From NCBI GenBank assembly GCA_017464305.1, contig JAFUDS010000042.1:1-44548 (forward strand): a DNA stretch of 44,548 nt. Direction: 5' to 3'. Source of the stretch: Clostridia bacterium. Its GTDB lineage: Bacteria > Bacillota > Clostridia > Christensenellales > Aristaeellaceae. The translations under genes were made by a program, and so were the position numbers. A model generated the notes under the pieces. It was not told where the DNA came from. It did not search any database and saw only the letters and a list, made by a program, of their open reading frames with translations. Of this stretch, positions 1-44,548 are shown one piece after another (the first letter of the stretch is position 1; the number at the start of each line of letters is the position of its first letter).

Positions 1-87
1 GTAGCCAGCGGCGCAAACGGCGATTTCTACGCCCCTGATCCGCAATGCTGGAAAACCAAGAATGACATGACCGGGGAGGAATTGTAA
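1..87 (+). CDS. 3' end of an unidentified CDS (partial)
   Basis: Frame 1 is open from the window edge for 28 codons and ends in TAA at 85-87, directly abutting the ATG of the next gene. The adjacency and a GGGGAGGA ribosome site inside its last codons suggest it is the upstream member of the same operon. The residues visible (ending near KNDMTGEEL) do not identify a family. The reading is supported mainly by position and by the RBS for the next gene lying within it. Confidence 0.5.
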   Translation, partial: VASGANGDFYAPDPQCWKTKNDMTGEEL

Positions 88-699
88 ATGGATGCGATGA
101 CGTGCCTGAAAAAGCTGGGCTATGTGGGTGTACTGGACTTTGCCACGGTGGATGAGGAGGGCGCTCCGCAGGTGCGCAATATCAGCGCCATTCATTTTGA
201 GGGAACGGACATTTATTTCCTGACTGCCAGAGGTAAATATTTTTCCAGCCAGCTCAAGCGGGACGGAAGGGTGCAGATCCTGGGCTATACGAAATATAAA
301 GAAACCATCCGTCTGTCCGGCAGGGCCGTGGAAGTGCCTGAAAACGAGCAGAAAAAATGGCGGGACATACTCTACCAGGAGCAGCCCTACCTGGAAAACG
401 TGTATCCCGGCGAGACGAAAAACATTGACACCATGTTCGTCATCCGGGATTACACCATCGAATACTTCTGCCTGTCCACGCGGCCCATCGCCCGGGAATA
501 CTTCGCCGTGGGCAACGCGCAGATTAAGCCCAAGGGCTATCGTATCACGGACGCCTGCATCGGCTGCGGCACCTGCCAGGGCGTGTGTCCGCAGGATGTC
601 ATTACAGAAGGAAGTCCCTACGAGATTGACGCAAACCACTGCTTGCAATGCGGCAACTGCGCGGAGAATTGCCCCGTGCAGGCCATTGAACGACTGTAA
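88..699 (+). CDS. PPOX-fold flavin protein fused to a 2x[4Fe-4S] ferredoxin domain
   Basis: The protein has 203 residues. Residues 1-140 resemble the pyridoxamine 5'-phosphate oxidase/FMN-binding split barrel (LDFATVDEEGAPQVRNIS, then a strand pattern around YFLTARGKYF). Residues 155-203 hold two ferredoxin motifs, CIGCGTCQGVCP and CLQCGNCAENCP, each a CxxCxxCxxxCP set for one [4Fe-4S] cluster. It has no signal peptide, so it should be cytoplasmic. The fusion implies electron transfer between the clusters and a flavin or a flavin-dependent partner; the substrate cannot be read from sequence. The start has GGGGAGGA 8 bases upstream. It is followed 13 bp later by an MDR oxidoreductase, with a second PPOX-fold protein after that, so the three probably act in one reductive pathway. 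PPOX-ferredoxin fusions are common in anaerobic Clostridia. Confidence 0.85.
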   Translation: MDAMTCLKKLGYVGVLDFATVDEEGAPQVRNISAIHFEGTDIYFLTARGKYFSSQLKRDGRVQILGYTKYKETIRLSGRAVEVPENEQKKWRDILYQEQPYLENVYPGETKNIDTMFVIRDYTIEYFCLSTRPIAREYFAVGNAQIKPKGYRITDACIGCGTCQGVCPQDVITEGSPYEIDANHCLQCGNCAENCPVQAIERL

Positions 700-712
700 G
701 GAGGAATCACCC

Positions 713-1663
713 ATGAAAGCCGTACAGATTGAAAAGGTTACCCCTGCAGAAGACGTTGTGCTGTCCGACCTTCCCATGCCCCAGGTGAAGGCTGACTGGG
801 TGTTGGTAAAGGTGCACGGCTTTGGTATGAATCATTCCGAACAGATTCTGCGTTTGTCAGAAATCGAAGCGCCGTATATTCAGAAGCCCGTGGTGCCCGG
901 CATCGAGTGCGTGGGTGAGATCGCCGATCCATCTGATACCGGCTTTGTTAAGGGCCAGAAAGTGGTGGCTCTCATGGGAGGCATGGGTCGCAGCTTCAAT
1001 GGTGGCTATGCCGAATACGCCCTGCTGCCCGCCCATCATGTGTTTGTCGTGGAAACCGATCTGTCCTGGGATGCTCTGGCCGCCGTGCCGGAAACCTTCT
1101 TCACAGCTTGGGGAAGCCTGTTTGAATGCCTGCAATTAAAGCAAGAAGATACGCTGCTGATTCGCGGGGCCACCTGTGCCTTGGGCTATGCGGCCATCCA
1201 GATTGCCAAGGGCTTGGGCTGCAAAGTCATCGCCACCACACACCGGGAAAGCAAATTACCGCTTTTGAAGGATGCTGATGAAGCCATCCTGGACGATAGG
1301 CAGCTGACCGGAAAAATCCATGGCGCGACCAAAGCCCTGGAGCTGATCGGCCCCAAGACTTTGGGCGACACCCTGCAGGCCGTGGAACATGGAGGGATCG
1401 TCTGCAACACGGGCATCCTGGGCGGTGTATTTACGCTGAATAATTTTGATCCCATCAAGGACATCCCTAACGGTGTGTATCTGACAGGCTTTTTCAGTAA
1501 CTATCCCACCCAACAGGTGATGGACGATATTTTCGCTTTCCTGAATGCCCATCACATCGTCCCCGCCTACGGCGCGCATTTCACCTTTGACCAAGTGAAG
1601 GACGCCTGTATCGCCTTGGACAGTCACAAAATAAACGGCAAAATCGTCGTGACCATGGAATGA
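713..1663 (+). CDS. MDR-superfamily quinone oxidoreductase-like zinc-less alcohol dehydrogenase
   Basis: This is a 316-residue protein of the medium-chain dehydrogenase/reductase superfamily. The N-terminal GroES-like fold is seen in KADWVLVKVHGFGMNHSE and PGIECVGEI. The Rossmann part carries DTLLIRGATCALGYAAIQIAK, a variant of the usual GAxGGVG nucleotide loop, followed by GCKVIATTHRESK. The structural-zinc cysteine cluster is absent, as in quinone oxidoreductase (QOR) members that use NADPH. The start at 713 has AAGGAGGAATC 5-6 bases upstream; the frame stays open further upstream but only in the shadow of the preceding gene. Its stop overlaps the region of the next start, giving a tight operon. 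Substrate is unknown; a quinone or enone is likely by family. Confidence 0.85.
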   Translation: MKAVQIEKVTPAEDVVLSDLPMPQVKADWVLVKVHGFGMNHSEQILRLSEIEAPYIQKPVVPGIECVGEIADPSDTGFVKGQKVVALMGGMGRSFNGGYAEYALLPAHHVFVVETDLSWDALAAVPETFFTAWGSLFECLQLKQEDTLLIRGATCALGYAAIQIAKGLGCKVIATTHRESKLPLLKDADEAILDDRQLTGKIHGATKALELIGPKTLGDTLQAVEHGGIVCNTGILGGVFTLNNFDPIKDIPNGVYLTGFFSNYPTQQVMDDIFAFLNAHHIVPAYGAHFTFDQVKDACIALDSHKINGKIVVTME

Positions 1664-1674
1664 GGTATAAGCTT

Positions 1675-2217
1675 ATGAAAAGAATGCTTGCTATCCTGCT
1701 CTGCATCATCGCCTTGGGAGGAATGACCATGACAGCCCACGCAGAAGAAACCACCCTGGATTTCTTCAAATCCTTGAACTTTGAGGACGGCATCAGCGTG
1801 GTAGTGGATGTGTTCCATCGCTTTCCGCTGCAATACGCCACTACCCTGGGATTGGACGGCAATCCGCAGATCCGCCCCATCGAATTCAAGTTTGAAGAGG
1901 ACGGCGTGCTGTATTTTGATACGGTGACGTTCTATACATCCTACAGGGAAATGCTGGCGCATCCGTACATTCAGCTTTGCGTCTGCGACCAGGAAACCAT
2001 GACCTATGTTCGGCTGGGCGGCAAGGTGAACTTTACCACCGATCAGGCGATCATTGACCGCTGCTTTGACGAGAGCCCTGTGCTGACCAGCCAGTTTGGA
2101 AGCAGCAGGGATGTGGTGATTGGCTATTATCTTACGGAAGCCTGGGCGGAGTTTTCTTCCTTCTCCAGCGAATTGCGGAGCAGAACCTATCAACTGACAA
2201 ACAAATACGATCAGTAA
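1675..2217 (+). CDS. Predicted exported PPOX-fold (flavin split-barrel) protein
   Basis: The protein has 180 residues. Residues 1-22 form a clear signal peptide (KR, then LAILLCIIALGGMTMT, then AHAEE with an AxA-type cleavage). The rest is a PPOX-like split barrel: YATTLGLDGNPQIRPIEFKF, then YTSYREMLAHPYIQLCV and YVRLGGKVNF. PPOX enzymes normally bind FMN or F420 in the cytoplasm, so a secretory version is unusual. The start at 1675 is preferred because GAGG at 1662-1665 sits 9 bases upstream; an in-frame ATG at 1660 overlaps the previous stop and would add five residues. It is the last gene of the operon and is followed by a strong terminator. Confidence 0.75.
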   Translation: MKRMLAILLCIIALGGMTMTAHAEETTLDFFKSLNFEDGISVVVDVFHRFPLQYATTLGLDGNPQIRPIEFKFEEDGVLYFDTVTFYTSYREMLAHPYIQLCVCDQETMTYVRLGGKVNFTTDQAIIDRCFDESPVLTSQFGSSRDVVIGYYLTEAWAEFSSFSSELRSRTYQLTNKYDQ

Positions 2218-2257
2218 AGGAAAGAGGACGCCGCAAAATGTCAGCGTCCTCTTTCCT
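2218..2257 (+). terminator. Intrinsic terminator between convergent genes
   Basis: There is a perfect 14-bp stem (AGGAAAGAGGACGC at 2218-2231 with its complement at 2244-2257), a 12-base loop and a run of T beginning at 2257. It starts on the base after the stop of the redox operon and lies 8 bp from the end of the convergent HxlR gene, so it may serve both directions. The T-run favours the + strand. Confidence 0.9.
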
Positions 2258-2265
2258 TTTGCCAT

Positions 2266-2598
2266 TTACGCTTCCCGTGCCATCTGCTGATATCTCTGAC
2301 CCCAGGCTTCCATGGCCTTGATGATGGGCCGCATGGAATCCCCCAGCTCGCTCAAGGAATACTCTACCCTGGGCGGCACCTCAGGATAAACCGTGCGGTG
2401 GATGATCCCGTCAGCCTCCAGGGCACGCAGATTGTCCGTCAGCACCTTCTGACTGATGCCGGGAATGGAGCGCAGCATCTCATTGAAGCGCCAGGGCCGG
2501 GCCAGCAAATTGCGCAGGATCAGCAGCTTCCATTTGTTCCCGATCAGCTGTACTGTGGTGGCAACCGGGCAATCCGGCAGTTCTTCTTTTGTCAGCAT
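2266..2598 (-). CDS. HxlR-family winged-helix transcriptional regulator
   Basis: The protein has 110 residues. It begins MLTKEELPDCPVATTVQLIG, with the conserved N-terminal cysteine (C10) used for redox or electrophile sensing in some HxlR proteins such as HypR and QorR. Residues NKWKLLILRNLLARPWRF and GISQKVLTDNLRALEADGII form the winged helix. The start at 2598 has GGAGG at 2607-2611; an upstream in-frame start exists but would lie inside the palindrome and lacks a ribosome site. The gene converges on the MDR/PPOX operon. HxlR regulators often control neighbouring quinone or flavin oxidoreductases, so control of that operon is plausible, but its promoter is outside the window. Confidence 0.9.
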   Translation of the reverse strand: MLTKEELPDCPVATTVQLIGNKWKLLILRNLLARPWRFNEMLRSIPGISQKVLTDNLRALEADGIIHRTVYPEVPPRVEYSLSELGDSMRPIIKAMEAWGQRYQQMAREA

Positions 2599-2620
2599 GA
2601 TCAACGCCTCCGTTTTTGAA

Positions 2621-2646
2621 TGTAACATTCAAAAATGAATGTTACA
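2621..2646. promoter_or_regulatory. Palindromic operator, probable HxlR autoregulatory site
   Basis: TGTAACATTC at 2621-2630 and GAATGTTACA at 2637-2646 form a perfect 10-bp inverted repeat with a 6-base AT spacer. It lies between the -10 box and the start codon of the HxlR gene and covers the expected transcription start. This is the position of a repressor operator. HxlR dimers bind palindromes of this size. Confidence 0.8.
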
Positions 2647-2649
2647 TTG

Positions 2650-2678
2650 ATAATATCATATTATCTTACGACGGTCAA
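2650..2678 (-). promoter_or_regulatory. Sigma-A promoter of the HxlR gene
   Basis: On the minus strand TTGACC (2673-2678) and TATTAT (2650-2655) are separated by exactly 17 bp. The predicted start of transcription falls inside the adjacent palindrome. Confidence 0.75.
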
Positions 2679-2692
2679 TAGCTGGGCTTTCA

Positions 2693-4063
2693 TCATACAT
2701 TTTCTTTCACCTGCTGATCATCCACCGCCATCAGAATATCCGTTACTTCTGAGGAGGCTGGAAATTTGAGCATAACGGTAGTTCCCTTTTCCAGAACGCT
2801 TTCCAGCTGAACCACAGCACCATGAAACTGAGCACCGTGCTTCACGATGGAAAGGCCCAGGCCCGTGCCCCCTACCTCCCGGGAATGGCTCTTATCCACG
2901 CGATAAAACCGTTCAAAGACTCTTTTTTGATGCTCCGGGGAGATGCCAATTCCTGTATCCGCTACCGCCAGCACCACCCTCCCCTCCTGCTGAGAGACCG
3001 TCACGGTGACCAAACCGCCAGGGTGATTGTATTTTATGGCGTTATCACATAAATTGTAAACCATTTCACTGACCAGGGGATATACGCCGGAAATGATCGC
3101 CGGCGCTCCCGCCAAATTCAGCACGATATTTCGCCTATCCGCCGCGGGGCGCAGGCTATCCAGGACGGAGCCTGCCAGCTCATACAGGTCCAAAGATTCC
3201 CAGAGGGGTTCCACATTCTGCTCATCCAGCTGAGACAACCGAATAATGTCATTAATCAGCGCTATCAGGCGCTGGGACTCCTGATAGATATCCCGCCCGA
3301 ACTCCTGCACCTTATCTCCCTGAACAACCCCTTCCGCCATCAGCTCCGCAAACCCGGAGATCGATGTTAAAGGCGTTTTCAATTCATGGGAAACATTGGC
3401 GGAGAATTCCCGGCGAATAGCTTCCCGCTGCTCCGCCTCCTCCAGGATGGTCAGCTTCTGTTCCTGAATTTTATCCACCAAGGGGGATAATTCGGGATAA
3501 GGCGTGATCTCCGGGTGCTCCAGATCCATCTCATTGATTGGGCGTACAATCTGATTGGCCACCCGGAAAGCCAGCACGCCGGAAATGATCAAGACCAGCA
3601 TCAGCACCCATAGCACTGGGCTGACCGCCAGTAACGCGTCCTGCACCGCCCGCAAGGATCGGCCCAGCCGCAGCACGGAGCCATCCTCGCACCGGAGGGA
3701 GTAATACATGGTGACTTCCCCGCTGCTCTCCGACCGCCGAATTCCCTTCCCCTCCCCAGAGGTCAGCGCCTGCCTCACCTCCGGCATCTCATTTTGAGAC
3801 GGCATCGGGAGAGGAAAATCATTATCATACAAAACCGTCCCCGCCGCATCGATCCAGGTAATTCGATTCTCATTATTCAGCGCCCGCAAATAAGGGATGC
3901 CCCCCATCAGCAGCCCCTGCTCGGCATAAACCGCCTCCTGCTGCAGGGCGGCATAGGTTTCATCCTGAATCTGAGTATACTGCATGCCGAAGAACAAGCC
4001 GGCGCATAATACCAGCACAGAAACGCCCACCAGGAATGTATTCCGGAAAATGGTTCTCGTCAT
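2693..4063 (-). CDS. phoR: PhoR-like sensor histidine kinase
   Basis: The protein has 456 residues. A first membrane segment (about 10-28) and a second (about 145-166) flank an extracellular region of roughly 115 residues. Then come a HAMP-like linker, the H-box FSANVSHELKTPLTSISGF with phospho-acceptor His226, the N-box NLCDNAIKYNHPGG, the G1 box VADTGIGIS, and RFYRVDKSHSREVGGTGLGL. These are the usual features of phosphate-type PhoR kinases. Its ATG overlaps the TGA of the regulator gene (ATGA), giving translational coupling. GGAGG lies 7 bases before the chosen start; a longer frame upstream is inside the regulator gene. The neighbouring Na/Pi cotransporter supports phosphate sensing. Confidence 0.85.
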   Translation of the reverse strand: MTRTIFRNTFLVGVSVLVLCAGLFFGMQYTQIQDETYAALQQEAVYAEQGLLMGGIPYLRALNNENRITWIDAAGTVLYDNDFPLPMPSQNEMPEVRQALTSGEGKGIRRSESSGEVTMYYSLRCEDGSVLRLGRSLRAVQDALLAVSPVLWVLMLVLIISGVLAFRVANQIVRPINEMDLEHPEITPYPELSPLVDKIQEQKLTILEEAEQREAIRREFSANVSHELKTPLTSISGFAELMAEGVVQGDKVQEFGRDIYQESQRLIALINDIIRLSQLDEQNVEPLWESLDLYELAGSVLDSLRPAADRRNIVLNLAGAPAIISGVYPLVSEMVYNLCDNAIKYNHPGGLVTVTVSQQEGRVVLAVADTGIGISPEHQKRVFERFYRVDKSHSREVGGTGLGLSIVKHGAQFHGAVVQLESVLEKGTTVMLKFPASSEVTDILMAVDDQQVKENV

Positions 4064-4734
4064 AGGCTTCCCTCCGAAAAACGATACCCCACGCCCCGCA
4101 CAGTCTGGACATAGATTCCGGCTTCGCCTAATTTGGCGCGCAGGGTACGAATATGCACATCCAGCGTTCGATTCTCCCGCTCGGAGCCAAGCCCCCAAAT
4201 TCTCTCCAGCAGAACCTCCCGGGTCAAAACCCGCTCCTTGTTTTCCAGAAGCAACCGCAGCAGCAGGAATTCTTTATAGGTTAACTGCACCTGCTCTTCT
4301 CCCACCCAAACCTCATGGCGATCCGGATCCATACGCAGATCTCCCACCTGCAGAATCTCCACAGGCGTTTCCTCCGTCCGCCTCAGCACGGCGCGAATCC
4401 GGGCCATCAACTCCATCATACCAAAGGGTTTGGAGATATAATCATCCGCACCGGCATCCAGGCCCTCCACCCGATCATACTCCGCGTTCTTCGCGGTGAG
4501 CATAATCACCGGGAGACGCGCAGTCTCCGGCTGTTTCCGCAAGCTCTTCAGGATCGAGAGGCCATCCTCGTCCGGCAGCATGATGTCCAGCAGAATCAGC
4601 CGGGGAAGCTGCCGGGCCATGGCAGCGCTAAATTCTCGCGGCGTTTCAAAGCCCCTCGCCTCAAACCCTTGGGATTCCAGCGCGTAAATCACCAATTTCC
4701 GAATACTATCGTCATCCTCCAGCAAATAAATCAT
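4060..4734 (-). CDS. PhoB/PhoP-like OmpR-family response regulator
   Basis: The protein has 224 residues. The receiver domain begins MIYLLEDDDSIRKLV with the acidic pair; phospho-acceptor Asp is in LILLDIMLPDEDG, Thr in VIMLTAKN and Lys in DYISKPFG. The C-terminal winged helix contains LTYKEFLLLRLLLENKERVLTREVLLERIW and the RTLDVHIRTLRAKL recognition region. The start at 4734 has GGAGGGG about 8 bases upstream. It is cotranscribed with the PhoR-like kinase and divergent from the Na/Pi cotransporter. Name PhoB or PhoP depends on lineage convention; the sequence and context agree with phosphate control. Confidence 0.85.
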   Translation of the reverse strand: MIYLLEDDDSIRKLVIYALESQGFEARGFETPREFSAAMARQLPRLILLDIMLPDEDGLSILKSLRKQPETARLPVIMLTAKNAEYDRVEGLDAGADDYISKPFGMMELMARIRAVLRRTEETPVEILQVGDLRMDPDRHEVWVGEEQVQLTYKEFLLLRLLLENKERVLTREVLLERIWGLGSERENRTLDVHIRTLRAKLGEAGIYVQTVRGVGYRFSEGSL

Positions 4735-4791
4735 CCTGATTTCCCCTCCTCCCCTTCGCATCTTACCATGAACTGGCGCAATGAGATATAG

Positions 4792-4842
4792 TTTTTCGAA
4801 GATTTAACCTGGATTTAACAGGGAGGGGACCACAGATTTAAC
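4792..4842 (+). promoter_or_regulatory. Pho-box-like TTTAAC direct repeats
   Basis: TTTAAC occurs at 4803-4808, 4814-4819 and 4837-4842, and a weaker TTTTTC at 4792-4797. Spacings are 11, 11 and 23 bp, i.e. one helical turn or two. This resembles the TTAACA-type direct repeats bound by Bacillus PhoP. The repeats lie between the divergent regulator and cotransporter genes, 37-87 bp before the cotransporter ATG at 4879. Confidence 0.65.
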
Positions 4843-4878
4843 ATGGCGGGGGTAGGATAAATCCGGAGGAAACGAAGG

Positions 4879-6627
4879 ATGAGTATTTCAAGTTTGATCG
4901 CGCTGTGCTGCGGCATCTCCCTCTTTCTTTTCGGGATGACGCTGATGGGAGATGGCCTCAAAAGGATTTCCGGCAATCGGCTGGGTCCGGTGCTGTTTCG
5001 CCTATCCGGCACACAATGGAAGGGAATTTTGCTGGGGACGGGCGTGACGGCGGTGATCCAGTCCTCTTCCGCCACATCCGTCATGGTGGTGGGCTTCGTC
5101 AACTCCGGCATGATGAAGCCCCGGCAGGCCATTTCCGTGATCCTGGGCGCCATTTTAGGCACCAGCATCACGGGGTGGATCATCTGTCTAAGCTATCTGG
5201 ACAGCGCAGCGGGATGGATTTCTCTGCTCTCCACCGCAACTTTGACGGGGGTGATCGCCGTCGCAGGCATCCTGCTGCGCGTTTTCAGCAAGCAACAGGT
5301 CCACCACCAGTTAGGGGACATTCTCATGGGCTTCGCCGTGCTCATGGTAGGCATGAGCCAGATGAGTGATTCCGTCGGCAATCTGGGGTCCCAGCCCTGG
5401 TTCACTGGCCTGATCGCCACCCTTACCCATCCCGCCATGGGTATCCTGTTCGGATTTGTTTTCTCGGCCATGCTGCAATCCGCATCCGCCGCGGTAGGCA
5501 TTCTGCAGGCCTTATCCATCACGGGGGTCATGACCATGCAAGCCGCACTGCCCCTCTTGATGGGCATCTGCATCGGCGCGTCCTTGCCAGTGCTGCTTTC
5601 CGCGCTGGGGGCTAACACGGAAGGAAAACGAACAGCGCTCAGCTATCTGGTGGCCTCCTTTGCGGGCGTCATGGTCTGCGCCGCCCTGTTCTATATCGCC
5701 CACGCCATGTTTCACTTCGATTTTCTGTGCCAGAGCATGAATCCATTTTCCATCGCGGCGATTAATACCATCCTGAGACTGGCCATCCTATGCGTGCTGT
5801 GCCCCTTTACCGATGTGCTGGAGGCGACGGCCGCGCTGCTCATCCCCTCCAAGGCAAGTTCATCTCAGCCCGGGGTAAGGCTGGAGGAAAGATTCCTCTC
5901 CCACCCCGCCCTGGCCGTGGAGCAAAGCAGATTAACCATGAATGACATGGCCGCCCACGCCGATGAAGCGGTGCGGGATGCCATCGGATTACTGACACAT
6001 TATACCGATGAAGGCTATCAACATGTAAAAGAATTAGAAAATGAAGGGGATTCCTTTGAGGATGCTTTGGGGACCTACCTGGTCAAAATGACAGGACAGG
6101 AATTGACCGAACGGCAAACGCAATTGGTTTCTCTTTCCCTGCACACCATTTCAGACTTCGAAAGGATCACAGACCATGCCTTGAATATCGCCCGAAGCGC
6201 AGACGAAATGCACGAGAAACAGCTCTCCTTCTCCGATGACGCCGCCGCCGAATTATCCGTCATGAACCAAGCCATCCAGGAAATCATGCACCTGGCGGTC
6301 GGCGCGCTGATTCATGAAGATGAGGCCATGGCCGGTAAAGTCGAGCCCTTGCAGGAGGTGATCGACGAATTATGCGAACAGATGAAATTGCGGCATGTAG
6401 AGCGGCTGCAGGAAGGCAAATGCACCATTGCTCATGGATTCATCCTCAATGACTTGATCACAAATTTCCAGCGAATCGGCGCGCACTGCTCCAATATAGC
6501 GGTGGCCATGATCGAACTGGGAAGCGGCTCCCTGGAGGTGCATGAGTATCTCGGATCCATTCGAAGGGCTCACGCGCCGAACTACGAAAATGACCGGCGT
6601 GATTTCCAGAAAAAATATCAATTGTAA
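4879..6627 (+). CDS. Na+/phosphate cotransporter family protein with PhoU-like tail
   Basis: The protein has 582 residues. The membrane half (about 1-320) contains the two inverted NptA/SLC34-type repeats with signatures QSSSATS (Q61) and LQSASAAVG (Q200), the substrate-binding QSS elements of the family. The C-terminal part (about 350-560) is helical and charged and matches a PhoU domain pattern (AVRDAIGLLTHYTDEGYQHVKELENEGD; ISDFERITDHALNIARSADE). It should import phosphate with sodium at the cytoplasmic membrane. The start has GGAGGAAACGAAGG just upstream. Divergent PhoR/PhoB-like genes and Pho-box repeats suggest phosphate-starvation control. Confidence 0.9.
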   Translation: MSISSLIALCCGISLFLFGMTLMGDGLKRISGNRLGPVLFRLSGTQWKGILLGTGVTAVIQSSSATSVMVVGFVNSGMMKPRQAISVILGAILGTSITGWIICLSYLDSAAGWISLLSTATLTGVIAVAGILLRVFSKQQVHHQLGDILMGFAVLMVGMSQMSDSVGNLGSQPWFTGLIATLTHPAMGILFGFVFSAMLQSASAAVGILQALSITGVMTMQAALPLLMGICIGASLPVLLSALGANTEGKRTALSYLVASFAGVMVCAALFYIAHAMFHFDFLCQSMNPFSIAAINTILRLAILCVLCPFTDVLEATAALLIPSKASSSQPGVRLEERFLSHPALAVEQSRLTMNDMAAHADEAVRDAIGLLTHYTDEGYQHVKELENEGDSFEDALGTYLVKMTGQELTERQTQLVSLSLHTISDFERITDHALNIARSADEMHEKQLSFSDDAAAELSVMNQAIQEIMHLAVGALIHEDEAMAGKVEPLQEVIDELCEQMKLRHVERLQEGKCTIAHGFILNDLITNFQRIGAHCSNIAVAMIELGSGSLEVHEYLGSIRRAHAPNYENDRRDFQKKYQL

Positions 6628-6726
6628 CCGTAGATGGAGAATGATAGCAGGCTTCCCACCAGGCCGTCCAGCTCCAATGCTCCTGAAATACTTCGTTTGA
6701 CCTAAACTCATTTCTCCTTTGTATGA

Positions 6727-7449
6727 TCAAGACTTTTCTTCGTTTTCCGCCATCCGATAACCCACACCCACCTCTGTAAAGATATAGCGTGGTTCGTTGG
6801 GATCAGGTTCGATTTTCCTGCGGATGCTGGCCATGTGTACTCGCAGAATTTTGTTATCCATACTGGCAGAAGGGCCCCACAGCTCCTGCAGCATAGCCTT
6901 ATAGGTCATCACCCGGCCTGCGTGCTTGCCCAACAGCGCCACAATCCTAAACTCATTCGGGGTCAGATGCACCTCACTGCCATCCAGCAGAACGCGCATC
7001 TTTTTATAATCTATTTCTAACCCACCCACATGGTAAGTACCAATTAGTCCAATTTCATTGCTTTCTGCGGTGGTTCTGGTGTGGCGCAGGGCAGTACGGA
7101 TGCGAGCCAGCAATTCTACGGTGCCGAAGGGCTTGGTCACATAATCATCCGCACCATCATCCAGAGCGGCGGCTTTGTCCTCCTCCATGCTGCGGGCTGA
7201 AATGACGATGATGGGGGTCTGTGTCCAGGAGCGCACACTGCGGATGATTTCCCTTCCGTCCATATCCGGCAACCCCAGGTCCAGCAAGATGCAATCAGGG
7301 CAATGGGAAGAAATCATTTGCAGCGCGGTTTTTCCGCTTTCCGCCACAATCGCCATATATCCAGCGGCGTTCACAGCTGTCTTTATGAAATTAGAAATTC
7401 CCGGATCATCTTCGATAATCAAGATTTTACAGTGCTGATTAGGTTGCAT
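6727..7449 (-). CDS. KdpE-like OmpR-family response regulator
   Basis: The protein has 240 residues. The receiver domain has ILIIEDDPGISNFI, phospho-Asp in CILLDLGLPDMDG, and DYVTKPFG. The winged helix has LTPNEFRIVALLGKHAGRVMTYKAML and KILRVHMASIRRKIEPDPNEPRYI, which is the KdpE pattern. Start at 7449 has AAGGAGG 8 bases upstream. It overlaps the end of the KdpD-like kinase gene by 11 bp. No kdpFABC potassium pump genes are in the window, so the target is unknown; the divergent pyrophosphatase operon is a candidate. Confidence 0.85.
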   Translation of the reverse strand: MQPNQHCKILIIEDDPGISNFIKTAVNAAGYMAIVAESGKTALQMISSHCPDCILLDLGLPDMDGREIIRSVRSWTQTPIIVISARSMEEDKAAALDDGADDYVTKPFGTVELLARIRTALRHTRTTAESNEIGLIGTYHVGGLEIDYKKMRVLLDGSEVHLTPNEFRIVALLGKHAGRVMTYKAMLQELWGPSASMDNKILRVHMASIRRKIEPDPNEPRYIFTEVGVGYRMAENEEKS

Positions 7450-8506
7450 TGTTTTCCTCCTTGCGGGGAAGATAAAAGCGGAAGGCGGCACCTCCGTGAG
7501 GGCTTTCCCCTGCATTCAATTCGCCGCCATGAGCTCGAATGATAGATCGGCAGACAGACAGGCCGATGCCCATGCTTCGTCGGTCGTCTGAACGCAGACG
7601 ATTTGTATGCTGGATGGTTTCATCCAGGATGTGGGGCAGCATTGCATCCGGGATTCCTGGGCCATCATCCTCCACAGAAATCATGACGCGATTCTCGGCG
7701 GACATCGCAGATAACCAAATTTGTGTCGCTCCCTCCGCGTGGGCGCTCACATTATCAAACAGATTGATAAGCACCTGCTCCAGCAGGACGCCATCCGCGG
7801 GAACCAAAATGATTTCTTCTGGCGATTCAACCTTGACTGGCAAGGATAAGGGCATTTGATGGTATTTCAGGATCGCGCTGCCGATAATTTCTTCCAGCAC
7901 TTCATCCTCTTTTTTTATCGCGACATCACTTCCGCTGAATCGGGTGACGGATAACAGATTTTCCGTCACTCGCACCAGCCATTGTGCGTCTCGATGGATG
8001 CTTTCGATCAATGACTCCTGATCCTCAGATGACAGCTTTTGTTCCTGCAGGGCCGAGCTGGCGCCTAAAATAGAAGCAAGCGGCGTGCGAATATCATGAG
8101 CAATGGCCCGGAGAAGATTAGCGTGCATCTTCTCCCGCTCTATTTCGAATCGTAGTTGCTCCTGCTTTTTGATTTGAGTAGTCAACGCGCTGATCAGAAT
8201 CGACACGATCAGCATGACTGACACGGTTAAGGGATATCCGGGATAGGTAATATCGAAGGAATAGAATGGATAGGAGAAAAAATAATTCACGCACAGCGTG
8301 CCCATCACAGAAGCGGCAATTCCCCAAAGGTATCCCTCTGTGACGCGGGCGATGAGGGCTACAGCCAGCATGAATATAGCCATGGCAAATGGATTATTGT
8401 CATTATCCACACGCGCTAACAAAAAGGAAACGCCCAACGCGAAGCAAATGATCAGCAGGAAGAGGAGAAAACTTGATATTTGCTTCTTGATGGGCCTTTT
8501 TTCCAT
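7439..8506 (-). CDS. KdpD-like sensor histidine kinase lacking the N-terminal sensor domain
   Basis: The protein has 355 residues, against about 900 for full KdpD. It keeps only the four-helix DUF4118 membrane region (about 10-108) and the kinase core: H-box LLRAIAHDIRTPLASILG with His137, a divergent N-box LINLFDNVSAHAEG, G1 VEDDGPGIP and G2 MGIGLSVCRSIIRAHGG. The KdpD and Usp-like input domains are absent. GGAGG at 8516-8520 supports the start at 8506. It forms an operon with the downstream KdpE-like regulator. Short KdpD kinases of this kind are frequent in Clostridia; the signal is not known from sequence. Confidence 0.85.
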   Translation of the reverse strand: MEKRPIKKQISSFLLFLLIICFALGVSFLLARVDNDNNPFAMAIFMLAVALIARVTEGYLWGIAASVMGTLCVNYFFSYPFYSFDITYPGYPLTVSVMLIVSILISALTTQIKKQEQLRFEIEREKMHANLLRAIAHDIRTPLASILGASSALQEQKLSSEDQESLIESIHRDAQWLVRVTENLLSVTRFSGSDVAIKKEDEVLEEIIGSAILKYHQMPLSLPVKVESPEEIILVPADGVLLEQVLINLFDNVSAHAEGATQIWLSAMSAENRVMISVEDDGPGIPDAMLPHILDETIQHTNRLRSDDRRSMGIGLSVCRSIIRAHGGELNAGESPHGGAAFRFYLPRKEENNAT

Positions 8507-8543
8507 GCAGATCATCCTCCTCTGAGTATTCTGAACCGGCATA

Positions 8544-8552
8544 ATTATATCA
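8544..8552 (-). promoter_or_regulatory. Extended -10 promoter for the KdpD/E-like operon
   Basis: On the minus strand TGATATAAT reads as an extended -10 (TG one base before a perfect TATAAT at 8544-8549). No good -35 is visible 17 bp upstream, as is common for extended -10 promoters. It is about 40 bp before the kinase start. Confidence 0.55.
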
Positions 8553-8612
8553 TGAGCAAGCTGTTCTTTTCTTGCGGCCAGAAAATCTTTCCGGAAAATT
8601 AGCGCGCAGTTC

Positions 8613-8621
8613 TGATATGAT
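8613..8621 (+). promoter_or_regulatory. Extended -10 promoter for the pyrophosphatase operon
   Basis: TGATATGAT gives a TGn extension and a TATGAT -10 box (8616-8621). It is placed 31 bp before the small gene at 8653 and back to back with the divergent promoter of the KdpD/E-like pair. Confidence 0.5.
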
Positions 8622-8652
8622 TGGAAAAGGTTTGGGAAGGGAGGTGAATCGC

Positions 8653-8832
8653 ATGTATAGCGAAAGGTATGAGCAAGCGAAAAAGGAGTTCATAAATTGC
8701 CTTGTGTGGGGGATCGTTGGGTTCGGCGTCCCGTTTTATAACGCTTACAAGGAATGGTGGCCCATCATGAAGGAGGAGAAGGCGAAAGCGCTTGCTCAAC
8801 AAGCGGGTGAAAAGACTTCTCCCGCGGCGTAA
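8653..8832 (+). CDS. Small single-helix membrane protein of unknown function
   Basis: The predicted protein has 59 residues. A charged N-terminus (YSERYEQAKKEF) leads to one hydrophobic stretch INCLVWGIVGFGVPFYNAY and an EK-rich tail. GGGAGGTG lies 6 bases before the ATG at 8653, better than an upstream in-frame start. It ends 30 bp before the membrane pyrophosphatase gene and should be cotranscribed with it. I do not recognise the family. A subunit-like or regulatory partner of the pyrophosphatase is an inference from position only. Confidence 0.6.
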   Translation: MYSERYEQAKKEFINCLVWGIVGFGVPFYNAYKEWWPIMKEEKAKALAQQAGEKTSPAA

Positions 8833-8862
8833 AATCAGAAGAATCAATAGGAGGATAGTGCA

Positions 8863-11013
8863 ATGTCCATCGCATGGTACATCGTTGTATTTGCTATTAT
8901 CGCCGCTACGATCGGATACGTGGCCTATAATTTCTTTCGCATCCGGAAAATGCCGGAAGGCACGAAGGAAATGGTAGAAATGGCCGGAATCATCCGCTCC
9001 GGCGCGAACACCTTTATGAAAACGGAATATCGCACGATTGTGATTGTGGTCATTCTGCTGGCCGCTGTGTTCAGCCTGTTCGTGGAAAAGAGCAGCGGCA
9101 TTACATTTCTCTTTGGCGCGCTTATGTCTTCCTGCGCTTGCGTGATCGGTATGCGTTCCGCAACATACGCCAATGTGCGCACAGCCAATAAGGCGCGGGA
9201 AAGTCTTTCTATCGGGGAAACGGTGAAGGTTGCCCTGTGCGGCGGATCCATCTCCGGACTGGGCGTACAAGCATTCGGCCTGCTGGGTTTGGTAGCTGTG
9301 CTGCTGATCTTCGGCAATGTGCGCCATGATGTGCTGGGCGGCGGTATCCTGACTACCCTGGAGGGCGTGAATCCCACCATCATGCGGGTATCTACCTATT
9401 CGCTGGGCTGCTCCCTGGTGGCTATGTTCAACCGGGTGGCGGGTGGTAATTACACCAAAGCTGCCGACATCTCAGCCGATATTCTGGCCAAGGTCAGGAA
9501 TGATCTGCCGGAAGACGACAGCCGCGTGCCGAATGTAATCGCGGACTTCATTGGCGACAACGTAAATGATATCGCGGGCAACTGCTCGGACCTTTTGGAA
9601 TCCTTCGTCGCGACGATTTCCGCCACCCTCATGATCGCTGTGATCCTATTCCAGCAGTATGAGGGGAAGCTTGCGGAAGCAAAGGCCGCGCTGGAAGGCG
9701 TATTCAACGGCACCATCGCTTATCCGGTTCTCCTGGCCGGCGTAGGCCTGCTCAGCTGCCTGCTGGGATTGTTCTACGCGGCAAAGAAGAAAATGGGCGA
9801 CAACCCTTCCCGCGAGCTGAACCTGGCCACCTGGATTTCAGCCGGGCTGACCGTGATCCTTGGCTTAGGCGCCGCAGCGGTTTGCTTCATGAACGTGGAT
9901 GCCGCTATTTTGCGGGAAACCTATGGATGGACCGCCGGATGGACTTCGCCCTGGATCTGCGCTGTGCTGGGCATTGGCAGCGGCGTAGCTATCGGTTCCA
10001 TTACTGAGTATTATACCTCCACCGACTATAAGCCTACCCGCGCTTTGGCAGAGATGGCGCCGGAGGGGGAAGCTTTCGTAGTCACCAAGGGCGACGCAAT
10101 CGGCTCTCGATCCTGCCTACTGCCCGTCGTCGTGATTGGCATTGCGCTGTTCGTTTCCGGCAAGCTGGCGGGCACCTATGGTGTTGCGCTCGCTTCCCTG
10201 GGCATGCTGGCGTTTGTTGGCACGACCGTATCCATCGACGCTTTCGGCCCCATCGCCGACAACGCAGGCGGCCTGGCGGAAAGCTGCCATCTGGATGCCA
10301 ATGTGCGTGTGATCACGGATAAATTAGATGCCGTGGGCAATACCACCGCAGCCGTGGGCAAAGGCTTTGCCATTGGCTCCGCCGCGTTTGCCACGGTTTC
10401 GCTCATTGTGTCCTATGTGGGTAATTATTCCTCCGAAATGATGCTGAACATTGCTTCTTTTGTGGTGGTGGCCGGAGCGATCATTGGCGGTGCGCTGGTC
10501 GAATACTTCTCCGCCATGCTGACTGACAACACCATCGAATCCGCTAAACTGATGGCTGATGAAGGCGACAAGCAGCTGACCCCGGAAGTATTGGCAGGTA
10601 AAAAGACCCCGGATTACAACCGCATGATCTCCCTGGCAGCCAAGCAGGCGCTGAAAAAAATGCTGGTTCCTTCCGTCCTGGCAATGATTATTCCAGTGAT
10701 TGGTGGCTTTGTATTCGGTGTGGACTTTGTGGGTGGTTTGTTGATCGGCGCAACCATCGTGGCCATTCCCCGCGCTTTGTTCATGGGCAACTCCGGCGGC
10801 GCGTTTGACAACGCGAAAAAGTACATCGAATCTGGCGCGCTCAAGGGCTACGGCAAGGGCACCGCGGCTCATAAAGCCGCCGTTACCGGCGACACTGTGG
10901 GCGATACACGCAAGGACGTGGTAGGGGTGGCTTTGGACATTTTCATCAAGACCATGTCTACTGTTGCCAATACTTTGGTGAGCGTATTTAGGAATTTTAC
11001 TTTGATTCGCTAA
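8863..11013 (+). CDS. hppA: Membrane-bound ion-translocating pyrophosphatase
   Basis: The protein has 716 residues with about 16 membrane helices. It hydrolyses cytoplasmic pyrophosphate and pumps H+ or Na+ out. The active-site segments are recognisable but divergent: KAADISADILAKV replaces the common KAADVGADLVGKV, and IADFIGDNVNDIAGNCSDLL replaces the GDNVGDVAG type. TVSIDAFGPIADNAGG and DTVGDTRKD near the end are canonical. GNTTAAVGKGFAIGSA (about residue 491) has Ala where K+-independent enzymes have Lys, so a K+-dependent enzyme is predicted. The ion pumped cannot be decided by eye. AGGAGG at 8849-8854 supports the start. Confidence 0.95.
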   Translation: MSIAWYIVVFAIIAATIGYVAYNFFRIRKMPEGTKEMVEMAGIIRSGANTFMKTEYRTIVIVVILLAAVFSLFVEKSSGITFLFGALMSSCACVIGMRSATYANVRTANKARESLSIGETVKVALCGGSISGLGVQAFGLLGLVAVLLIFGNVRHDVLGGGILTTLEGVNPTIMRVSTYSLGCSLVAMFNRVAGGNYTKAADISADILAKVRNDLPEDDSRVPNVIADFIGDNVNDIAGNCSDLLESFVATISATLMIAVILFQQYEGKLAEAKAALEGVFNGTIAYPVLLAGVGLLSCLLGLFYAAKKKMGDNPSRELNLATWISAGLTVILGLGAAAVCFMNVDAAILRETYGWTAGWTSPWICAVLGIGSGVAIGSITEYYTSTDYKPTRALAEMAPEGEAFVVTKGDAIGSRSCLLPVVVIGIALFVSGKLAGTYGVALASLGMLAFVGTTVSIDAFGPIADNAGGLAESCHLDANVRVITDKLDAVGNTTAAVGKGFAIGSAAFATVSLIVSYVGNYSSEMMLNIASFVVVAGAIIGGALVEYFSAMLTDNTIESAKLMADEGDKQLTPEVLAGKKTPDYNRMISLAAKQALKKMLVPSVLAMIIPVIGGFVFGVDFVGGLLIGATIVAIPRALFMGNSGGAFDNAKKYIESGALKGYGKGTAAHKAAVTGDTVGDTRKDVVGVALDIFIKTMSTVANTLVSVFRNFTLIR

Positions 11014-11053
11014 TCCTGAATACTACTTGTGTAATTAACCGCATCAAAATGAG

Positions 11054-11088
11054 CAGAGCAGCCTGGTGCAGACGGGCTGCTCTGTTTT
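11054..11088 (+). terminator. Intrinsic terminator after the pyrophosphatase gene
   Basis: CAGAGCAGCC (11054-11063) pairs perfectly with GGCTGCTCTG (11075-11084) across an 11-base loop, followed by TTTT. Confidence 0.85.
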
Positions 11089-11115
11089 GCAATGTGAGTG
11101 ACAAGTAGATTATCT

Positions 11116-11148
11116 GGACCTTCCCGCTGCGCAGGATCACCTTCGTCA
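11116..11148 (-). pseudogene. Fragment duplicate of the phosphodiesterase 3' end
   Basis: This stretch matches 29 of 33 bases of 12555-12587, the end of the YfcE-like gene. On the minus strand it still reads LTKVILRSGKVQ, against MAKVILRGGKVQ in the intact gene. No other part of that gene is seen nearby, so it is a remnant of a partial duplication lying on the other side of the MscS gene. Confidence 0.6.
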
Positions 11149-11170
11149 GGATTAGTATATCATCCGATGT

Positions 11171-12007
11171 CTACTCAGAGATGTGAACATTCATATGCGG
11201 ATAAGTCATCTCCACCTGAGTTTGCTGGAAGGTGGAATACAGTTCCTCCATCAATCCCCGTTTGACTGTAATGAAATCCGGGTTAGACACCCAGGCTTGA
11301 ATGACATATTCTATGGCGGAATCTCCATAGTTATCCACGAACAAAATTGGAGCGGGCTCGGACAGGATTCCCTCCACTTTTTGCGCTGCAGCCATCACCG
11401 CAGCACGGACCTGCGCAGGAGAATTGTCATAGGAAGCGGAGACATTGATTTCAACCCTTCGTTTTCCCGTTTCCGTGTAATTAATGACCCTGCTGGAGGA
11501 AATGCTGCTATTGGGTATATAGATAATCTTTCCATCCGGTGTTTCTAACCGGGTGTGCTGCAAACGGATCTCCTGCACCGTGCCAGAAATCCCGTCCTGT
11601 TCTATATAGTGCCCCACCTCGAAGGGATGGCTCGCCAGAATGAGAAAACCTCCCGCCAGATTGCTCAACATGCCTTGCAACGCCAAGGACAGGGCCAATC
11701 CGACAAGGCCTAACAACGTAATAAATGGCGTAATCGGCAGATCGAGATAATTTGCCACCGTCAGAAACACGACAAACACCAACAAAATACGGAGCAGCGT
11801 CCGAATCATGGTATGCAGCGTTTTGGGGATTCGGGACCGCTGCAGGCCCTGATTGACCGCCCTTAGAATCAGCTTTACCGCCAGCAGCCCTATGATGAGG
11901 AGCCACAGCGCGATCAAGCCTGTTTTTAAATCCGTGTTTTGAATCACGTTTACGTATTCCTGCACCGTCTCCTCGCTGGGGGTGGAAACCAGGCTATCTA
12001 AATCCAT
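11171..12007 (-). CDS. mscS: MscS-family small-conductance mechanosensitive channel
   Basis: The protein has 278 residues. Three membrane helices are visible: about 28-50, 68-88 and the pore helix region LLGLVGLALSLALQGML, followed by SNLAGGFLIL, the MscS signature. The beta domain contains HPFEVGHYIEQDGISGTV and TPDGKIIYIPNSSI, then a C-terminal alpha/beta domain. It gates on membrane tension and releases osmolytes. GAGGAGG lies 8 bases before the ATG. The length is that of E. coli MscS (286). It stands alone in the same orientation as the genes upstream. Confidence 0.95.
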   Translation of the reverse strand: MDLDSLVSTPSEETVQEYVNVIQNTDLKTGLIALWLLIIGLLAVKLILRAVNQGLQRSRIPKTLHTMIRTLLRILLVFVVFLTVANYLDLPITPFITLLGLVGLALSLALQGMLSNLAGGFLILASHPFEVGHYIEQDGISGTVQEIRLQHTRLETPDGKIIYIPNSSISSSRVINYTETGKRRVEINVSASYDNSPAQVRAAVMAAAQKVEGILSEPAPILFVDNYGDSAIEYVIQAWVSNPDFITVKRGLMEELYSTFQQTQVEMTYPHMNVHISE

Positions 12008-12072
12008 TGGTCAGTCCTCCTCATCGCTAACAAATAAAGGCAAGGTTTTCAGCAACAAACCTGAAAGCTGTG

Positions 12073-12245
12073 TCAATTCATGCTACGGAAGAGATCTTCC
12101 GCTGTAATGACTGATTGAACATTACCAGCGTAGCTATTCCATGTCAGGCCATAGGGAGTTACCATTGTAATGTGAATTGCGTCTCTTGTCTGCGTCATCA
12201 GCCGGAAATCAGAACATTTACTGCGCAACGATTCATCCAATTTCT
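12073..12245 (-). pseudogene. C-terminal remnant of an AAA-family ATPase (PF01637/DUF4143 type)
   Basis: The last 56 codons read FTISKKLDESLRSKCSDF, then HITMVTPYGLTWNSYAGNVQ and VITAEDLF. This is the familiar C-terminus of stand-alone bacterial AAA ATPases that end in a PD-(D/E)XK-like domain. The usual AQIDLxIDR...CEMK strands that should precede FTISKK are missing and the frame upstream is unlike the family. About 400 N-terminal codons with the Walker motifs are absent, so it is a decayed fragment. The family call rests on pattern memory. Confidence 0.6.
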
Positions 12246-12294
12246 TGGAAATTGTAAACAATCCTTGTGTGTATTTTCCATTTGCGCACCTCCG

Positions 12295-12470
12295 ATTCCA
12301 GACCAAATCGCGTATAAAACCATCGATTTGGTCTATTATAATATTCAATTGCATATTTTTCAAGCGGGAGAAAAGCCAAATATTCGATAGGATAGAAGCA
12401 TTTTGGGATAAAGCAGGAAATATTTATTCCAGACCAAATCACCTTTATTTTGGGCGATTTGGTCTGGAAT
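12295..12470. repeat. Four copies of an ATTCCAGACCAAATC inverted-repeat motif
   Basis: The motif occurs as two head-to-head pairs. Pair one is 12295-12310 (+) and a shortened copy 12324-12334 (-). Pair two is 12426-12440 (+) and 12456-12470 (-), a perfect 15-bp inverted repeat with a 15-bp spacer. The outer ends, 12295-12310 and 12455-12470, match over 16 bases as terminal inverted repeats of a 176-bp AT-rich segment. It lies directly upstream of the ATPase remnant. It may be a miniature mobile element or a set of operator sites. Confidence 0.7.
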
Positions 12471-12516
12471 AATTTTGATTCTCTACAGAGCAAGCTCCGT
12501 CATTTCCTTCTGTCAA

Positions 12517-13011
12517 TCATTCCGCGTCCATCAGATCAATCTTCCGGACGCTTTGAACCTTCCCGCCCCGCAGGATCACCTTCGCCATGGTTACCTCGCC
12601 TCCGAAGCGAGCCCGCCCACAGCTACCTGGATTCAACCATAGGCGCCCATCAATCCATTCCTCACTGTATCGATGAGTATGCCCCGTGACAACTACCTGC
12701 ACGCCCTCCAGGTTCCGAGGCACATCCCGCCGATCGTGCGTCATGAGGAAGGAGACCCCGCCGATTTCAAAGCGCAGGATACCGGCCAGATCTCGCAGCC
12801 CATCGATCCAAACATCATTATTCCCCCGCACGGCATAGATCGATCCATACTGGCGCAGCTCATCCAGGTCCATCTCCTTGATAATATCCCCCGCGTGAAG
12901 GATGCATTCACAATCCTGGACCTCCGCGGCCACCTCCCGCCGAAGCAAACCATGGGTATCCGACAGCACCGCGATCCGTATTTCACGCTCACGGGTGTTC
13001 ATGTCAGCCAT
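12517..13011 (-). CDS. YfcE/MJ0936-family metallophosphoesterase
   Basis: The protein has 164 residues with the complete metallophosphoesterase motif set: VLSDTHG, LHAGD, VRGNND, THDRR and TGHTHRY. These residues bind two metal ions, usually Mn2+. Members hydrolyse phosphodiesters; the physiological substrate is usually unknown. The start at 13011 follows GGGGAGGG with a 7-base gap; the frame is open further upstream only inside the preceding gene. It is 19 bp downstream of the FliB-like gene and in the same operon. A short duplicate of its 3' end lies at 11116-11148. Confidence 0.9.
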   Translation of the reverse strand: MADMNTREREIRIAVLSDTHGLLRREVAAEVQDCECILHAGDIIKEMDLDELRQYGSIYAVRGNNDVWIDGLRDLAGILRFEIGGVSFLMTHDRRDVPRNLEGVQVVVTGHTHRYSEEWIDGRLWLNPGSCGRARFGGEVTMAKVILRGGKVQSVRKIDLMDAE

Positions 13012-13030
13012 CATTTTCCCTCCCCTATCC

Positions 13031-13747
13031 TCAATTCCAGAGTTCATCATCATACTCCACTTCATTGGAGAAAGCCCTGGCTCTTTCCACCAGAGCTGAC
13101 AGATCCTCCCGATCCCAGCCCTGCAGAAGCGCCCTGCAGGCATCGTCAATGAATTGCAATCGTTTCTCCAACTGGCCATCATAGACCGCATCCGCCAAGT
13201 GCCGATAGATAAAATATTCCCGCAGCCTGGCTGCAGGGCCTTTCTCCTGGATTTGCGCCAGCATTTGGGCGCGATACTCCATGAGCCATAATTCATCCTC
13301 CAAAAGAGGTTCCGCCACTTCTCCCTTCACCGTACCGATTTCAATCAGCCGGAGAGGGTGATTTGAACTCAATATGACGCGGGCTGCTTCTTCACAAGCC
13401 AGTCCGAGGCCTATCTCTACCCGATCCGACCAATAATTCCGGAACCGCGGATGATCCCTGCAAATCTGGCAAAGCGCAGAATCGCCCTTTTGCAATATCA
13501 GTTCGCATAAAAGATCCGACCGAAGCAGCGGACAGCGTTCCCCCTTCGCCAGCCGAAAATGGGGCACAGGCTTCAGATCGATATGCCCTCTGAGAAAGGC
13601 TCCCAGCTCATCCTCCATGGATTGGTACTTTTTCAGGCTATCCTCATCAATATCAATTTCCCACCCCGCGCAGCAGGTGTGCCTGCACTTGTCCGCGATG
13701 CAATGAAACGCGGGATAATAATCCGGGGCGAAAATCTTCCGCGGCAT
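13031..13747 (-). CDS. FliB-family (lysine-N-methylase-like) cysteine-rich protein
   Basis: The protein has 238 residues. The N-terminus has AFHCIADKCRHTCCAGW (C16, C21, C25, C26), then LLCELI and GDSALCQICRDHPRFRN. This Cys pattern is that of the flagellin lysine-N-methylase FliB family, in which the cysteines hold a metal or Fe-S centre. GGGAG lies 8 bases before the ATG. There are no flagellar genes in the window, and it is coupled with a metallophosphoesterase, so the substrate may not be flagellin. FliB itself is about 400 residues; this is a short member. Confidence 0.8.
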   Translation of the reverse strand: MPRKIFAPDYYPAFHCIADKCRHTCCAGWEIDIDEDSLKKYQSMEDELGAFLRGHIDLKPVPHFRLAKGERCPLLRSDLLCELILQKGDSALCQICRDHPRFRNYWSDRVEIGLGLACEEAARVILSSNHPLRLIEIGTVKGEVAEPLLEDELWLMEYRAQMLAQIQEKGPAARLREYFIYRHLADAVYDGQLEKRLQFIDDACRALLQGWDREDLSALVERARAFSNEVEYDDELWN

Positions 13748-13867
13748 TCTTCATTCTCCCTCTCAGCGCCTACTCCATGGATGTCTCAAGGATTTTCATC
13801 ATGAAACCAGAGTACCCAAATCTATAGGGCAGTCCTCCTCATGGCTACAGGCGCCGTACCTTCCCCT

Positions 13868-14221
13868 TCACAGCAGCTTCTCCGCCCATTCGCTCTCTTT
13901 GAAGCCTGTCAGGACAAAATCATCCCCCACGATCAAAGGACGTTTCACCAGCATTCCGTCCGTGGCCAGAAGCGCCAGCTGTTCATCCTCACTCATGTCC
14001 GGCAGCCGTTTTGCCAGGCCCAGCTCCCGATAGGGAATGCCGCTGGTATTCCAGAAGCGCTTCAAGGGCAAACCGCTCTTGTCATAAAATTCCCGCAGGG
14101 TTGCCTCCTCCGGATGATCCGTCTTAATGTCTGTTAATTCATATTCGATTCGATGATCATCCAACCATTTCAGTGCCTTTTTGCAGGTTGTGCACCGGCT
14201 GTAGCAATATACCTTCAACAT
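13868..14221 (-). CDS. ArsC/Spx-family thioredoxin-fold protein
   Basis: The protein has 117 residues. It begins MLKVYCYSRCTTCKKALKWLD with a CxxC redox motif (C10, C13), and has KTDHPEEATLREFYDKSGL and MLVKRPLIVGDDFVLTGFKE, the typical ArsC/Spx core. Spx proteins contact RNA polymerase under thiol stress; YffB-like relatives are reductases of unknown substrate. Absence of the ArsC essential arginine triad cannot be judged safely by eye, so arsenate reduction is not claimed. No ars genes are adjacent. A sigma-A-like promoter lies at 14297-14325. Confidence 0.85.
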   Translation of the reverse strand: MLKVYCYSRCTTCKKALKWLDDHRIEYELTDIKTDHPEEATLREFYDKSGLPLKRFWNTSGIPYRELGLAKRLPDMSEDEQLALLATDGMLVKRPLIVGDDFVLTGFKESEWAEKLL

Positions 14222-14296
14222 ATTAACATCCCTTTCTTTCGCTTTTCACAAGCCAGGCCTGTACCACCTTTCTACGGTCTGACCTGTTCCGATAAA

Positions 14297-14325
14297 GTTT
14301 TATCATACCGAAGAGCGCGCGTCAA
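14297..14325 (-). promoter_or_regulatory. Promoter of the ArsC/Spx-like gene
   Basis: On the minus strand TTGACG (14320-14325) and TAAAAC (14297-14302) are 17 bp apart. The spacer contains CTTCGGTATGA, the same block found in the three repeated promoters at 29000, 33192 and 34625. Confidence 0.55.
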
Positions 14326-14349
14326 TCGTAAAAAGAAATGCTGATTAAA

Positions 14350-14372
14350 GCTCCCCCGGGTCACGGGGGAGC
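14350..14372 (-). terminator. GC-rich hairpin, likely terminator of the membrane protein gene
   Basis: GCTCCCCCG (14350-14358) pairs perfectly with CGGGGGAGC (14364-14372) around a 5-base loop. On the minus strand it is followed by TTTAAT, a weak T-tract. It lies 128 bp after the end of the gene at 14500-15198. The rest of 14222-14499 holds no gene that I can see. Confidence 0.5.
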
Positions 14373-14499
14373 GAGAAAGCTCTTGTAAATCAACGAAGTA
14401 AGCAAAATGATTTTACGCTGATTATAGATAATTCGGCGTTTCCTTAGAAGAAATTGGAAAATATTCCGATGCGAACTACTTGATTTTCCCTTTCGCTGT

Positions 14500-15198
14500 T
14501 CATAGTTGATCTTTCGCTGCCTTGCTGGACATAGCCAGCAAACCTCCGAACATCCAAAGATTCCCTATGCTGAGCCACGCGGCTGTAATCGCATTCCGCA
14601 CAGCGCTTTCCGGCAGGAATTTCAACAGCATGGTCAGGGCCATGCCTACCGTGGGGCAGAAAATCCAGCACCACTTCGGATAGGGAGTCAATCCCTTCGC
14701 AAAGGCCCCAATATGCGCCACCTGAAGAATCACCCAGAAAATGAGAAACAGAATCATCCCCGGAAGCAGGAAATACATTCCAAAGCGGAGGGAAGCCTCC
14801 AGCGCTGTTCCCGCGCTTGCGGCCATCATGTACTTATAGAAGAACACGCAGGCCAGGCAGGGCACATGCACCCCGCAGCCGGCGAAGGCCAGCACGCCGA
14901 TAATTCCGCTCCGATAAAGATGCGCCTGTTTTTCCGAATAGGGCTGAATCAGCCGATAGATCGCAAAATAACAAAGGGCCTCCAGCGGAATACCCAGAAA
15001 GCCCAGGAAGGCTGACCAGAATATTCGGCTGTCCGGCAGATTCAAATAGGCTGACAGGTAGCCCTCCAAGCCGGATATGTTGCTATCATGGACGCCCCAC
15101 CCCAGCAGCATATCCCCTGCAAGCACCATCAAAGCAGCAAAAATCCCCAGTTTCATCAGATGCCGAATCCTTTTCCAATCTAGCGACTCCATCCTCAT
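14500..15198 (-). CDS. Polytopic membrane protein, DUF6796-like
   Basis: The protein has 232 residues and about six membrane helices (near 14-34, 60-85, 98-120, 130-160, 172-192 and 203-225). Motifs such as LEGYLSAYLNLPDSRIFWSAFLGF and PCLACVFFYK recall the DUF6796 family by memory; function is unknown. GGGGG just before the ATG at 15198 serves as ribosome site; a second ATG two codons on is also possible. Upstream, 15285-15300 carries a GTTAG-N6-CTAAC palindrome like those before the secreted Tp47/ZinT-like gene. Confidence 0.65.
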   Translation of the reverse strand: MRMESLDWKRIRHLMKLGIFAALMVLAGDMLLGWGVHDSNISGLEGYLSAYLNLPDSRIFWSAFLGFLGIPLEALCYFAIYRLIQPYSEKQAHLYRSGIIGVLAFAGCGVHVPCLACVFFYKYMMAASAGTALEASLRFGMYFLLPGMILFLIFWVILQVAHIGAFAKGLTPYPKWCWIFCPTVGMALTMLLKFLPESAVRNAITAAWLSIGNLWMFGGLLAMSSKAAKDQL

Positions 15199-15261
15199 TT
15201 TCCCCCTTCACTATTCTCCCTGCCATGTTCCTGGCTTCTGATCGGCTCTATTCCAGAAAAG

Positions 15262-15307
15262 AAGCCATGTTAGAAGCGCAGCTTGTTAGCGCCGTCTAAC
15301 ACGGCTT
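15262..15307 (-). terminator. Stem-loop ending the xylan-type operon
   Basis: AAGCCATGTTAGA (15262-15274) pairs with TCTAACACGGCTT (15295-15307) with one mismatch. On the minus strand it is followed by CTTTTCT. It lies 47 bp after the GH43 stop. The inner part also contains GTTAG-N6-CTAAC (15285-15300), which may instead be an operator for the next gene. Confidence 0.55.
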
Positions 15308-15353
15308 ATATTATAACTCACTCACCGAAGAATTCAAGAGGGCGGTATACTTT

Positions 15354-16940
15354 CTACCGATCTCTGTAATCAAACCATTCAAAGTCCGCATAGGTGCCAT
15401 CCCCTCTCAGGTCCTGGCAGCAAACACCTATCATGGCCGAGGTGAAGCCATTGCCATCCACATGCTCATCAGAGAGGATGCGCATATCCAATTCCGGACC
15501 GATGGCCTGCCTTGGCTCCTCCTTCTGCTGGAAGAAGAAACGCAGAGATCCCGTCTCCCCTTCCGCGCAAAGGAGGTATTCCCCGCAAGAGGCGTCCATC
15601 GGAATCTCATCCAGATCCTTCAGCACTCCATTCTCGCAGGCAGAAACACAGAGCAGAGGTATCCCCTCATCGTCAGCAGACACAAAGAGGTAATACCAGT
15701 TCAGACAATTATACATCACCACCAGTCCGGCGGTATGATTGTAGCACAGGGGGCGGAATTCCATCCGCGTCTCCGCCTGGAAGTTCAGCCCTGTTACCCG
15801 CCGAGCAAGCAGATGCTGACGAAAATGACTGCAGAGGGACAGGCCGCCATGGATCCGCAGCCAGCCGGGCCGCTCCGTCAGGCTCATACCATTTCGCTGC
15901 CACCCCTGGCGTAAGCTCATCCATTGCGGTGGAATCCCCTCACCGAAATTGGTTCGTGAAGGGACCCCAGGAAAGGTGTGCTCCTCCCCTTGAGGCATCC
16001 GAAACAGATCCTTCGGCTGAGCATGGGAGATCGGATTTCCCTCCTCATCCGCCACCCTGGGCCAGCCTTCCTTCGTCCATACAATATTCTGGATCGCGCA
16101 TTCCCGGCCCAGAACGCTCCACTGATGATCCAGGGGGCGACTGCAGAGATGGGCCATATACCATTCTCCCTCCGGGGACATCACAAACTGCCCGTGGCCC
16201 GCCCGCTGCAAGCGGCAATCCGTGCCCGTGGAAGACAGCATTGGATTGTCCGGATCTACATCATATGGGCCCCAGATGTTCCGGCTGCGAGCAATGGTGA
16301 CACAATGCCCATATGAAGTGCCCCCTTCTGCCGCTGTCAGATAATACCATCCGTCCTTCTTCATCAGGTTCGGACCTTCGGTGGTTCCCCGATCCGTACC
16401 CGGAAAAACCAGTCGCGGGGCTCCTATCGGCCGCAGGGTTTTCGAATTCAGCTCGGTCACGCTAACTCCCTGAAAGCGCTTTCGAGAGGTCCGCCGATCC
16501 ATGGTCTGATTCACGATGTACTTTCGGCCATCCTCATCATGGAACACAGAAGGATCAAACCCGATTCGATTTACAAACACTGGCGCGCTCCAGGGTCCCC
16601 GGATATCCGGTGCGGCGGTAATGAAATTATCCGTATCCTTGAATCGACTGGTGCTGGAATTCACAATGGTATAGGCCAGATAAAACAGTCCGCTGCTCCA
16701 GGTCAGATTCGGCGCCCAAATGGCACAGGAGGGCTCCAACCCTTCCAGGTTCAAAAACTCATCGGTCAGCGGGCTTTCCAGCTGCTCCCAATGCTTCAAA
16801 TCCCGGGAATGAAAAATGTTCACCCCCGGCATCCACTCAAAGGTAGAAGCCGCGATATAATAATCCTCCCCTACTCGAAGAATGCTGGGATCAGAACACC
16901 AGCCATCGAAAATCGGGTTCTGTGCAAATCGCTTGTCCAT
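15354..16940 (-). CDS. GH43-family glycoside hydrolase (beta-xylosidase/arabinofuranosidase type)
   Basis: The protein has 528 residues. The five-bladed propeller has the GH43 catalytic triad: base Asp17 in WCSDPSIL, pKa-modulating Asp129 in IGFDPSVFHDEDG, and acid Glu188 in TTEGPNLMKK. Residues from about 320 form a beta-sandwich (ends with DGTYADFEWFDYRD), as in xylosidases of GH43 subfamilies 11/12. There is no signal peptide, so it acts on imported oligosaccharides. AAGGAGATG supports the start. It is the last gene of the YesN-YesM-ABC operon, which points to xylo- or arabinoxylo-oligosaccharide use. Confidence 0.9.
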   Translation of the reverse strand: MDKRFAQNPIFDGWCSDPSILRVGEDYYIAASTFEWMPGVNIFHSRDLKHWEQLESPLTDEFLNLEGLEPSCAIWAPNLTWSSGLFYLAYTIVNSSTSRFKDTDNFITAAPDIRGPWSAPVFVNRIGFDPSVFHDEDGRKYIVNQTMDRRTSRKRFQGVSVTELNSKTLRPIGAPRLVFPGTDRGTTEGPNLMKKDGWYYLTAAEGGTSYGHCVTIARSRNIWGPYDVDPDNPMLSSTGTDCRLQRAGHGQFVMSPEGEWYMAHLCSRPLDHQWSVLGRECAIQNIVWTKEGWPRVADEEGNPISHAQPKDLFRMPQGEEHTFPGVPSRTNFGEGIPPQWMSLRQGWQRNGMSLTERPGWLRIHGGLSLCSHFRQHLLARRVTGLNFQAETRMEFRPLCYNHTAGLVVMYNCLNWYYLFVSADDEGIPLLCVSACENGVLKDLDEIPMDASCGEYLLCAEGETGSLRFFFQQKEEPRQAIGPELDMRILSDEHVDGNGFTSAMIGVCCQDLRGDGTYADFEWFDYRDR

Positions 16941-17024
16941 GTTACATCTCCTTTATTCACATTCAGGTTGCACTGTTTTCTCCCCGCTGCCAGGAGGGGA
17001 ATGCCGCTTTCTCCTTTCACGGAC

Positions 17025-17055
17025 AGACGCCTGCGTTCAAACCGCGCAGGCGTCT
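17025..17055 (-). other. Intercistronic hairpin between permease and GH43 genes
   Basis: AGACGCCTGCG (17025-17035) pairs perfectly with CGCAGGCGTCT (17045-17055) around a 9-base loop. There is no T-tract on the minus strand, so it probably stabilises or processes mRNA rather than terminating. Confidence 0.6.
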
Positions 17056-17073
17056 AAATCCACCAGGTATACT

Positions 17074-17985
17074 TTACCCCTTCATTCCTGTTGTCGCAAT
17101 GCCTTCGACAAAATACTTCTGAGCAGCAAAGAACAAAATGATCAGGGGCAGCACAGCTATGCAGGAAGCTGCCATCATCTTTCCCCAATTGACCACGCTT
17201 TCTCCGTCCAGCGACAGGCGCAGGCCCAAGGAAACGGTGTACTTCGTAGCAGAATTGATAAACACCAGGGAGTTAAAATAGTCATTGTAGGTCCACATAA
17301 ACTGGAATAGCCCCGCGGAAAAAAGGGCCGGCACCATCAGGGGCAGCAGAATCTGCACCAGGGTGCGAAGGGTGGAGCAGCCATCAATATACGCCGATTC
17401 ATCCAGATCTCTGGGCAGTCCCCGCATGAACTGAATCAGCATATATACGAAGAAGGGAGCTGCCGCCAGCGCTGCAGGGACATAAAAGGGCATGTAAGTA
17501 TCCACCCATCCCCAATTCGCATACATAGCATAACGAGGAATGATCACCACCGCGTTGGGCAACATCAGGGTGCCAATCAAAATACCGAAGAGAAGCTTTT
17601 TCCCTGGAAAGTTGAACCTGGCAAAGCCATAAGCCACCAGCGTAGAGGAAACCAGCGTCAGAATCACCGTCGGAATCACCAACTTAAAGCTGTTCCAGAA
17701 AAAGGTAGCATAAGAATTTCGTCCCGTACCCAACCAGCTTTCTGCGAAATTATGAAACAGATGCACGAAGTACTGACCGAAGGATCCACCCTCGTTCTCC
17801 GCCATCCAGGCCTGAAGCCCGGCGGATGTCCACGCCTTTGGCAGCAGGCCAGTGCTGCCGAATATTTCCTCATTTGTCTTGAAAGCGGCGCAAAACATCC
17901 ACACAATGGGGAAGATCAGAATCACACCAATCAGAATAATCAAGAAATAGGAAAATAATTTGTTCCCCAGCGTTTTTTTCTTCAT
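17074..17985 (-). CDS. CUT1 ABC sugar transporter permease, MalG-like
   Basis: The protein has 303 residues with six membrane helices. The EAA loop is seen as SAYIDGCSTLRTLVQILLPL, the contact site with the ATPase. MalG-type members have this length and a long periplasmic loop between helices 1 and 2 as here (about 45-95). AAGGGGTG lies before the ATG. It is 15 bp after the partner permease. No ATPase gene is in the locus; CUT1 systems often share a MsmX/MsmK-type ATPase encoded elsewhere. Confidence 0.92.
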   Translation of the reverse strand: MKKKTLGNKLFSYFLIILIGVILIFPIVWMFCAAFKTNEEIFGSTGLLPKAWTSAGLQAWMAENEGGSFGQYFVHLFHNFAESWLGTGRNSYATFFWNSFKLVIPTVILTLVSSTLVAYGFARFNFPGKKLLFGILIGTLMLPNAVVIIPRYAMYANWGWVDTYMPFYVPAALAAAPFFVYMLIQFMRGLPRDLDESAYIDGCSTLRTLVQILLPLMVPALFSAGLFQFMWTYNDYFNSLVFINSATKYTVSLGLRLSLDGESVVNWGKMMAASCIAVLPLIILFFAAQKYFVEGIATTGMKG

Positions 17986-18000
17986 CGCATTTGCACCCCT

Positions 18001-18912
18001 TTAATCGTCATAGCTGACCCATGCAGAGGAAAAGCGGAACAGCAACAGCGTTACTATCATAATGATCAGGAACATGACCCATGAAATCGCGCTGGCATAG
18101 CCCATCTTGAAATTGGTGAAGGCCTCTTTGTACAGCTTTAAGCCCATGACATAGGTGCTCTTCAACGGTCCCCCATTGGTAATCACAGAGGAGGAAGTAA
18201 AGTTCTGCAACGCCTGAATGGTCTGCATAATCATGTTAAAGAACAGGATCGGACTAATCTGGGGGATCGTCACATGCCAGAACTGATGCCAGCTATTCGC
18301 CCCATCGATTGCAGCCGCCTCGTACAGGGATTTGGGGACCTGCTTCAGGGAAGCCAGGAACATGACCATGGAGGAGCCAAACTGCCAGATCTCCAGGGAG
18401 CAGATGGTCCCCAGGGCATAACGAGGATCCCCCCAGAACTGGATCGTCCGCCCTCCCAAGGCGTTGATCCAGGCATTAACGATGCCATTATCTTGAAACA
18501 GAATCTTCCACAGCACGGATACCGCTACGCTGCCGCCGAAAAGGGAGGGAATATAATATACCGTCCTGGCAAAGTTGATCCCCTTCATGTCCCGATTGAG
18601 AAACATAGCTACCGCCAAGGATAGAATCAGTTTCCCCGGAACCACGACGATGGTAAAAATTCCCGTTGCCCGCAGAGACTTCATGAAATCCGCATCCCGA
18701 TTAAACAGGCGAATATAATTCTCCAGCCCGTTGAACACCGGGGTGGTACCCAGCTGATAATTACAGAAGGAGTAAATCAGCGACATGATGAATGGGTACA
18801 ACTGGAGAACCAGAAACCCGATCAACCAGGGAGCCAGATATAAAAATGCCTGATAATCCCGGCGGGAATATTTCCGTCTTTTGATTTTTCGTTGAGCGAC
18901 GGTATTGGTCAT
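18001..18912 (-). CDS. CUT1 ABC sugar transporter permease, MalF-like
   Basis: The protein has 303 residues. A basic N-terminus (QRKIKRRKYSRRDYQAF) is followed by six helices starting FLYLAPWLIGFLVLQLYPF. The EAA loop is EAAAIDGANSWHQFWHVTIP. These are the marks of UgpA/LplB/MalF-type permeases. It forms the transmembrane channel with the MalG-like protein. GGAGGGAAAACCC precedes the ATG. The binding protein gene lies upstream, separated by a hairpin at 18934-18972. Confidence 0.92.
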   Translation of the reverse strand: MTNTVAQRKIKRRKYSRRDYQAFLYLAPWLIGFLVLQLYPFIMSLIYSFCNYQLGTTPVFNGLENYIRLFNRDADFMKSLRATGIFTIVVVPGKLILSLAVAMFLNRDMKGINFARTVYYIPSLFGGSVAVSVLWKILFQDNGIVNAWINALGGRTIQFWGDPRYALGTICSLEIWQFGSSMVMFLASLKQVPKSLYEAAAIDGANSWHQFWHVTIPQISPILFFNMIMQTIQALQNFTSSSVITNGGPLKSTYVMGLKLYKEAFTNFKMGYASAISWVMFLIIMIVTLLLFRFSSAWVSYDD

Positions 18913-18933
18913 GGGTTTTCCCTCCCTATGCGT

Positions 18934-18972
18934 AAGAAAAGGGAGAGCCCCTGTTCAAAGAGAGACTCTCCC
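18934..18972 (-). terminator. Attenuating stem-loop after the binding protein gene
   Basis: On the minus strand GGGAGAG (complement of 18966-18972) pairs with CTCTCCC (complement of 18941-18947) and is followed by TTTTCTT. Such a leaky terminator between a binding protein and its permeases usually keeps the permeases at lower level. Confidence 0.65.
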
Positions 18973-19034
18973 CAGGTTTGACTGATACACCGCATTCAAA
19001 CTCACGGTCACGAGAACCGTTTCGCTGAACTTCA

Positions 19035-20318
19035 TTACTTGCTGGCAGCGTAGTCCGTCCACAGGTCATATACGTTCTGGGCTTCCTGCTCAGGCGTCGC
19101 AGCGCCATAGCCGATCTCCTCAATGGCGTCCCACATGATCTGCTTGGCTTCGGAGCCATTGTACAGGGAGTCATCCGGGATGCCGGAGTAGGAACCGCAG
19201 ATATCGCAAGCCTGAGCCAGCAGCGGGCTGATCAGTCCGTTTTCAGCACAGATTTCACGAGCCCGGGCAGTCGGAGGCACGGAGCGAACGGAGCCCAGGG
19301 TCGCCATAGCGGTCTCGTCATTGTAGAAATAGTTCAGGAAGTCCACCGCCGCTTCAATATTAGCACTCTTGGAGTTGATAGAAAACACCTGGGGGCAGTT
19401 GGAATTCCAGGCCGGAATGTCAGAGCCGGCAGTCAGGGGGAACAGGCCTGCGGAGAAGGTATTGTTCGGCGCCGCGGCCGCCATGGTCTCACAGGTGGAA
19501 GTGTAGCTCAACGCAGCCACATACTTGTCACCGGACACCCAGTTGGGGTCATTCTGCATGTTGTCGCCTTCATAGGCCGCCATGTAGGACACAGGCGCTA
19601 CCACACCTTCGTCAAACAGACGCTTCACAAAGGTGTAAACGCCGGCCAGCTCTTCCACCGTGTAGTTTACGGTCTTGGTTTCAGGATCAAAGAAAGTCTT
19701 TCCTTCGTAATTCTGCTTCGCCCAGATGGCCGCGCCGCAAGCTGCGATCATGGTCTTGTTGGCCTCGAACAGATACACTTCCGGATCCGCCTCATGAACC
19801 TGCTTCGCCCAGGCGAATACATCATCCCAGGTATACTGCGTATGGAAATCGATTCCATACTTCTCCGCCATTTCGTTGTTCACCAGGATGGCTGCGCCGG
19901 AGATACCGGAAGGCATGCCGTACTGCTTGCCGTCGAAGCCGCCATTCATAGGCAGAGTGTAATAAGCGGGATCGCTCAGACTGAAATCGAAAGCGGTGGT
20001 GTTCAGATCCACCAAATATCCCGCGTCGCTCAGAGCGTAGGAAGGCAGGAAAGCTGGATCGATCTGGATAATATCCGGAGCAGTTCCGCCGGACAGTTGG
20101 GTGGCCAGTTTGTCGTTGTAACCATCAGAGGAACCATACTCAGGCTCGATCTTCACATTGGGATGGGCCGCTTCGTACTGCTCGATGACCGCGATCGTCG
20201 CCGCATGGCGCTCATCGCCGCCCCACCAGGAAAACCGCAAGGTCACGTTGTCCTCCGCCAGCGCCACCATGGGCAGCGCCAGGCACAGGGCCAGCATCAG
20301 GGCTAAACACTTTTTCAT
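19035..20318 (-). CDS. Extracellular solute-binding protein, family 1 (sugar ABC)
   Basis: The protein has 427 residues. A signal peptide (KKCLALMLALCLALPMVALA|ED) is followed by VTLRFSWWGGDERHAATIAV, YNDKLATQLSGGTAPDII and other family 1 (MalE/UgpB-like) elements. No lipobox cysteine is present near the cleavage site, which is unusual for a Gram-positive binding protein. AAAGGAGG lies 9 bases before the ATG at 20318; the open frame further upstream lacks a ribosome site. It delivers oligosaccharide to the two permeases downstream. Confidence 0.93.
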   Translation of the reverse strand: MKKCLALMLALCLALPMVALAEDNVTLRFSWWGGDERHAATIAVIEQYEAAHPNVKIEPEYGSSDGYNDKLATQLSGGTAPDIIQIDPAFLPSYALSDAGYLVDLNTTAFDFSLSDPAYYTLPMNGGFDGKQYGMPSGISGAAILVNNEMAEKYGIDFHTQYTWDDVFAWAKQVHEADPEVYLFEANKTMIAACGAAIWAKQNYEGKTFFDPETKTVNYTVEELAGVYTFVKRLFDEGVVAPVSYMAAYEGDNMQNDPNWVSGDKYVAALSYTSTCETMAAAAPNNTFSAGLFPLTAGSDIPAWNSNCPQVFSINSKSANIEAAVDFLNYFYNDETAMATLGSVRSVPPTARAREICAENGLISPLLAQACDICGSYSGIPDDSLYNGSEAKQIMWDAIEEIGYGAATPEQEAQNVYDLWTDYAASK

Positions 20319-20473
20319 TTGGGATTTCCTCCTTTTGCTTTTCCCCCGGGTGTTTATTCCGGGATTAGTTGTTTGCATCTTACCAGAATTCGGTCCCTGC
20401 TGGAATATTCCAATTTGTGAAGAACTGCGCACCTTTTACGAATTATCCTTTCCCTTTCATATCATTTTTTGCT

Positions 20474-22216
20474 TTATCCGCAAGAAATGATACTTTTGTA
20501 AGGGATCTCGAAGCTAACAGTGGTTTCTTCAAAGGGAACCGAATCAATACGTAAGGCACTCTCTTTTCCATAGGAAAGAATCAATCTTCGATTCAGATTA
20601 GTCAATCCGATGGACCTGGAACCAGCGTCATTGATCGTTTTCAACAGCTTTATACGCTCCTCTTCCGTCATGCCAGCGCCGCTATCTGTCACCGAGACGG
20701 TCAGCCGATCCCCATTCCGGGCTGCCCGCACCCAGATATATCCCCGCTCTTTCAAACCATTCAGGCCATGAATCATGCTGTTTTCCACCAACGGCTGCAG
20801 CATCATCCGGAAGACCTGTGCCTGCTTCAATTTCTCCTCCATTTCAATGTACAATACAAACTGGTCTCCGAAGCGATATCGCTGAATATCCACATACCGC
20901 TTCAGGCAATCTAACTCATCCGCCAGAACCACCGGCTCCTGGGGGCTGGAAAGGGCATACTTCAAAATGCCGGACAAATCGTGAAACACATCCGACAGCT
21001 CCTGCTTATCCGCCTTGCCAGTTAGGATGGCAAAATCCATCGTCTGTAGGGTATTATAGAGAAAGTGAGGATTGATTTGCAGCTGAAGCGCCATCAGCTC
21101 CGCATTTTCCTTCCTCAGAACTGCCTCCTCTACCCTATCCCGCAAGGCATTATCCTTCAGGTACATATAGATGATATTATCCATGATGATATCCGACTCA
21201 TCTCGATGCTTCCGAAAATCCGGCTTCTTCACAGGCCGCTCATGCATCGCATCATCAAACATCTGAATAATATCATGCATTTGTCCAGTCAATCGCCGCG
21301 TGGTGACCCAGGCCAGGGTCATCACCACTGCCAGATCCACCAGCAAGATCAACAGAAAGGTCCGCCACACCTCTGACACCGCCGCGGCCATGGTTCGCCG
21401 GGGAATGCCGCTGAGCAGAATAAAGTTTTCCCCCGTGGAACGATCAAAGAGAAAGTGCTCCCCAGCCGCCTGAATCCATGTTCCATCCTGAGCTGTCAAC
21501 AACTTCATGATCTCCGTCTGATCAAAGTGAAAAGGCCGGCCATCGTTAGTCACCGAAACCAGCAATTCTCCTTCTGAATTCAACACCATCAGGTATTCAT
21601 TTTGTCGGTGCAACAGCGCATGCAGGGACTGAATCCATCGGTCCGAGTTAATGTAGGTCACCGCGCAACCATGGGTCTGGAGCATCCGGCGGATCATCAG
21701 AACTCTCGTTAAACCGCTTCCGTCTGTCACCTTCCGCACTCCGATACGCTGCTCCGGTTCCATCATCTGGTATGCTTCCTTCCAGGAAAAATCCGTCATT
21801 GTGGAAAGAAATTCAATTCCAGGTCCATCTGATGTCAGGGCTCGCGGAGCATCATCCAGCCAAAGCACGATCCGTTCCAGTGTCGGATTGCCATCCACCA
21901 TGCTGCTCAGCGTCGTCCGCAAGGAATACAAAAATACGCTGTCGGTATAGGAGATTTCTTTATTGGTCAGAATACGGCTTAGCGCCATCCGCATTCGAGA
22001 GGAACCAGTCAATAAATCATTCTGCACCGTTAGCCCATTCAGGGTCATATCACAGTTTTCCACCGCCGCATCCAGCGTCATTTGCCCATCATAGCGCAGC
22101 TGTTTTTCCTGAGAGGAGATCGCATTGACCATAAACGCTGCAAACAGCAGCACCGTAGGCGCCACCATGATCAGAAAATACTTCACCGCCCGCCGGAAAA
22201 AGAACCTCTTCTTCAT
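20474..22216 (-). CDS. YesM-like sensor histidine kinase
   Basis: The protein has 580 residues. Membrane helices near 12-32 and 282-303 flank a large extracellular Cache-like sensor of about 250 residues. The cytoplasmic part has the His_kinase (PF06580) motif LQINPHFLYNTLQTMD, the N-box LQPLVENSMIHGL and VTDSGAGM. This kinase class pairs with AraC-type YesN regulators and senses extracellular carbohydrates. Its ATG overlaps the regulator TGA (ATGA). It controls the adjacent CUT1/GH43 genes by context. Confidence 0.93.
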   Translation of the reverse strand: MKKRFFFRRAVKYFLIMVAPTVLLFAAFMVNAISSQEKQLRYDGQMTLDAAVENCDMTLNGLTVQNDLLTGSSRMRMALSRILTNKEISYTDSVFLYSLRTTLSSMVDGNPTLERIVLWLDDAPRALTSDGPGIEFLSTMTDFSWKEAYQMMEPEQRIGVRKVTDGSGLTRVLMIRRMLQTHGCAVTYINSDRWIQSLHALLHRQNEYLMVLNSEGELLVSVTNDGRPFHFDQTEIMKLLTAQDGTWIQAAGEHFLFDRSTGENFILLSGIPRRTMAAAVSEVWRTFLLILLVDLAVVMTLAWVTTRRLTGQMHDIIQMFDDAMHERPVKKPDFRKHRDESDIIMDNIIYMYLKDNALRDRVEEAVLRKENAELMALQLQINPHFLYNTLQTMDFAILTGKADKQELSDVFHDLSGILKYALSSPQEPVVLADELDCLKRYVDIQRYRFGDQFVLYIEMEEKLKQAQVFRMMLQPLVENSMIHGLNGLKERGYIWVRAARNGDRLTVSVTDSGAGMTEEERIKLLKTINDAGSRSIGLTNLNRRLILSYGKESALRIDSVPFEETTVSFEIPYKSIISCG

Positions 22217-22950
22217 CTACGCTTTTCCTCCTCGCGGTGTCGATACTCACTGGGTGTACAGCCTGTATAGGCTTTGAAAGCCCGGCTGAAATTATTCGGG
22301 CTGTCGTATCCTACATCATACGCCACATCATAGGCCCTATAGTCCGGATTGTTCAACAATTCGCAGGCGCGTTCCATTCGCAGCTCCAGCAATCGATCCA
22401 TAAAGTTTTTCCCACTGTGCTCCTTATAGATGCGGGACAGATAGGAGGGGCTCAAGGCTACTCTCTTCGCGCAGCGAGTCAGAGTCGCATCCTGCAAATG
22501 CCCCCGAAGGTATTCATCCACCTGCAAAATCAGATTTTCATAGTACCCAGCGGGTCTTTCCGGCTCCTGATTCCCCGCTTCATCCATTTTTTCCTTCAGA
22601 TTTGTAAATGTCTCCGTCAGGGCTTGATATGTCAACGGTTTCAGCAGGTAATCCGCCACTCCCAGCTGAATTGCAGACCGGAAATATTCATAATTCTGAT
22701 AACTTGAGAAAAGCACCACCTGTATACGCTCCATATTGATGAGCCGCTGGCACAACTCTAATCCAGTCATATCAGGCATCTGAATATCGCTAAGCACCAC
22801 ATCTACTGGGTTCTCCTCTATATAACGGAGCGCCTCCGTCGCGGAGGTAAAGGCTCGAACCACCTCAAAGCCGATATTATTCCAAGGAAACAACTGCGCC
22901 ATCCCATCCGCGATTTTCGGTTCATCATCGATAATAATGAGCTTATACAT
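22213..22950 (-). CDS. YesN-like response regulator, AraC-type DNA-binding domain
   Basis: The protein has 245 residues. The receiver domain begins YKLIIIDDEPKIADGM, with phospho-Asp in DVVLSDIQMPDMTG and Lys in YLLKPLTYQ. Residues 150-245 form the double helix-turn-helix AraC domain (VALSPSYLSRIYKEHSGKNF; YDVGYDSPNNFSRAFKAYTG; PSEYR). GGAGG lies 9 bases before the ATG. It is the first gene of the two-component pair and likely activates the binding protein promoter in 20319-20473, a stretch where I see no clear sigma-A boxes. Confidence 0.94.
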   Translation of the reverse strand: MYKLIIIDDEPKIADGMAQLFPWNNIGFEVVRAFTSATEALRYIEENPVDVVLSDIQMPDMTGLELCQRLINMERIQVVLFSSYQNYEYFRSAIQLGVADYLLKPLTYQALTETFTNLKEKMDEAGNQEPERPAGYYENLILQVDEYLRGHLQDATLTRCAKRVALSPSYLSRIYKEHSGKNFMDRLLELRMERACELLNNPDYRAYDVAYDVGYDSPNNFSRAFKAYTGCTPSEYRHREEEKRR

Positions 22951-22984
22951 ACCTGCATCCCTCCTCCAGAATCATGAAACTATT

Positions 22985-23269
22985 TTACATCCACGCCTCA
23001 AGCCTATCCTGTACAATTTTCTTCATGGCCTCGATTCGCGCTTCCCCCAAATACCAATCAGCGGCATTATCGATTTTTCCTGCTTCCCAGAAAGCATCCT
23101 CAACTTTGGCCTCCTCCAGCCAAACGAGGGCTCCTTTGCATCCCACAAAGGTGGAAATATCGAATCCTTTGTTCCGCAGAAATTCCGCGGCGTCCATATG
23201 CCGAAGAATCGGATCCGTCATGTCTGCGTGCTTGATCCTATCCGCTAATCTTTCCGCTGCCTTTTCCAT
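22985..23269 (-). CDS. Small acidic protein of unknown function, partner of XRE regulator
   Basis: The predicted protein has 94 residues. It starts MEKAAERLADRIKHADM and ends IEAMKKIVQDRLEAWM; it is rich in Asp, Glu and Ala and predicted helical, with LVWLEEAKVEDAFWEAGKID and ADWYLGEARIE in the middle. GGGGAGGGG lies 3-7 bases before the ATG at 23269. It overlaps the end of the XRE gene by 25 bp, so translation is coupled. The coding pattern looks real but I do not recognise the family. A toxin-antitoxin-like or regulatory pair is possible, not shown. Confidence 0.65.
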   Translation of the reverse strand: MEKAAERLADRIKHADMTDPILRHMDAAEFLRNKGFDISTFVGCKGALVWLEEAKVEDAFWEAGKIDNAADWYLGEARIEAMKKIVQDRLEAWM

Positions 23270-23616
23270 TTGCCCCTCCCCACCCGTCGAAAATCCTGTA
23301 AGAAAACCTCCCGGCTCCATCGTCTTTCCTCTAAAACCAAAGGAACCATTCTGTGATAAAAATGAGGAACCTCCTGGTCATCATACACCAGGAGGTCCTC
23401 CATGGGCACCCGCAGGAGCCTGGACAAGGCCAGCAGGTTATCCACCGTGGGCAGGCACTCGCCGTGCTGCCACTTGTAAATGGCCTGAGGATACTCAAAC
23501 CCGAAATAGGCTTGCAGATCCCGCACGGTCAATCCAGCCTCGCGGCGCTGCCGCTCAATGCGGCGGCCAGTTTCAGCCAGATCAATGACCGGATATGCAG
23601 TTTGCTCATACATCAT
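23245..23616 (-). CDS. XRE-family helix-turn-helix regulator
   Basis: The protein has 123 residues. The HTH is seen in ETGRRIERQRREAGLTVRDL, then YFGFEYPQAIYKWQHGECLP and VDNLLALSRLLRVPMEDLLV, the standard Xre/Cro fold. The C-terminal 40 residues are basic (RRVGRGKWKRQRKD). The start at 23616 has GAGGAG 6 bases upstream; an ATG one codon later is also possible. It is followed by a 94-residue partner in a 25-bp overlap. The bases 23617-23924 upstream contain no gene that I can support. Confidence 0.85.
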   Translation of the reverse strand: MMYEQTAYPVIDLAETGRRIERQRREAGLTVRDLQAYFGFEYPQAIYKWQHGECLPTVDNLLALSRLLRVPMEDLLVYDDQEVPHFYHRMVPLVLEERRWSREVFLQDFRRVGRGKWKRQRKD

Positions 23617-23852
23617 ACCATTCTCCTCTTCTGCTGACTGAAAACAACATCGTACATCATGTTCATAGGAAGAAACGGCAGTGGTGAAACGGGTGCAATT
23701 ATACATGCGATAACCGCCTCTTGTCAATCCAGAAAAATAGCGTTTGGATCTATTTAGGGCTGGAAATTGCTCCGCTGCAAAAGTTCAACCACAGGTTTAA
23801 TGACAAGCTGGTTTTTTCGCGCTATCCTATGCGCGTTGAAAGGCAAGGAACC

Positions 23853-23884
23853 CGGAGATCGAAAGGAGTGGAAACAGATCTCCG
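23853..23884 (+). other. Stem-loop in the leader of the small basic protein gene
   Basis: CGGAGATC (23853-23860) pairs perfectly with GATCTCCG (23877-23884). The loop contains AAAGGAG. It lies 40 bp before the start of the 59-residue protein and is not present before the second copy of that gene. Confidence 0.4.
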
Positions 23885-23924
23885 AAAGGAAGAGGCCGTG
23901 TATGAAAGGACTGAGAGCGACCAG

Positions 23925-24104
23925 ATGAATCGATTTGTTTCGAGAGAAAAGATGGGCAAGAAATCCCGAAGAACGTTGGACAGCCAGCAGCGGCGAACAT
24001 GGCCGATTCCACCGGCCACAAAAGCCTTTGCCAGCAAGAAGGTCTACAACCGAAAAAAGAAATCCCACGATGACCAGAATGATTGGAATCGTGGGATTTT
24101 TTGA
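23925..24104 (+). CDS. Small basic conserved protein, copy 1
   Basis: The protein has 59 residues, highly basic: MNRFVSREKMGKKSRRTLDS, then RRTWPIPPATKAF, then ASKKVYNRKKKSHDDQ and a GIF end. A second copy at 31974 shares 52 of 59 residues. Purifying selection is suggested because differences are conservative (VSR/ISK). Similar KKxYNRKKK proteins exist in Clostridia by memory, without known function; a nucleic-acid or ribosome-associated role is plausible from charge only. No strong ribosome site lies close; an eight-codon frame starting at 23902 ends in a TGA overlapping this ATG, so coupling is possible. The 3' end of the gene forms the terminator. Confidence 0.65.
   Translation: MNRFVSREKMGKKSRRTLDSQQRRTWPIPPATKAFASKKVYNRKKKSHDDQNDWNRGIF
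24053..24102. terminator. Bidirectional terminator embedded in the coding sequence
   Basis: AAATCCCACGAT (24060-24071) pairs perfectly with ATCGTGGGATTT (24088-24099), with T6 after it on the plus strand and T6 (complement of 24053-24058) after it on the minus strand. The stem and T-run encode the last residues and the stop codon of the small basic protein. It also ends the convergent toxin-antitoxin operon. Confidence 0.85.
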
Positions 24105-24159
24105 AAAGGTCATCACCCGACGCCCATCCACGGAACGATCCGGGAGATGGCATACGCTG

Positions 24160-24507
24160 TTAGTCTTCGTCTTCGATATATCCTGTATGGTAAAGCCTGG
24201 GGAACATTATGCGCATGTAATCTACTGAAGAATGAACAGCACGGGATACCTGAACAGCGCCGTGAAGAACGCGGTACACGATGACATAAGCTTCAAACAC
24301 AAGAATCCTGTATCCGCTGTCCATTCCACCTGGCAGAAATACCGGTTGCCCGCTGAGAGGGAATGTGAACAGAAACTCTGTGGCATCTACAATCCCATTC
24401 GTAATCCTCTCCGCAGCGTCCGCATTCTGATACTCTGTAACAATATAGTTCCAGATGTCATCAAGATCACGCTGGAATTCTGGAGAGTAATCAACCCTGT
24501 ACTGCAT
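24160..24507 (-). CDS. ParE/RelE-superfamily toxin
   Basis: The protein has 115 residues. It starts MQYRVDYSPEFQRDLDDIWN with the typical N-terminal helix pair, contains FPLSGQPVFLP, then YRILVFEAYVIVYRVL and the C-terminal strand VQVSRAVHSSVDYMRIMF. This is the ParE/YoeB-like fold; ParE members poison gyrase while RelE members cut mRNA, and the two cannot be told apart safely here. It overlaps the antitoxin gene by 17 bp. Confidence 0.88.
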   Translation of the reverse strand: MQYRVDYSPEFQRDLDDIWNYIVTEYQNADAAERITNGIVDATEFLFTFPLSGQPVFLPGGMDSGYRILVFEAYVIVYRVLHGAVQVSRAVHSSVDYMRIMFPRLYHTGYIEDED

Positions 24508-24766
24508 GGCGTCGCCCCTTTAAGTGCGCTCTGACCTGGTCAATCGTCAGCCATCCTTCCTCTTCCCCGGTTTGAATTCCCTTGTTCATTTCACACATGA
24601 AGCGCAATGCCGCTCGCATCGTCTCCGTCTCTTCCTGATCCTCAATATGAACAAGCGCGAAAGCACCATGTCCATTTTTTGTGAGGTATACAGGAGATCC
24701 TGGCACGACAGTCTCCAACAGTGCAGTGTAGTTTCTCAGTTCAGAAATTGGCTGAATGTTAGGCAT
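24491..24766 (-). CDS. Phd/YefM-type antitoxin
   Basis: The protein has 91 residues. It begins MPNIQPISELRNYTALLETV, then GSPVYLTKNGHGAFALVHIE, the DNA-binding Phd/YefM fold. The acidic C-terminal half (MNKGIQTGEEEGWLTIDQVR) would wrap the toxin. GGGGGG lies 8 bases before the ATG at 24766. It precedes the toxin as usual for type II systems and should repress its own promoter at 24791-24819. Confidence 0.88.
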   Translation of the reverse strand: MPNIQPISELRNYTALLETVVPGSPVYLTKNGHGAFALVHIEDQEETETMRAALRFMCEMNKGIQTGEEEGWLTIDQVRAHLKGRRHAVQG

Positions 24767-24790
24767 CTTACAATCCCCCCTTGCCACCTG

Positions 24791-24819
24791 AGCATAACAT
24801 AGTCTTGTTTAAAATTCAA
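24791..24819 (-). promoter_or_regulatory. Promoter of the toxin-antitoxin operon
   Basis: On the minus strand TTGAAT (24814-24819) and TATGCT (24791-24796) are separated by 17 bp, 25 bases before the antitoxin start. Confidence 0.65.
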
Positions 24820-24867
24820 TGCTAAATTTGCAGCAAAGGAGAGGGACGAAAGGTCTGAAAAAGGCGA

Positions 24868-24895
24868 TTGACAACGATGAAAAGCGTGGTAAAAT
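24868..24895 (+). promoter_or_regulatory. Promoter of the MATE efflux gene
   Basis: TTGACA (24868-24873) and TAAAAT (24890-24895) have a 16-bp spacer. Transcription would start near 24902, giving a leader of about 100 nt before the MATE start. Confidence 0.75.
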
Positions 24896-24937
24896 GACAC
24901 CTGTTCATCGGAGGGTGGATTGTTCGGAGGAAATAAT

Positions 24938-24990
24938 CAACCGGATAAGATGTCAAGCTGAGATGCTCGGGGTCTTATCCGGTTGTTTTT
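24938..24990 (+). terminator. Leader terminator (attenuator) before the MATE gene
   Basis: CAACCGGATAAGA (24938-24950) pairs perfectly with TCTTATCCGGTTG (24973-24985), followed by TTTTT. The MATE ribosome site GGGAGG begins two bases after the T-run. A terminator here, between a strong promoter and the gene it serves, implies conditional readthrough. A 13-codon frame from TTG at 24920 with GGAGG upstream runs through the 5' arm. Confidence 0.8.
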
Positions 24991-25002
24991 GTGGGAGGAA
25001 GC

Positions 25003-26349
25003 ATGAGCAGAGAAGGAAATTTCACGGAAGGCAAGATTCTATCACCGCTGATTCGATTCATGGTCCCTGTATTCCTCGCCATGTTTTTACAGGCGATGTA
25101 CGGTGCGGTGGATTTGTTAATCGTAGGCAAATTTGCCCAGTCGATAGATGTATCCGCTGTATCCACTGGATCCCAGATCATGATGACAATCACAAACCTG
25201 GTGACAAGCTTTGCCATGGGGACCACCATCCTTCTTGGCCAACGGATCGGCGAAGGCCGCGGAAAGGAAGGCGGCAGGGTCATCGGCAGCAGCATTTGCC
25301 TTTTCACCATGATCGCCCTGGCCTTTACCGTTTTGATCCCGATGCTGTGCACTCAGCTTAGTTCAATGATGAACGCCCCGGAAGAAGCTTTCAGGGAGAC
25401 GTCAGAATACATCCGAATTTGCGGGCTTGGTTCCCTGTTCATTATCGCATACAACCTGATCGGCAGTATCTTCCGGGGAATTGGCGATTCCAAGACACCC
25501 CTGATGACCGTTCTAATCGCCTGCGTGTGCAACATCGCAGGAGATTTACTGCTGGTGGCCGTCTTCCATATGGGAACAGCCGGCGCCGCCATCGCTACCG
25601 TGGTAGCCCAGATGATTAGCGTCATCGTGTCCCTGCTCATTCTCCGCAAAGTAGGTCTTCCCTTCCAGATGGACAAATCTGATCTCCGTTTCGATGGCAG
25701 TATCATCCGAAAGGTGACGGCTCTGGGCATCCCCATCGCGCTTCAGGACTTCCTGGTAGGTGTTTCTTTCCTGGTACTGCTGGCTATTGTGAATGGTTTA
25801 GGGCTTGTAGCATCCGCTGGAATGGGTGTCGCAGAAAAAGTCTGTGGGTTCATCATGCTCATTCCCGCCGCATTCATGCAAGCCATGGCTGCGTTTGTGG
25901 CTCAGAATATTGGCGCAGGCAAGTATAAACGCGCACAGCAAGCGCTGCTGTACGCGATCGCTGTCTCAACCATGCTTGCGGTTGTTATGTTCGCGGTTAC
26001 CTTCTGGAAAGGGGATATGCTGTCCGGCATCTTTGCCAATGATCCGGAGGTCATCCTTGCTTCCGCTGATTATCTGAAGGCCTATGCCATTGACTGCCTG
26101 CTGACCTGTTTTCTGTTCTGCTTCATTGGCTTTTTTAATGGGCTTGGTATGACACGCTTTGTCATGATTCAGGGAATCATTGGCGCATTCCTCGTTCGAA
26201 TTCCTGTCGCGTTTTTCATGAGCAAGCAGGTTCCAGTGTCCATGTTCCATATTGGATTAGCCACACCCTGCTCTACCGTTCTCCAGGTGATCCTGTGCTT
26301 GATCTGGTACAGGTCTGCAAACAAAAAGTTTGCCTCTTTGGAGAAATAG
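25003..26349 (+). CDS. MATE-family multidrug/Na+ or H+ antiporter
   Basis: The protein has 448 residues and 12 membrane helices in two homologous halves. The N-terminus MSREGNFTEGKILSPLIRFM, the PVFLAMFLQAMYGAVDLLIVG helix, GTTILLGQRIGEG and the second-half FVAQNIGAGKYKRAQQAL loop are typical of the DinF/NorM-like MATE families. It expels cationic drugs or metabolites. GGGAGG lies 5 bases before the ATG at 25003. Its leader carries a complete intrinsic terminator, so expression is probably inducible. Confidence 0.93.
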   Translation: MSREGNFTEGKILSPLIRFMVPVFLAMFLQAMYGAVDLLIVGKFAQSIDVSAVSTGSQIMMTITNLVTSFAMGTTILLGQRIGEGRGKEGGRVIGSSICLFTMIALAFTVLIPMLCTQLSSMMNAPEEAFRETSEYIRICGLGSLFIIAYNLIGSIFRGIGDSKTPLMTVLIACVCNIAGDLLLVAVFHMGTAGAAIATVVAQMISVIVSLLILRKVGLPFQMDKSDLRFDGSIIRKVTALGIPIALQDFLVGVSFLVLLAIVNGLGLVASAGMGVAEKVCGFIMLIPAAFMQAMAAFVAQNIGAGKYKRAQQALLYAIAVSTMLAVVMFAVTFWKGDMLSGIFANDPEVILASADYLKAYAIDCLLTCFLFCFIGFFNGLGMTRFVMIQGIIGAFLVRIPVAFFMSKQVPVSMFHIGLATPCSTVLQVILCLIWYRSANKKFASLEK

Positions 26350-26485
26350 CGCATTTTCTGCAACAATAGCCCAGCTACCGAAGTCTCAGCTATTTACTAT
26401 GGAAAGAAATCAGCCCGGAGGATTATATCTTTCGATTTGCAATCCCGATTTCAGATAAATGATTTCTTTATTAATCTCCTGCACC

Positions 26486-26515
26486 TTCACAGGCCAATTC
26501 GTTTCACAGTATACT
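26486..26515 (+). promoter_or_regulatory. Promoter of the GH28-like gene
   Basis: TTCACA (26486-26491) and TATACT (26510-26515) have an 18-bp spacer, 30 bases before the ATG at 26546. The rest of 26350-26545 holds no gene or clear terminator. Confidence 0.5.
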
Positions 26516-26545
26516 TACACTAATTCCAACAGGAGGGATCAACGC

Positions 26546-27847
26546 ATGAACAGCATCAACCTATCCCAGCGGGGCATTCAGCAAAACGCCGTGGAGACAG
26601 AGAAGATCCAGGCCATTCTGGACGAAGCCACCGCGGCCGGCGGCCTGACCGTTGTCGTTCCGCGGGGCGTGTATATATCCGGTACGCTGAATCTTGGCAG
26701 CGCGTCACTCTATCTGGAAAAAGGGGCGGTGCTGAAGGCTTCACCCCACCTGGCGGATTATCGGGACAATGGCTTTGTCCACAACGAAATGCAGCAAACG
26801 GACAGCTTTCTCTACAGCATGAGCCATTACAATATATCCATTCAGGGCGAAGGTATCATTGACCTGAGCGGCGACAGCTTCTACGACATGAACACACCCA
26901 ACATTCCCGACTACGGTATTCCTTTCAGCGAGGAGCAGAAAGCCGAATGCCCCCGCACGTTTATACAACGCCCCACGCAGCCCATTTTCTTCTACGATTG
27001 CCGCCACATCACGGTGCGAGACGTAAAAATCGTCAATGCCCCCTGCTGGACCATGGCGTTTCACGCCTGCGAGGATGTACGCGTGATGGATGTGACCATC
27101 GACAACAACCTTTCCATTCCCAACAACGATGGCATGCACTTCTGCGGTTCGCGCAATATCATCATTCGAGGATGCAACATCTCCGCGGGAGACGACTGCA
27201 TTGCCCTGTCCAGCATCACGGACTGGAATCGCCCCTGCGAAAACGTGGTGATCTCTGACTGCCTGCTGCGGTCGGTGTCCAAGGCCATTTCGCTGGGATA
27301 TATGCACTCCATTGTCCGCAACGTGTGCATCAGCAACTGCATCATCTACGACAGCCAGCGCGGGCTGTGCATCATGTCCAGCAAGGGCACCGGCCTGGTG
27401 GAGCATGTGACGGTAAACAATCTTCGCATTGACACCCATGTGCGGGCTGGCAACTGGTGGGGCAACGGCGAGGCCATCGAGATTCTGGGCCTCTACCACA
27501 ACTACGAGGGTTATCTGTTCCCCATCCCCGCGCCGCGCTACCAGGTGAACGTGCGCGACATCCAACTGCAAAACATCACCTGTACCAGTGAAAACGTGAT
27601 TGCGCTTGTCGGCGACCACAATCTGGAGGACATCACGCTTCGGGGGATTTATTTTGAGAAAAAGCCCAGCGCCAACCGATACCTGAAGGGAGACCGCCGC
27701 ATCGATGTCAGCCCCTCCAACGCGGATGTGCAAGTTCCTGCCGATGGCGAGTACTGGCTGTACGCCACCGGGTGCCAAGGCCTGACCATGGAGCAGGTGG
27801 CGGTAAAGCCCTTCCAGGGGCAGACCCTCCAGGTTTACCAAGCATAA
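26546..27847 (+). CDS. GH28-like right-handed beta-helix protein
   Basis: The protein has 433 residues. The beta-helix has AILDEATAAGGLTVVVPRGV, then GTLNLGSASLYLEKGAVL, and the GH28 motifs NND (within SIPNNDGMHF) and SAGDDCIALSS, which supply the catalytic aspartates. The third motif, normally G-H-G, reads RSVSKAISLGYMHS, and the fourth, normally R-I-K, reads RGLCIMSSKG. Loss of these residues means polygalacturonan may not be the substrate. There is no signal peptide, so it would act on imported oligosaccharides. AGGAGGG lies 8 bases before the ATG. A GH1 pseudogene follows 15 bp later. Confidence 0.85.
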   Translation: MNSINLSQRGIQQNAVETEKIQAILDEATAAGGLTVVVPRGVYISGTLNLGSASLYLEKGAVLKASPHLADYRDNGFVHNEMQQTDSFLYSMSHYNISIQGEGIIDLSGDSFYDMNTPNIPDYGIPFSEEQKAECPRTFIQRPTQPIFFYDCRHITVRDVKIVNAPCWTMAFHACEDVRVMDVTIDNNLSIPNNDGMHFCGSRNIIIRGCNISAGDDCIALSSITDWNRPCENVVISDCLLRSVSKAISLGYMHSIVRNVCISNCIIYDSQRGLCIMSSKGTGLVEHVTVNNLRIDTHVRAGNWWGNGEAIEILGLYHNYEGYLFPIPAPRYQVNVRDIQLQNITCTSENVIALVGDHNLEDITLRGIYFEKKPSANRYLKGDRRIDVSPSNADVQVPADGEYWLYATGCQGLTMEQVAVKPFQGQTLQVYQA

Positions 27848-27862
27848 AGGAGGCAGTGGCAG

Positions 27863-28289
27863 ATGTTTCCCAAGGATTTTGTATGGGGTGTAGCCGCCAG
27901 CGCCTATCAAATTTACGCCGGAATGCCTATACTGGAGCCTGCGCTTTCTCGCCGAGCGATACCACAAGTGTATTTATGTGACCGAAAATGGCATGGCCTG
28001 TCATGATGTGGTCTCGCCGGATGGACAGGTTCATGATGTCGATCGCATTCAGTTCCTTCGCGACTATCTCCGTCAGGCAAACCGCGCCTGGCAAGATGGG
28101 GTTGATCTTCGCGGTTATTTCCTGTGGACCTTCCTGGATGATTTTGAGTGGAACGCTGGCTATTCGGAACGGTTCGGCTGTGTGTACGTCAATTTTGATA
28201 CCTTGCAGCGCATCCCCAAGGACTCGGCGTGGTGGTATAAGCAGGTCATCGAAAATAACGGGATATACATGACTGATCCATCAGCTTAA
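27863..28289 (+). pseudogene. GH1 beta-glucosidase pseudogene with internal deletion
   Basis: The start reads MFPKDFVWGVAASAYQI, the conserved GH1 N-terminus, with AAAGGAGG before it. After about 17 codons the sequence jumps, in another frame, to LRFLAERYHKCIYVTENGMA and then FLDDFEWNAGYSERFGCVYV, the GH1 C-terminus with the nucleophile motif VTENG. About 330 codons including the acid/base NEP motif are missing. The junction lies near 27912-27925. It was cotranscribed with the GH28-like gene. Confidence 0.88.
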
Positions 28290-28304
28290 TTAGTAGATAG
28301 GCTA

Positions 28305-28411
28305 TTACCCCTGCTTCACTTTCCCGCCGGCAGAATTCACAATCACAATCCCCCGCGCTCACCAACAGCAGCGCAATCAGGCCCGTGAGGGAGAAAGCCT
28401 CCTATTTCCAA
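28305..28411 (-). pseudogene. Relic of an EamA transporter gene
   Basis: The minus strand has a start-region relic (GTGATTGGAAAT with ATA for ATG) joined directly to the last 32 codons of an EamA gene, ending VNSAGGKVKQG and TAA at 28305-28307. It matches the 3' end of the intact EamA gene at 32161-32260 closely, with a one-base insertion near 28350. It lies immediately downstream of the deacylase gene, whose last codons supply its ribosome site. Confidence 0.75.
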
Positions 28412-28969
28412 TCACTCCCCTTCCGCTCCTGTCAGGTGCACCAAAATTGGAGATACGCCCAGAGCGGGCAGGATGATTTCCATCAGATCACGCGTTTTAA
28501 AACGAAGAGAACTGGTGTTCTCACAGGGATGGCATCCGAACATTTCCTCTTTCAGGACATCTTCGTCAATCACCAATTGGACCCTGTGTCCCTGATCGTT
28601 CATTAATCCCAGCACGGACACGCTGCCAGGATGCACATCCAGGAATTGCGCCATGTATTCTTCCTCCGCAAAGGAAAGCCGGCTAATGCCCATTTGCCTG
28701 GATAATTCCTTCGTCTTAAATGGTTTGTCCCCGGGCATAAGCAGCAGATAGAAATTTGTCTTCTGCCGATTGCATAGAAATAAGTTCTTGCAGATACGTA
28801 CCTTCAGAACCGCATCTACCTCATTGCAAACCTCCATGGTTGTAGCAGGCTTTTCCGGATGATCTGTGCGGTCAAATTCAACGCCAAGACGATCCAGAAT
28901 AGAATAAGCGCGGATCTCCCGATCGCTGCGTCCGGTCATATTTACAGGGGAACCATGAATTAATTCCAT
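28412..28969 (-). CDS. YbaK/ProXp-type aminoacyl-tRNA deacylase
   Basis: The protein has 185 residues. The domain has DHPEKPATTMEV, the CKNLFLCNRQKTNFYLLLMP strand, VSVLGLMNDQGHRVQLVIDE and GCHPCENTSSLRF. This is the prolyl-tRNA synthetase associated domain that hydrolyses mischarged tRNA such as Ala-tRNA(Pro); length and C-terminal LVHL region fit the ProXp-ala/PrdX group. GGAG lies 6 bases before the ATG at 28969. It was followed by an EamA gene in the same operon, now decayed. Its promoter belongs to a repeated set. Confidence 0.88.
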   Translation of the reverse strand: MELIHGSPVNMTGRSDREIRAYSILDRLGVEFDRTDHPEKPATTMEVCNEVDAVLKVRICKNLFLCNRQKTNFYLLLMPGDKPFKTKELSRQMGISRLSFAEEEYMAQFLDVHPGSVSVLGLMNDQGHRVQLVIDEDVLKEEMFGCHPCENTSSLRFKTRDLMEIILPALGVSPILVHLTGAEGE

Positions 28970-28999
28970 GCTGGTCTCCACTTCCTTTCCACCGCGGAC

Positions 29000-29028
29000 A
29001 GTTTACATCATACCGAAGCGCGAATCAA
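29000..29028 (-). promoter_or_regulatory. Repeated promoter, copy A (deacylase gene)
   Basis: On the minus strand TTGATT (29023-29028) and TAAACT (29000-29005) have a 17-bp spacer CGCGCTTCGGTATGATG. Near-identical blocks lie at 33192-33220 and 34625-34653. Confidence 0.65.
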
Positions 29029-29130
29029 CTATTTCCCTCATAGTGGTCGTTACGGTTGCGTATTTGGAGAAGATCATCGAGAAAATGGTTCATGCGTAAG
29101 CCGTGGGCTTATACCGAATTCGATTCAACT

Positions 29131-29162
29131 AAAAAACAGGATTCTCCCACGAAGAAGAATCC
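29131..29162 (-). terminator. Terminator of the secreted Tp47/ZinT-like gene
   Basis: On the minus strand GGATTCT and AGAATCC pair (29156-29162 with 29139-29145), followed by T6 (complement of 29131-29136). It lies about 115 bp after the stop. A second small hairpin, CTCTCT with AGAGAG, is at 29183-29199. Confidence 0.7.
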
Positions 29163-29276
29163 CGCTTTAGGCTAATCTAGAACTCTCTCACCCAGAGAGC
29201 TGCAACAAGGGTGATCATAAAGCAAATTGCGTCTGTCCAAGACGATGTCCCCCGCTGCGAACGAACGTCAGAAAAC

Positions 29277-31709
29277 TTATTTCTGCTTAATCCAGCTGAT
29301 AGTTCCGTCGTCGGCTGTCAGCGTCAAAACAGTCTGTCCGGCCTCGTTGACTGTCAGTGTATAAGGCGCAGCTTCCGCGTCATACTCCAGATTGCTGTAT
29401 GCGACATAAATCCCAATTCCATCGCCCTTCACATCGTTGTCTACAGCGAAGGCTTCGAAGTCTGCGGTCTGCATACCGTTCATCATAGTAATTCCATGAC
29501 CTGCTTCATCGATTGTCATGCTCAGATCCACATTGGCGTACGCTTCACCAAACGGCGTCAAATCCGCCTGCCAAGCGCCGATAAAACCAAGTTCCTTGAG
29601 TTGTGTCAAGGCATCGTCTGTGTGTGAGGAGTAATCCATGTTTTCCAGACAGAACAGTGCAATCACCTGGCGGATCGTATTTTCGTCAGCGTTTTCATCA
29701 ATACCCGCCGCCAGCCAGTATGCATAAGGTCCGACCATGTAGCCTTGCAGCTCGTCCAGATCCTTTCCATATCGGAACTCAATATGCTGGGTAGTGTCCA
29801 TCGTGTCTTCACGCAGGAGGAAATAGTTCAGTTCGCCGGCTTCATCTGTGCTTTTGTAGACTTCTACCGGAAAAGCCATGGTGATTTCCTCGCCATGATA
29901 GTTCATCGTCTCTCCATCGCCGACATTATACTGTCCCAGGTATTCATATGCATGAGTTTCGCTACTGCCGTCGGTCATCAGGGTAGTTACAGTATGATCT
30001 GGATGAAATGTGAAACTCTGAACCCCGCTAATGAAATCACAGTCAAAGCGATAGTCTCCATCCTGGAAGGCTGCAATCGCTTCCTCGCCATACAGATCAG
30101 ATGTTACAGAACTCTGCAGCCCGGCTGTCATGTCCAGCGCAGCGCCTTCACCTACAACTGTGGCGATGTAATCCTGCCAGACAGGATTCCACTGGTCTGT
30201 GATAATCGTATCAAACAAGCTGACATAGGTGGTCCCGTTTTCGCCTGCCAGGGCCTCGAAGGCATCGAGTTTTTCTTTCGCGGTCTGTTCATCCTGCCCA
30301 CCTACATTTTCATCCACGAAAAGCTTGATGCAGGCCTGGATCTGTTTATCCTTATAGCCGTCGTTAATTCCCGCAGCCAGCCAATAGGCGTATTCACCTT
30401 CAGAATAATTGGCCAGGTTCTCCAGGTTTTCACCATAGCGGAACTCGATGTGGTAGGTTTCGCTCAGCGTATCATCCGCAAAGGCAAAATAGGTGAACAA
30501 ACCCGCATCTGCGTCATCGGTCTTATAGACATGCAGGCTGGCGCCGATATCCTGACCGAAGAAGGCTACAGGAAGATCTTCGGTAAAGTGGTACTTGTGG
30601 CTGAAGAGCTCCTTTCCATCGGCGTCCAGACCTGAAATCTGATCTCCGCTCATGATAAATTTGGCCACATTGTTTTCGAAATAGCAATCAAAGATCATGG
30701 AGGCCGGATCAGCGGAGAAGGCATCCATGGCTTCCTGCCCCTTCAGCCGTCCCATATAATTTTGCGTCAGCATGGTATAGTATGTCTCTGCCACGATATC
30801 ATCTGAGACATACGCCTTGATGCATTCCATCCAGTATTCTTTGTAATCTTTCTTTGCGAACTCAGGGAAAAGCTCGATATAGGTTCCGGTCAGTTTCAGC
30901 TGCAAATCATCGTCCGGAACCTCCAGGTTCACGTTCACAGCATACACCGCATCCGTCGTGATATACTCGATCTGAGAAATGGTTTTCCCTTTCAGCGCGG
31001 CGCAGATTTCGCTGTCAAAAGCAAAGCCAATCTCAGCCTTTCTCCACAGATTGGCAATGTGACGAAGACCGTATTTACTGCCGTCATCCAGCACCAGGAT
31101 GGCTCCGCTCACATTTTTGTCCGCCAGCGCATCGTCAATTCCATTCACTCGGATGACCATATCAGCATGGCGGTCATAGACCAAGGCCGCGGATCCTTCC
31201 ATAGCTTCAGGCTCTGCATTCAGCGCTCCGAAGGAAAGATCCGCAGCGTTCAGCGCCTTATAGACTGCGGGGGCCTCCGGCAGTACATACCAGGAATAGC
31301 TTGGCGCCTCGAACAAAGCATCTTTTCCCGCAAAGGTTGTCGTGGATTCTTGTCCTTTGTTGGTGACGGTGATATCCACGCTGCTTTCATCAGTGATTTC
31401 TACCCCTCCCAGAGCAGGAAGAACGCTCAGATCTTCCACGTAGACTGGAAAGATAACGCCAGTAATATCTGATCCAGCGGGATCCACATGGTAGGAACCT
31501 CCAGCCAGCCCGGCCGTACGGGATTTCATCATAGTGGCTGAGGACACAGCGTCCAGTCCGGAATTGTCTGTCACATCAGCCGCATAGAATTTGTCGTAAG
31601 GAATGTTCATCAGAATATATCCACTATCCGCACCGTTCTCCGCGATTGCGCCGAAGGCGGAAACAAGACAGAGCGCTAAAGCCAGCCATACCACAGCAAG
31701 TCTTTTCAT
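29277..31709 (-). CDS. Large secreted protein: Tp47-like N-terminal region plus two ZinT-like domains
   Basis: The protein has 810 residues. A signal peptide (KRLAVVWLALALCLVSAFG, AIA|E) lacks a lipobox. Residues about 30-260 resemble the penicillin-binding Tp47-like domain (LDAVSSATMMKSRTAGL; ASYSWYVLPEAPAVYKAL region). Residues about 275-465 and 490-685 are two repeats of a ZinT/YodA-like lipocalin domain, each ending with HIEFRYGxxLxxL (420 and 642) and AYWLAAGI (441 and 663). A further 120-residue beta region ends in IKQK. ZinT domains bind zinc through histidines; several His (SHKYHF, HGEE, HIEF) are present. AGGAGG is 9 bases before the ATG. Metal binding at the cell surface is inferred from family and operators. 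Confidence 0.75.
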   Translation of the reverse strand: MKRLAVVWLALALCLVSAFGAIAENGADSGYILMNIPYDKFYAADVTDNSGLDAVSSATMMKSRTAGLAGGSYHVDPAGSDITGVIFPVYVEDLSVLPALGGVEITDESSVDITVTNKGQESTTTFAGKDALFEAPSYSWYVLPEAPAVYKALNAADLSFGALNAEPEAMEGSAALVYDRHADMVIRVNGIDDALADKNVSGAILVLDDGSKYGLRHIANLWRKAEIGFAFDSEICAALKGKTISQIEYITTDAVYAVNVNLEVPDDDLQLKLTGTYIELFPEFAKKDYKEYWMECIKAYVSDDIVAETYYTMLTQNYMGRLKGQEAMDAFSADPASMIFDCYFENNVAKFIMSGDQISGLDADGKELFSHKYHFTEDLPVAFFGQDIGASLHVYKTDDADAGLFTYFAFADDTLSETYHIEFRYGENLENLANYSEGEYAYWLAAGINDGYKDKQIQACIKLFVDENVGGQDEQTAKEKLDAFEALAGENGTTYVSLFDTIITDQWNPVWQDYIATVVGEGAALDMTAGLQSSVTSDLYGEEAIAAFQDGDYRFDCDFISGVQSFTFHPDHTVTTLMTDGSSETHAYEYLGQYNVGDGETMNYHGEEITMAFPVEVYKSTDEAGELNYFLLREDTMDTTQHIEFRYGKDLDELQGYMVGPYAYWLAAGIDENADENTIRQVIALFCLENMDYSSHTDDALTQLKELGFIGAWQADLTPFGEAYANVDLSMTIDEAGHGITMMNGMQTADFEAFAVDNDVKGDGIGIYVAYSNLEYDAEAAPYTLTVNEAGQTVLTLTADDGTISWIKQK

Positions 31710-31777
31710 GATCGTTTGCCTCCTGAACTTGAAATGATTTCGATGACCCGATGTAACGCGAACCCTTCCTTGCAAGG

Positions 31778-31795
31778 TGTTAGCCATCGCTAACA
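31778..31795. promoter_or_regulatory. Palindromic operator 2 (leader)
   Basis: TGTTAGC-CATC-GCTAACA is a perfect 7-bp inverted repeat located 67-85 bases into the predicted transcript of the Tp47/ZinT-like gene. It shares GTTAGC-N4-GCTAAC with the site at 31847-31862. Confidence 0.65.
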
Positions 31796-31846
31796 GATGG
31801 TCAAAACAAAAACCTTCTCTGAAAAACGCAGGAAGGGCGACCATCA

Positions 31847-31862
31847 GTTAGCTATTGCTAAC
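31847..31862. promoter_or_regulatory. Palindromic operator 1 (at the transcription start)
   Basis: GTTAGC-TATT-GCTAAC lies immediately downstream of the -10 box and covers the predicted start of transcription, the classic place for a repressor. GACCATCAGTTAGC (31839-31852) and GCTAACAGATGGTC (31789-31802) also form a larger 13/14 inverted repeat linking the two sites. Confidence 0.7.
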
Positions 31863-31868
31863 AGCGAA

Positions 31869-31897
31869 AATATACCACTCCATCAGATCTTTGTCAA
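31869..31897 (-). promoter_or_regulatory. Strong sigma-A promoter of the Tp47/ZinT-like gene
   Basis: On the minus strand TTGACA (31892-31897) and TATATT (31869-31874) have a 17-bp spacer. Transcription should start near 31862. Confidence 0.8.
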
Positions 31898-31973
31898 GCT
31901 GATAAACAAGGGTAGGCACGGCTTGTACATCCATGCCTGAGAAGTACTGTATGAAAGGAAGGAGAGCAACCAG

Positions 31974-32243
31974 ATGAATCGATTTATTTCGAAAGAAAAG
32001 ATGGGCAAGAAAGCCAGCAGAGCGTTGGACAGCCAGCAGCGGCGAACATGGCCGATTCCACCAGCCACAAAAGCGTTCGCCAGCAAGAAGGTCTACAACC
32101 GAAAAAAGAAATCCCGCGATGACCAGAATGATTGGAATCGTGGGATTTTTTCGGAGCGCATTATCCCTGCTTCACTTTCCGGCCGGAAGAATTCACAATC
32201 ACAATCCCGGCGCTCACCAGTAGCAGCGCAATCAGGCCCGTGA
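31974..32243 (+). CDS. Small basic conserved protein, copy 2 (stop codon lost)
   Basis: The first 59 codons match copy 1 at 23925-24104 (MNRFISKEKMGKKASRALDS; KKVYNRKKKSRDDQ; GIF). A TCG replaces the TGA stop at 32151-32153, so the frame runs on for 30 more codons, antisense to the end of the EamA gene. Because a terminator stem sits at codons 46-59, most transcripts should end at the normal protein end and be non-stop. GGAG lies 9 bases before the ATG. An eight-codon frame beginning at 31951 overlaps this ATG as in copy 1. Function is unknown. Confidence 0.6.
   Translation: MNRFISKEKMGKKASRALDSQQRRTWPIPPATKAFASKKVYNRKKKSRDDQNDWNRGIFSERIIPASLSGRKNSQSQSRRSPVAAQSGP
32102..32151. terminator. 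Bidirectional terminator inside copy 2 of the small gene
   Basis: AAATCCCGCGAT (32109-32120) pairs with ATCGTGGGATTT (32137-32148), one G-T pair, with T6 on the plus strand and T6 on the minus strand from 32102-32107. It separates the small gene from the convergent EamA gene. Confidence 0.8.
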
Positions 32244-33132
32244 GGGAGAAAGCCTCCTGCCCCTCCCCCAGGAACAGCGCGGAAAGCAGGACGCCCATGA
32301 CCGGATTAATAAAGCCCAGAATAGACACCCGGCTTACCGGATTATGCTTCAGCAAAATTCCCCAAAGCGTATACGCTCCGGCGCTGATGAAGCCCAGATA
32401 CAGCAGATTTCCCCAGCAGGATGCACTATAAAAGGTCAGGTGACCTCCCATCAGCGTGCCAATCACAAACAGCACAACCCCGCCCAGCGCGAACTGATAA
32501 CCGCTAAGCACCACCGGATTTTCCTTCCTGGAGAAAATCTTGATCAAGCATCCGGACGCGCCATAGAACAAATCTGCCGCCAGCATGGCTCCTTCGCCGG
32601 CCCAAGTCAGCGCTCCGCCGGACCGAAGGGCTTCCGGGCCGCCCATGATCACAATGATTCCGATAAAACCAACAACGCATCCCAGCAGCTTTTTCCAGGT
32701 CATCTTTTCAAACCGGAAGATATAAACCGCAAACAGGATGGCGATGAAATTCCCCGATGCATTGATAATGGACCCCCGCACACCGGAGGTGTTCGCCAGG
32801 GACATGAAGAAGAAATAATACTGTCCCACCGTCTGTACCAGCGCCAGAATCCCGATGTTTTTCCAGGAGCCTTTTTGCGGCACCAACATCTTCCGGGCCA
32901 GTAGAGACCCGAAGCCGATGGTCATCAGCCCCGCCAATACGAATCTGGCCCCTGCCAGCATAATCCGGGAGGCTGTATCCGTCGCCGGAATTTGAAACAG
33001 CTCATACGCAATCTTGATCGCCGGCGACGCGCTGCCCCAGAGCACGCAACAGAAAAGCGCCGTTGCGAACAGAATAGGAAACCGCGTCCAGAGCACAAGC
33101 GCCTTTTCAGGCAGTTGCTTCTCTTTTGTCAT
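32161..33132 (-). CDS. EamA/DMT-family transporter
   Basis: The protein has 323 residues and ten membrane helices in two EamA repeats of five. Signatures include FCCVLWGSASPAIKIAYELF, then ASRIMLAGARFVLAGLMTIG, and in the second half LGFISAGAYTLWGILLKHNP and ISILGFINPVMGVLLSALFLGE (with VSRVSILGF). The C-terminus ends in a basic tail. It exports amino acids or metabolites; the substrate is not readable. GGGGAG lies 9 bases before the ATG. It is driven by repeated promoter copy B and preceded by a deacylase gene relic. Confidence 0.93.
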   Translation of the reverse strand: MTKEKQLPEKALVLWTRFPILFATALFCCVLWGSASPAIKIAYELFQIPATDTASRIMLAGARFVLAGLMTIGFGSLLARKMLVPQKGSWKNIGILALVQTVGQYYFFFMSLANTSGVRGSIINASGNFIAILFAVYIFRFEKMTWKKLLGCVVGFIGIIVIMGGPEALRSGGALTWAGEGAMLAADLFYGASGCLIKIFSRKENPVVLSGYQFALGGVVLFVIGTLMGGHLTFYSASCWGNLLYLGFISAGAYTLWGILLKHNPVSRVSILGFINPVMGVLLSALFLGEGQEAFSLTGLIALLLVSAGIVIVNSSGRKVKQG

Positions 33133-33138
33133 TCCCGA

Positions 33139-33171
33139 TTACTCCCCTTCCACTTTTGAGAGATGTACCAG
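33139..33171 (-). pseudogene. Relic: last 10 codons of a deacylase gene
   Basis: On the minus strand it reads LVHLSKVEGE and TAA, against LVHLTGAEGE at the end of the intact deacylase gene (28412). It joins a copy of the same promoter and AAAGGAAG leader just upstream, and the EamA start just downstream. The rest of the deacylase gene is deleted. Confidence 0.75.
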
Positions 33172-33191
33172 TCTTCCTTTCTATAGCGAAC

Positions 33192-33220
33192 AGTTTACAT
33201 CATCCCGAAGTGTGAATCAA
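33192..33220 (-). promoter_or_regulatory. Repeated promoter, copy B (EamA gene)
   Basis: On the minus strand TTGATT (33215-33220) and TAAACT (33192-33197) have a 17-bp spacer that differs in few bases from copy A. The block abuts the stop codon of the amidohydrolase gene. Confidence 0.65.
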
Positions 33221-33224
33221 CAAT

Positions 33225-34367
33225 TTATCCCACAAGCACCTTGCCATCCACAATGACGCGCTTGATTTTGGAGTCGCTGATCATCGGGTTTCCTTCACAG
33301 AGAACCACGTCCCCGTCCTTGCCAACTTCCAGGCTGCCTACCCGATTCTCAATGCCAATATGCTTCGCGGGATTGATCGTAATCGCCTGCAGCGCCTGGA
33401 AGGGATCCATCCCTGCCTTCACGGCCAATCCCGCGCACAGGGGAAGATATTGCTGCGGGATCACCGGAGCATCCGTAATAATGGATACCTGAATGCCCGC
33501 CGCCGCCAGCACGCCAGGGGTAATCCAGGACTTATTGAGAAGCTCCAGCTTGGAAGCATTGGTCAGCGTAGGGCCTACTGCGACCGGCACATTGGCCGCC
33601 TTCAGCTCGTTCACGATCAAGTGTCCTTCCGTACAATGCTCAATGGTGAGCTTCACGTCAAATTCCTTGGCGATCCGAATCGCCGTCATGATGTCGTCGC
33701 TCCGGTGCGCGTGTGCCTTCAGCGGAATCTCCTTTTTCAGCACAGGAATCAGGGCTTCCATCTTCATATCAAACTTGGGCTGCTTCGTAATATCATCCCC
33801 CGCGGCTTCTTTCCGCAGCAGATAATCTCTGGCATTGAAAAGCATCTCCCGCAGCTTGGCCGCCGTAGTCATCCGGGCGGAATCACACTTATCCTTGTAG
33901 CATCTCTTGGGATTTTCGCCAAAGGCGCACTTCATGGCGATGGCAGGCTTGACAGTCGTCTCCTCCACGGTGTTACCGTACAATTTGACCGCAAAGAAGG
34001 TTCCGCCCAGGACATTCGCGGACCCGGGGCCGGTGGCAACTGTCGTCACACCGCCTTCCAACGCCATGGGGATAGCCGCATCCAGAGAATAATAGCTATC
34101 CATTCCCCGGAGCTGAGGACAGCAGATATCATTCATTTCGTTATAGTCATAGGTCGTTCCGGTAGGCCCGCCATACCCGTCCAGCCCAATATGGCTATGA
34201 GCGTCCACAAAGCCAGGATAGGCATTCAGTCCCTCCGCGTCCAGGATGCGTTCATCTCCCTGAAGGCCCTGCCCAATCTCGGCGATTTTTCCATTCACAA
34301 TCCGGATATCCCCCTGATAGGGCTCCGAGTGAATCGCGTCATGGATCAATGCATTTCGAATAATCAT
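33225..34367 (-). CDS. Amidohydrolase-family metal-dependent hydrolase
   Basis: The protein has 380 residues. It has an N-terminal beta-sandwich (IIRNALIHDAIHSEPYQGD), metal site 1 in YPGFVDAHSHIGLDGYG, KAHAHRSDDIMTAI, TIEHCTEGHLI and the aspartate in SIITDAPVI. This layout is that of imidazolonepropionase-like or dihydroorotase-like amidohydrolases; the substrate is unknown. AGGAGG lies 9 bases before the ATG at 34367; nearer upstream in-frame ATGs overlap the RBS. A perfect promoter at 34524-34552 drives it after a 150-nt leader. The adjacent EamA transporter may act on the same metabolite. Confidence 0.88.
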   Translation of the reverse strand: MIIRNALIHDAIHSEPYQGDIRIVNGKIAEIGQGLQGDERILDAEGLNAYPGFVDAHSHIGLDGYGGPTGTTYDYNEMNDICCPQLRGMDSYYSLDAAIPMALEGGVTTVATGPGSANVLGGTFFAVKLYGNTVEETTVKPAIAMKCAFGENPKRCYKDKCDSARMTTAAKLREMLFNARDYLLRKEAAGDDITKQPKFDMKMEALIPVLKKEIPLKAHAHRSDDIMTAIRIAKEFDVKLTIEHCTEGHLIVNELKAANVPVAVGPTLTNASKLELLNKSWITPGVLAAAGIQVSIITDAPVIPQQYLPLCAGLAVKAGMDPFQALQAITINPAKHIGIENRVGSLEVGKDGDVVLCEGNPMISDSKIKRVIVDGKVLVG

Positions 34368-34523
34368 TGCGTTCATCCTCCTTCTGTTTACCTGCATATT
34401 TCTGCGTAATCAGGATAATCTCCTGCAGCTTCACAGCCTTTCGCGGTGAATCCTTTCCCTTGCGCGTTGTGTACACAGCAGTACTGCCAATCTATCACGC
34501 ACACCAACTGCTACCCAGGAGAA

Positions 34524-34552
34524 ATTATATCTTATCAAAGGTAAAATTTCAA
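34524..34552 (-). promoter_or_regulatory. Promoter of the amidohydrolase gene
   Basis: On the minus strand TTGAAA (34547-34552) and TATAAT (34524-34529) have a 17-bp spacer. The 150-nt leader that follows contains a small CAGGA/TCCTG hairpin but no riboswitch class that I recognise. Confidence 0.75.
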
Positions 34553-34588
34553 TCCTCTAAGCAATTTGGGAAATGCTTGACAACATCG

Positions 34589-34653
34589 CATTTCCAATCA
34601 CTCCTCTTCCTCTCCACCGCGGACAGTTTACATCATACCGAAGCGCGAATCAA
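34589..34653 (-). pseudogene. Repeated promoter copy C with fused deacylase/EamA start relic
   Basis: On the minus strand TTGATT (34648-34653), a 17-bp spacer and TAAACT (34625-34630) are followed by GAGGAAGAGGAGTGATTGGA and ATG at 34591. The second part matches the deacylase end and EamA start region. Both coding bodies are gone; only 18 unrelated codons follow. Confidence 0.65.
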
Positions 34654-34675
34654 CAATTTCCCTTAGCTCCTCATG

Positions 34676-34704
34676 AAAAACCGGTCGGCAATTATGCCGA
34701 CCGG
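34676..34704 (-). terminator. Terminator of the 34742-35352 gene pair
   Basis: CCGGTCGGC (34681-34689) pairs perfectly with GCCGACCGG (34696-34704) around a 6-base loop, with TTTTT (complement of 34676-34680) on the minus strand. Confidence 0.9.
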
Positions 34705-34741
34705 AAATATATCGAGCTTCAGCGTTTCCGTTATTGCGCCG

Positions 34742-35176
34742 TCATTCCTCATCCGGATTCACCTGAATGGTAGGAATGTCGCTCTCTTCGTGCTTCTTCA
34801 AATCCTCCAGGATTTCCTCATTGGAGGGCCCGCTTTCTTCAGGCGCTTCAGCCTTTTCCTCTGGGTTTTCTTTCTCCTCCGACATCTCCTGCCAGGCCCT
34901 GTCGATTTCCTCCTTCACCGTCTTCGCGGCCGTCTGCATGCTTTCCGCCGCTGTTTCCGCAGCCTTCCGCACGGCACTGCCGACATCGACTTCCTTCCCG
35001 CTTCCATCCTCCAAATGAATGTTCACTCCAACGAGCGGAGCGGAAACCATTCCCAGGATGCTCATCTTAGGAGCTGCGAGCAATCCAGGCAGGCATAAAA
35101 TTCCAGGCAGGTCGATCAGCGTCTTTCCGTCCTTCTCCGCCTTCACACGATAACGAGTCATTTCATCCAAAATCAT
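34742..35176 (-). CDS. DUF4342-like protein with charged coiled-coil tail
   Basis: The predicted protein has 144 residues. Residues 10-60 (VKAEKDGKTLIDLPGILCLP, then LLAAPKMSILGMVSAPLVGV) resemble the DUF4342 core, a short hairpin plus one hydrophobic segment. Residues 65-100 form an amphipathic helix (VRKAAETAAESMQTAAKTVK) and the last 45 are very acidic (EEKENPEEKAEAPEES). Function is unknown. AAGGAGG lies 8-9 bases before the ATG at 35176; an ATG six codons earlier overlaps the previous stop. It pairs with the small membrane protein upstream. Confidence 0.75.
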   Translation of the reverse strand: MILDEMTRYRVKAEKDGKTLIDLPGILCLPGLLAAPKMSILGMVSAPLVGVNIHLEDGSGKEVDVGSAVRKAAETAAESMQTAAKTVKEEIDRAWQEMSEEKENPEEKAEAPEESGPSNEEILEDLKKHEESDIPTIQVNPDEE

Positions 35177-35190
35177 TTTCTTTTCCTCCT

Positions 35191-35352
35191 TCATTCATCA
35201 GAAATATATGTATGGACCGGCTTTCCATCGATGGTCGCCTTCACGACTCTTTCAGCCGGCTCAGACATCTTCGCTGGTCCCTCCAACAGGGCTCCCCTTC
35301 GGAGCAGTAGGGCGCTGAGGCCGAAGCCCAGGATCATCGCAATCAGGAACAT
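35191..35352 (-). CDS. Small single-pass membrane protein
   Basis: The predicted protein has 53 residues. One N-terminal hydrophobic segment (FLIAMILGFGLSALLLRR) is followed by a 30-residue tail ending in GKPVHTYISDE. GGAGG lies 9 bases before the ATG at 35352. The stop overlaps the possible upstream start of the DUF4342-like gene, so the two are coupled. I do not recognise a family; the tail has an ATIDGKPV pattern suggesting a short beta hairpin. Confidence 0.65.
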   Translation of the reverse strand: MFLIAMILGFGLSALLLRRGALLEGPAKMSEPAERVVKATIDGKPVHTYISDE

Positions 35353-35440
35353 CGTACATGCCCTCCTTTTCTTGCGTTCGGCTGTTCCCAACCGACGAGA
35401 AGAGTTTACCATCAGGGGAAGGGAGAATACAGGACAGGAT

Positions 35441-35467
35441 CAGCAAAATAATGCCTCTATTTTGCTG
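35441..35467. promoter_or_regulatory. Perfect inverted repeat between divergent genes
   Basis: CAGCAAAATA (35441-35450) and TATTTTGCTG (35458-35467) flank a 7-base spacer. It lies just upstream of the uracil-DNA glycosylase promoter and may be an operator. Confidence 0.5.
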
Positions 35468-35470
35468 GAG

Positions 35471-35499
35471 TTGACAGCAAATGAAAAGTGATATAGACT
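35471..35499 (+). promoter_or_regulatory. Promoter of the uracil-DNA glycosylase gene
   Basis: TTGACA (35471-35476) and TAGACT (35494-35499) have a 17-bp spacer; TATAGA two bases earlier is an alternative -10. Confidence 0.55.
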
Positions 35500-35558
35500 T
35501 CGAATCGTTTGAGATATGAATCCTAAATGCCAATACGGGATCATGGGAGGAAACATCC

Positions 35559-36140
35559 ATGGCAGATATCACATGGGATCTTCTGGAGACGCAAGTACAA
35601 AGATGTCAGCTTTGCTCCTTGTACAAGGGCATTCACCACAAGGTTCCAGGGCAGGGGGATCGCAGCGCCCCTTTGATGCTCATTGGGGAGGGCCCCGGCC
35701 GGGAGGAAGACGAGCAAGGATTGGCTTTTGTCGGCGCAGCAGGACAGCTGCTAACGCGCATGCTTTCCGCCATCAGCCTTCCCAGGGAAAGGGTCTATAT
35801 CTGCAATGTAGTCAAATGCCGCCCACCCCAGAATCGCACCCCTTTGCCAGAGGAGATGGAGGCATGCCGTATACATCTTCGGATGCAGACCTGGCTGCTG
35901 CGGCCTCAAGTGATTCTGCTGCTGGGCGCTACCGCGGCCAAGGCGGCACTGGGGCCAGATACGTATATTACCCGGGTGCGCGGAAAATGGATCGAAAAAA
36001 ACGGTGTCTGGATGCTGCCAACTTTTCATCCCTCCGCGCTGCTGCGGGATGAAAGCAAAAAGCCATTAGCCTGGGAGGATATGAAATCGCTGCGTCAAAA
36101 ACTGCAGGAGCTGCATCTGTACGAGGACATATATGGATAG
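35559..36140 (+). CDS. Type-4 (Fe-S) uracil-DNA glycosylase
   Basis: The protein has 193 residues. It removes uracil from DNA. The four [4Fe-4S] ligands are C16, C19 (CQLC), C87 (NVVKCRPP) and C103 (EEMEACR), with the 16-residue spacing of family 4. The active-site motif is GEGPGREEDEQGLAFVGAAG and the second motif is HPSALLRD. GGGAGG lies 8 bases before the ATG. The length is that of the family. It is a single-gene unit with its own promoter and terminator. Confidence 0.94.
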   Translation: MADITWDLLETQVQRCQLCSLYKGIHHKVPGQGDRSAPLMLIGEGPGREEDEQGLAFVGAAGQLLTRMLSAISLPRERVYICNVVKCRPPQNRTPLPEEMEACRIHLRMQTWLLRPQVILLLGATAAKAALGPDTYITRVRGKWIEKNGVWMLPTFHPSALLRDESKKPLAWEDMKSLRQKLQELHLYEDIYG

Positions 36141-36164
36141 CCAATGAATTCCTCTTCCCGCGCA

Positions 36165-36190
36165 ACCAGATTCATCCTTCTGGTCTTTTT
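36165..36190 (+). terminator. Terminator of the uracil-DNA glycosylase gene
   Basis: ACCAGA (36165-36170) pairs with TCTGGT (36179-36184), followed by CTTTTT. The stem is short. Confidence 0.6.
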
Positions 36191-36297
36191 GATGGCATTC
36201 CTCCCAGGAACCCCTATGAGTATCTCCGATAGAGTTCTCCAGGGCAGAGCTTCGGATAATTTGCCTGATCAGTGCGATTGATCGATTTCACTCCTGC

Positions 36298-36861
36298 TTA
36301 CAGCACTTGCTCAGTGATCACCTGATCCATCCAGACGTCAGTTGGCTCCATGGGAATTGTATCCACCAGCTGCGCGTGAAAACACAGGGCTATTTTCACT
36401 GCTGGGTGCTTTGATAGATACCAGTCATAATAACCGCCGCCATGTCCCAACCGCGCGCCGTCCTTGGTTGCGGCCAGGCACGGGACAAGGATCAGATCCG
36501 CTTCCGCAAAATTTTGTTTTTCAGATTCCAGCGGCACAGGCTCCAGAATCCCATAAGGACCTTTGCGAAGGTATTCCTTCCCTCGCCAGGGCAGCGCCTC
36601 CATCTGCGGGGCTTGCAGACACCTGGGTAGCAAAACTTGTTTCCCCTGAACCACGGCCTGCTGAATAATCTCCCGGGTGTCTGGCTCTGTAGGAAGGGAC
36701 AGAAAAGCCATAACAGTCCGTGCCTGCTGAAAGCAGGAAGAGGAAAGCACCTGCTGCGTAATATTCACGCTGGCTGCTTTCCTCTCAGTTTCTCCCAATG
36801 CACCCAGACGCTTCCTAACTTCCCTCCGGAGCATCTCTTTTTCAGGATTGTACATACTCAT
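36298..36861 (-). CDS. 5-formyltetrahydrofolate cyclo-ligase
   Basis: The protein has 187 residues. It converts 5-formyl-THF to 5,10-methenyl-THF with ATP. Motifs: LRREVRKRLG at the N-terminus, VMAFLSLPTEPDTREII for the folate site, and ARLGHGGGYYDWYL, the conserved phosphate-binding and catalytic stretch. Starts at 36855 (ATG), 36861 (ATG) or 36864 (GTG) are possible; GAGGG lies 9-12 bases before the latter two. It appears monocistronic. Confidence 0.93.
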   Translation of the reverse strand: MSMYNPEKEMLRREVRKRLGALGETERKAASVNITQQVLSSSCFQQARTVMAFLSLPTEPDTREIIQQAVVQGKQVLLPRCLQAPQMEALPWRGKEYLRKGPYGILEPVPLESEKQNFAEADLILVPCLAATKDGARLGHGGGYYDWYLSKHPAVKIALCFHAQLVDTIPMEPTDVWMDQVITEQVL

Positions 36862-36981
36862 CACAACCAAGTTCCCTCTTGCAAAGGTAACTATCCGTAT
36901 CTATCCTCATACAAATTCAATTCCCGAAGCTTTAGTGCAGCGATTTCATCTACCACGTGATGTGTTTCGAAATTCAATGCG

Positions 36982-37821
36982 TCAAAATACGGTCAAATAT
37001 TCTCCAACCCACTGCAGCGCAGCTCCCGCCAGCACAAAGAAATGCCAGATAAAATGCGCGTTTCGCGTCTTGCGGGCGAAGGGGATCATCCCCAGGGTAT
37101 AAACCACGCCACCAGAAAGGATCAGCCAAAACAGCAGCGGAGAGGTGTTCCACATTCGCGGAAGGAGAACGATCGCGCTCCAGCCGATGGTGAAGAACAA
37201 GGTAAAATGCAAGGCCTTGGCAACTGTCGGCCCAAACACGCCCACAAAGGTGACGCCCACGGCAATCAACACCCACATCGCCCCACACAGCGCCGTGCCC
37301 AACGGTCCACCTACCAGGAGAATCAACAGGGGCGTAATGGTTCCGCCGATCAGCAGATAGATCGAGCTATAATCAAATCTGCGCCAAATCCTCTTGACCG
37401 TGGAACCGGCCCGGAAGGCATGATATAGACAGCTCATCGTAAACATCAGCAACAGGCTGAGCCCATAAACCAAGGCGGAAAACAGCTTCGGGGCTGTATC
37501 CGCCTTCATGATCAGCAGGATCAGCGCGACCAGGCTGAGGCCTGCACCTACGCCGTGGCTGACGCTGCTGCCAATTTCCTCCATGATTGGACGCTTGGGA
37601 GGCTCAGAAAGGAGGCGACGCTGCGCCCTGCGTTCCGCGCGAGCCGCCTTTTTCTCGCTGTACTGGGCTTGCTCCTGGGGCGTCCATTCCTTCTGAATCG
37701 CCCGGCGCTGCTCTTTCAGCCTGGCTTTTTCCTTTTTATACGCGGCCCGAGCTTCGTCCATCCGGGCGTCGATCGCTTCCAGTCGCTCCTTCCGGGGAAT
37801 ATTTATTTCCGTCTCATTCAT
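36982..37821 (-). CDS. Hemolysin III/TrhA (PAQR-like) membrane protein with charged N-terminal extension
   Basis: The protein has 279 residues. The last 200 are the seven-helix hemolysin III family: MEEIGSSVSHGVGAGLSLVA, SCLYHAF, FDYSSIYLLIGGTITPLL and HFIWHFFVLAGAALQW hold the conserved Ser, His and Asp residues of the PAQR metal site. The first 80 residues are a highly charged helix (RKERLEAIDARMDEARAAYK; KEKARLKEQRRAIQKEW) not usual in the family. YqfA/TrhA proteins affect membrane energetics and lipid homeostasis. The start at 37821 has only a weak AAAGG; one 25 codons upstream is possible. Confidence 0.88.
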   Translation of the reverse strand: MNETEINIPRKERLEAIDARMDEARAAYKKEKARLKEQRRAIQKEWTPQEQAQYSEKKAARAERRAQRRLLSEPPKRPIMEEIGSSVSHGVGAGLSLVALILLIMKADTAPKLFSALVYGLSLLLMFTMSCLYHAFRAGSTVKRIWRRFDYSSIYLLIGGTITPLLILLVGGPLGTALCGAMWVLIAVGVTFVGVFGPTVAKALHFTLFFTIGWSAIVLLPRMWNTSPLLFWLILSGGVVYTLGMIPFARKTRNAHFIWHFFVLAGAALQWVGEYLTVF

Positions 37822-37917
37822 TTTGTCTTGCCTTTGCGTTTTTCGTTCCCCCGCTCTGTGGAGGAGCTTAATCAGCTTTTTCCCCCGCAAATTCATGCAA
37901 GAGAATTATCCATTTCT

Positions 37918-38511
37918 TTACTTTGTCTCTCGACACCAGATCAGTACGTTCTCCCGGATTTCCAAGGGTCCCATGGCATAGTCATCCTCGTTTTCCTGGT
38001 TCATCAGCTCGTACTTCACCGCACGATTCATGACACGGGGCTCCCCCTCTACCACGCGCCGGCCCGGCTCCTGGAAGTCCGGATCCTCGTCGTAGGGATC
38101 AAAGAGGCCAATCTCCCCTTCGGGGAGAATCTTCGTCAACAGCACATAATGACCGATTTTCCCGCTGAAGCAGCGCATGACCACGCACCCACCCCGCTCC
38201 AGGCATTGCCAGCTTTCGCTGCCAGGTGCAATGGCCGTGTCCCCGAATTCCAGGAATTTTGCTTCCACCGGGAATCGGCATCCCTTGCCGAATCCGTTCA
38301 GCCATTCCGCCATATATCGCATGGAGGCCTTGCTGGTGCCTCGCTTCCCCAGCTGTCCAAGCTCACAGTAGGTATCATTCCCCATGACCCAGATGTGCTT
38401 CAGCACCGCGGGGGGGATATCCTCCCGCTCAAAAAGGTAGCGAATAGCATTGGTGATAGTGGTTGGCCCACAGTCGTATTCGCTGCTCTGGTAGTTCAGT
38501 ACATTCTTCAA
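37918..38511 (-). CDS. C39-like cysteine peptidase-fold protein
   Basis: The protein has 197 residues. It shows the papain-like C39 layout: YQSSEYDCGPTTITNAI (Gln and catalytic Cys), IGHYVLLT (His) and LFDPYDEDP (Asp). Bacteriocin-type C39 domains cut GG leaders; stand-alone members are often uncharacterised. A TTG start at 38511 is chosen because AGGAGG is 10 bases before it; the frame continues upstream but the RBS would then be inside the gene. There is no signal peptide. It lies after the oligopeptide ABC operon in the same direction, separated by a structured GC-rich segment. Confidence 0.7.
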   Translation of the reverse strand: MKNVLNYQSSEYDCGPTTITNAIRYLFEREDIPPAVLKHIWVMGNDTYCELGQLGKRGTSKASMRYMAEWLNGFGKGCRFPVEAKFLEFGDTAIAPGSESWQCLERGGCVVMRCFSGKIGHYVLLTKILPEGEIGLFDPYDEDPDFQEPGRRVVEGEPRVMNRAVKYELMNQENEDDYAMGPLEIRENVLIWCRETK

Positions 38512-38577
38512 CCCTTTTGTTCCTCCTATATGTATTCCCCATCTTGCGAAGGGATGTTTCACTCAGGGGCCCTTGGA

Positions 38578-38690
38578 AGACGTCGGCACTTAGCGGGTGG
38601 CGAGGGCGCGCCCGAAGGCAGCCGCTTTGTGCCGCTACGTCTGGAACGGAGGCGCGAGCCGTGCCCCGGAGGGGAACTCCCGCACGCAAG
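38578..38690. ncRNA. Structured GC-rich intergenic segment (candidate RNA element)
   Basis: Nested pairing is seen: AGACG (38578-38582) with CGTCT (38638-38642), and CGGCACTTAGCGG (38584-38596) with CCGCTTTGTGCCG (38622-38634), 11 of 13, around a GGGCGCGCCC palindrome. A second part pairs GTGC (38661-38664) with GCAC (38682-38685) and CCCC with GGGG. It lies between the permease stop and the next gene and codes for nothing convincing. It could be a processed RNA, a REP-like element or a terminator. Confidence 0.45.
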
Positions 38691-38699
38691 GTACCAATT

Positions 38700-39551
38700 T
38701 CACCTTAACTCATTTCGTGGATCAAAAGCGTCCCTCAGCGCATCCCCCACAAAGTTGATGCAAATCACCAGCAGGATGATCACCACCCCCGCCGGTGCCC
38801 ACAGCCAGGGCTTCCCCGTCAGCACGGACAGGCTCTCTGCTCCGTTCAGCATGTTTCCCAAAGACGGAGCCGGGGGCTGCACCCCCATGCCCAGAAACGA
38901 CAGCGCCGCCTCGTCCAGAATGGACAGGGCAAAAACACTGGTGGCGTAGACCAGCACCGGGGCAATGGTGTTCGGAAGAATTTCGCTGAACAGGATGTAT
39001 CGTCCCGGCATCCCCGCGGTGATGTCGCTCTTGCAGAAATTGGTTTCCCGCAGGCTCAGCACATTGCCCCGTACCAGCCGGGTCACCCCCGGCCAATCCA
39101 CAAAGCCAAGAATCAGGATGATGGACCATAGCCCTGGCTGGAAGATGGCCGCCGCCACCAGCACCAGCAGGATATAGGGAAAGGACATGACCATGTCCGT
39201 AAATCCCATGATGATCCGATCCACCCATCCCCCCAGGAATCCGCTGATCAGCCCCAGCGCCACCCCGATGACCGTAGAGATCACCGTCGCCAGGAAGCCC
39301 ACCAGCAGGCTGGATCGCATGGCATACAGGATGCGGCTGTAGACATCCCTGCCGATCTTATCCGTCCCCAGCCAATGCTCCCCGCTGGGTTCCTGGGAGA
39401 ATTTGCCCACCGGCTTGGTGGGGGAATAGGGCGCTACCCAGGGCGCCAGCACGGCCATCAGGATCATCAGGGCCAGCAGCGCCAGGCAGCCCACCGCCAC
39501 CCGGTGACGGCAGAAGCGGCGAAAGATCGCGCTCCTTCTTTTTACTCTCAT
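38700..39551 (-). CDS. Oligopeptide ABC transporter permease, DppC/OppC-like
   Basis: The protein has 283 residues and six helices. The N-terminus APWVAPYSPTKPVGKFSQEP followed by HWLGTDKIGRDVYSRILYA is the DppC hallmark. The coupling loop reads LSLRETNFCKSDITAGMPGR, where family members have EFVEAARALG; the E and both A residues are replaced while G stays. AAAATGAG at the start lacks a clear RBS but lies 12 bp after the partner permease. It forms the channel with the DppB-like protein. Confidence 0.92.
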   Translation of the reverse strand: MRVKRRSAIFRRFCRHRVAVGCLALLALMILMAVLAPWVAPYSPTKPVGKFSQEPSGEHWLGTDKIGRDVYSRILYAMRSSLLVGFLATVISTVIGVALGLISGFLGGWVDRIIMGFTDMVMSFPYILLVLVAAAIFQPGLWSIILILGFVDWPGVTRLVRGNVLSLRETNFCKSDITAGMPGRYILFSEILPNTIAPVLVYATSVFALSILDEAALSFLGMGVQPPAPSLGNMLNGAESLSVLTGKPWLWAPAGVVIILLVICINFVGDALRDAFDPRNELR

Positions 39552-39563
39552 TTTGGCCTCCCG

Positions 39564-40508
39564 TCAATACTTAATCGTGGGATCCACCACCGCGTACAGG
39601 ATGTCCGTCGCCAGGTTGCTGATCTGAACCACCACCGCCGAAAGCAGACAAACCCCCATGATGACGGGATAATCCCGACCCATCACCGCACTCATGGTGA
39701 TGAGCCCCAGCCCCGGCCAGGAAAAGATTTGCTCCACAATCACCGCCCCGCCGAACAGGGTCGGAATCTGCATCCCGATCACCGTCACGATGGGAAGCAG
39801 CGCATTGCGGAAGGCGTGCCGCCGGATGACGATTCGCCGCCCCAGGCCCTTGGCCGTGGCGGTCCGCAGGTAGTCCATCTCCAGAATTTCCAGCACGGAG
39901 GACCGGATGTATCGGATGTTCCCTCCTGCCACGCCGAAGGCCAGCACCAGGGCTGGCTGAATCATGTGACGCAAAATGTCCCCCGCGTCCCCTCCCGTGC
40001 CGGGGGTATACATGCCGCTGGAGGGCAGCCATCCCAGCCGAACGGTAAAGAAATAGATCAGCACCAGCGCCAGGAAGAATCCCGGAATGCTGGACAGCAG
40101 GAAGGAGGCGGAAACCACCGCGTAGTCCCGCTTCTTGTAGCGATGCACCGCGCTGTAGATGCCCGCCGGAATGGCAATCAGCAGTCCCAGCACCATGGAG
40201 ACCCCCATCAGCAGCAGCGTGGGGCCCACGTGGCTGCCGATCAGCTCCGAAACCGGCTGATAGCTCTTGTAGCTGTAGCCTAAATTGCCCTGCAGCACCT
40301 GGGTCAGCCAGGTCCAGTACTGTGCCCAGACGGGCTGGTTCAGCCCCCATTGGGCCGCCCGGGCTTCCTTGGCCGCTTCGCTGACCCGAGGCCCCACCAT
40401 CATGTCCAGCGGGCTCCCGGCCAGGGACATAATGGCGTAGTCGATAATCGTGATGCCCAGCAGCACGGGAATCGCCAGCAGCAGCTTTTTCAGAATGTAT
40501 TTCCACAT
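39564..40508 (-). CDS. Oligopeptide ABC transporter permease, DppB/OppB-like
   Basis: The protein has 314 residues. It starts MWKYILKKLLLAIPVLLGIT and has SLAGSPLDMMVG, GLNQPVWAQYWTWLTQVLQG, FSWPGLGLITMSAVMGRDYP and the coupling loop MDYLRTATAKGLGRRIVIRR, all standard for DppB. AAGGGG lies 4 bases before the ATG at 40508. It sits between the second ATPase and DppC-like genes in the operon. Confidence 0.94.
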   Translation of the reverse strand: MWKYILKKLLLAIPVLLGITIIDYAIMSLAGSPLDMMVGPRVSEAAKEARAAQWGLNQPVWAQYWTWLTQVLQGNLGYSYKSYQPVSELIGSHVGPTLLLMGVSMVLGLLIAIPAGIYSAVHRYKKRDYAVVSASFLLSSIPGFFLALVLIYFFTVRLGWLPSSGMYTPGTGGDAGDILRHMIQPALVLAFGVAGGNIRYIRSSVLEILEMDYLRTATAKGLGRRIVIRRHAFRNALLPIVTVIGMQIPTLFGGAVIVEQIFSWPGLGLITMSAVMGRDYPVIMGVCLLSAVVVQISNLATDILYAVVDPTIKY

Positions 40509-40516
40509 GTTCCCCT

Positions 40517-41479
40517 TCACCTCTCCCAGGCCCGGTTGCAGGCGCTCCGTCTTGCCTGCTCTCCAGCCAATTCCCGCATCTCTCCCCGGTAGTGCAGGCA
40601 GGCTTCCTCCGCCAGGGGGCATCTAGGATACAGGGGGCAGGCCCCCGCCGGGGCCTCCTGGTCAATCTCCTCCTTCAGGGCCAACCGCGCCCGGTCTCGC
40701 ATCCCATCGTCCGCCACTGGCGCCGCGTCCAACAGCGCCCGGGTATAGGGGTGGGCCGGATGGGCGAACAGGGCCTCGGAGGGTCCTTCCTCCACGATGC
40801 TGCCCCGGTACATGACGGCCACGCGGTCGCTGATGTAGTGGACCGCCCCCAGCCCGTGACCGATGAAGACGTAGGCGGTGCCCAGCTGCCGCTGCAGGTC
40901 CCGCAGCAGGTTCAGGATCTGGGCCTGTACGGAGACATCCAGCGCTGAAACCGGCTCGTCCAGCACCAGCGCCTTCGGCCGCAGCGACAACGCCCGCGCA
41001 ATGCATATCCGCTGCCGCTGGCCGCCGCTGAATTCGTGGGGATATCGCTCCGCCATGGCCGTAGGCAGCCCTACCATTTCCAGCAGCTCCGCCGTCCGCT
41101 GAGGGATTTCCGCCTCCGGCGCGATTCGGTGGTATCGCATGGGCTCCTCAATGATCTCCCGCACCCGCTTCCGGGGGTTCAGGGAGGATCCGCTGTCCTG
41201 GAAAACCATCTGAAATTCCGTCCGCCGCTTCCGCAGCTCTCGCTCCGGAACCTGGTCCATCCGCGCGCCGCCAATCCAGATTTCACCCTTCGTGGGCTTT
41301 TCCAGCAGCATCATCAGCCGGGCCACCGTGCTCTTGCCGCATCCGCTCTCCCCGACAATGCCCAGCGTCTCCCCCGGGTACACTTGCAGGTTCACGTCCC
41401 TTACCGCGGTGAAGGGCTTGCTGAATAAGGATTTTTCGCTTTTGACCCGGTATTCCTTCGTCAGGTTTCGGGCCTCCAT
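40517..41479 (-). CDS. Oligopeptide ABC transporter ATP-binding protein, DppF/OppF-like
   Basis: The protein has 320 residues. Walker A is GESGCGKST, the signature is FSGGQRQRI and Walker B is ALVLDEPVSALD. The H-loop reads FIGHGLGAVHYISD, where relatives have ISHDLSVV; the histidine is kept but the flanking Ser and Asp are Gly. The C-terminal CPLYPRCPLAEEAC is the oligo_HPY cysteine motif. GGGAGGGG lies 9-10 bases before the ATG at 41479; an in-frame ATG seven codons earlier overlaps the previous stop. Confidence 0.92.
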   Translation of the reverse strand: MEARNLTKEYRVKSEKSLFSKPFTAVRDVNLQVYPGETLGIVGESGCGKSTVARLMMLLEKPTKGEIWIGGARMDQVPERELRKRRTEFQMVFQDSGSSLNPRKRVREIIEEPMRYHRIAPEAEIPQRTAELLEMVGLPTAMAERYPHEFSGGQRQRICIARALSLRPKALVLDEPVSALDVSVQAQILNLLRDLQRQLGTAYVFIGHGLGAVHYISDRVAVMYRGSIVEEGPSEALFAHPAHPYTRALLDAAPVADDGMRDRARLALKEEIDQEAPAGACPLYPRCPLAEEACLHYRGEMRELAGEQARRSACNRAWER

Positions 41480-41496
41480 CAGTGGCGTCCCCTCCC

Positions 41497-42483
41497 TCAT
41501 GCTTCCTTCACCTCACCCTCCGCGCATCTGGAGTAATGTCCCTCGCCGATCTGGATCATCTCCGCTTGTTTTCGCCGCGTGCATCCCGCCGCCAGGGGGC
41601 ACCTTTCCGCGAATCGGCATCCGGGGATGTCGCCGTAGACCTCCGGCACCGTCCCCGGGATGGAATAAAGCCGCCGCTCCCGGCTGTCCCGCAGTCCCGG
41701 CAGCGCGTGGATCAGGGCCTGGGTGTAGGCGTGGGCGGGATGGGTCAGCAGCTCATGGACCGGCGCTTCCTCCACGCATTGCCCCGCGTACATGACCACT
41801 ACCCGGTCCGCGATCTCCGCCACAACCCCCAGGTCATGGGTGATCAGCAAGATCGCCATGCCCGTCTCCTTTTGCAGGTCCCGCAGCAGCTCCATGATCT
41901 GCATTTGGATGGTTACGTCCAGCGCCGTCGTGGGCTCGTCTGCGATCAGCAGCTTGGGCTCGCAGGCCAGGGTCATGGCGATCATGACCCTTTGGCGCAT
42001 GCCGCCGGACAGCATGTGGGGGTATTTCTTCATGGCCCCCGCCGCGTCCCGGATTCCCGTCCGCTCCAGCAGGCGGATGGCTTTCTCCTCCGCTTCCCGG
42101 CGGCTGATTCCCAGGTGCCGTTCCATGCCCTCGGTCATCTGCCTTCCGATGGGGATCACCGGGTTCAGGCTGTACATGATGTCCTGAAAGATCATGCCGA
42201 TCTCCGGTCCCCGAATCCCATCCAGCTCCCGGGGGCTCATGGCCAGCAGATCCCGGCCCTGGTAGAGAATCTTGCCCCCCGTGGCCCGACCTGTGCCCCC
42301 CAGCAACCCCAGGATGCTCAGGGCGGTGACGCTCTTGCCGCTGCCGCTTTCCCCTACAACGCAAAGAATCTCCCCTTCCCCCAGGGAAAAGGATACATCC
42401 GTCACGACCCGAGTCACCCCCGCGCCGCGGCCAAAGCTGATCTCCAGCTGCTGAATCTCCAGCAGCGGCTTTTTCTGCTCCAA
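41497..42483 (-). CDS. Oligopeptide ABC transporter ATP-binding protein, DppD/OppD-like
   Basis: The protein has 328 residues. Walker A is GESGSGKSV, the signature is LSGGMRQRV, Walker B is LLIADEPTTALD and the H-loop is LLITHDLGVV, all intact. The C-terminal part has CRFAERCPLAAGC, the peptide-transporter cysteine motif. A TTG start at 42483 is preferred: AAGGAG lies 7 bases upstream, while the ATG at 42507 has no ribosome site. It follows the binding protein gene after two hairpins at 42555-42627. Confidence 0.93.
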   Translation of the reverse strand: MEQKKPLLEIQQLEISFGRGAGVTRVVTDVSFSLGEGEILCVVGESGSGKSVTALSILGLLGGTGRATGGKILYQGRDLLAMSPRELDGIRGPEIGMIFQDIMYSLNPVIPIGRQMTEGMERHLGISRREAEEKAIRLLERTGIRDAAGAMKKYPHMLSGGMRQRVMIAMTLACEPKLLIADEPTTALDVTIQMQIMELLRDLQKETGMAILLITHDLGVVAEIADRVVVMYAGQCVEEAPVHELLTHPAHAYTQALIHALPGLRDSRERRLYSIPGTVPEVYGDIPGCRFAERCPLAAGCTRRKQAEMIQIGEGHYSRCAEGEVKEA

Positions 42484-42554
42484 TTTTGTTCTCCTTGTTT
42501 GATTCATCGAGATGGATTTGAAATACATCCACGCATATCGATCGGATTTTCGAA

Positions 42555-42627
42555 GCCCCGTCTCCCCCGGAAGGAGAAGACGGGGCATAACCTTAGAGAA
42601 AACGTCCTCCCCCGAAGGAGGAGGACG
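42555..42627 (-). terminator. Two tandem hairpins after the peptide-binding protein gene
   Basis: CGTCCTCC (42603-42610) with GGAGGACG (42620-42627) is followed on the minus strand by TTTT, and GCCCCGTCT (42555-42563) with AGACGGGGC (42578-42586) follows next. They should lower transcription into the ATPase and permease genes relative to the binding protein. Confidence 0.75.
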
Positions 42628-42639
42628 AGAAAGGATCTC

Positions 42640-44220
42640 TTATTCGATGTCCCAATCCTGTACGTTGATCAGCGTTCCGAAAACGTCCGGCACCGCGTTC
42701 TGCAGCCGGTTGCTGACCGCGCCCAGCTTGGCAATGACCCATCCGGAAATCACCGGCACGTTTTCCTGCATGTCCCGGTTCACCAGCAGGTACTGCTCTG
42801 TAATCTCCGCCTGGTCCGTCAGGCTCTGGCTCTTCTCCAGCGCCTCGTTCACTTCGTTCGTGGTGTATCCGGTCCAGAGGCTCTGTCCGCCGACCAGCCA
42901 GGCGATATCCGTGTAGGGATCGGCAGGCATCAGGCTGTATTCCACGCTCAGGATGTCGTGGGCACCCTCACTGACGGTGTCCAGCAGGTTCGCCAAGTCC
43001 ACCGTACGGATGTTGATCTTCAGGCCAATCTCTTCGAACAGGGCCGCGAAGTATTGCACGGCCTGGCCCCAGGTGCCCTCGGAGGAATTGACATACCAGG
43101 TCAGCTCCGTTTCTGCGCCGTCCGCCTTCGCTTCCGCGATCAGGGCCGCCGCCTTGTCCGGGTCGTATTCCGTTACGCCCAGCTCCTCGCTGTAGTAGGG
43201 GGAGGCGGACACCAGGAATCCGTCCACCAGCTCGCCGCTGTCCCCCAGCAGGGTCTCCAGCATGGACTGCCGGTCCATGCCGTACAGCAGCGCCTGGCGA
43301 ATCCGCACGTCCGGCACCTTCGCCACGTTGATGAAAATCAGCTCGTTGGTAATGGCCGCGCTGGTCACCGCCGTCACATTCTCCAGCGCCTTCACCGCTT
43401 CGTAGTCATCCACCGGGATGTTCGCCATGGTGGGCTGAATCAGATCGATCTCGCCGCTCTGCAGGCCCGCCAGCAGCTGCGCGTCCGCCACCACGTTCAG
43501 GTTCAGGTACTTGATCTTCGGGGCTCCCAGGAAATAGTTCTCGTTGGCCACGTAGTGCACATAGTGCTGCAGGTCAAAGTCCTGCAGGAAATAGGGGCCG
43601 GAGATAACGTCCGGATGATTGAACCATTCGTAGGTCAGCAGCTGGTCCCGCGCCACGTCCTTCAGCACGTGCTTCGGCAGGATCAAGGCATAGCGGCCGA
43701 AATTATTTTCGAAGGTGAACAGCGCCGTGGGCCATTTGGTTTCCACCGTCAAGGTTTTGTCGTCCACCACCTGGATGCCCTCGATGTGCTCCGCGTTCTC
43801 CTCGATGATGCCGTCGTCGCTGACGCCCACGATGGAGTACATGGCCAGGCTGATGTTCGCGCTCTGAGGATCAGCCGCCACCACCAGAGTGTATTCCACG
43901 TCCTCCGCGGTAATGGGCGTGCCGTCGCTCCAGACCGCGTCGTCCTTGATTTTGATGGTGAAATGCAGGTTATCCTCCGTCGTGATGGATTCCGCGATGA
44001 TGGGAACGAAGTTCAGCTCCCGGTCCGCCTCCACCAGGCTCTGGAATACCAGGCTCGTGGCGTATTTCACGATTTCCGTCGCGTCCATCGCCAGGGGGTT
44101 CAGGGAGGTGATAGTGCTGGTGACGCCGATGTTGACCGACTTTTCCTCTTCCGCCGCGGCGAAGGAGAAGGCGCTGATCGCCATCATCAGGGCCAGGACC
44201 AATGCTAAAATCTTTTTCAT
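42640..44220 (-). CDS. Family 5 extracellular peptide-binding protein
   Basis: The protein has 526 residues. A signal peptide (KKILALVLALMMAISAFSF, AAA|EE) without lipobox cysteine is followed by SVNIGVTSTITSLNPLAMDA, then WSDGTPITAEDVEYTL, YGMDRQSMLETLLG and QAVQYFAALFEEIGLKINIR, the DppA/OppA/GsiB (SBP_bac_5) pattern. It captures peptides, or by context glutathione or cysteine-containing compounds. GGAGAG lies 10 bases before the ATG. Its mRNA leader carries a Cys-rich leader peptide and an intrinsic terminator. Confidence 0.94.
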   Translation of the reverse strand: MKKILALVLALMMAISAFSFAAAEEEKSVNIGVTSTITSLNPLAMDATEIVKYATSLVFQSLVEADRELNFVPIIAESITTEDNLHFTIKIKDDAVWSDGTPITAEDVEYTLVVAADPQSANISLAMYSIVGVSDDGIIEENAEHIEGIQVVDDKTLTVETKWPTALFTFENNFGRYALILPKHVLKDVARDQLLTYEWFNHPDVISGPYFLQDFDLQHYVHYVANENYFLGAPKIKYLNLNVVADAQLLAGLQSGEIDLIQPTMANIPVDDYEAVKALENVTAVTSAAITNELIFINVAKVPDVRIRQALLYGMDRQSMLETLLGDSGELVDGFLVSASPYYSEELGVTEYDPDKAAALIAEAKADGAETELTWYVNSSEGTWGQAVQYFAALFEEIGLKINIRTVDLANLLDTVSEGAHDILSVEYSLMPADPYTDIAWLVGGQSLWTGYTTNEVNEALEKSQSLTDQAEITEQYLLVNRDMQENVPVISGWVIAKLGAVSNRLQNAVPDVFGTLINVQDWDIE

Positions 44221-44267
44221 CGTCTTTCTTCTCTCCTTTTCTTTCCTCTCAGCGCTCCCGCGGATAC

Positions 44268-44291
44268 AAAAAAGGCATCCGCGCGGATGCC
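44268..44291 (-). terminator. Leader terminator before the peptide-binding protein gene
   Basis: On the minus strand GGCATCCG and CGGATGCC (complement of 44284-44291 and 44274-44281) form a perfect 8-bp stem with a CG loop, followed by T6 from 44268-44273. The 5' arm GGGCATCCGCGC could pair instead with GCGCCTTGCCC (44330-44340), which starts 2 nt past the leader peptide stop. Confidence 0.85.
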
Positions 44292-44341
44292 CTGAAAATC
44301 AAATCGCTTTCTTCCTTCCGGAAAGTATGGGGCAAGGCGCA

Positions 44342-44422
44342 CTACAAACAGGACTGCTCGAAGCAGCCGCCCATACACATACACTTTTTGTTCTGATGAT
44401 TCGCCCGCTCGACCCTGTTCAT
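44342..44422 (-). CDS. Cys-rich leader peptide, candidate attenuator
   Basis: A 26-codon frame begins at ATG 44422 with GGAGAGGAGGGCGAAC upstream, the best ribosome site in the region, and ends in TAG at 44342-44344. It starts MNRVERANHQNKK and then has CMCMGGCFEQSCL, with cysteines at 14, 16, 20 and 25. It is placed 32 bases after the -10 box and 50 bases before the leader terminator. Stalling at Cys codons would free the antiterminator strand at 44330-44340, while a ribosome at the stop codon would cover it. It could alternatively be a functional metal-binding peptide. No homolog is known to me. Confidence 0.6.
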   Translation of the reverse strand: MNRVERANHQNKKCMCMGGCFEQSCL

Positions 44423-44454
44423 GTTCGCCCTCCTCTCCTTCGAAATTCACGATG

Positions 44455-44489
44455 ATTATAGCATTGAAACCTACGAGGTCAATAGGTTT
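44455..44489 (-). promoter_or_regulatory. Promoter of the peptide ABC operon with overlapping inverted repeat
   Basis: On the minus strand TTGACC (44477-44482) and a perfect TATAAT (44455-44460) have a 16-bp spacer. AAACCTA (44467-44473) and TAGGTTT (44483-44489) form a 7-bp inverted repeat across the -35, a likely operator. The remaining bases to 44548 are AT-rich with no gene seen. Confidence 0.75.
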
Positions 44490-44548
44490 ATTGTATTTTA
44501 ATTGTATTTTCCTCTTTTCTCACGTGTTATCCATTCCCGCGTCCTTCA

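Follow-up and report, generated by a model that had tools for sequence, protein, structure and literature searches.

A putative cysteine-codon transcription attenuator ahead of a peptide-import operon in a Clostridia bacterium, with relatives across its taxonomic family

Leader and operon at the contig end

The window analysed here, a stretch of 44,548 nt, is the entire contig C34 of a MAG that is 68.6% complete, leaving 126 nt between the start of the leader described below and the upstream end of the contig. Read along the minus strand, a promoter, an RBS, a 26-codon frame, its TAG stop, the element TGCGCCTTGCCC, a spacer, a terminator and a further RBS follow one another ahead of a substrate-binding protein gene that starts at 44220, downstream of the terminator. 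Every one of the elements that an earlier, sequence-only reading had described at this place, from the promoter and RBS through the four-Cys frame and its stop to the pairing element and the terminator, was found on that strand:

44455..44482, minus strand: sigma-70-type promoter TTGACC-16-TATAAT, agreeing with 11 of 12 consensus positions and carrying a TG ahead of the -10
44429..44438, minus strand: RBS of the leader frame, GGAGAGGAGG
44342..44422, minus strand: 26-codon leader frame MNRVERANHQNKKCMCMGGCFEQSCL, with ATG start, TAG stop and Cys codons at positions 14, 16, 20 and 25
44352..44368, minus strand: in-frame hairpin GGCTGC-N5-GCAGTC, possibly a pause hairpin
44330..44341, minus strand: putative antiterminator 5' strand TGCGCCTTGCCC, directly after the stop
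44281..44292, minus strand: GGGCATCCGCGC, the terminator 5' arm and loop or, alternatively, the antiterminator 3' strand
44268..44293, minus strand: intrinsic terminator with a 9-bp stem (44293-44272) and a T run

All four Cys codons lie among the last 13 codons of the leader, and against a Cys content of 1.19% in the operon proteins the occurrence of at least four Cys in 25 codons has a p of about 2e-4. Judged from its letters, the leader thus appears as an RBS-bearing short frame with a cluster of putative regulatory codons. Taken alone, the terminator consensus scan is weak evidence (two found, against 1.7 expected in shuffles). Searches of NCBIfam and Pfam at E<=1 gave no match for the leader peptide. 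T-boxes are the regulators usually attributed to Clostridia; a T-box reading was rejected here, as the window holds no match to RF00230 or any other Rfam family, and a known curated RNA was rejected more generally, as Rfam 15 gave no match at gathering score in the window or in 16 relatives. Elsewhere in the window's genome one T-box scores above the cut-off and two below it, and the genes that follow them are not cysteine-like by eye.

The operon itself runs from an SBP_bac_5 gene through two ATPases with oligo_HPY domains and two permeases to a protein of 214 residues:

42640..44220, minus strand: SBP_bac_5 substrate-binding protein, whose best solved-structure match is Listeria Lmo0135 (CtaP)
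41497..42588, minus strand: ABC ATPase with an oligo_HPY domain
40517..41500, minus strand: second ABC ATPase with an oligo_HPY domain
39564..40622, minus strand: permease with BPD_transp_1; the real start is probably later
38700..39551, minus strand: permease with BPD_transp_1 and OppC_N
37918..38562, minus strand: putative papain-like, C39-type peptidase, last gene of the operon; no Pfam hit, with a Cys and a His invariant in 17 sequences

The margin by which Lmo0135 leads the PDB matches of the binding protein is narrow (E 2.7e-27, followed by another family-5 protein at 2.3e-25 and NikA at 8e-24), and the NCBIfam models Opp4A and NikA both scored under their own cut-offs. According to PMC10269559, Lmo0135 is CtaP, which is linked to cysteine transport in Listeria, and the CtaP system resembles the present operon in setting a family-5 binding protein beside two permease genes; the relationship is distant at this E value, and the likeness concerns the proteins. 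For the last gene product, the predicted fold (pLDDT 87.8) comes nearest (E 5.7e-5, TM 0.48) to that of PCAT1, an ABC transporter that includes a C39 peptidase domain.

In a search of 45 same-genus genomes at E<=1e-60, the binding protein of the 37918-44220 operon was found in the window's own genome and in none of the other 44, and it is about 80% identical in other genera; horizontal transfer, loss and a binning artefact are all possible origins of this pattern. For another window gene (33225-34397), matches at 78-81% were found in four of 20 further genomes of the genus.

Operon heads and family-wide survey

Searching 300 genomes of the taxonomic family with the binding protein returned 46 matches at E<=1e-60 in 43 genomes. 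Of the 46 operon heads, 42 were inspected (39 retrieved loci together with the window, L109 and L157), the leader tally leaving out G146, a short contig equal to L009, and three loci cut at the contig start (G200:C311, G104:C282 and G306:C213). A Cys-rich leader is conserved at 19 of the 42 heads, the window counted, which places the attenuator beyond chance. The remaining 23 have no recognised Cys leader: four of them (L042, L043, L044 and L157) keep promoter and terminator, and 19 have neither leader nor promoter-terminator, two of these having little upstream sequence. The order from binding protein through ATPases and permeases to the C39-like gene is held in most orthologs with enough contig, and the latter gene closes the operon in most of them; an M20 gene often sits between leader and binding protein in the orthologs, though not in the window. 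Where records matching the binding protein carry names, most belong to MAGs labelled Clostridia or Clostridiales, of which several were sampled from the ruminant gut; the others are one Christensenella sp. UBA2853, one Christensenellaceae and three Lachnospiraceae (43-46% identity). Among the Lachnospiraceae orthologs, L150 has a three-Cys frame and a terminator, and L149 and L152 show no Cys frame with a terminator.

A covariance model trained on 12 Opp leaders (R1) returned 36 hits, spread over 32 of 300 family genomes; 29 of these hits carry a Cys-bearing frame, including leaders that precede non-Opp genes, and seven were judged by eye to be chance matches (L116, L117, L118, L120, L154, L155 and L156, at E 0.0004 to 0.01). 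A second model (R2), used at E<=3e-4, recovered 33 attenuators in 29 of 308 family genomes, spread over 12 of 50 genera, 29 of the 33 having been training sequences and the other four being L132-L135. By next gene, they precede Opp genes in 14 cases, NlpA/MetQ in seven, a MetN-like gene in one, SDF symporters in four, CysK in two, a GNAT gene followed by SBP_bac_5 in two and another SBP_bac_5 in one, and two are unassignable; all seven NlpA/MetQ genes match PF03180 and all four SDF genes PF00375. What had been read from one genome as the oddity of a single operon is better described as a regulon-wide element, rich in Met as well as Cys codons.

The model matched the window's own genome alone in samples of the order (396 genomes) and the phylum (398 genomes), so that at this sensitivity the RNA is confined to the taxonomic family, though more diverged Cys leaders may occur elsewhere; a plasmid blastn search with the leader as query gave no match. 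At least three Cys codons are present in all of the 33 hits save L136, which has two and no U run. L136 is the one model hit to approach the pattern that the sequence-only reading had named as counter-evidence, namely hairpins kept with Cys codons lost; the four terminator-keeping operon heads approach it as well, but there frame and antiterminator have been lost together. One further hit, L133 (G171:C74), is apparently an orphaned attenuator, with a Cys-codon leader that lacks a U run and is not followed by any recognisable gene of the regulon.

For leader composition we used 37 leaders, consisting of 32 model hits (L133 excluded) and five found by synteny. An RBS-like purine run precedes all 37, and a TTGAC..TA---T pair lies upstream of 33, including all 18 Opp leaders compared. 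The terminators of those 18 were found by script in 14 and had their arms set by eye in L050, L057, L060 and L061, as did L106 of another class.

Pairing, ribosome position and folding

In the relatives, the frame holds towards its end codons of the form TGC GYC TGC C, which pair with the terminator 5' arm, and RNAalifold, applied unprompted to 12 leaders, returned both an in-frame GGCUGC/GCAGCC hairpin and the 5 + 4 bp antiterminator that had been proposed from the window by itself. Inspected by eye, the alignment shows the in-frame hairpin clearly in the Opp and SDF classes; in most leaders of the NlpA and CysK classes it is either missing or hard to make out. Across a 29-sequence alignment, itself fitted to the covariance model, 95.9% of cells are paired; double changes occur in six of 15 pairs, two of them among the nine of the antiterminator, whose outer pair is G-C in 14 sequences and A-U in 11. 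The covariation score is reached by none of 500 shuffles and by no slid version, as sliding the partner abolishes the signal. The proposed anatomy is thus conserved and covaries. Locus by locus, complementarity exceeds dinucleotide shuffles at p<=0.05 in just 3 of 33 cases (window p 0.34), the combined p being 0.0013 with relatedness ignored. Five divergent leaders found by synteny only (L050, L057, L060, L061 and L063) have different arm sequences with complementary stretches in the leader, of which L063 alone beats shuffles at p<=0.05. Folding and covariation hence argue for mutually exclusive antiterminator and terminator, the per-locus shuffles being the weak point.

Alignment with related leaders, which the sequence-only reading had suggested, upheld the Cys codons and the pairing, with an amendment as to position: the antiterminator strand lies inside the frame in most relatives, often as Cys codons, and just past the stop in the window. 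In 5 of 29 leaders, L136 among them, it falls in a different frame, with Cys codons persisting upstream. Such off-frame or post-stop antiterminators make it possible to tell selection for the codons apart from selection for the RNA, and they provide a natural series, useful for tests of attenuator evolution, in which reading frame, regulatory codons and antiterminator are uncoupled.

With an assumed ribosome footprint of 12 nt ahead, each of 29 leaders has at least one Cys codon, and 28 have at least two, at which a stall would leave the antiterminator free. A ribosome at the stop would overlap it in 26 of the 29, by 1 to 11 bases (a single base in one leader), and would fall short of it in L039, L040 and L109. 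Folding of 15 of the 37 leaders, again with assumed footprints, gave two states. With a ribosome set on the second Cys codon and the transcript ending short of the 3' arm, all 15 pair the terminator 5' arm with upstream sequence, as the antiterminator in the three structures viewed; with the ribosome moved to the stop, all 15 form the terminator. In these models, geometry and folding both associate the stop with termination and the stall with antitermination, the latter for the stage before the 3' arm exists. Once the transcript is complete, the terminator prevails in the minimum-energy fold of 14 of 15 despite the stalled ribosome, so that the switch would have to be decided kinetically, during transcription, as in classical attenuators. 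When no ribosome is placed, 14 of 15 form the terminator; the window, whose 5' arm pairs elsewhere, does not.

The elements, their conservation, their covariation and the sulfur-related gene contexts can be read directly from the sequences, and together they support the classical attenuation logic proposed at the outset. On this sequence evidence the element is probably (at a probability of about 0.85) a ribosome-mediated transcription attenuator for cysteine. We propose that with plentiful Cys-tRNA the ribosome would get to the stop and cover TGCGCCTTGCCC, the terminator would form and the peptide-import operon would be off. With scarce Cys-tRNA it would stall at the early Cys codons, and TGCGCCTTGCCC, left free, would pair with the terminator 5' arm before the 3' arm is made, a kinetic antitermination that would let polymerase read into the transporter genes; we infer that the operon imports Cys-containing peptides or thiol compounds.

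Leader codons, gene contexts and described systems

Cys accounts for 179 of the 1017 residues of the 37 leaders, or 17.6% against 1.19% in operon proteins, and internal Met for 149, or 14.7% against 3.21%. Leader lengths are 22-35 codons. The Cys codons comprise 107 TGC and 72 TGT, and TGY triplets are nearly as frequent in the +1 frame (152) as in frame (179), with 31 in +2, so that a triplet count alone cannot fix the frame. The Met-richness of the leaders may point to joint sensing of Cys and Met: Met codons may be regulatory besides Cys codons, most of all before NlpA/MetQ operons, a possibility that we regard as tentative. The eight leaders of the MetQ/MetN class contain 5-8 internal Met as against 0-8 in 28 others (L104, of unassigned class, excluded; Mann-Whitney p 3e-5, relatedness uncontrolled), and the ABC genes behind L103 are MetN/MetI/MetQ-like, all under NCBIfam cut-offs. 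However, leaders of the SDF class have just 1-3 internal Met but 2-7 Cys, the window leader has two internal Met (p 0.19), and AUG is perhaps retained as RNA sequence.

Several genes behind the attenuator appear to serve the same amino acid as the codons. Against the CysK model TIGR01139 (cut-off 350.95), the first gene after L112 scores 461.1 bits and a gene farther downstream within the NlpA operon of L105 scores 451.7, and a gene fragment behind L113 matches PALP. The SDF proteins of L102 and L108 fall below NCBIfam cut-offs, and the best PDB matches of that of L102 are aspartate and glutamate transporters; a role of these symporters in cystine uptake is presumed from B. subtilis TcyP. The M20 enzyme of L036 has as its best PDB match B. 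subtilis YxeP (E 1e-101), which we take to be ScmP. In PMC12757645, ScmP and the M20 enzymes related to it are given as N-acetylcysteine deacetylases or as candidates for that role, in clusters that also contain acetyltransferases. CysK, the NlpA/MetQ-type importers, the YxeP-like M20 enzyme and the CtaP-like binding protein fit a supply of cysteine and sulfur amino acids.

These contexts also bear on whether a nascent Cys-rich arrest peptide might sense redox state, a metal or a thiol compound in place of Cys-tRNA charging, as the CxC-type motifs close to the C-terminus of several leaders could suggest; we consider this unlikely, given that gene contexts fit cysteine supply, that the peptides are highly variable outside Cys and Met, in length as in Cys spacing, and that the window leader is without a CxC tail. 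Less probable still is a peptide that works in trans, for example by binding metal, over a terminator that just sets basal expression: the four terminator-only operons would suit it, but it leaves unexplained both the covarying antiterminator and its overlap with the frame end. A chance frame over a constitutive terminator, the faintest prospect of all, draws on the p of a lone Cys-rich frame and on the many short frames in a genome, and is rejected on conservation across the 12 genera and several gene contexts.

For the attenuator reading, there is about an even chance that one attenuator family runs a lineage-specific sulfur amino-acid regulon, in which a shared antiterminator module would stand before cysteine synthase, NlpA/MetQ-type importers, SDF symporters and CtaP-like peptide importers, with each leader's amino-acid composition matched to the operon behind it and the reading frame sliding over a constant antiterminator. 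For uncultured gut bacteria, such a multi-operon Cys (perhaps Met) regulon predicts the substrates of otherwise anonymous importers and symporters, of M20 enzymes and of a C39-like peptidase.

Among the top matches listed from open-licence literature, we found no Cys leader attenuator in Clostridia or ahead of a peptide importer. Branched-chain amino-acid leader peptides reportedly act in Listeria and Staphylococcus, as leader-peptide attenuation in Firmicutes for other amino acids and other genes. The histidine leader peptides of hisS and hisZ in bacilli, as described in PMC2965389, are likewise attenuation in Firmicutes with a different amino acid and different genes. In the sources consulted, cysteine leader-peptide attenuation has been described in Actinobacteria and Rhodobacterales; the mechanism proposed here is classical, and among described cases it comes nearest to the cysS motif of Rhodobacterales and the Actinobacterial Cys leaders. 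As described in PMC8632094, the uORFC-8-2 motif upstream of cysS in Rhodobacterales shares with our leaders an upstream Cys-codon frame, two stems and a U run, and stalling for want of Cys-tRNA is proposed there to permit readthrough. That motif is described from Alphaproteobacteria, before cysS only and with two tandem Cys codons, whereas the present leaders come from Clostridia, precede import and salvage genes, carry three to seven Cys codons in 36 of 37 cases and hold the antiterminator at the frame end. With Cys codons at 14 and 16 and an SBP_bac_5 gene next, the window does not belong to a class defined by tandem Cys at about 14-15 before cysS.

The mycobacterial polycysteine short ORFs (Canestrari 2020) and the Actinobacterial Cys leaders of PMC1262725 are similarly reported to place a Cys-codon leader before cysteine genes. 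The former are leaderless by the title of Canestrari 2020 and are termed translation attenuation in PMC13236596, and the Mycobacterium set is given without conserved terminator hairpins in PMC1262725. The window, in contrast, has an RBS and an intrinsic terminator and was rejected as a member of a leaderless class lacking the latter.

Finally, a second small frame of the HIGGVCDRM type lies between terminator and NlpA gene in L103, L105, L106, L110, L114, L115 and L134, with looser variants in L135 and L055; following the terminator as it does, it is perhaps a second regulatory element.
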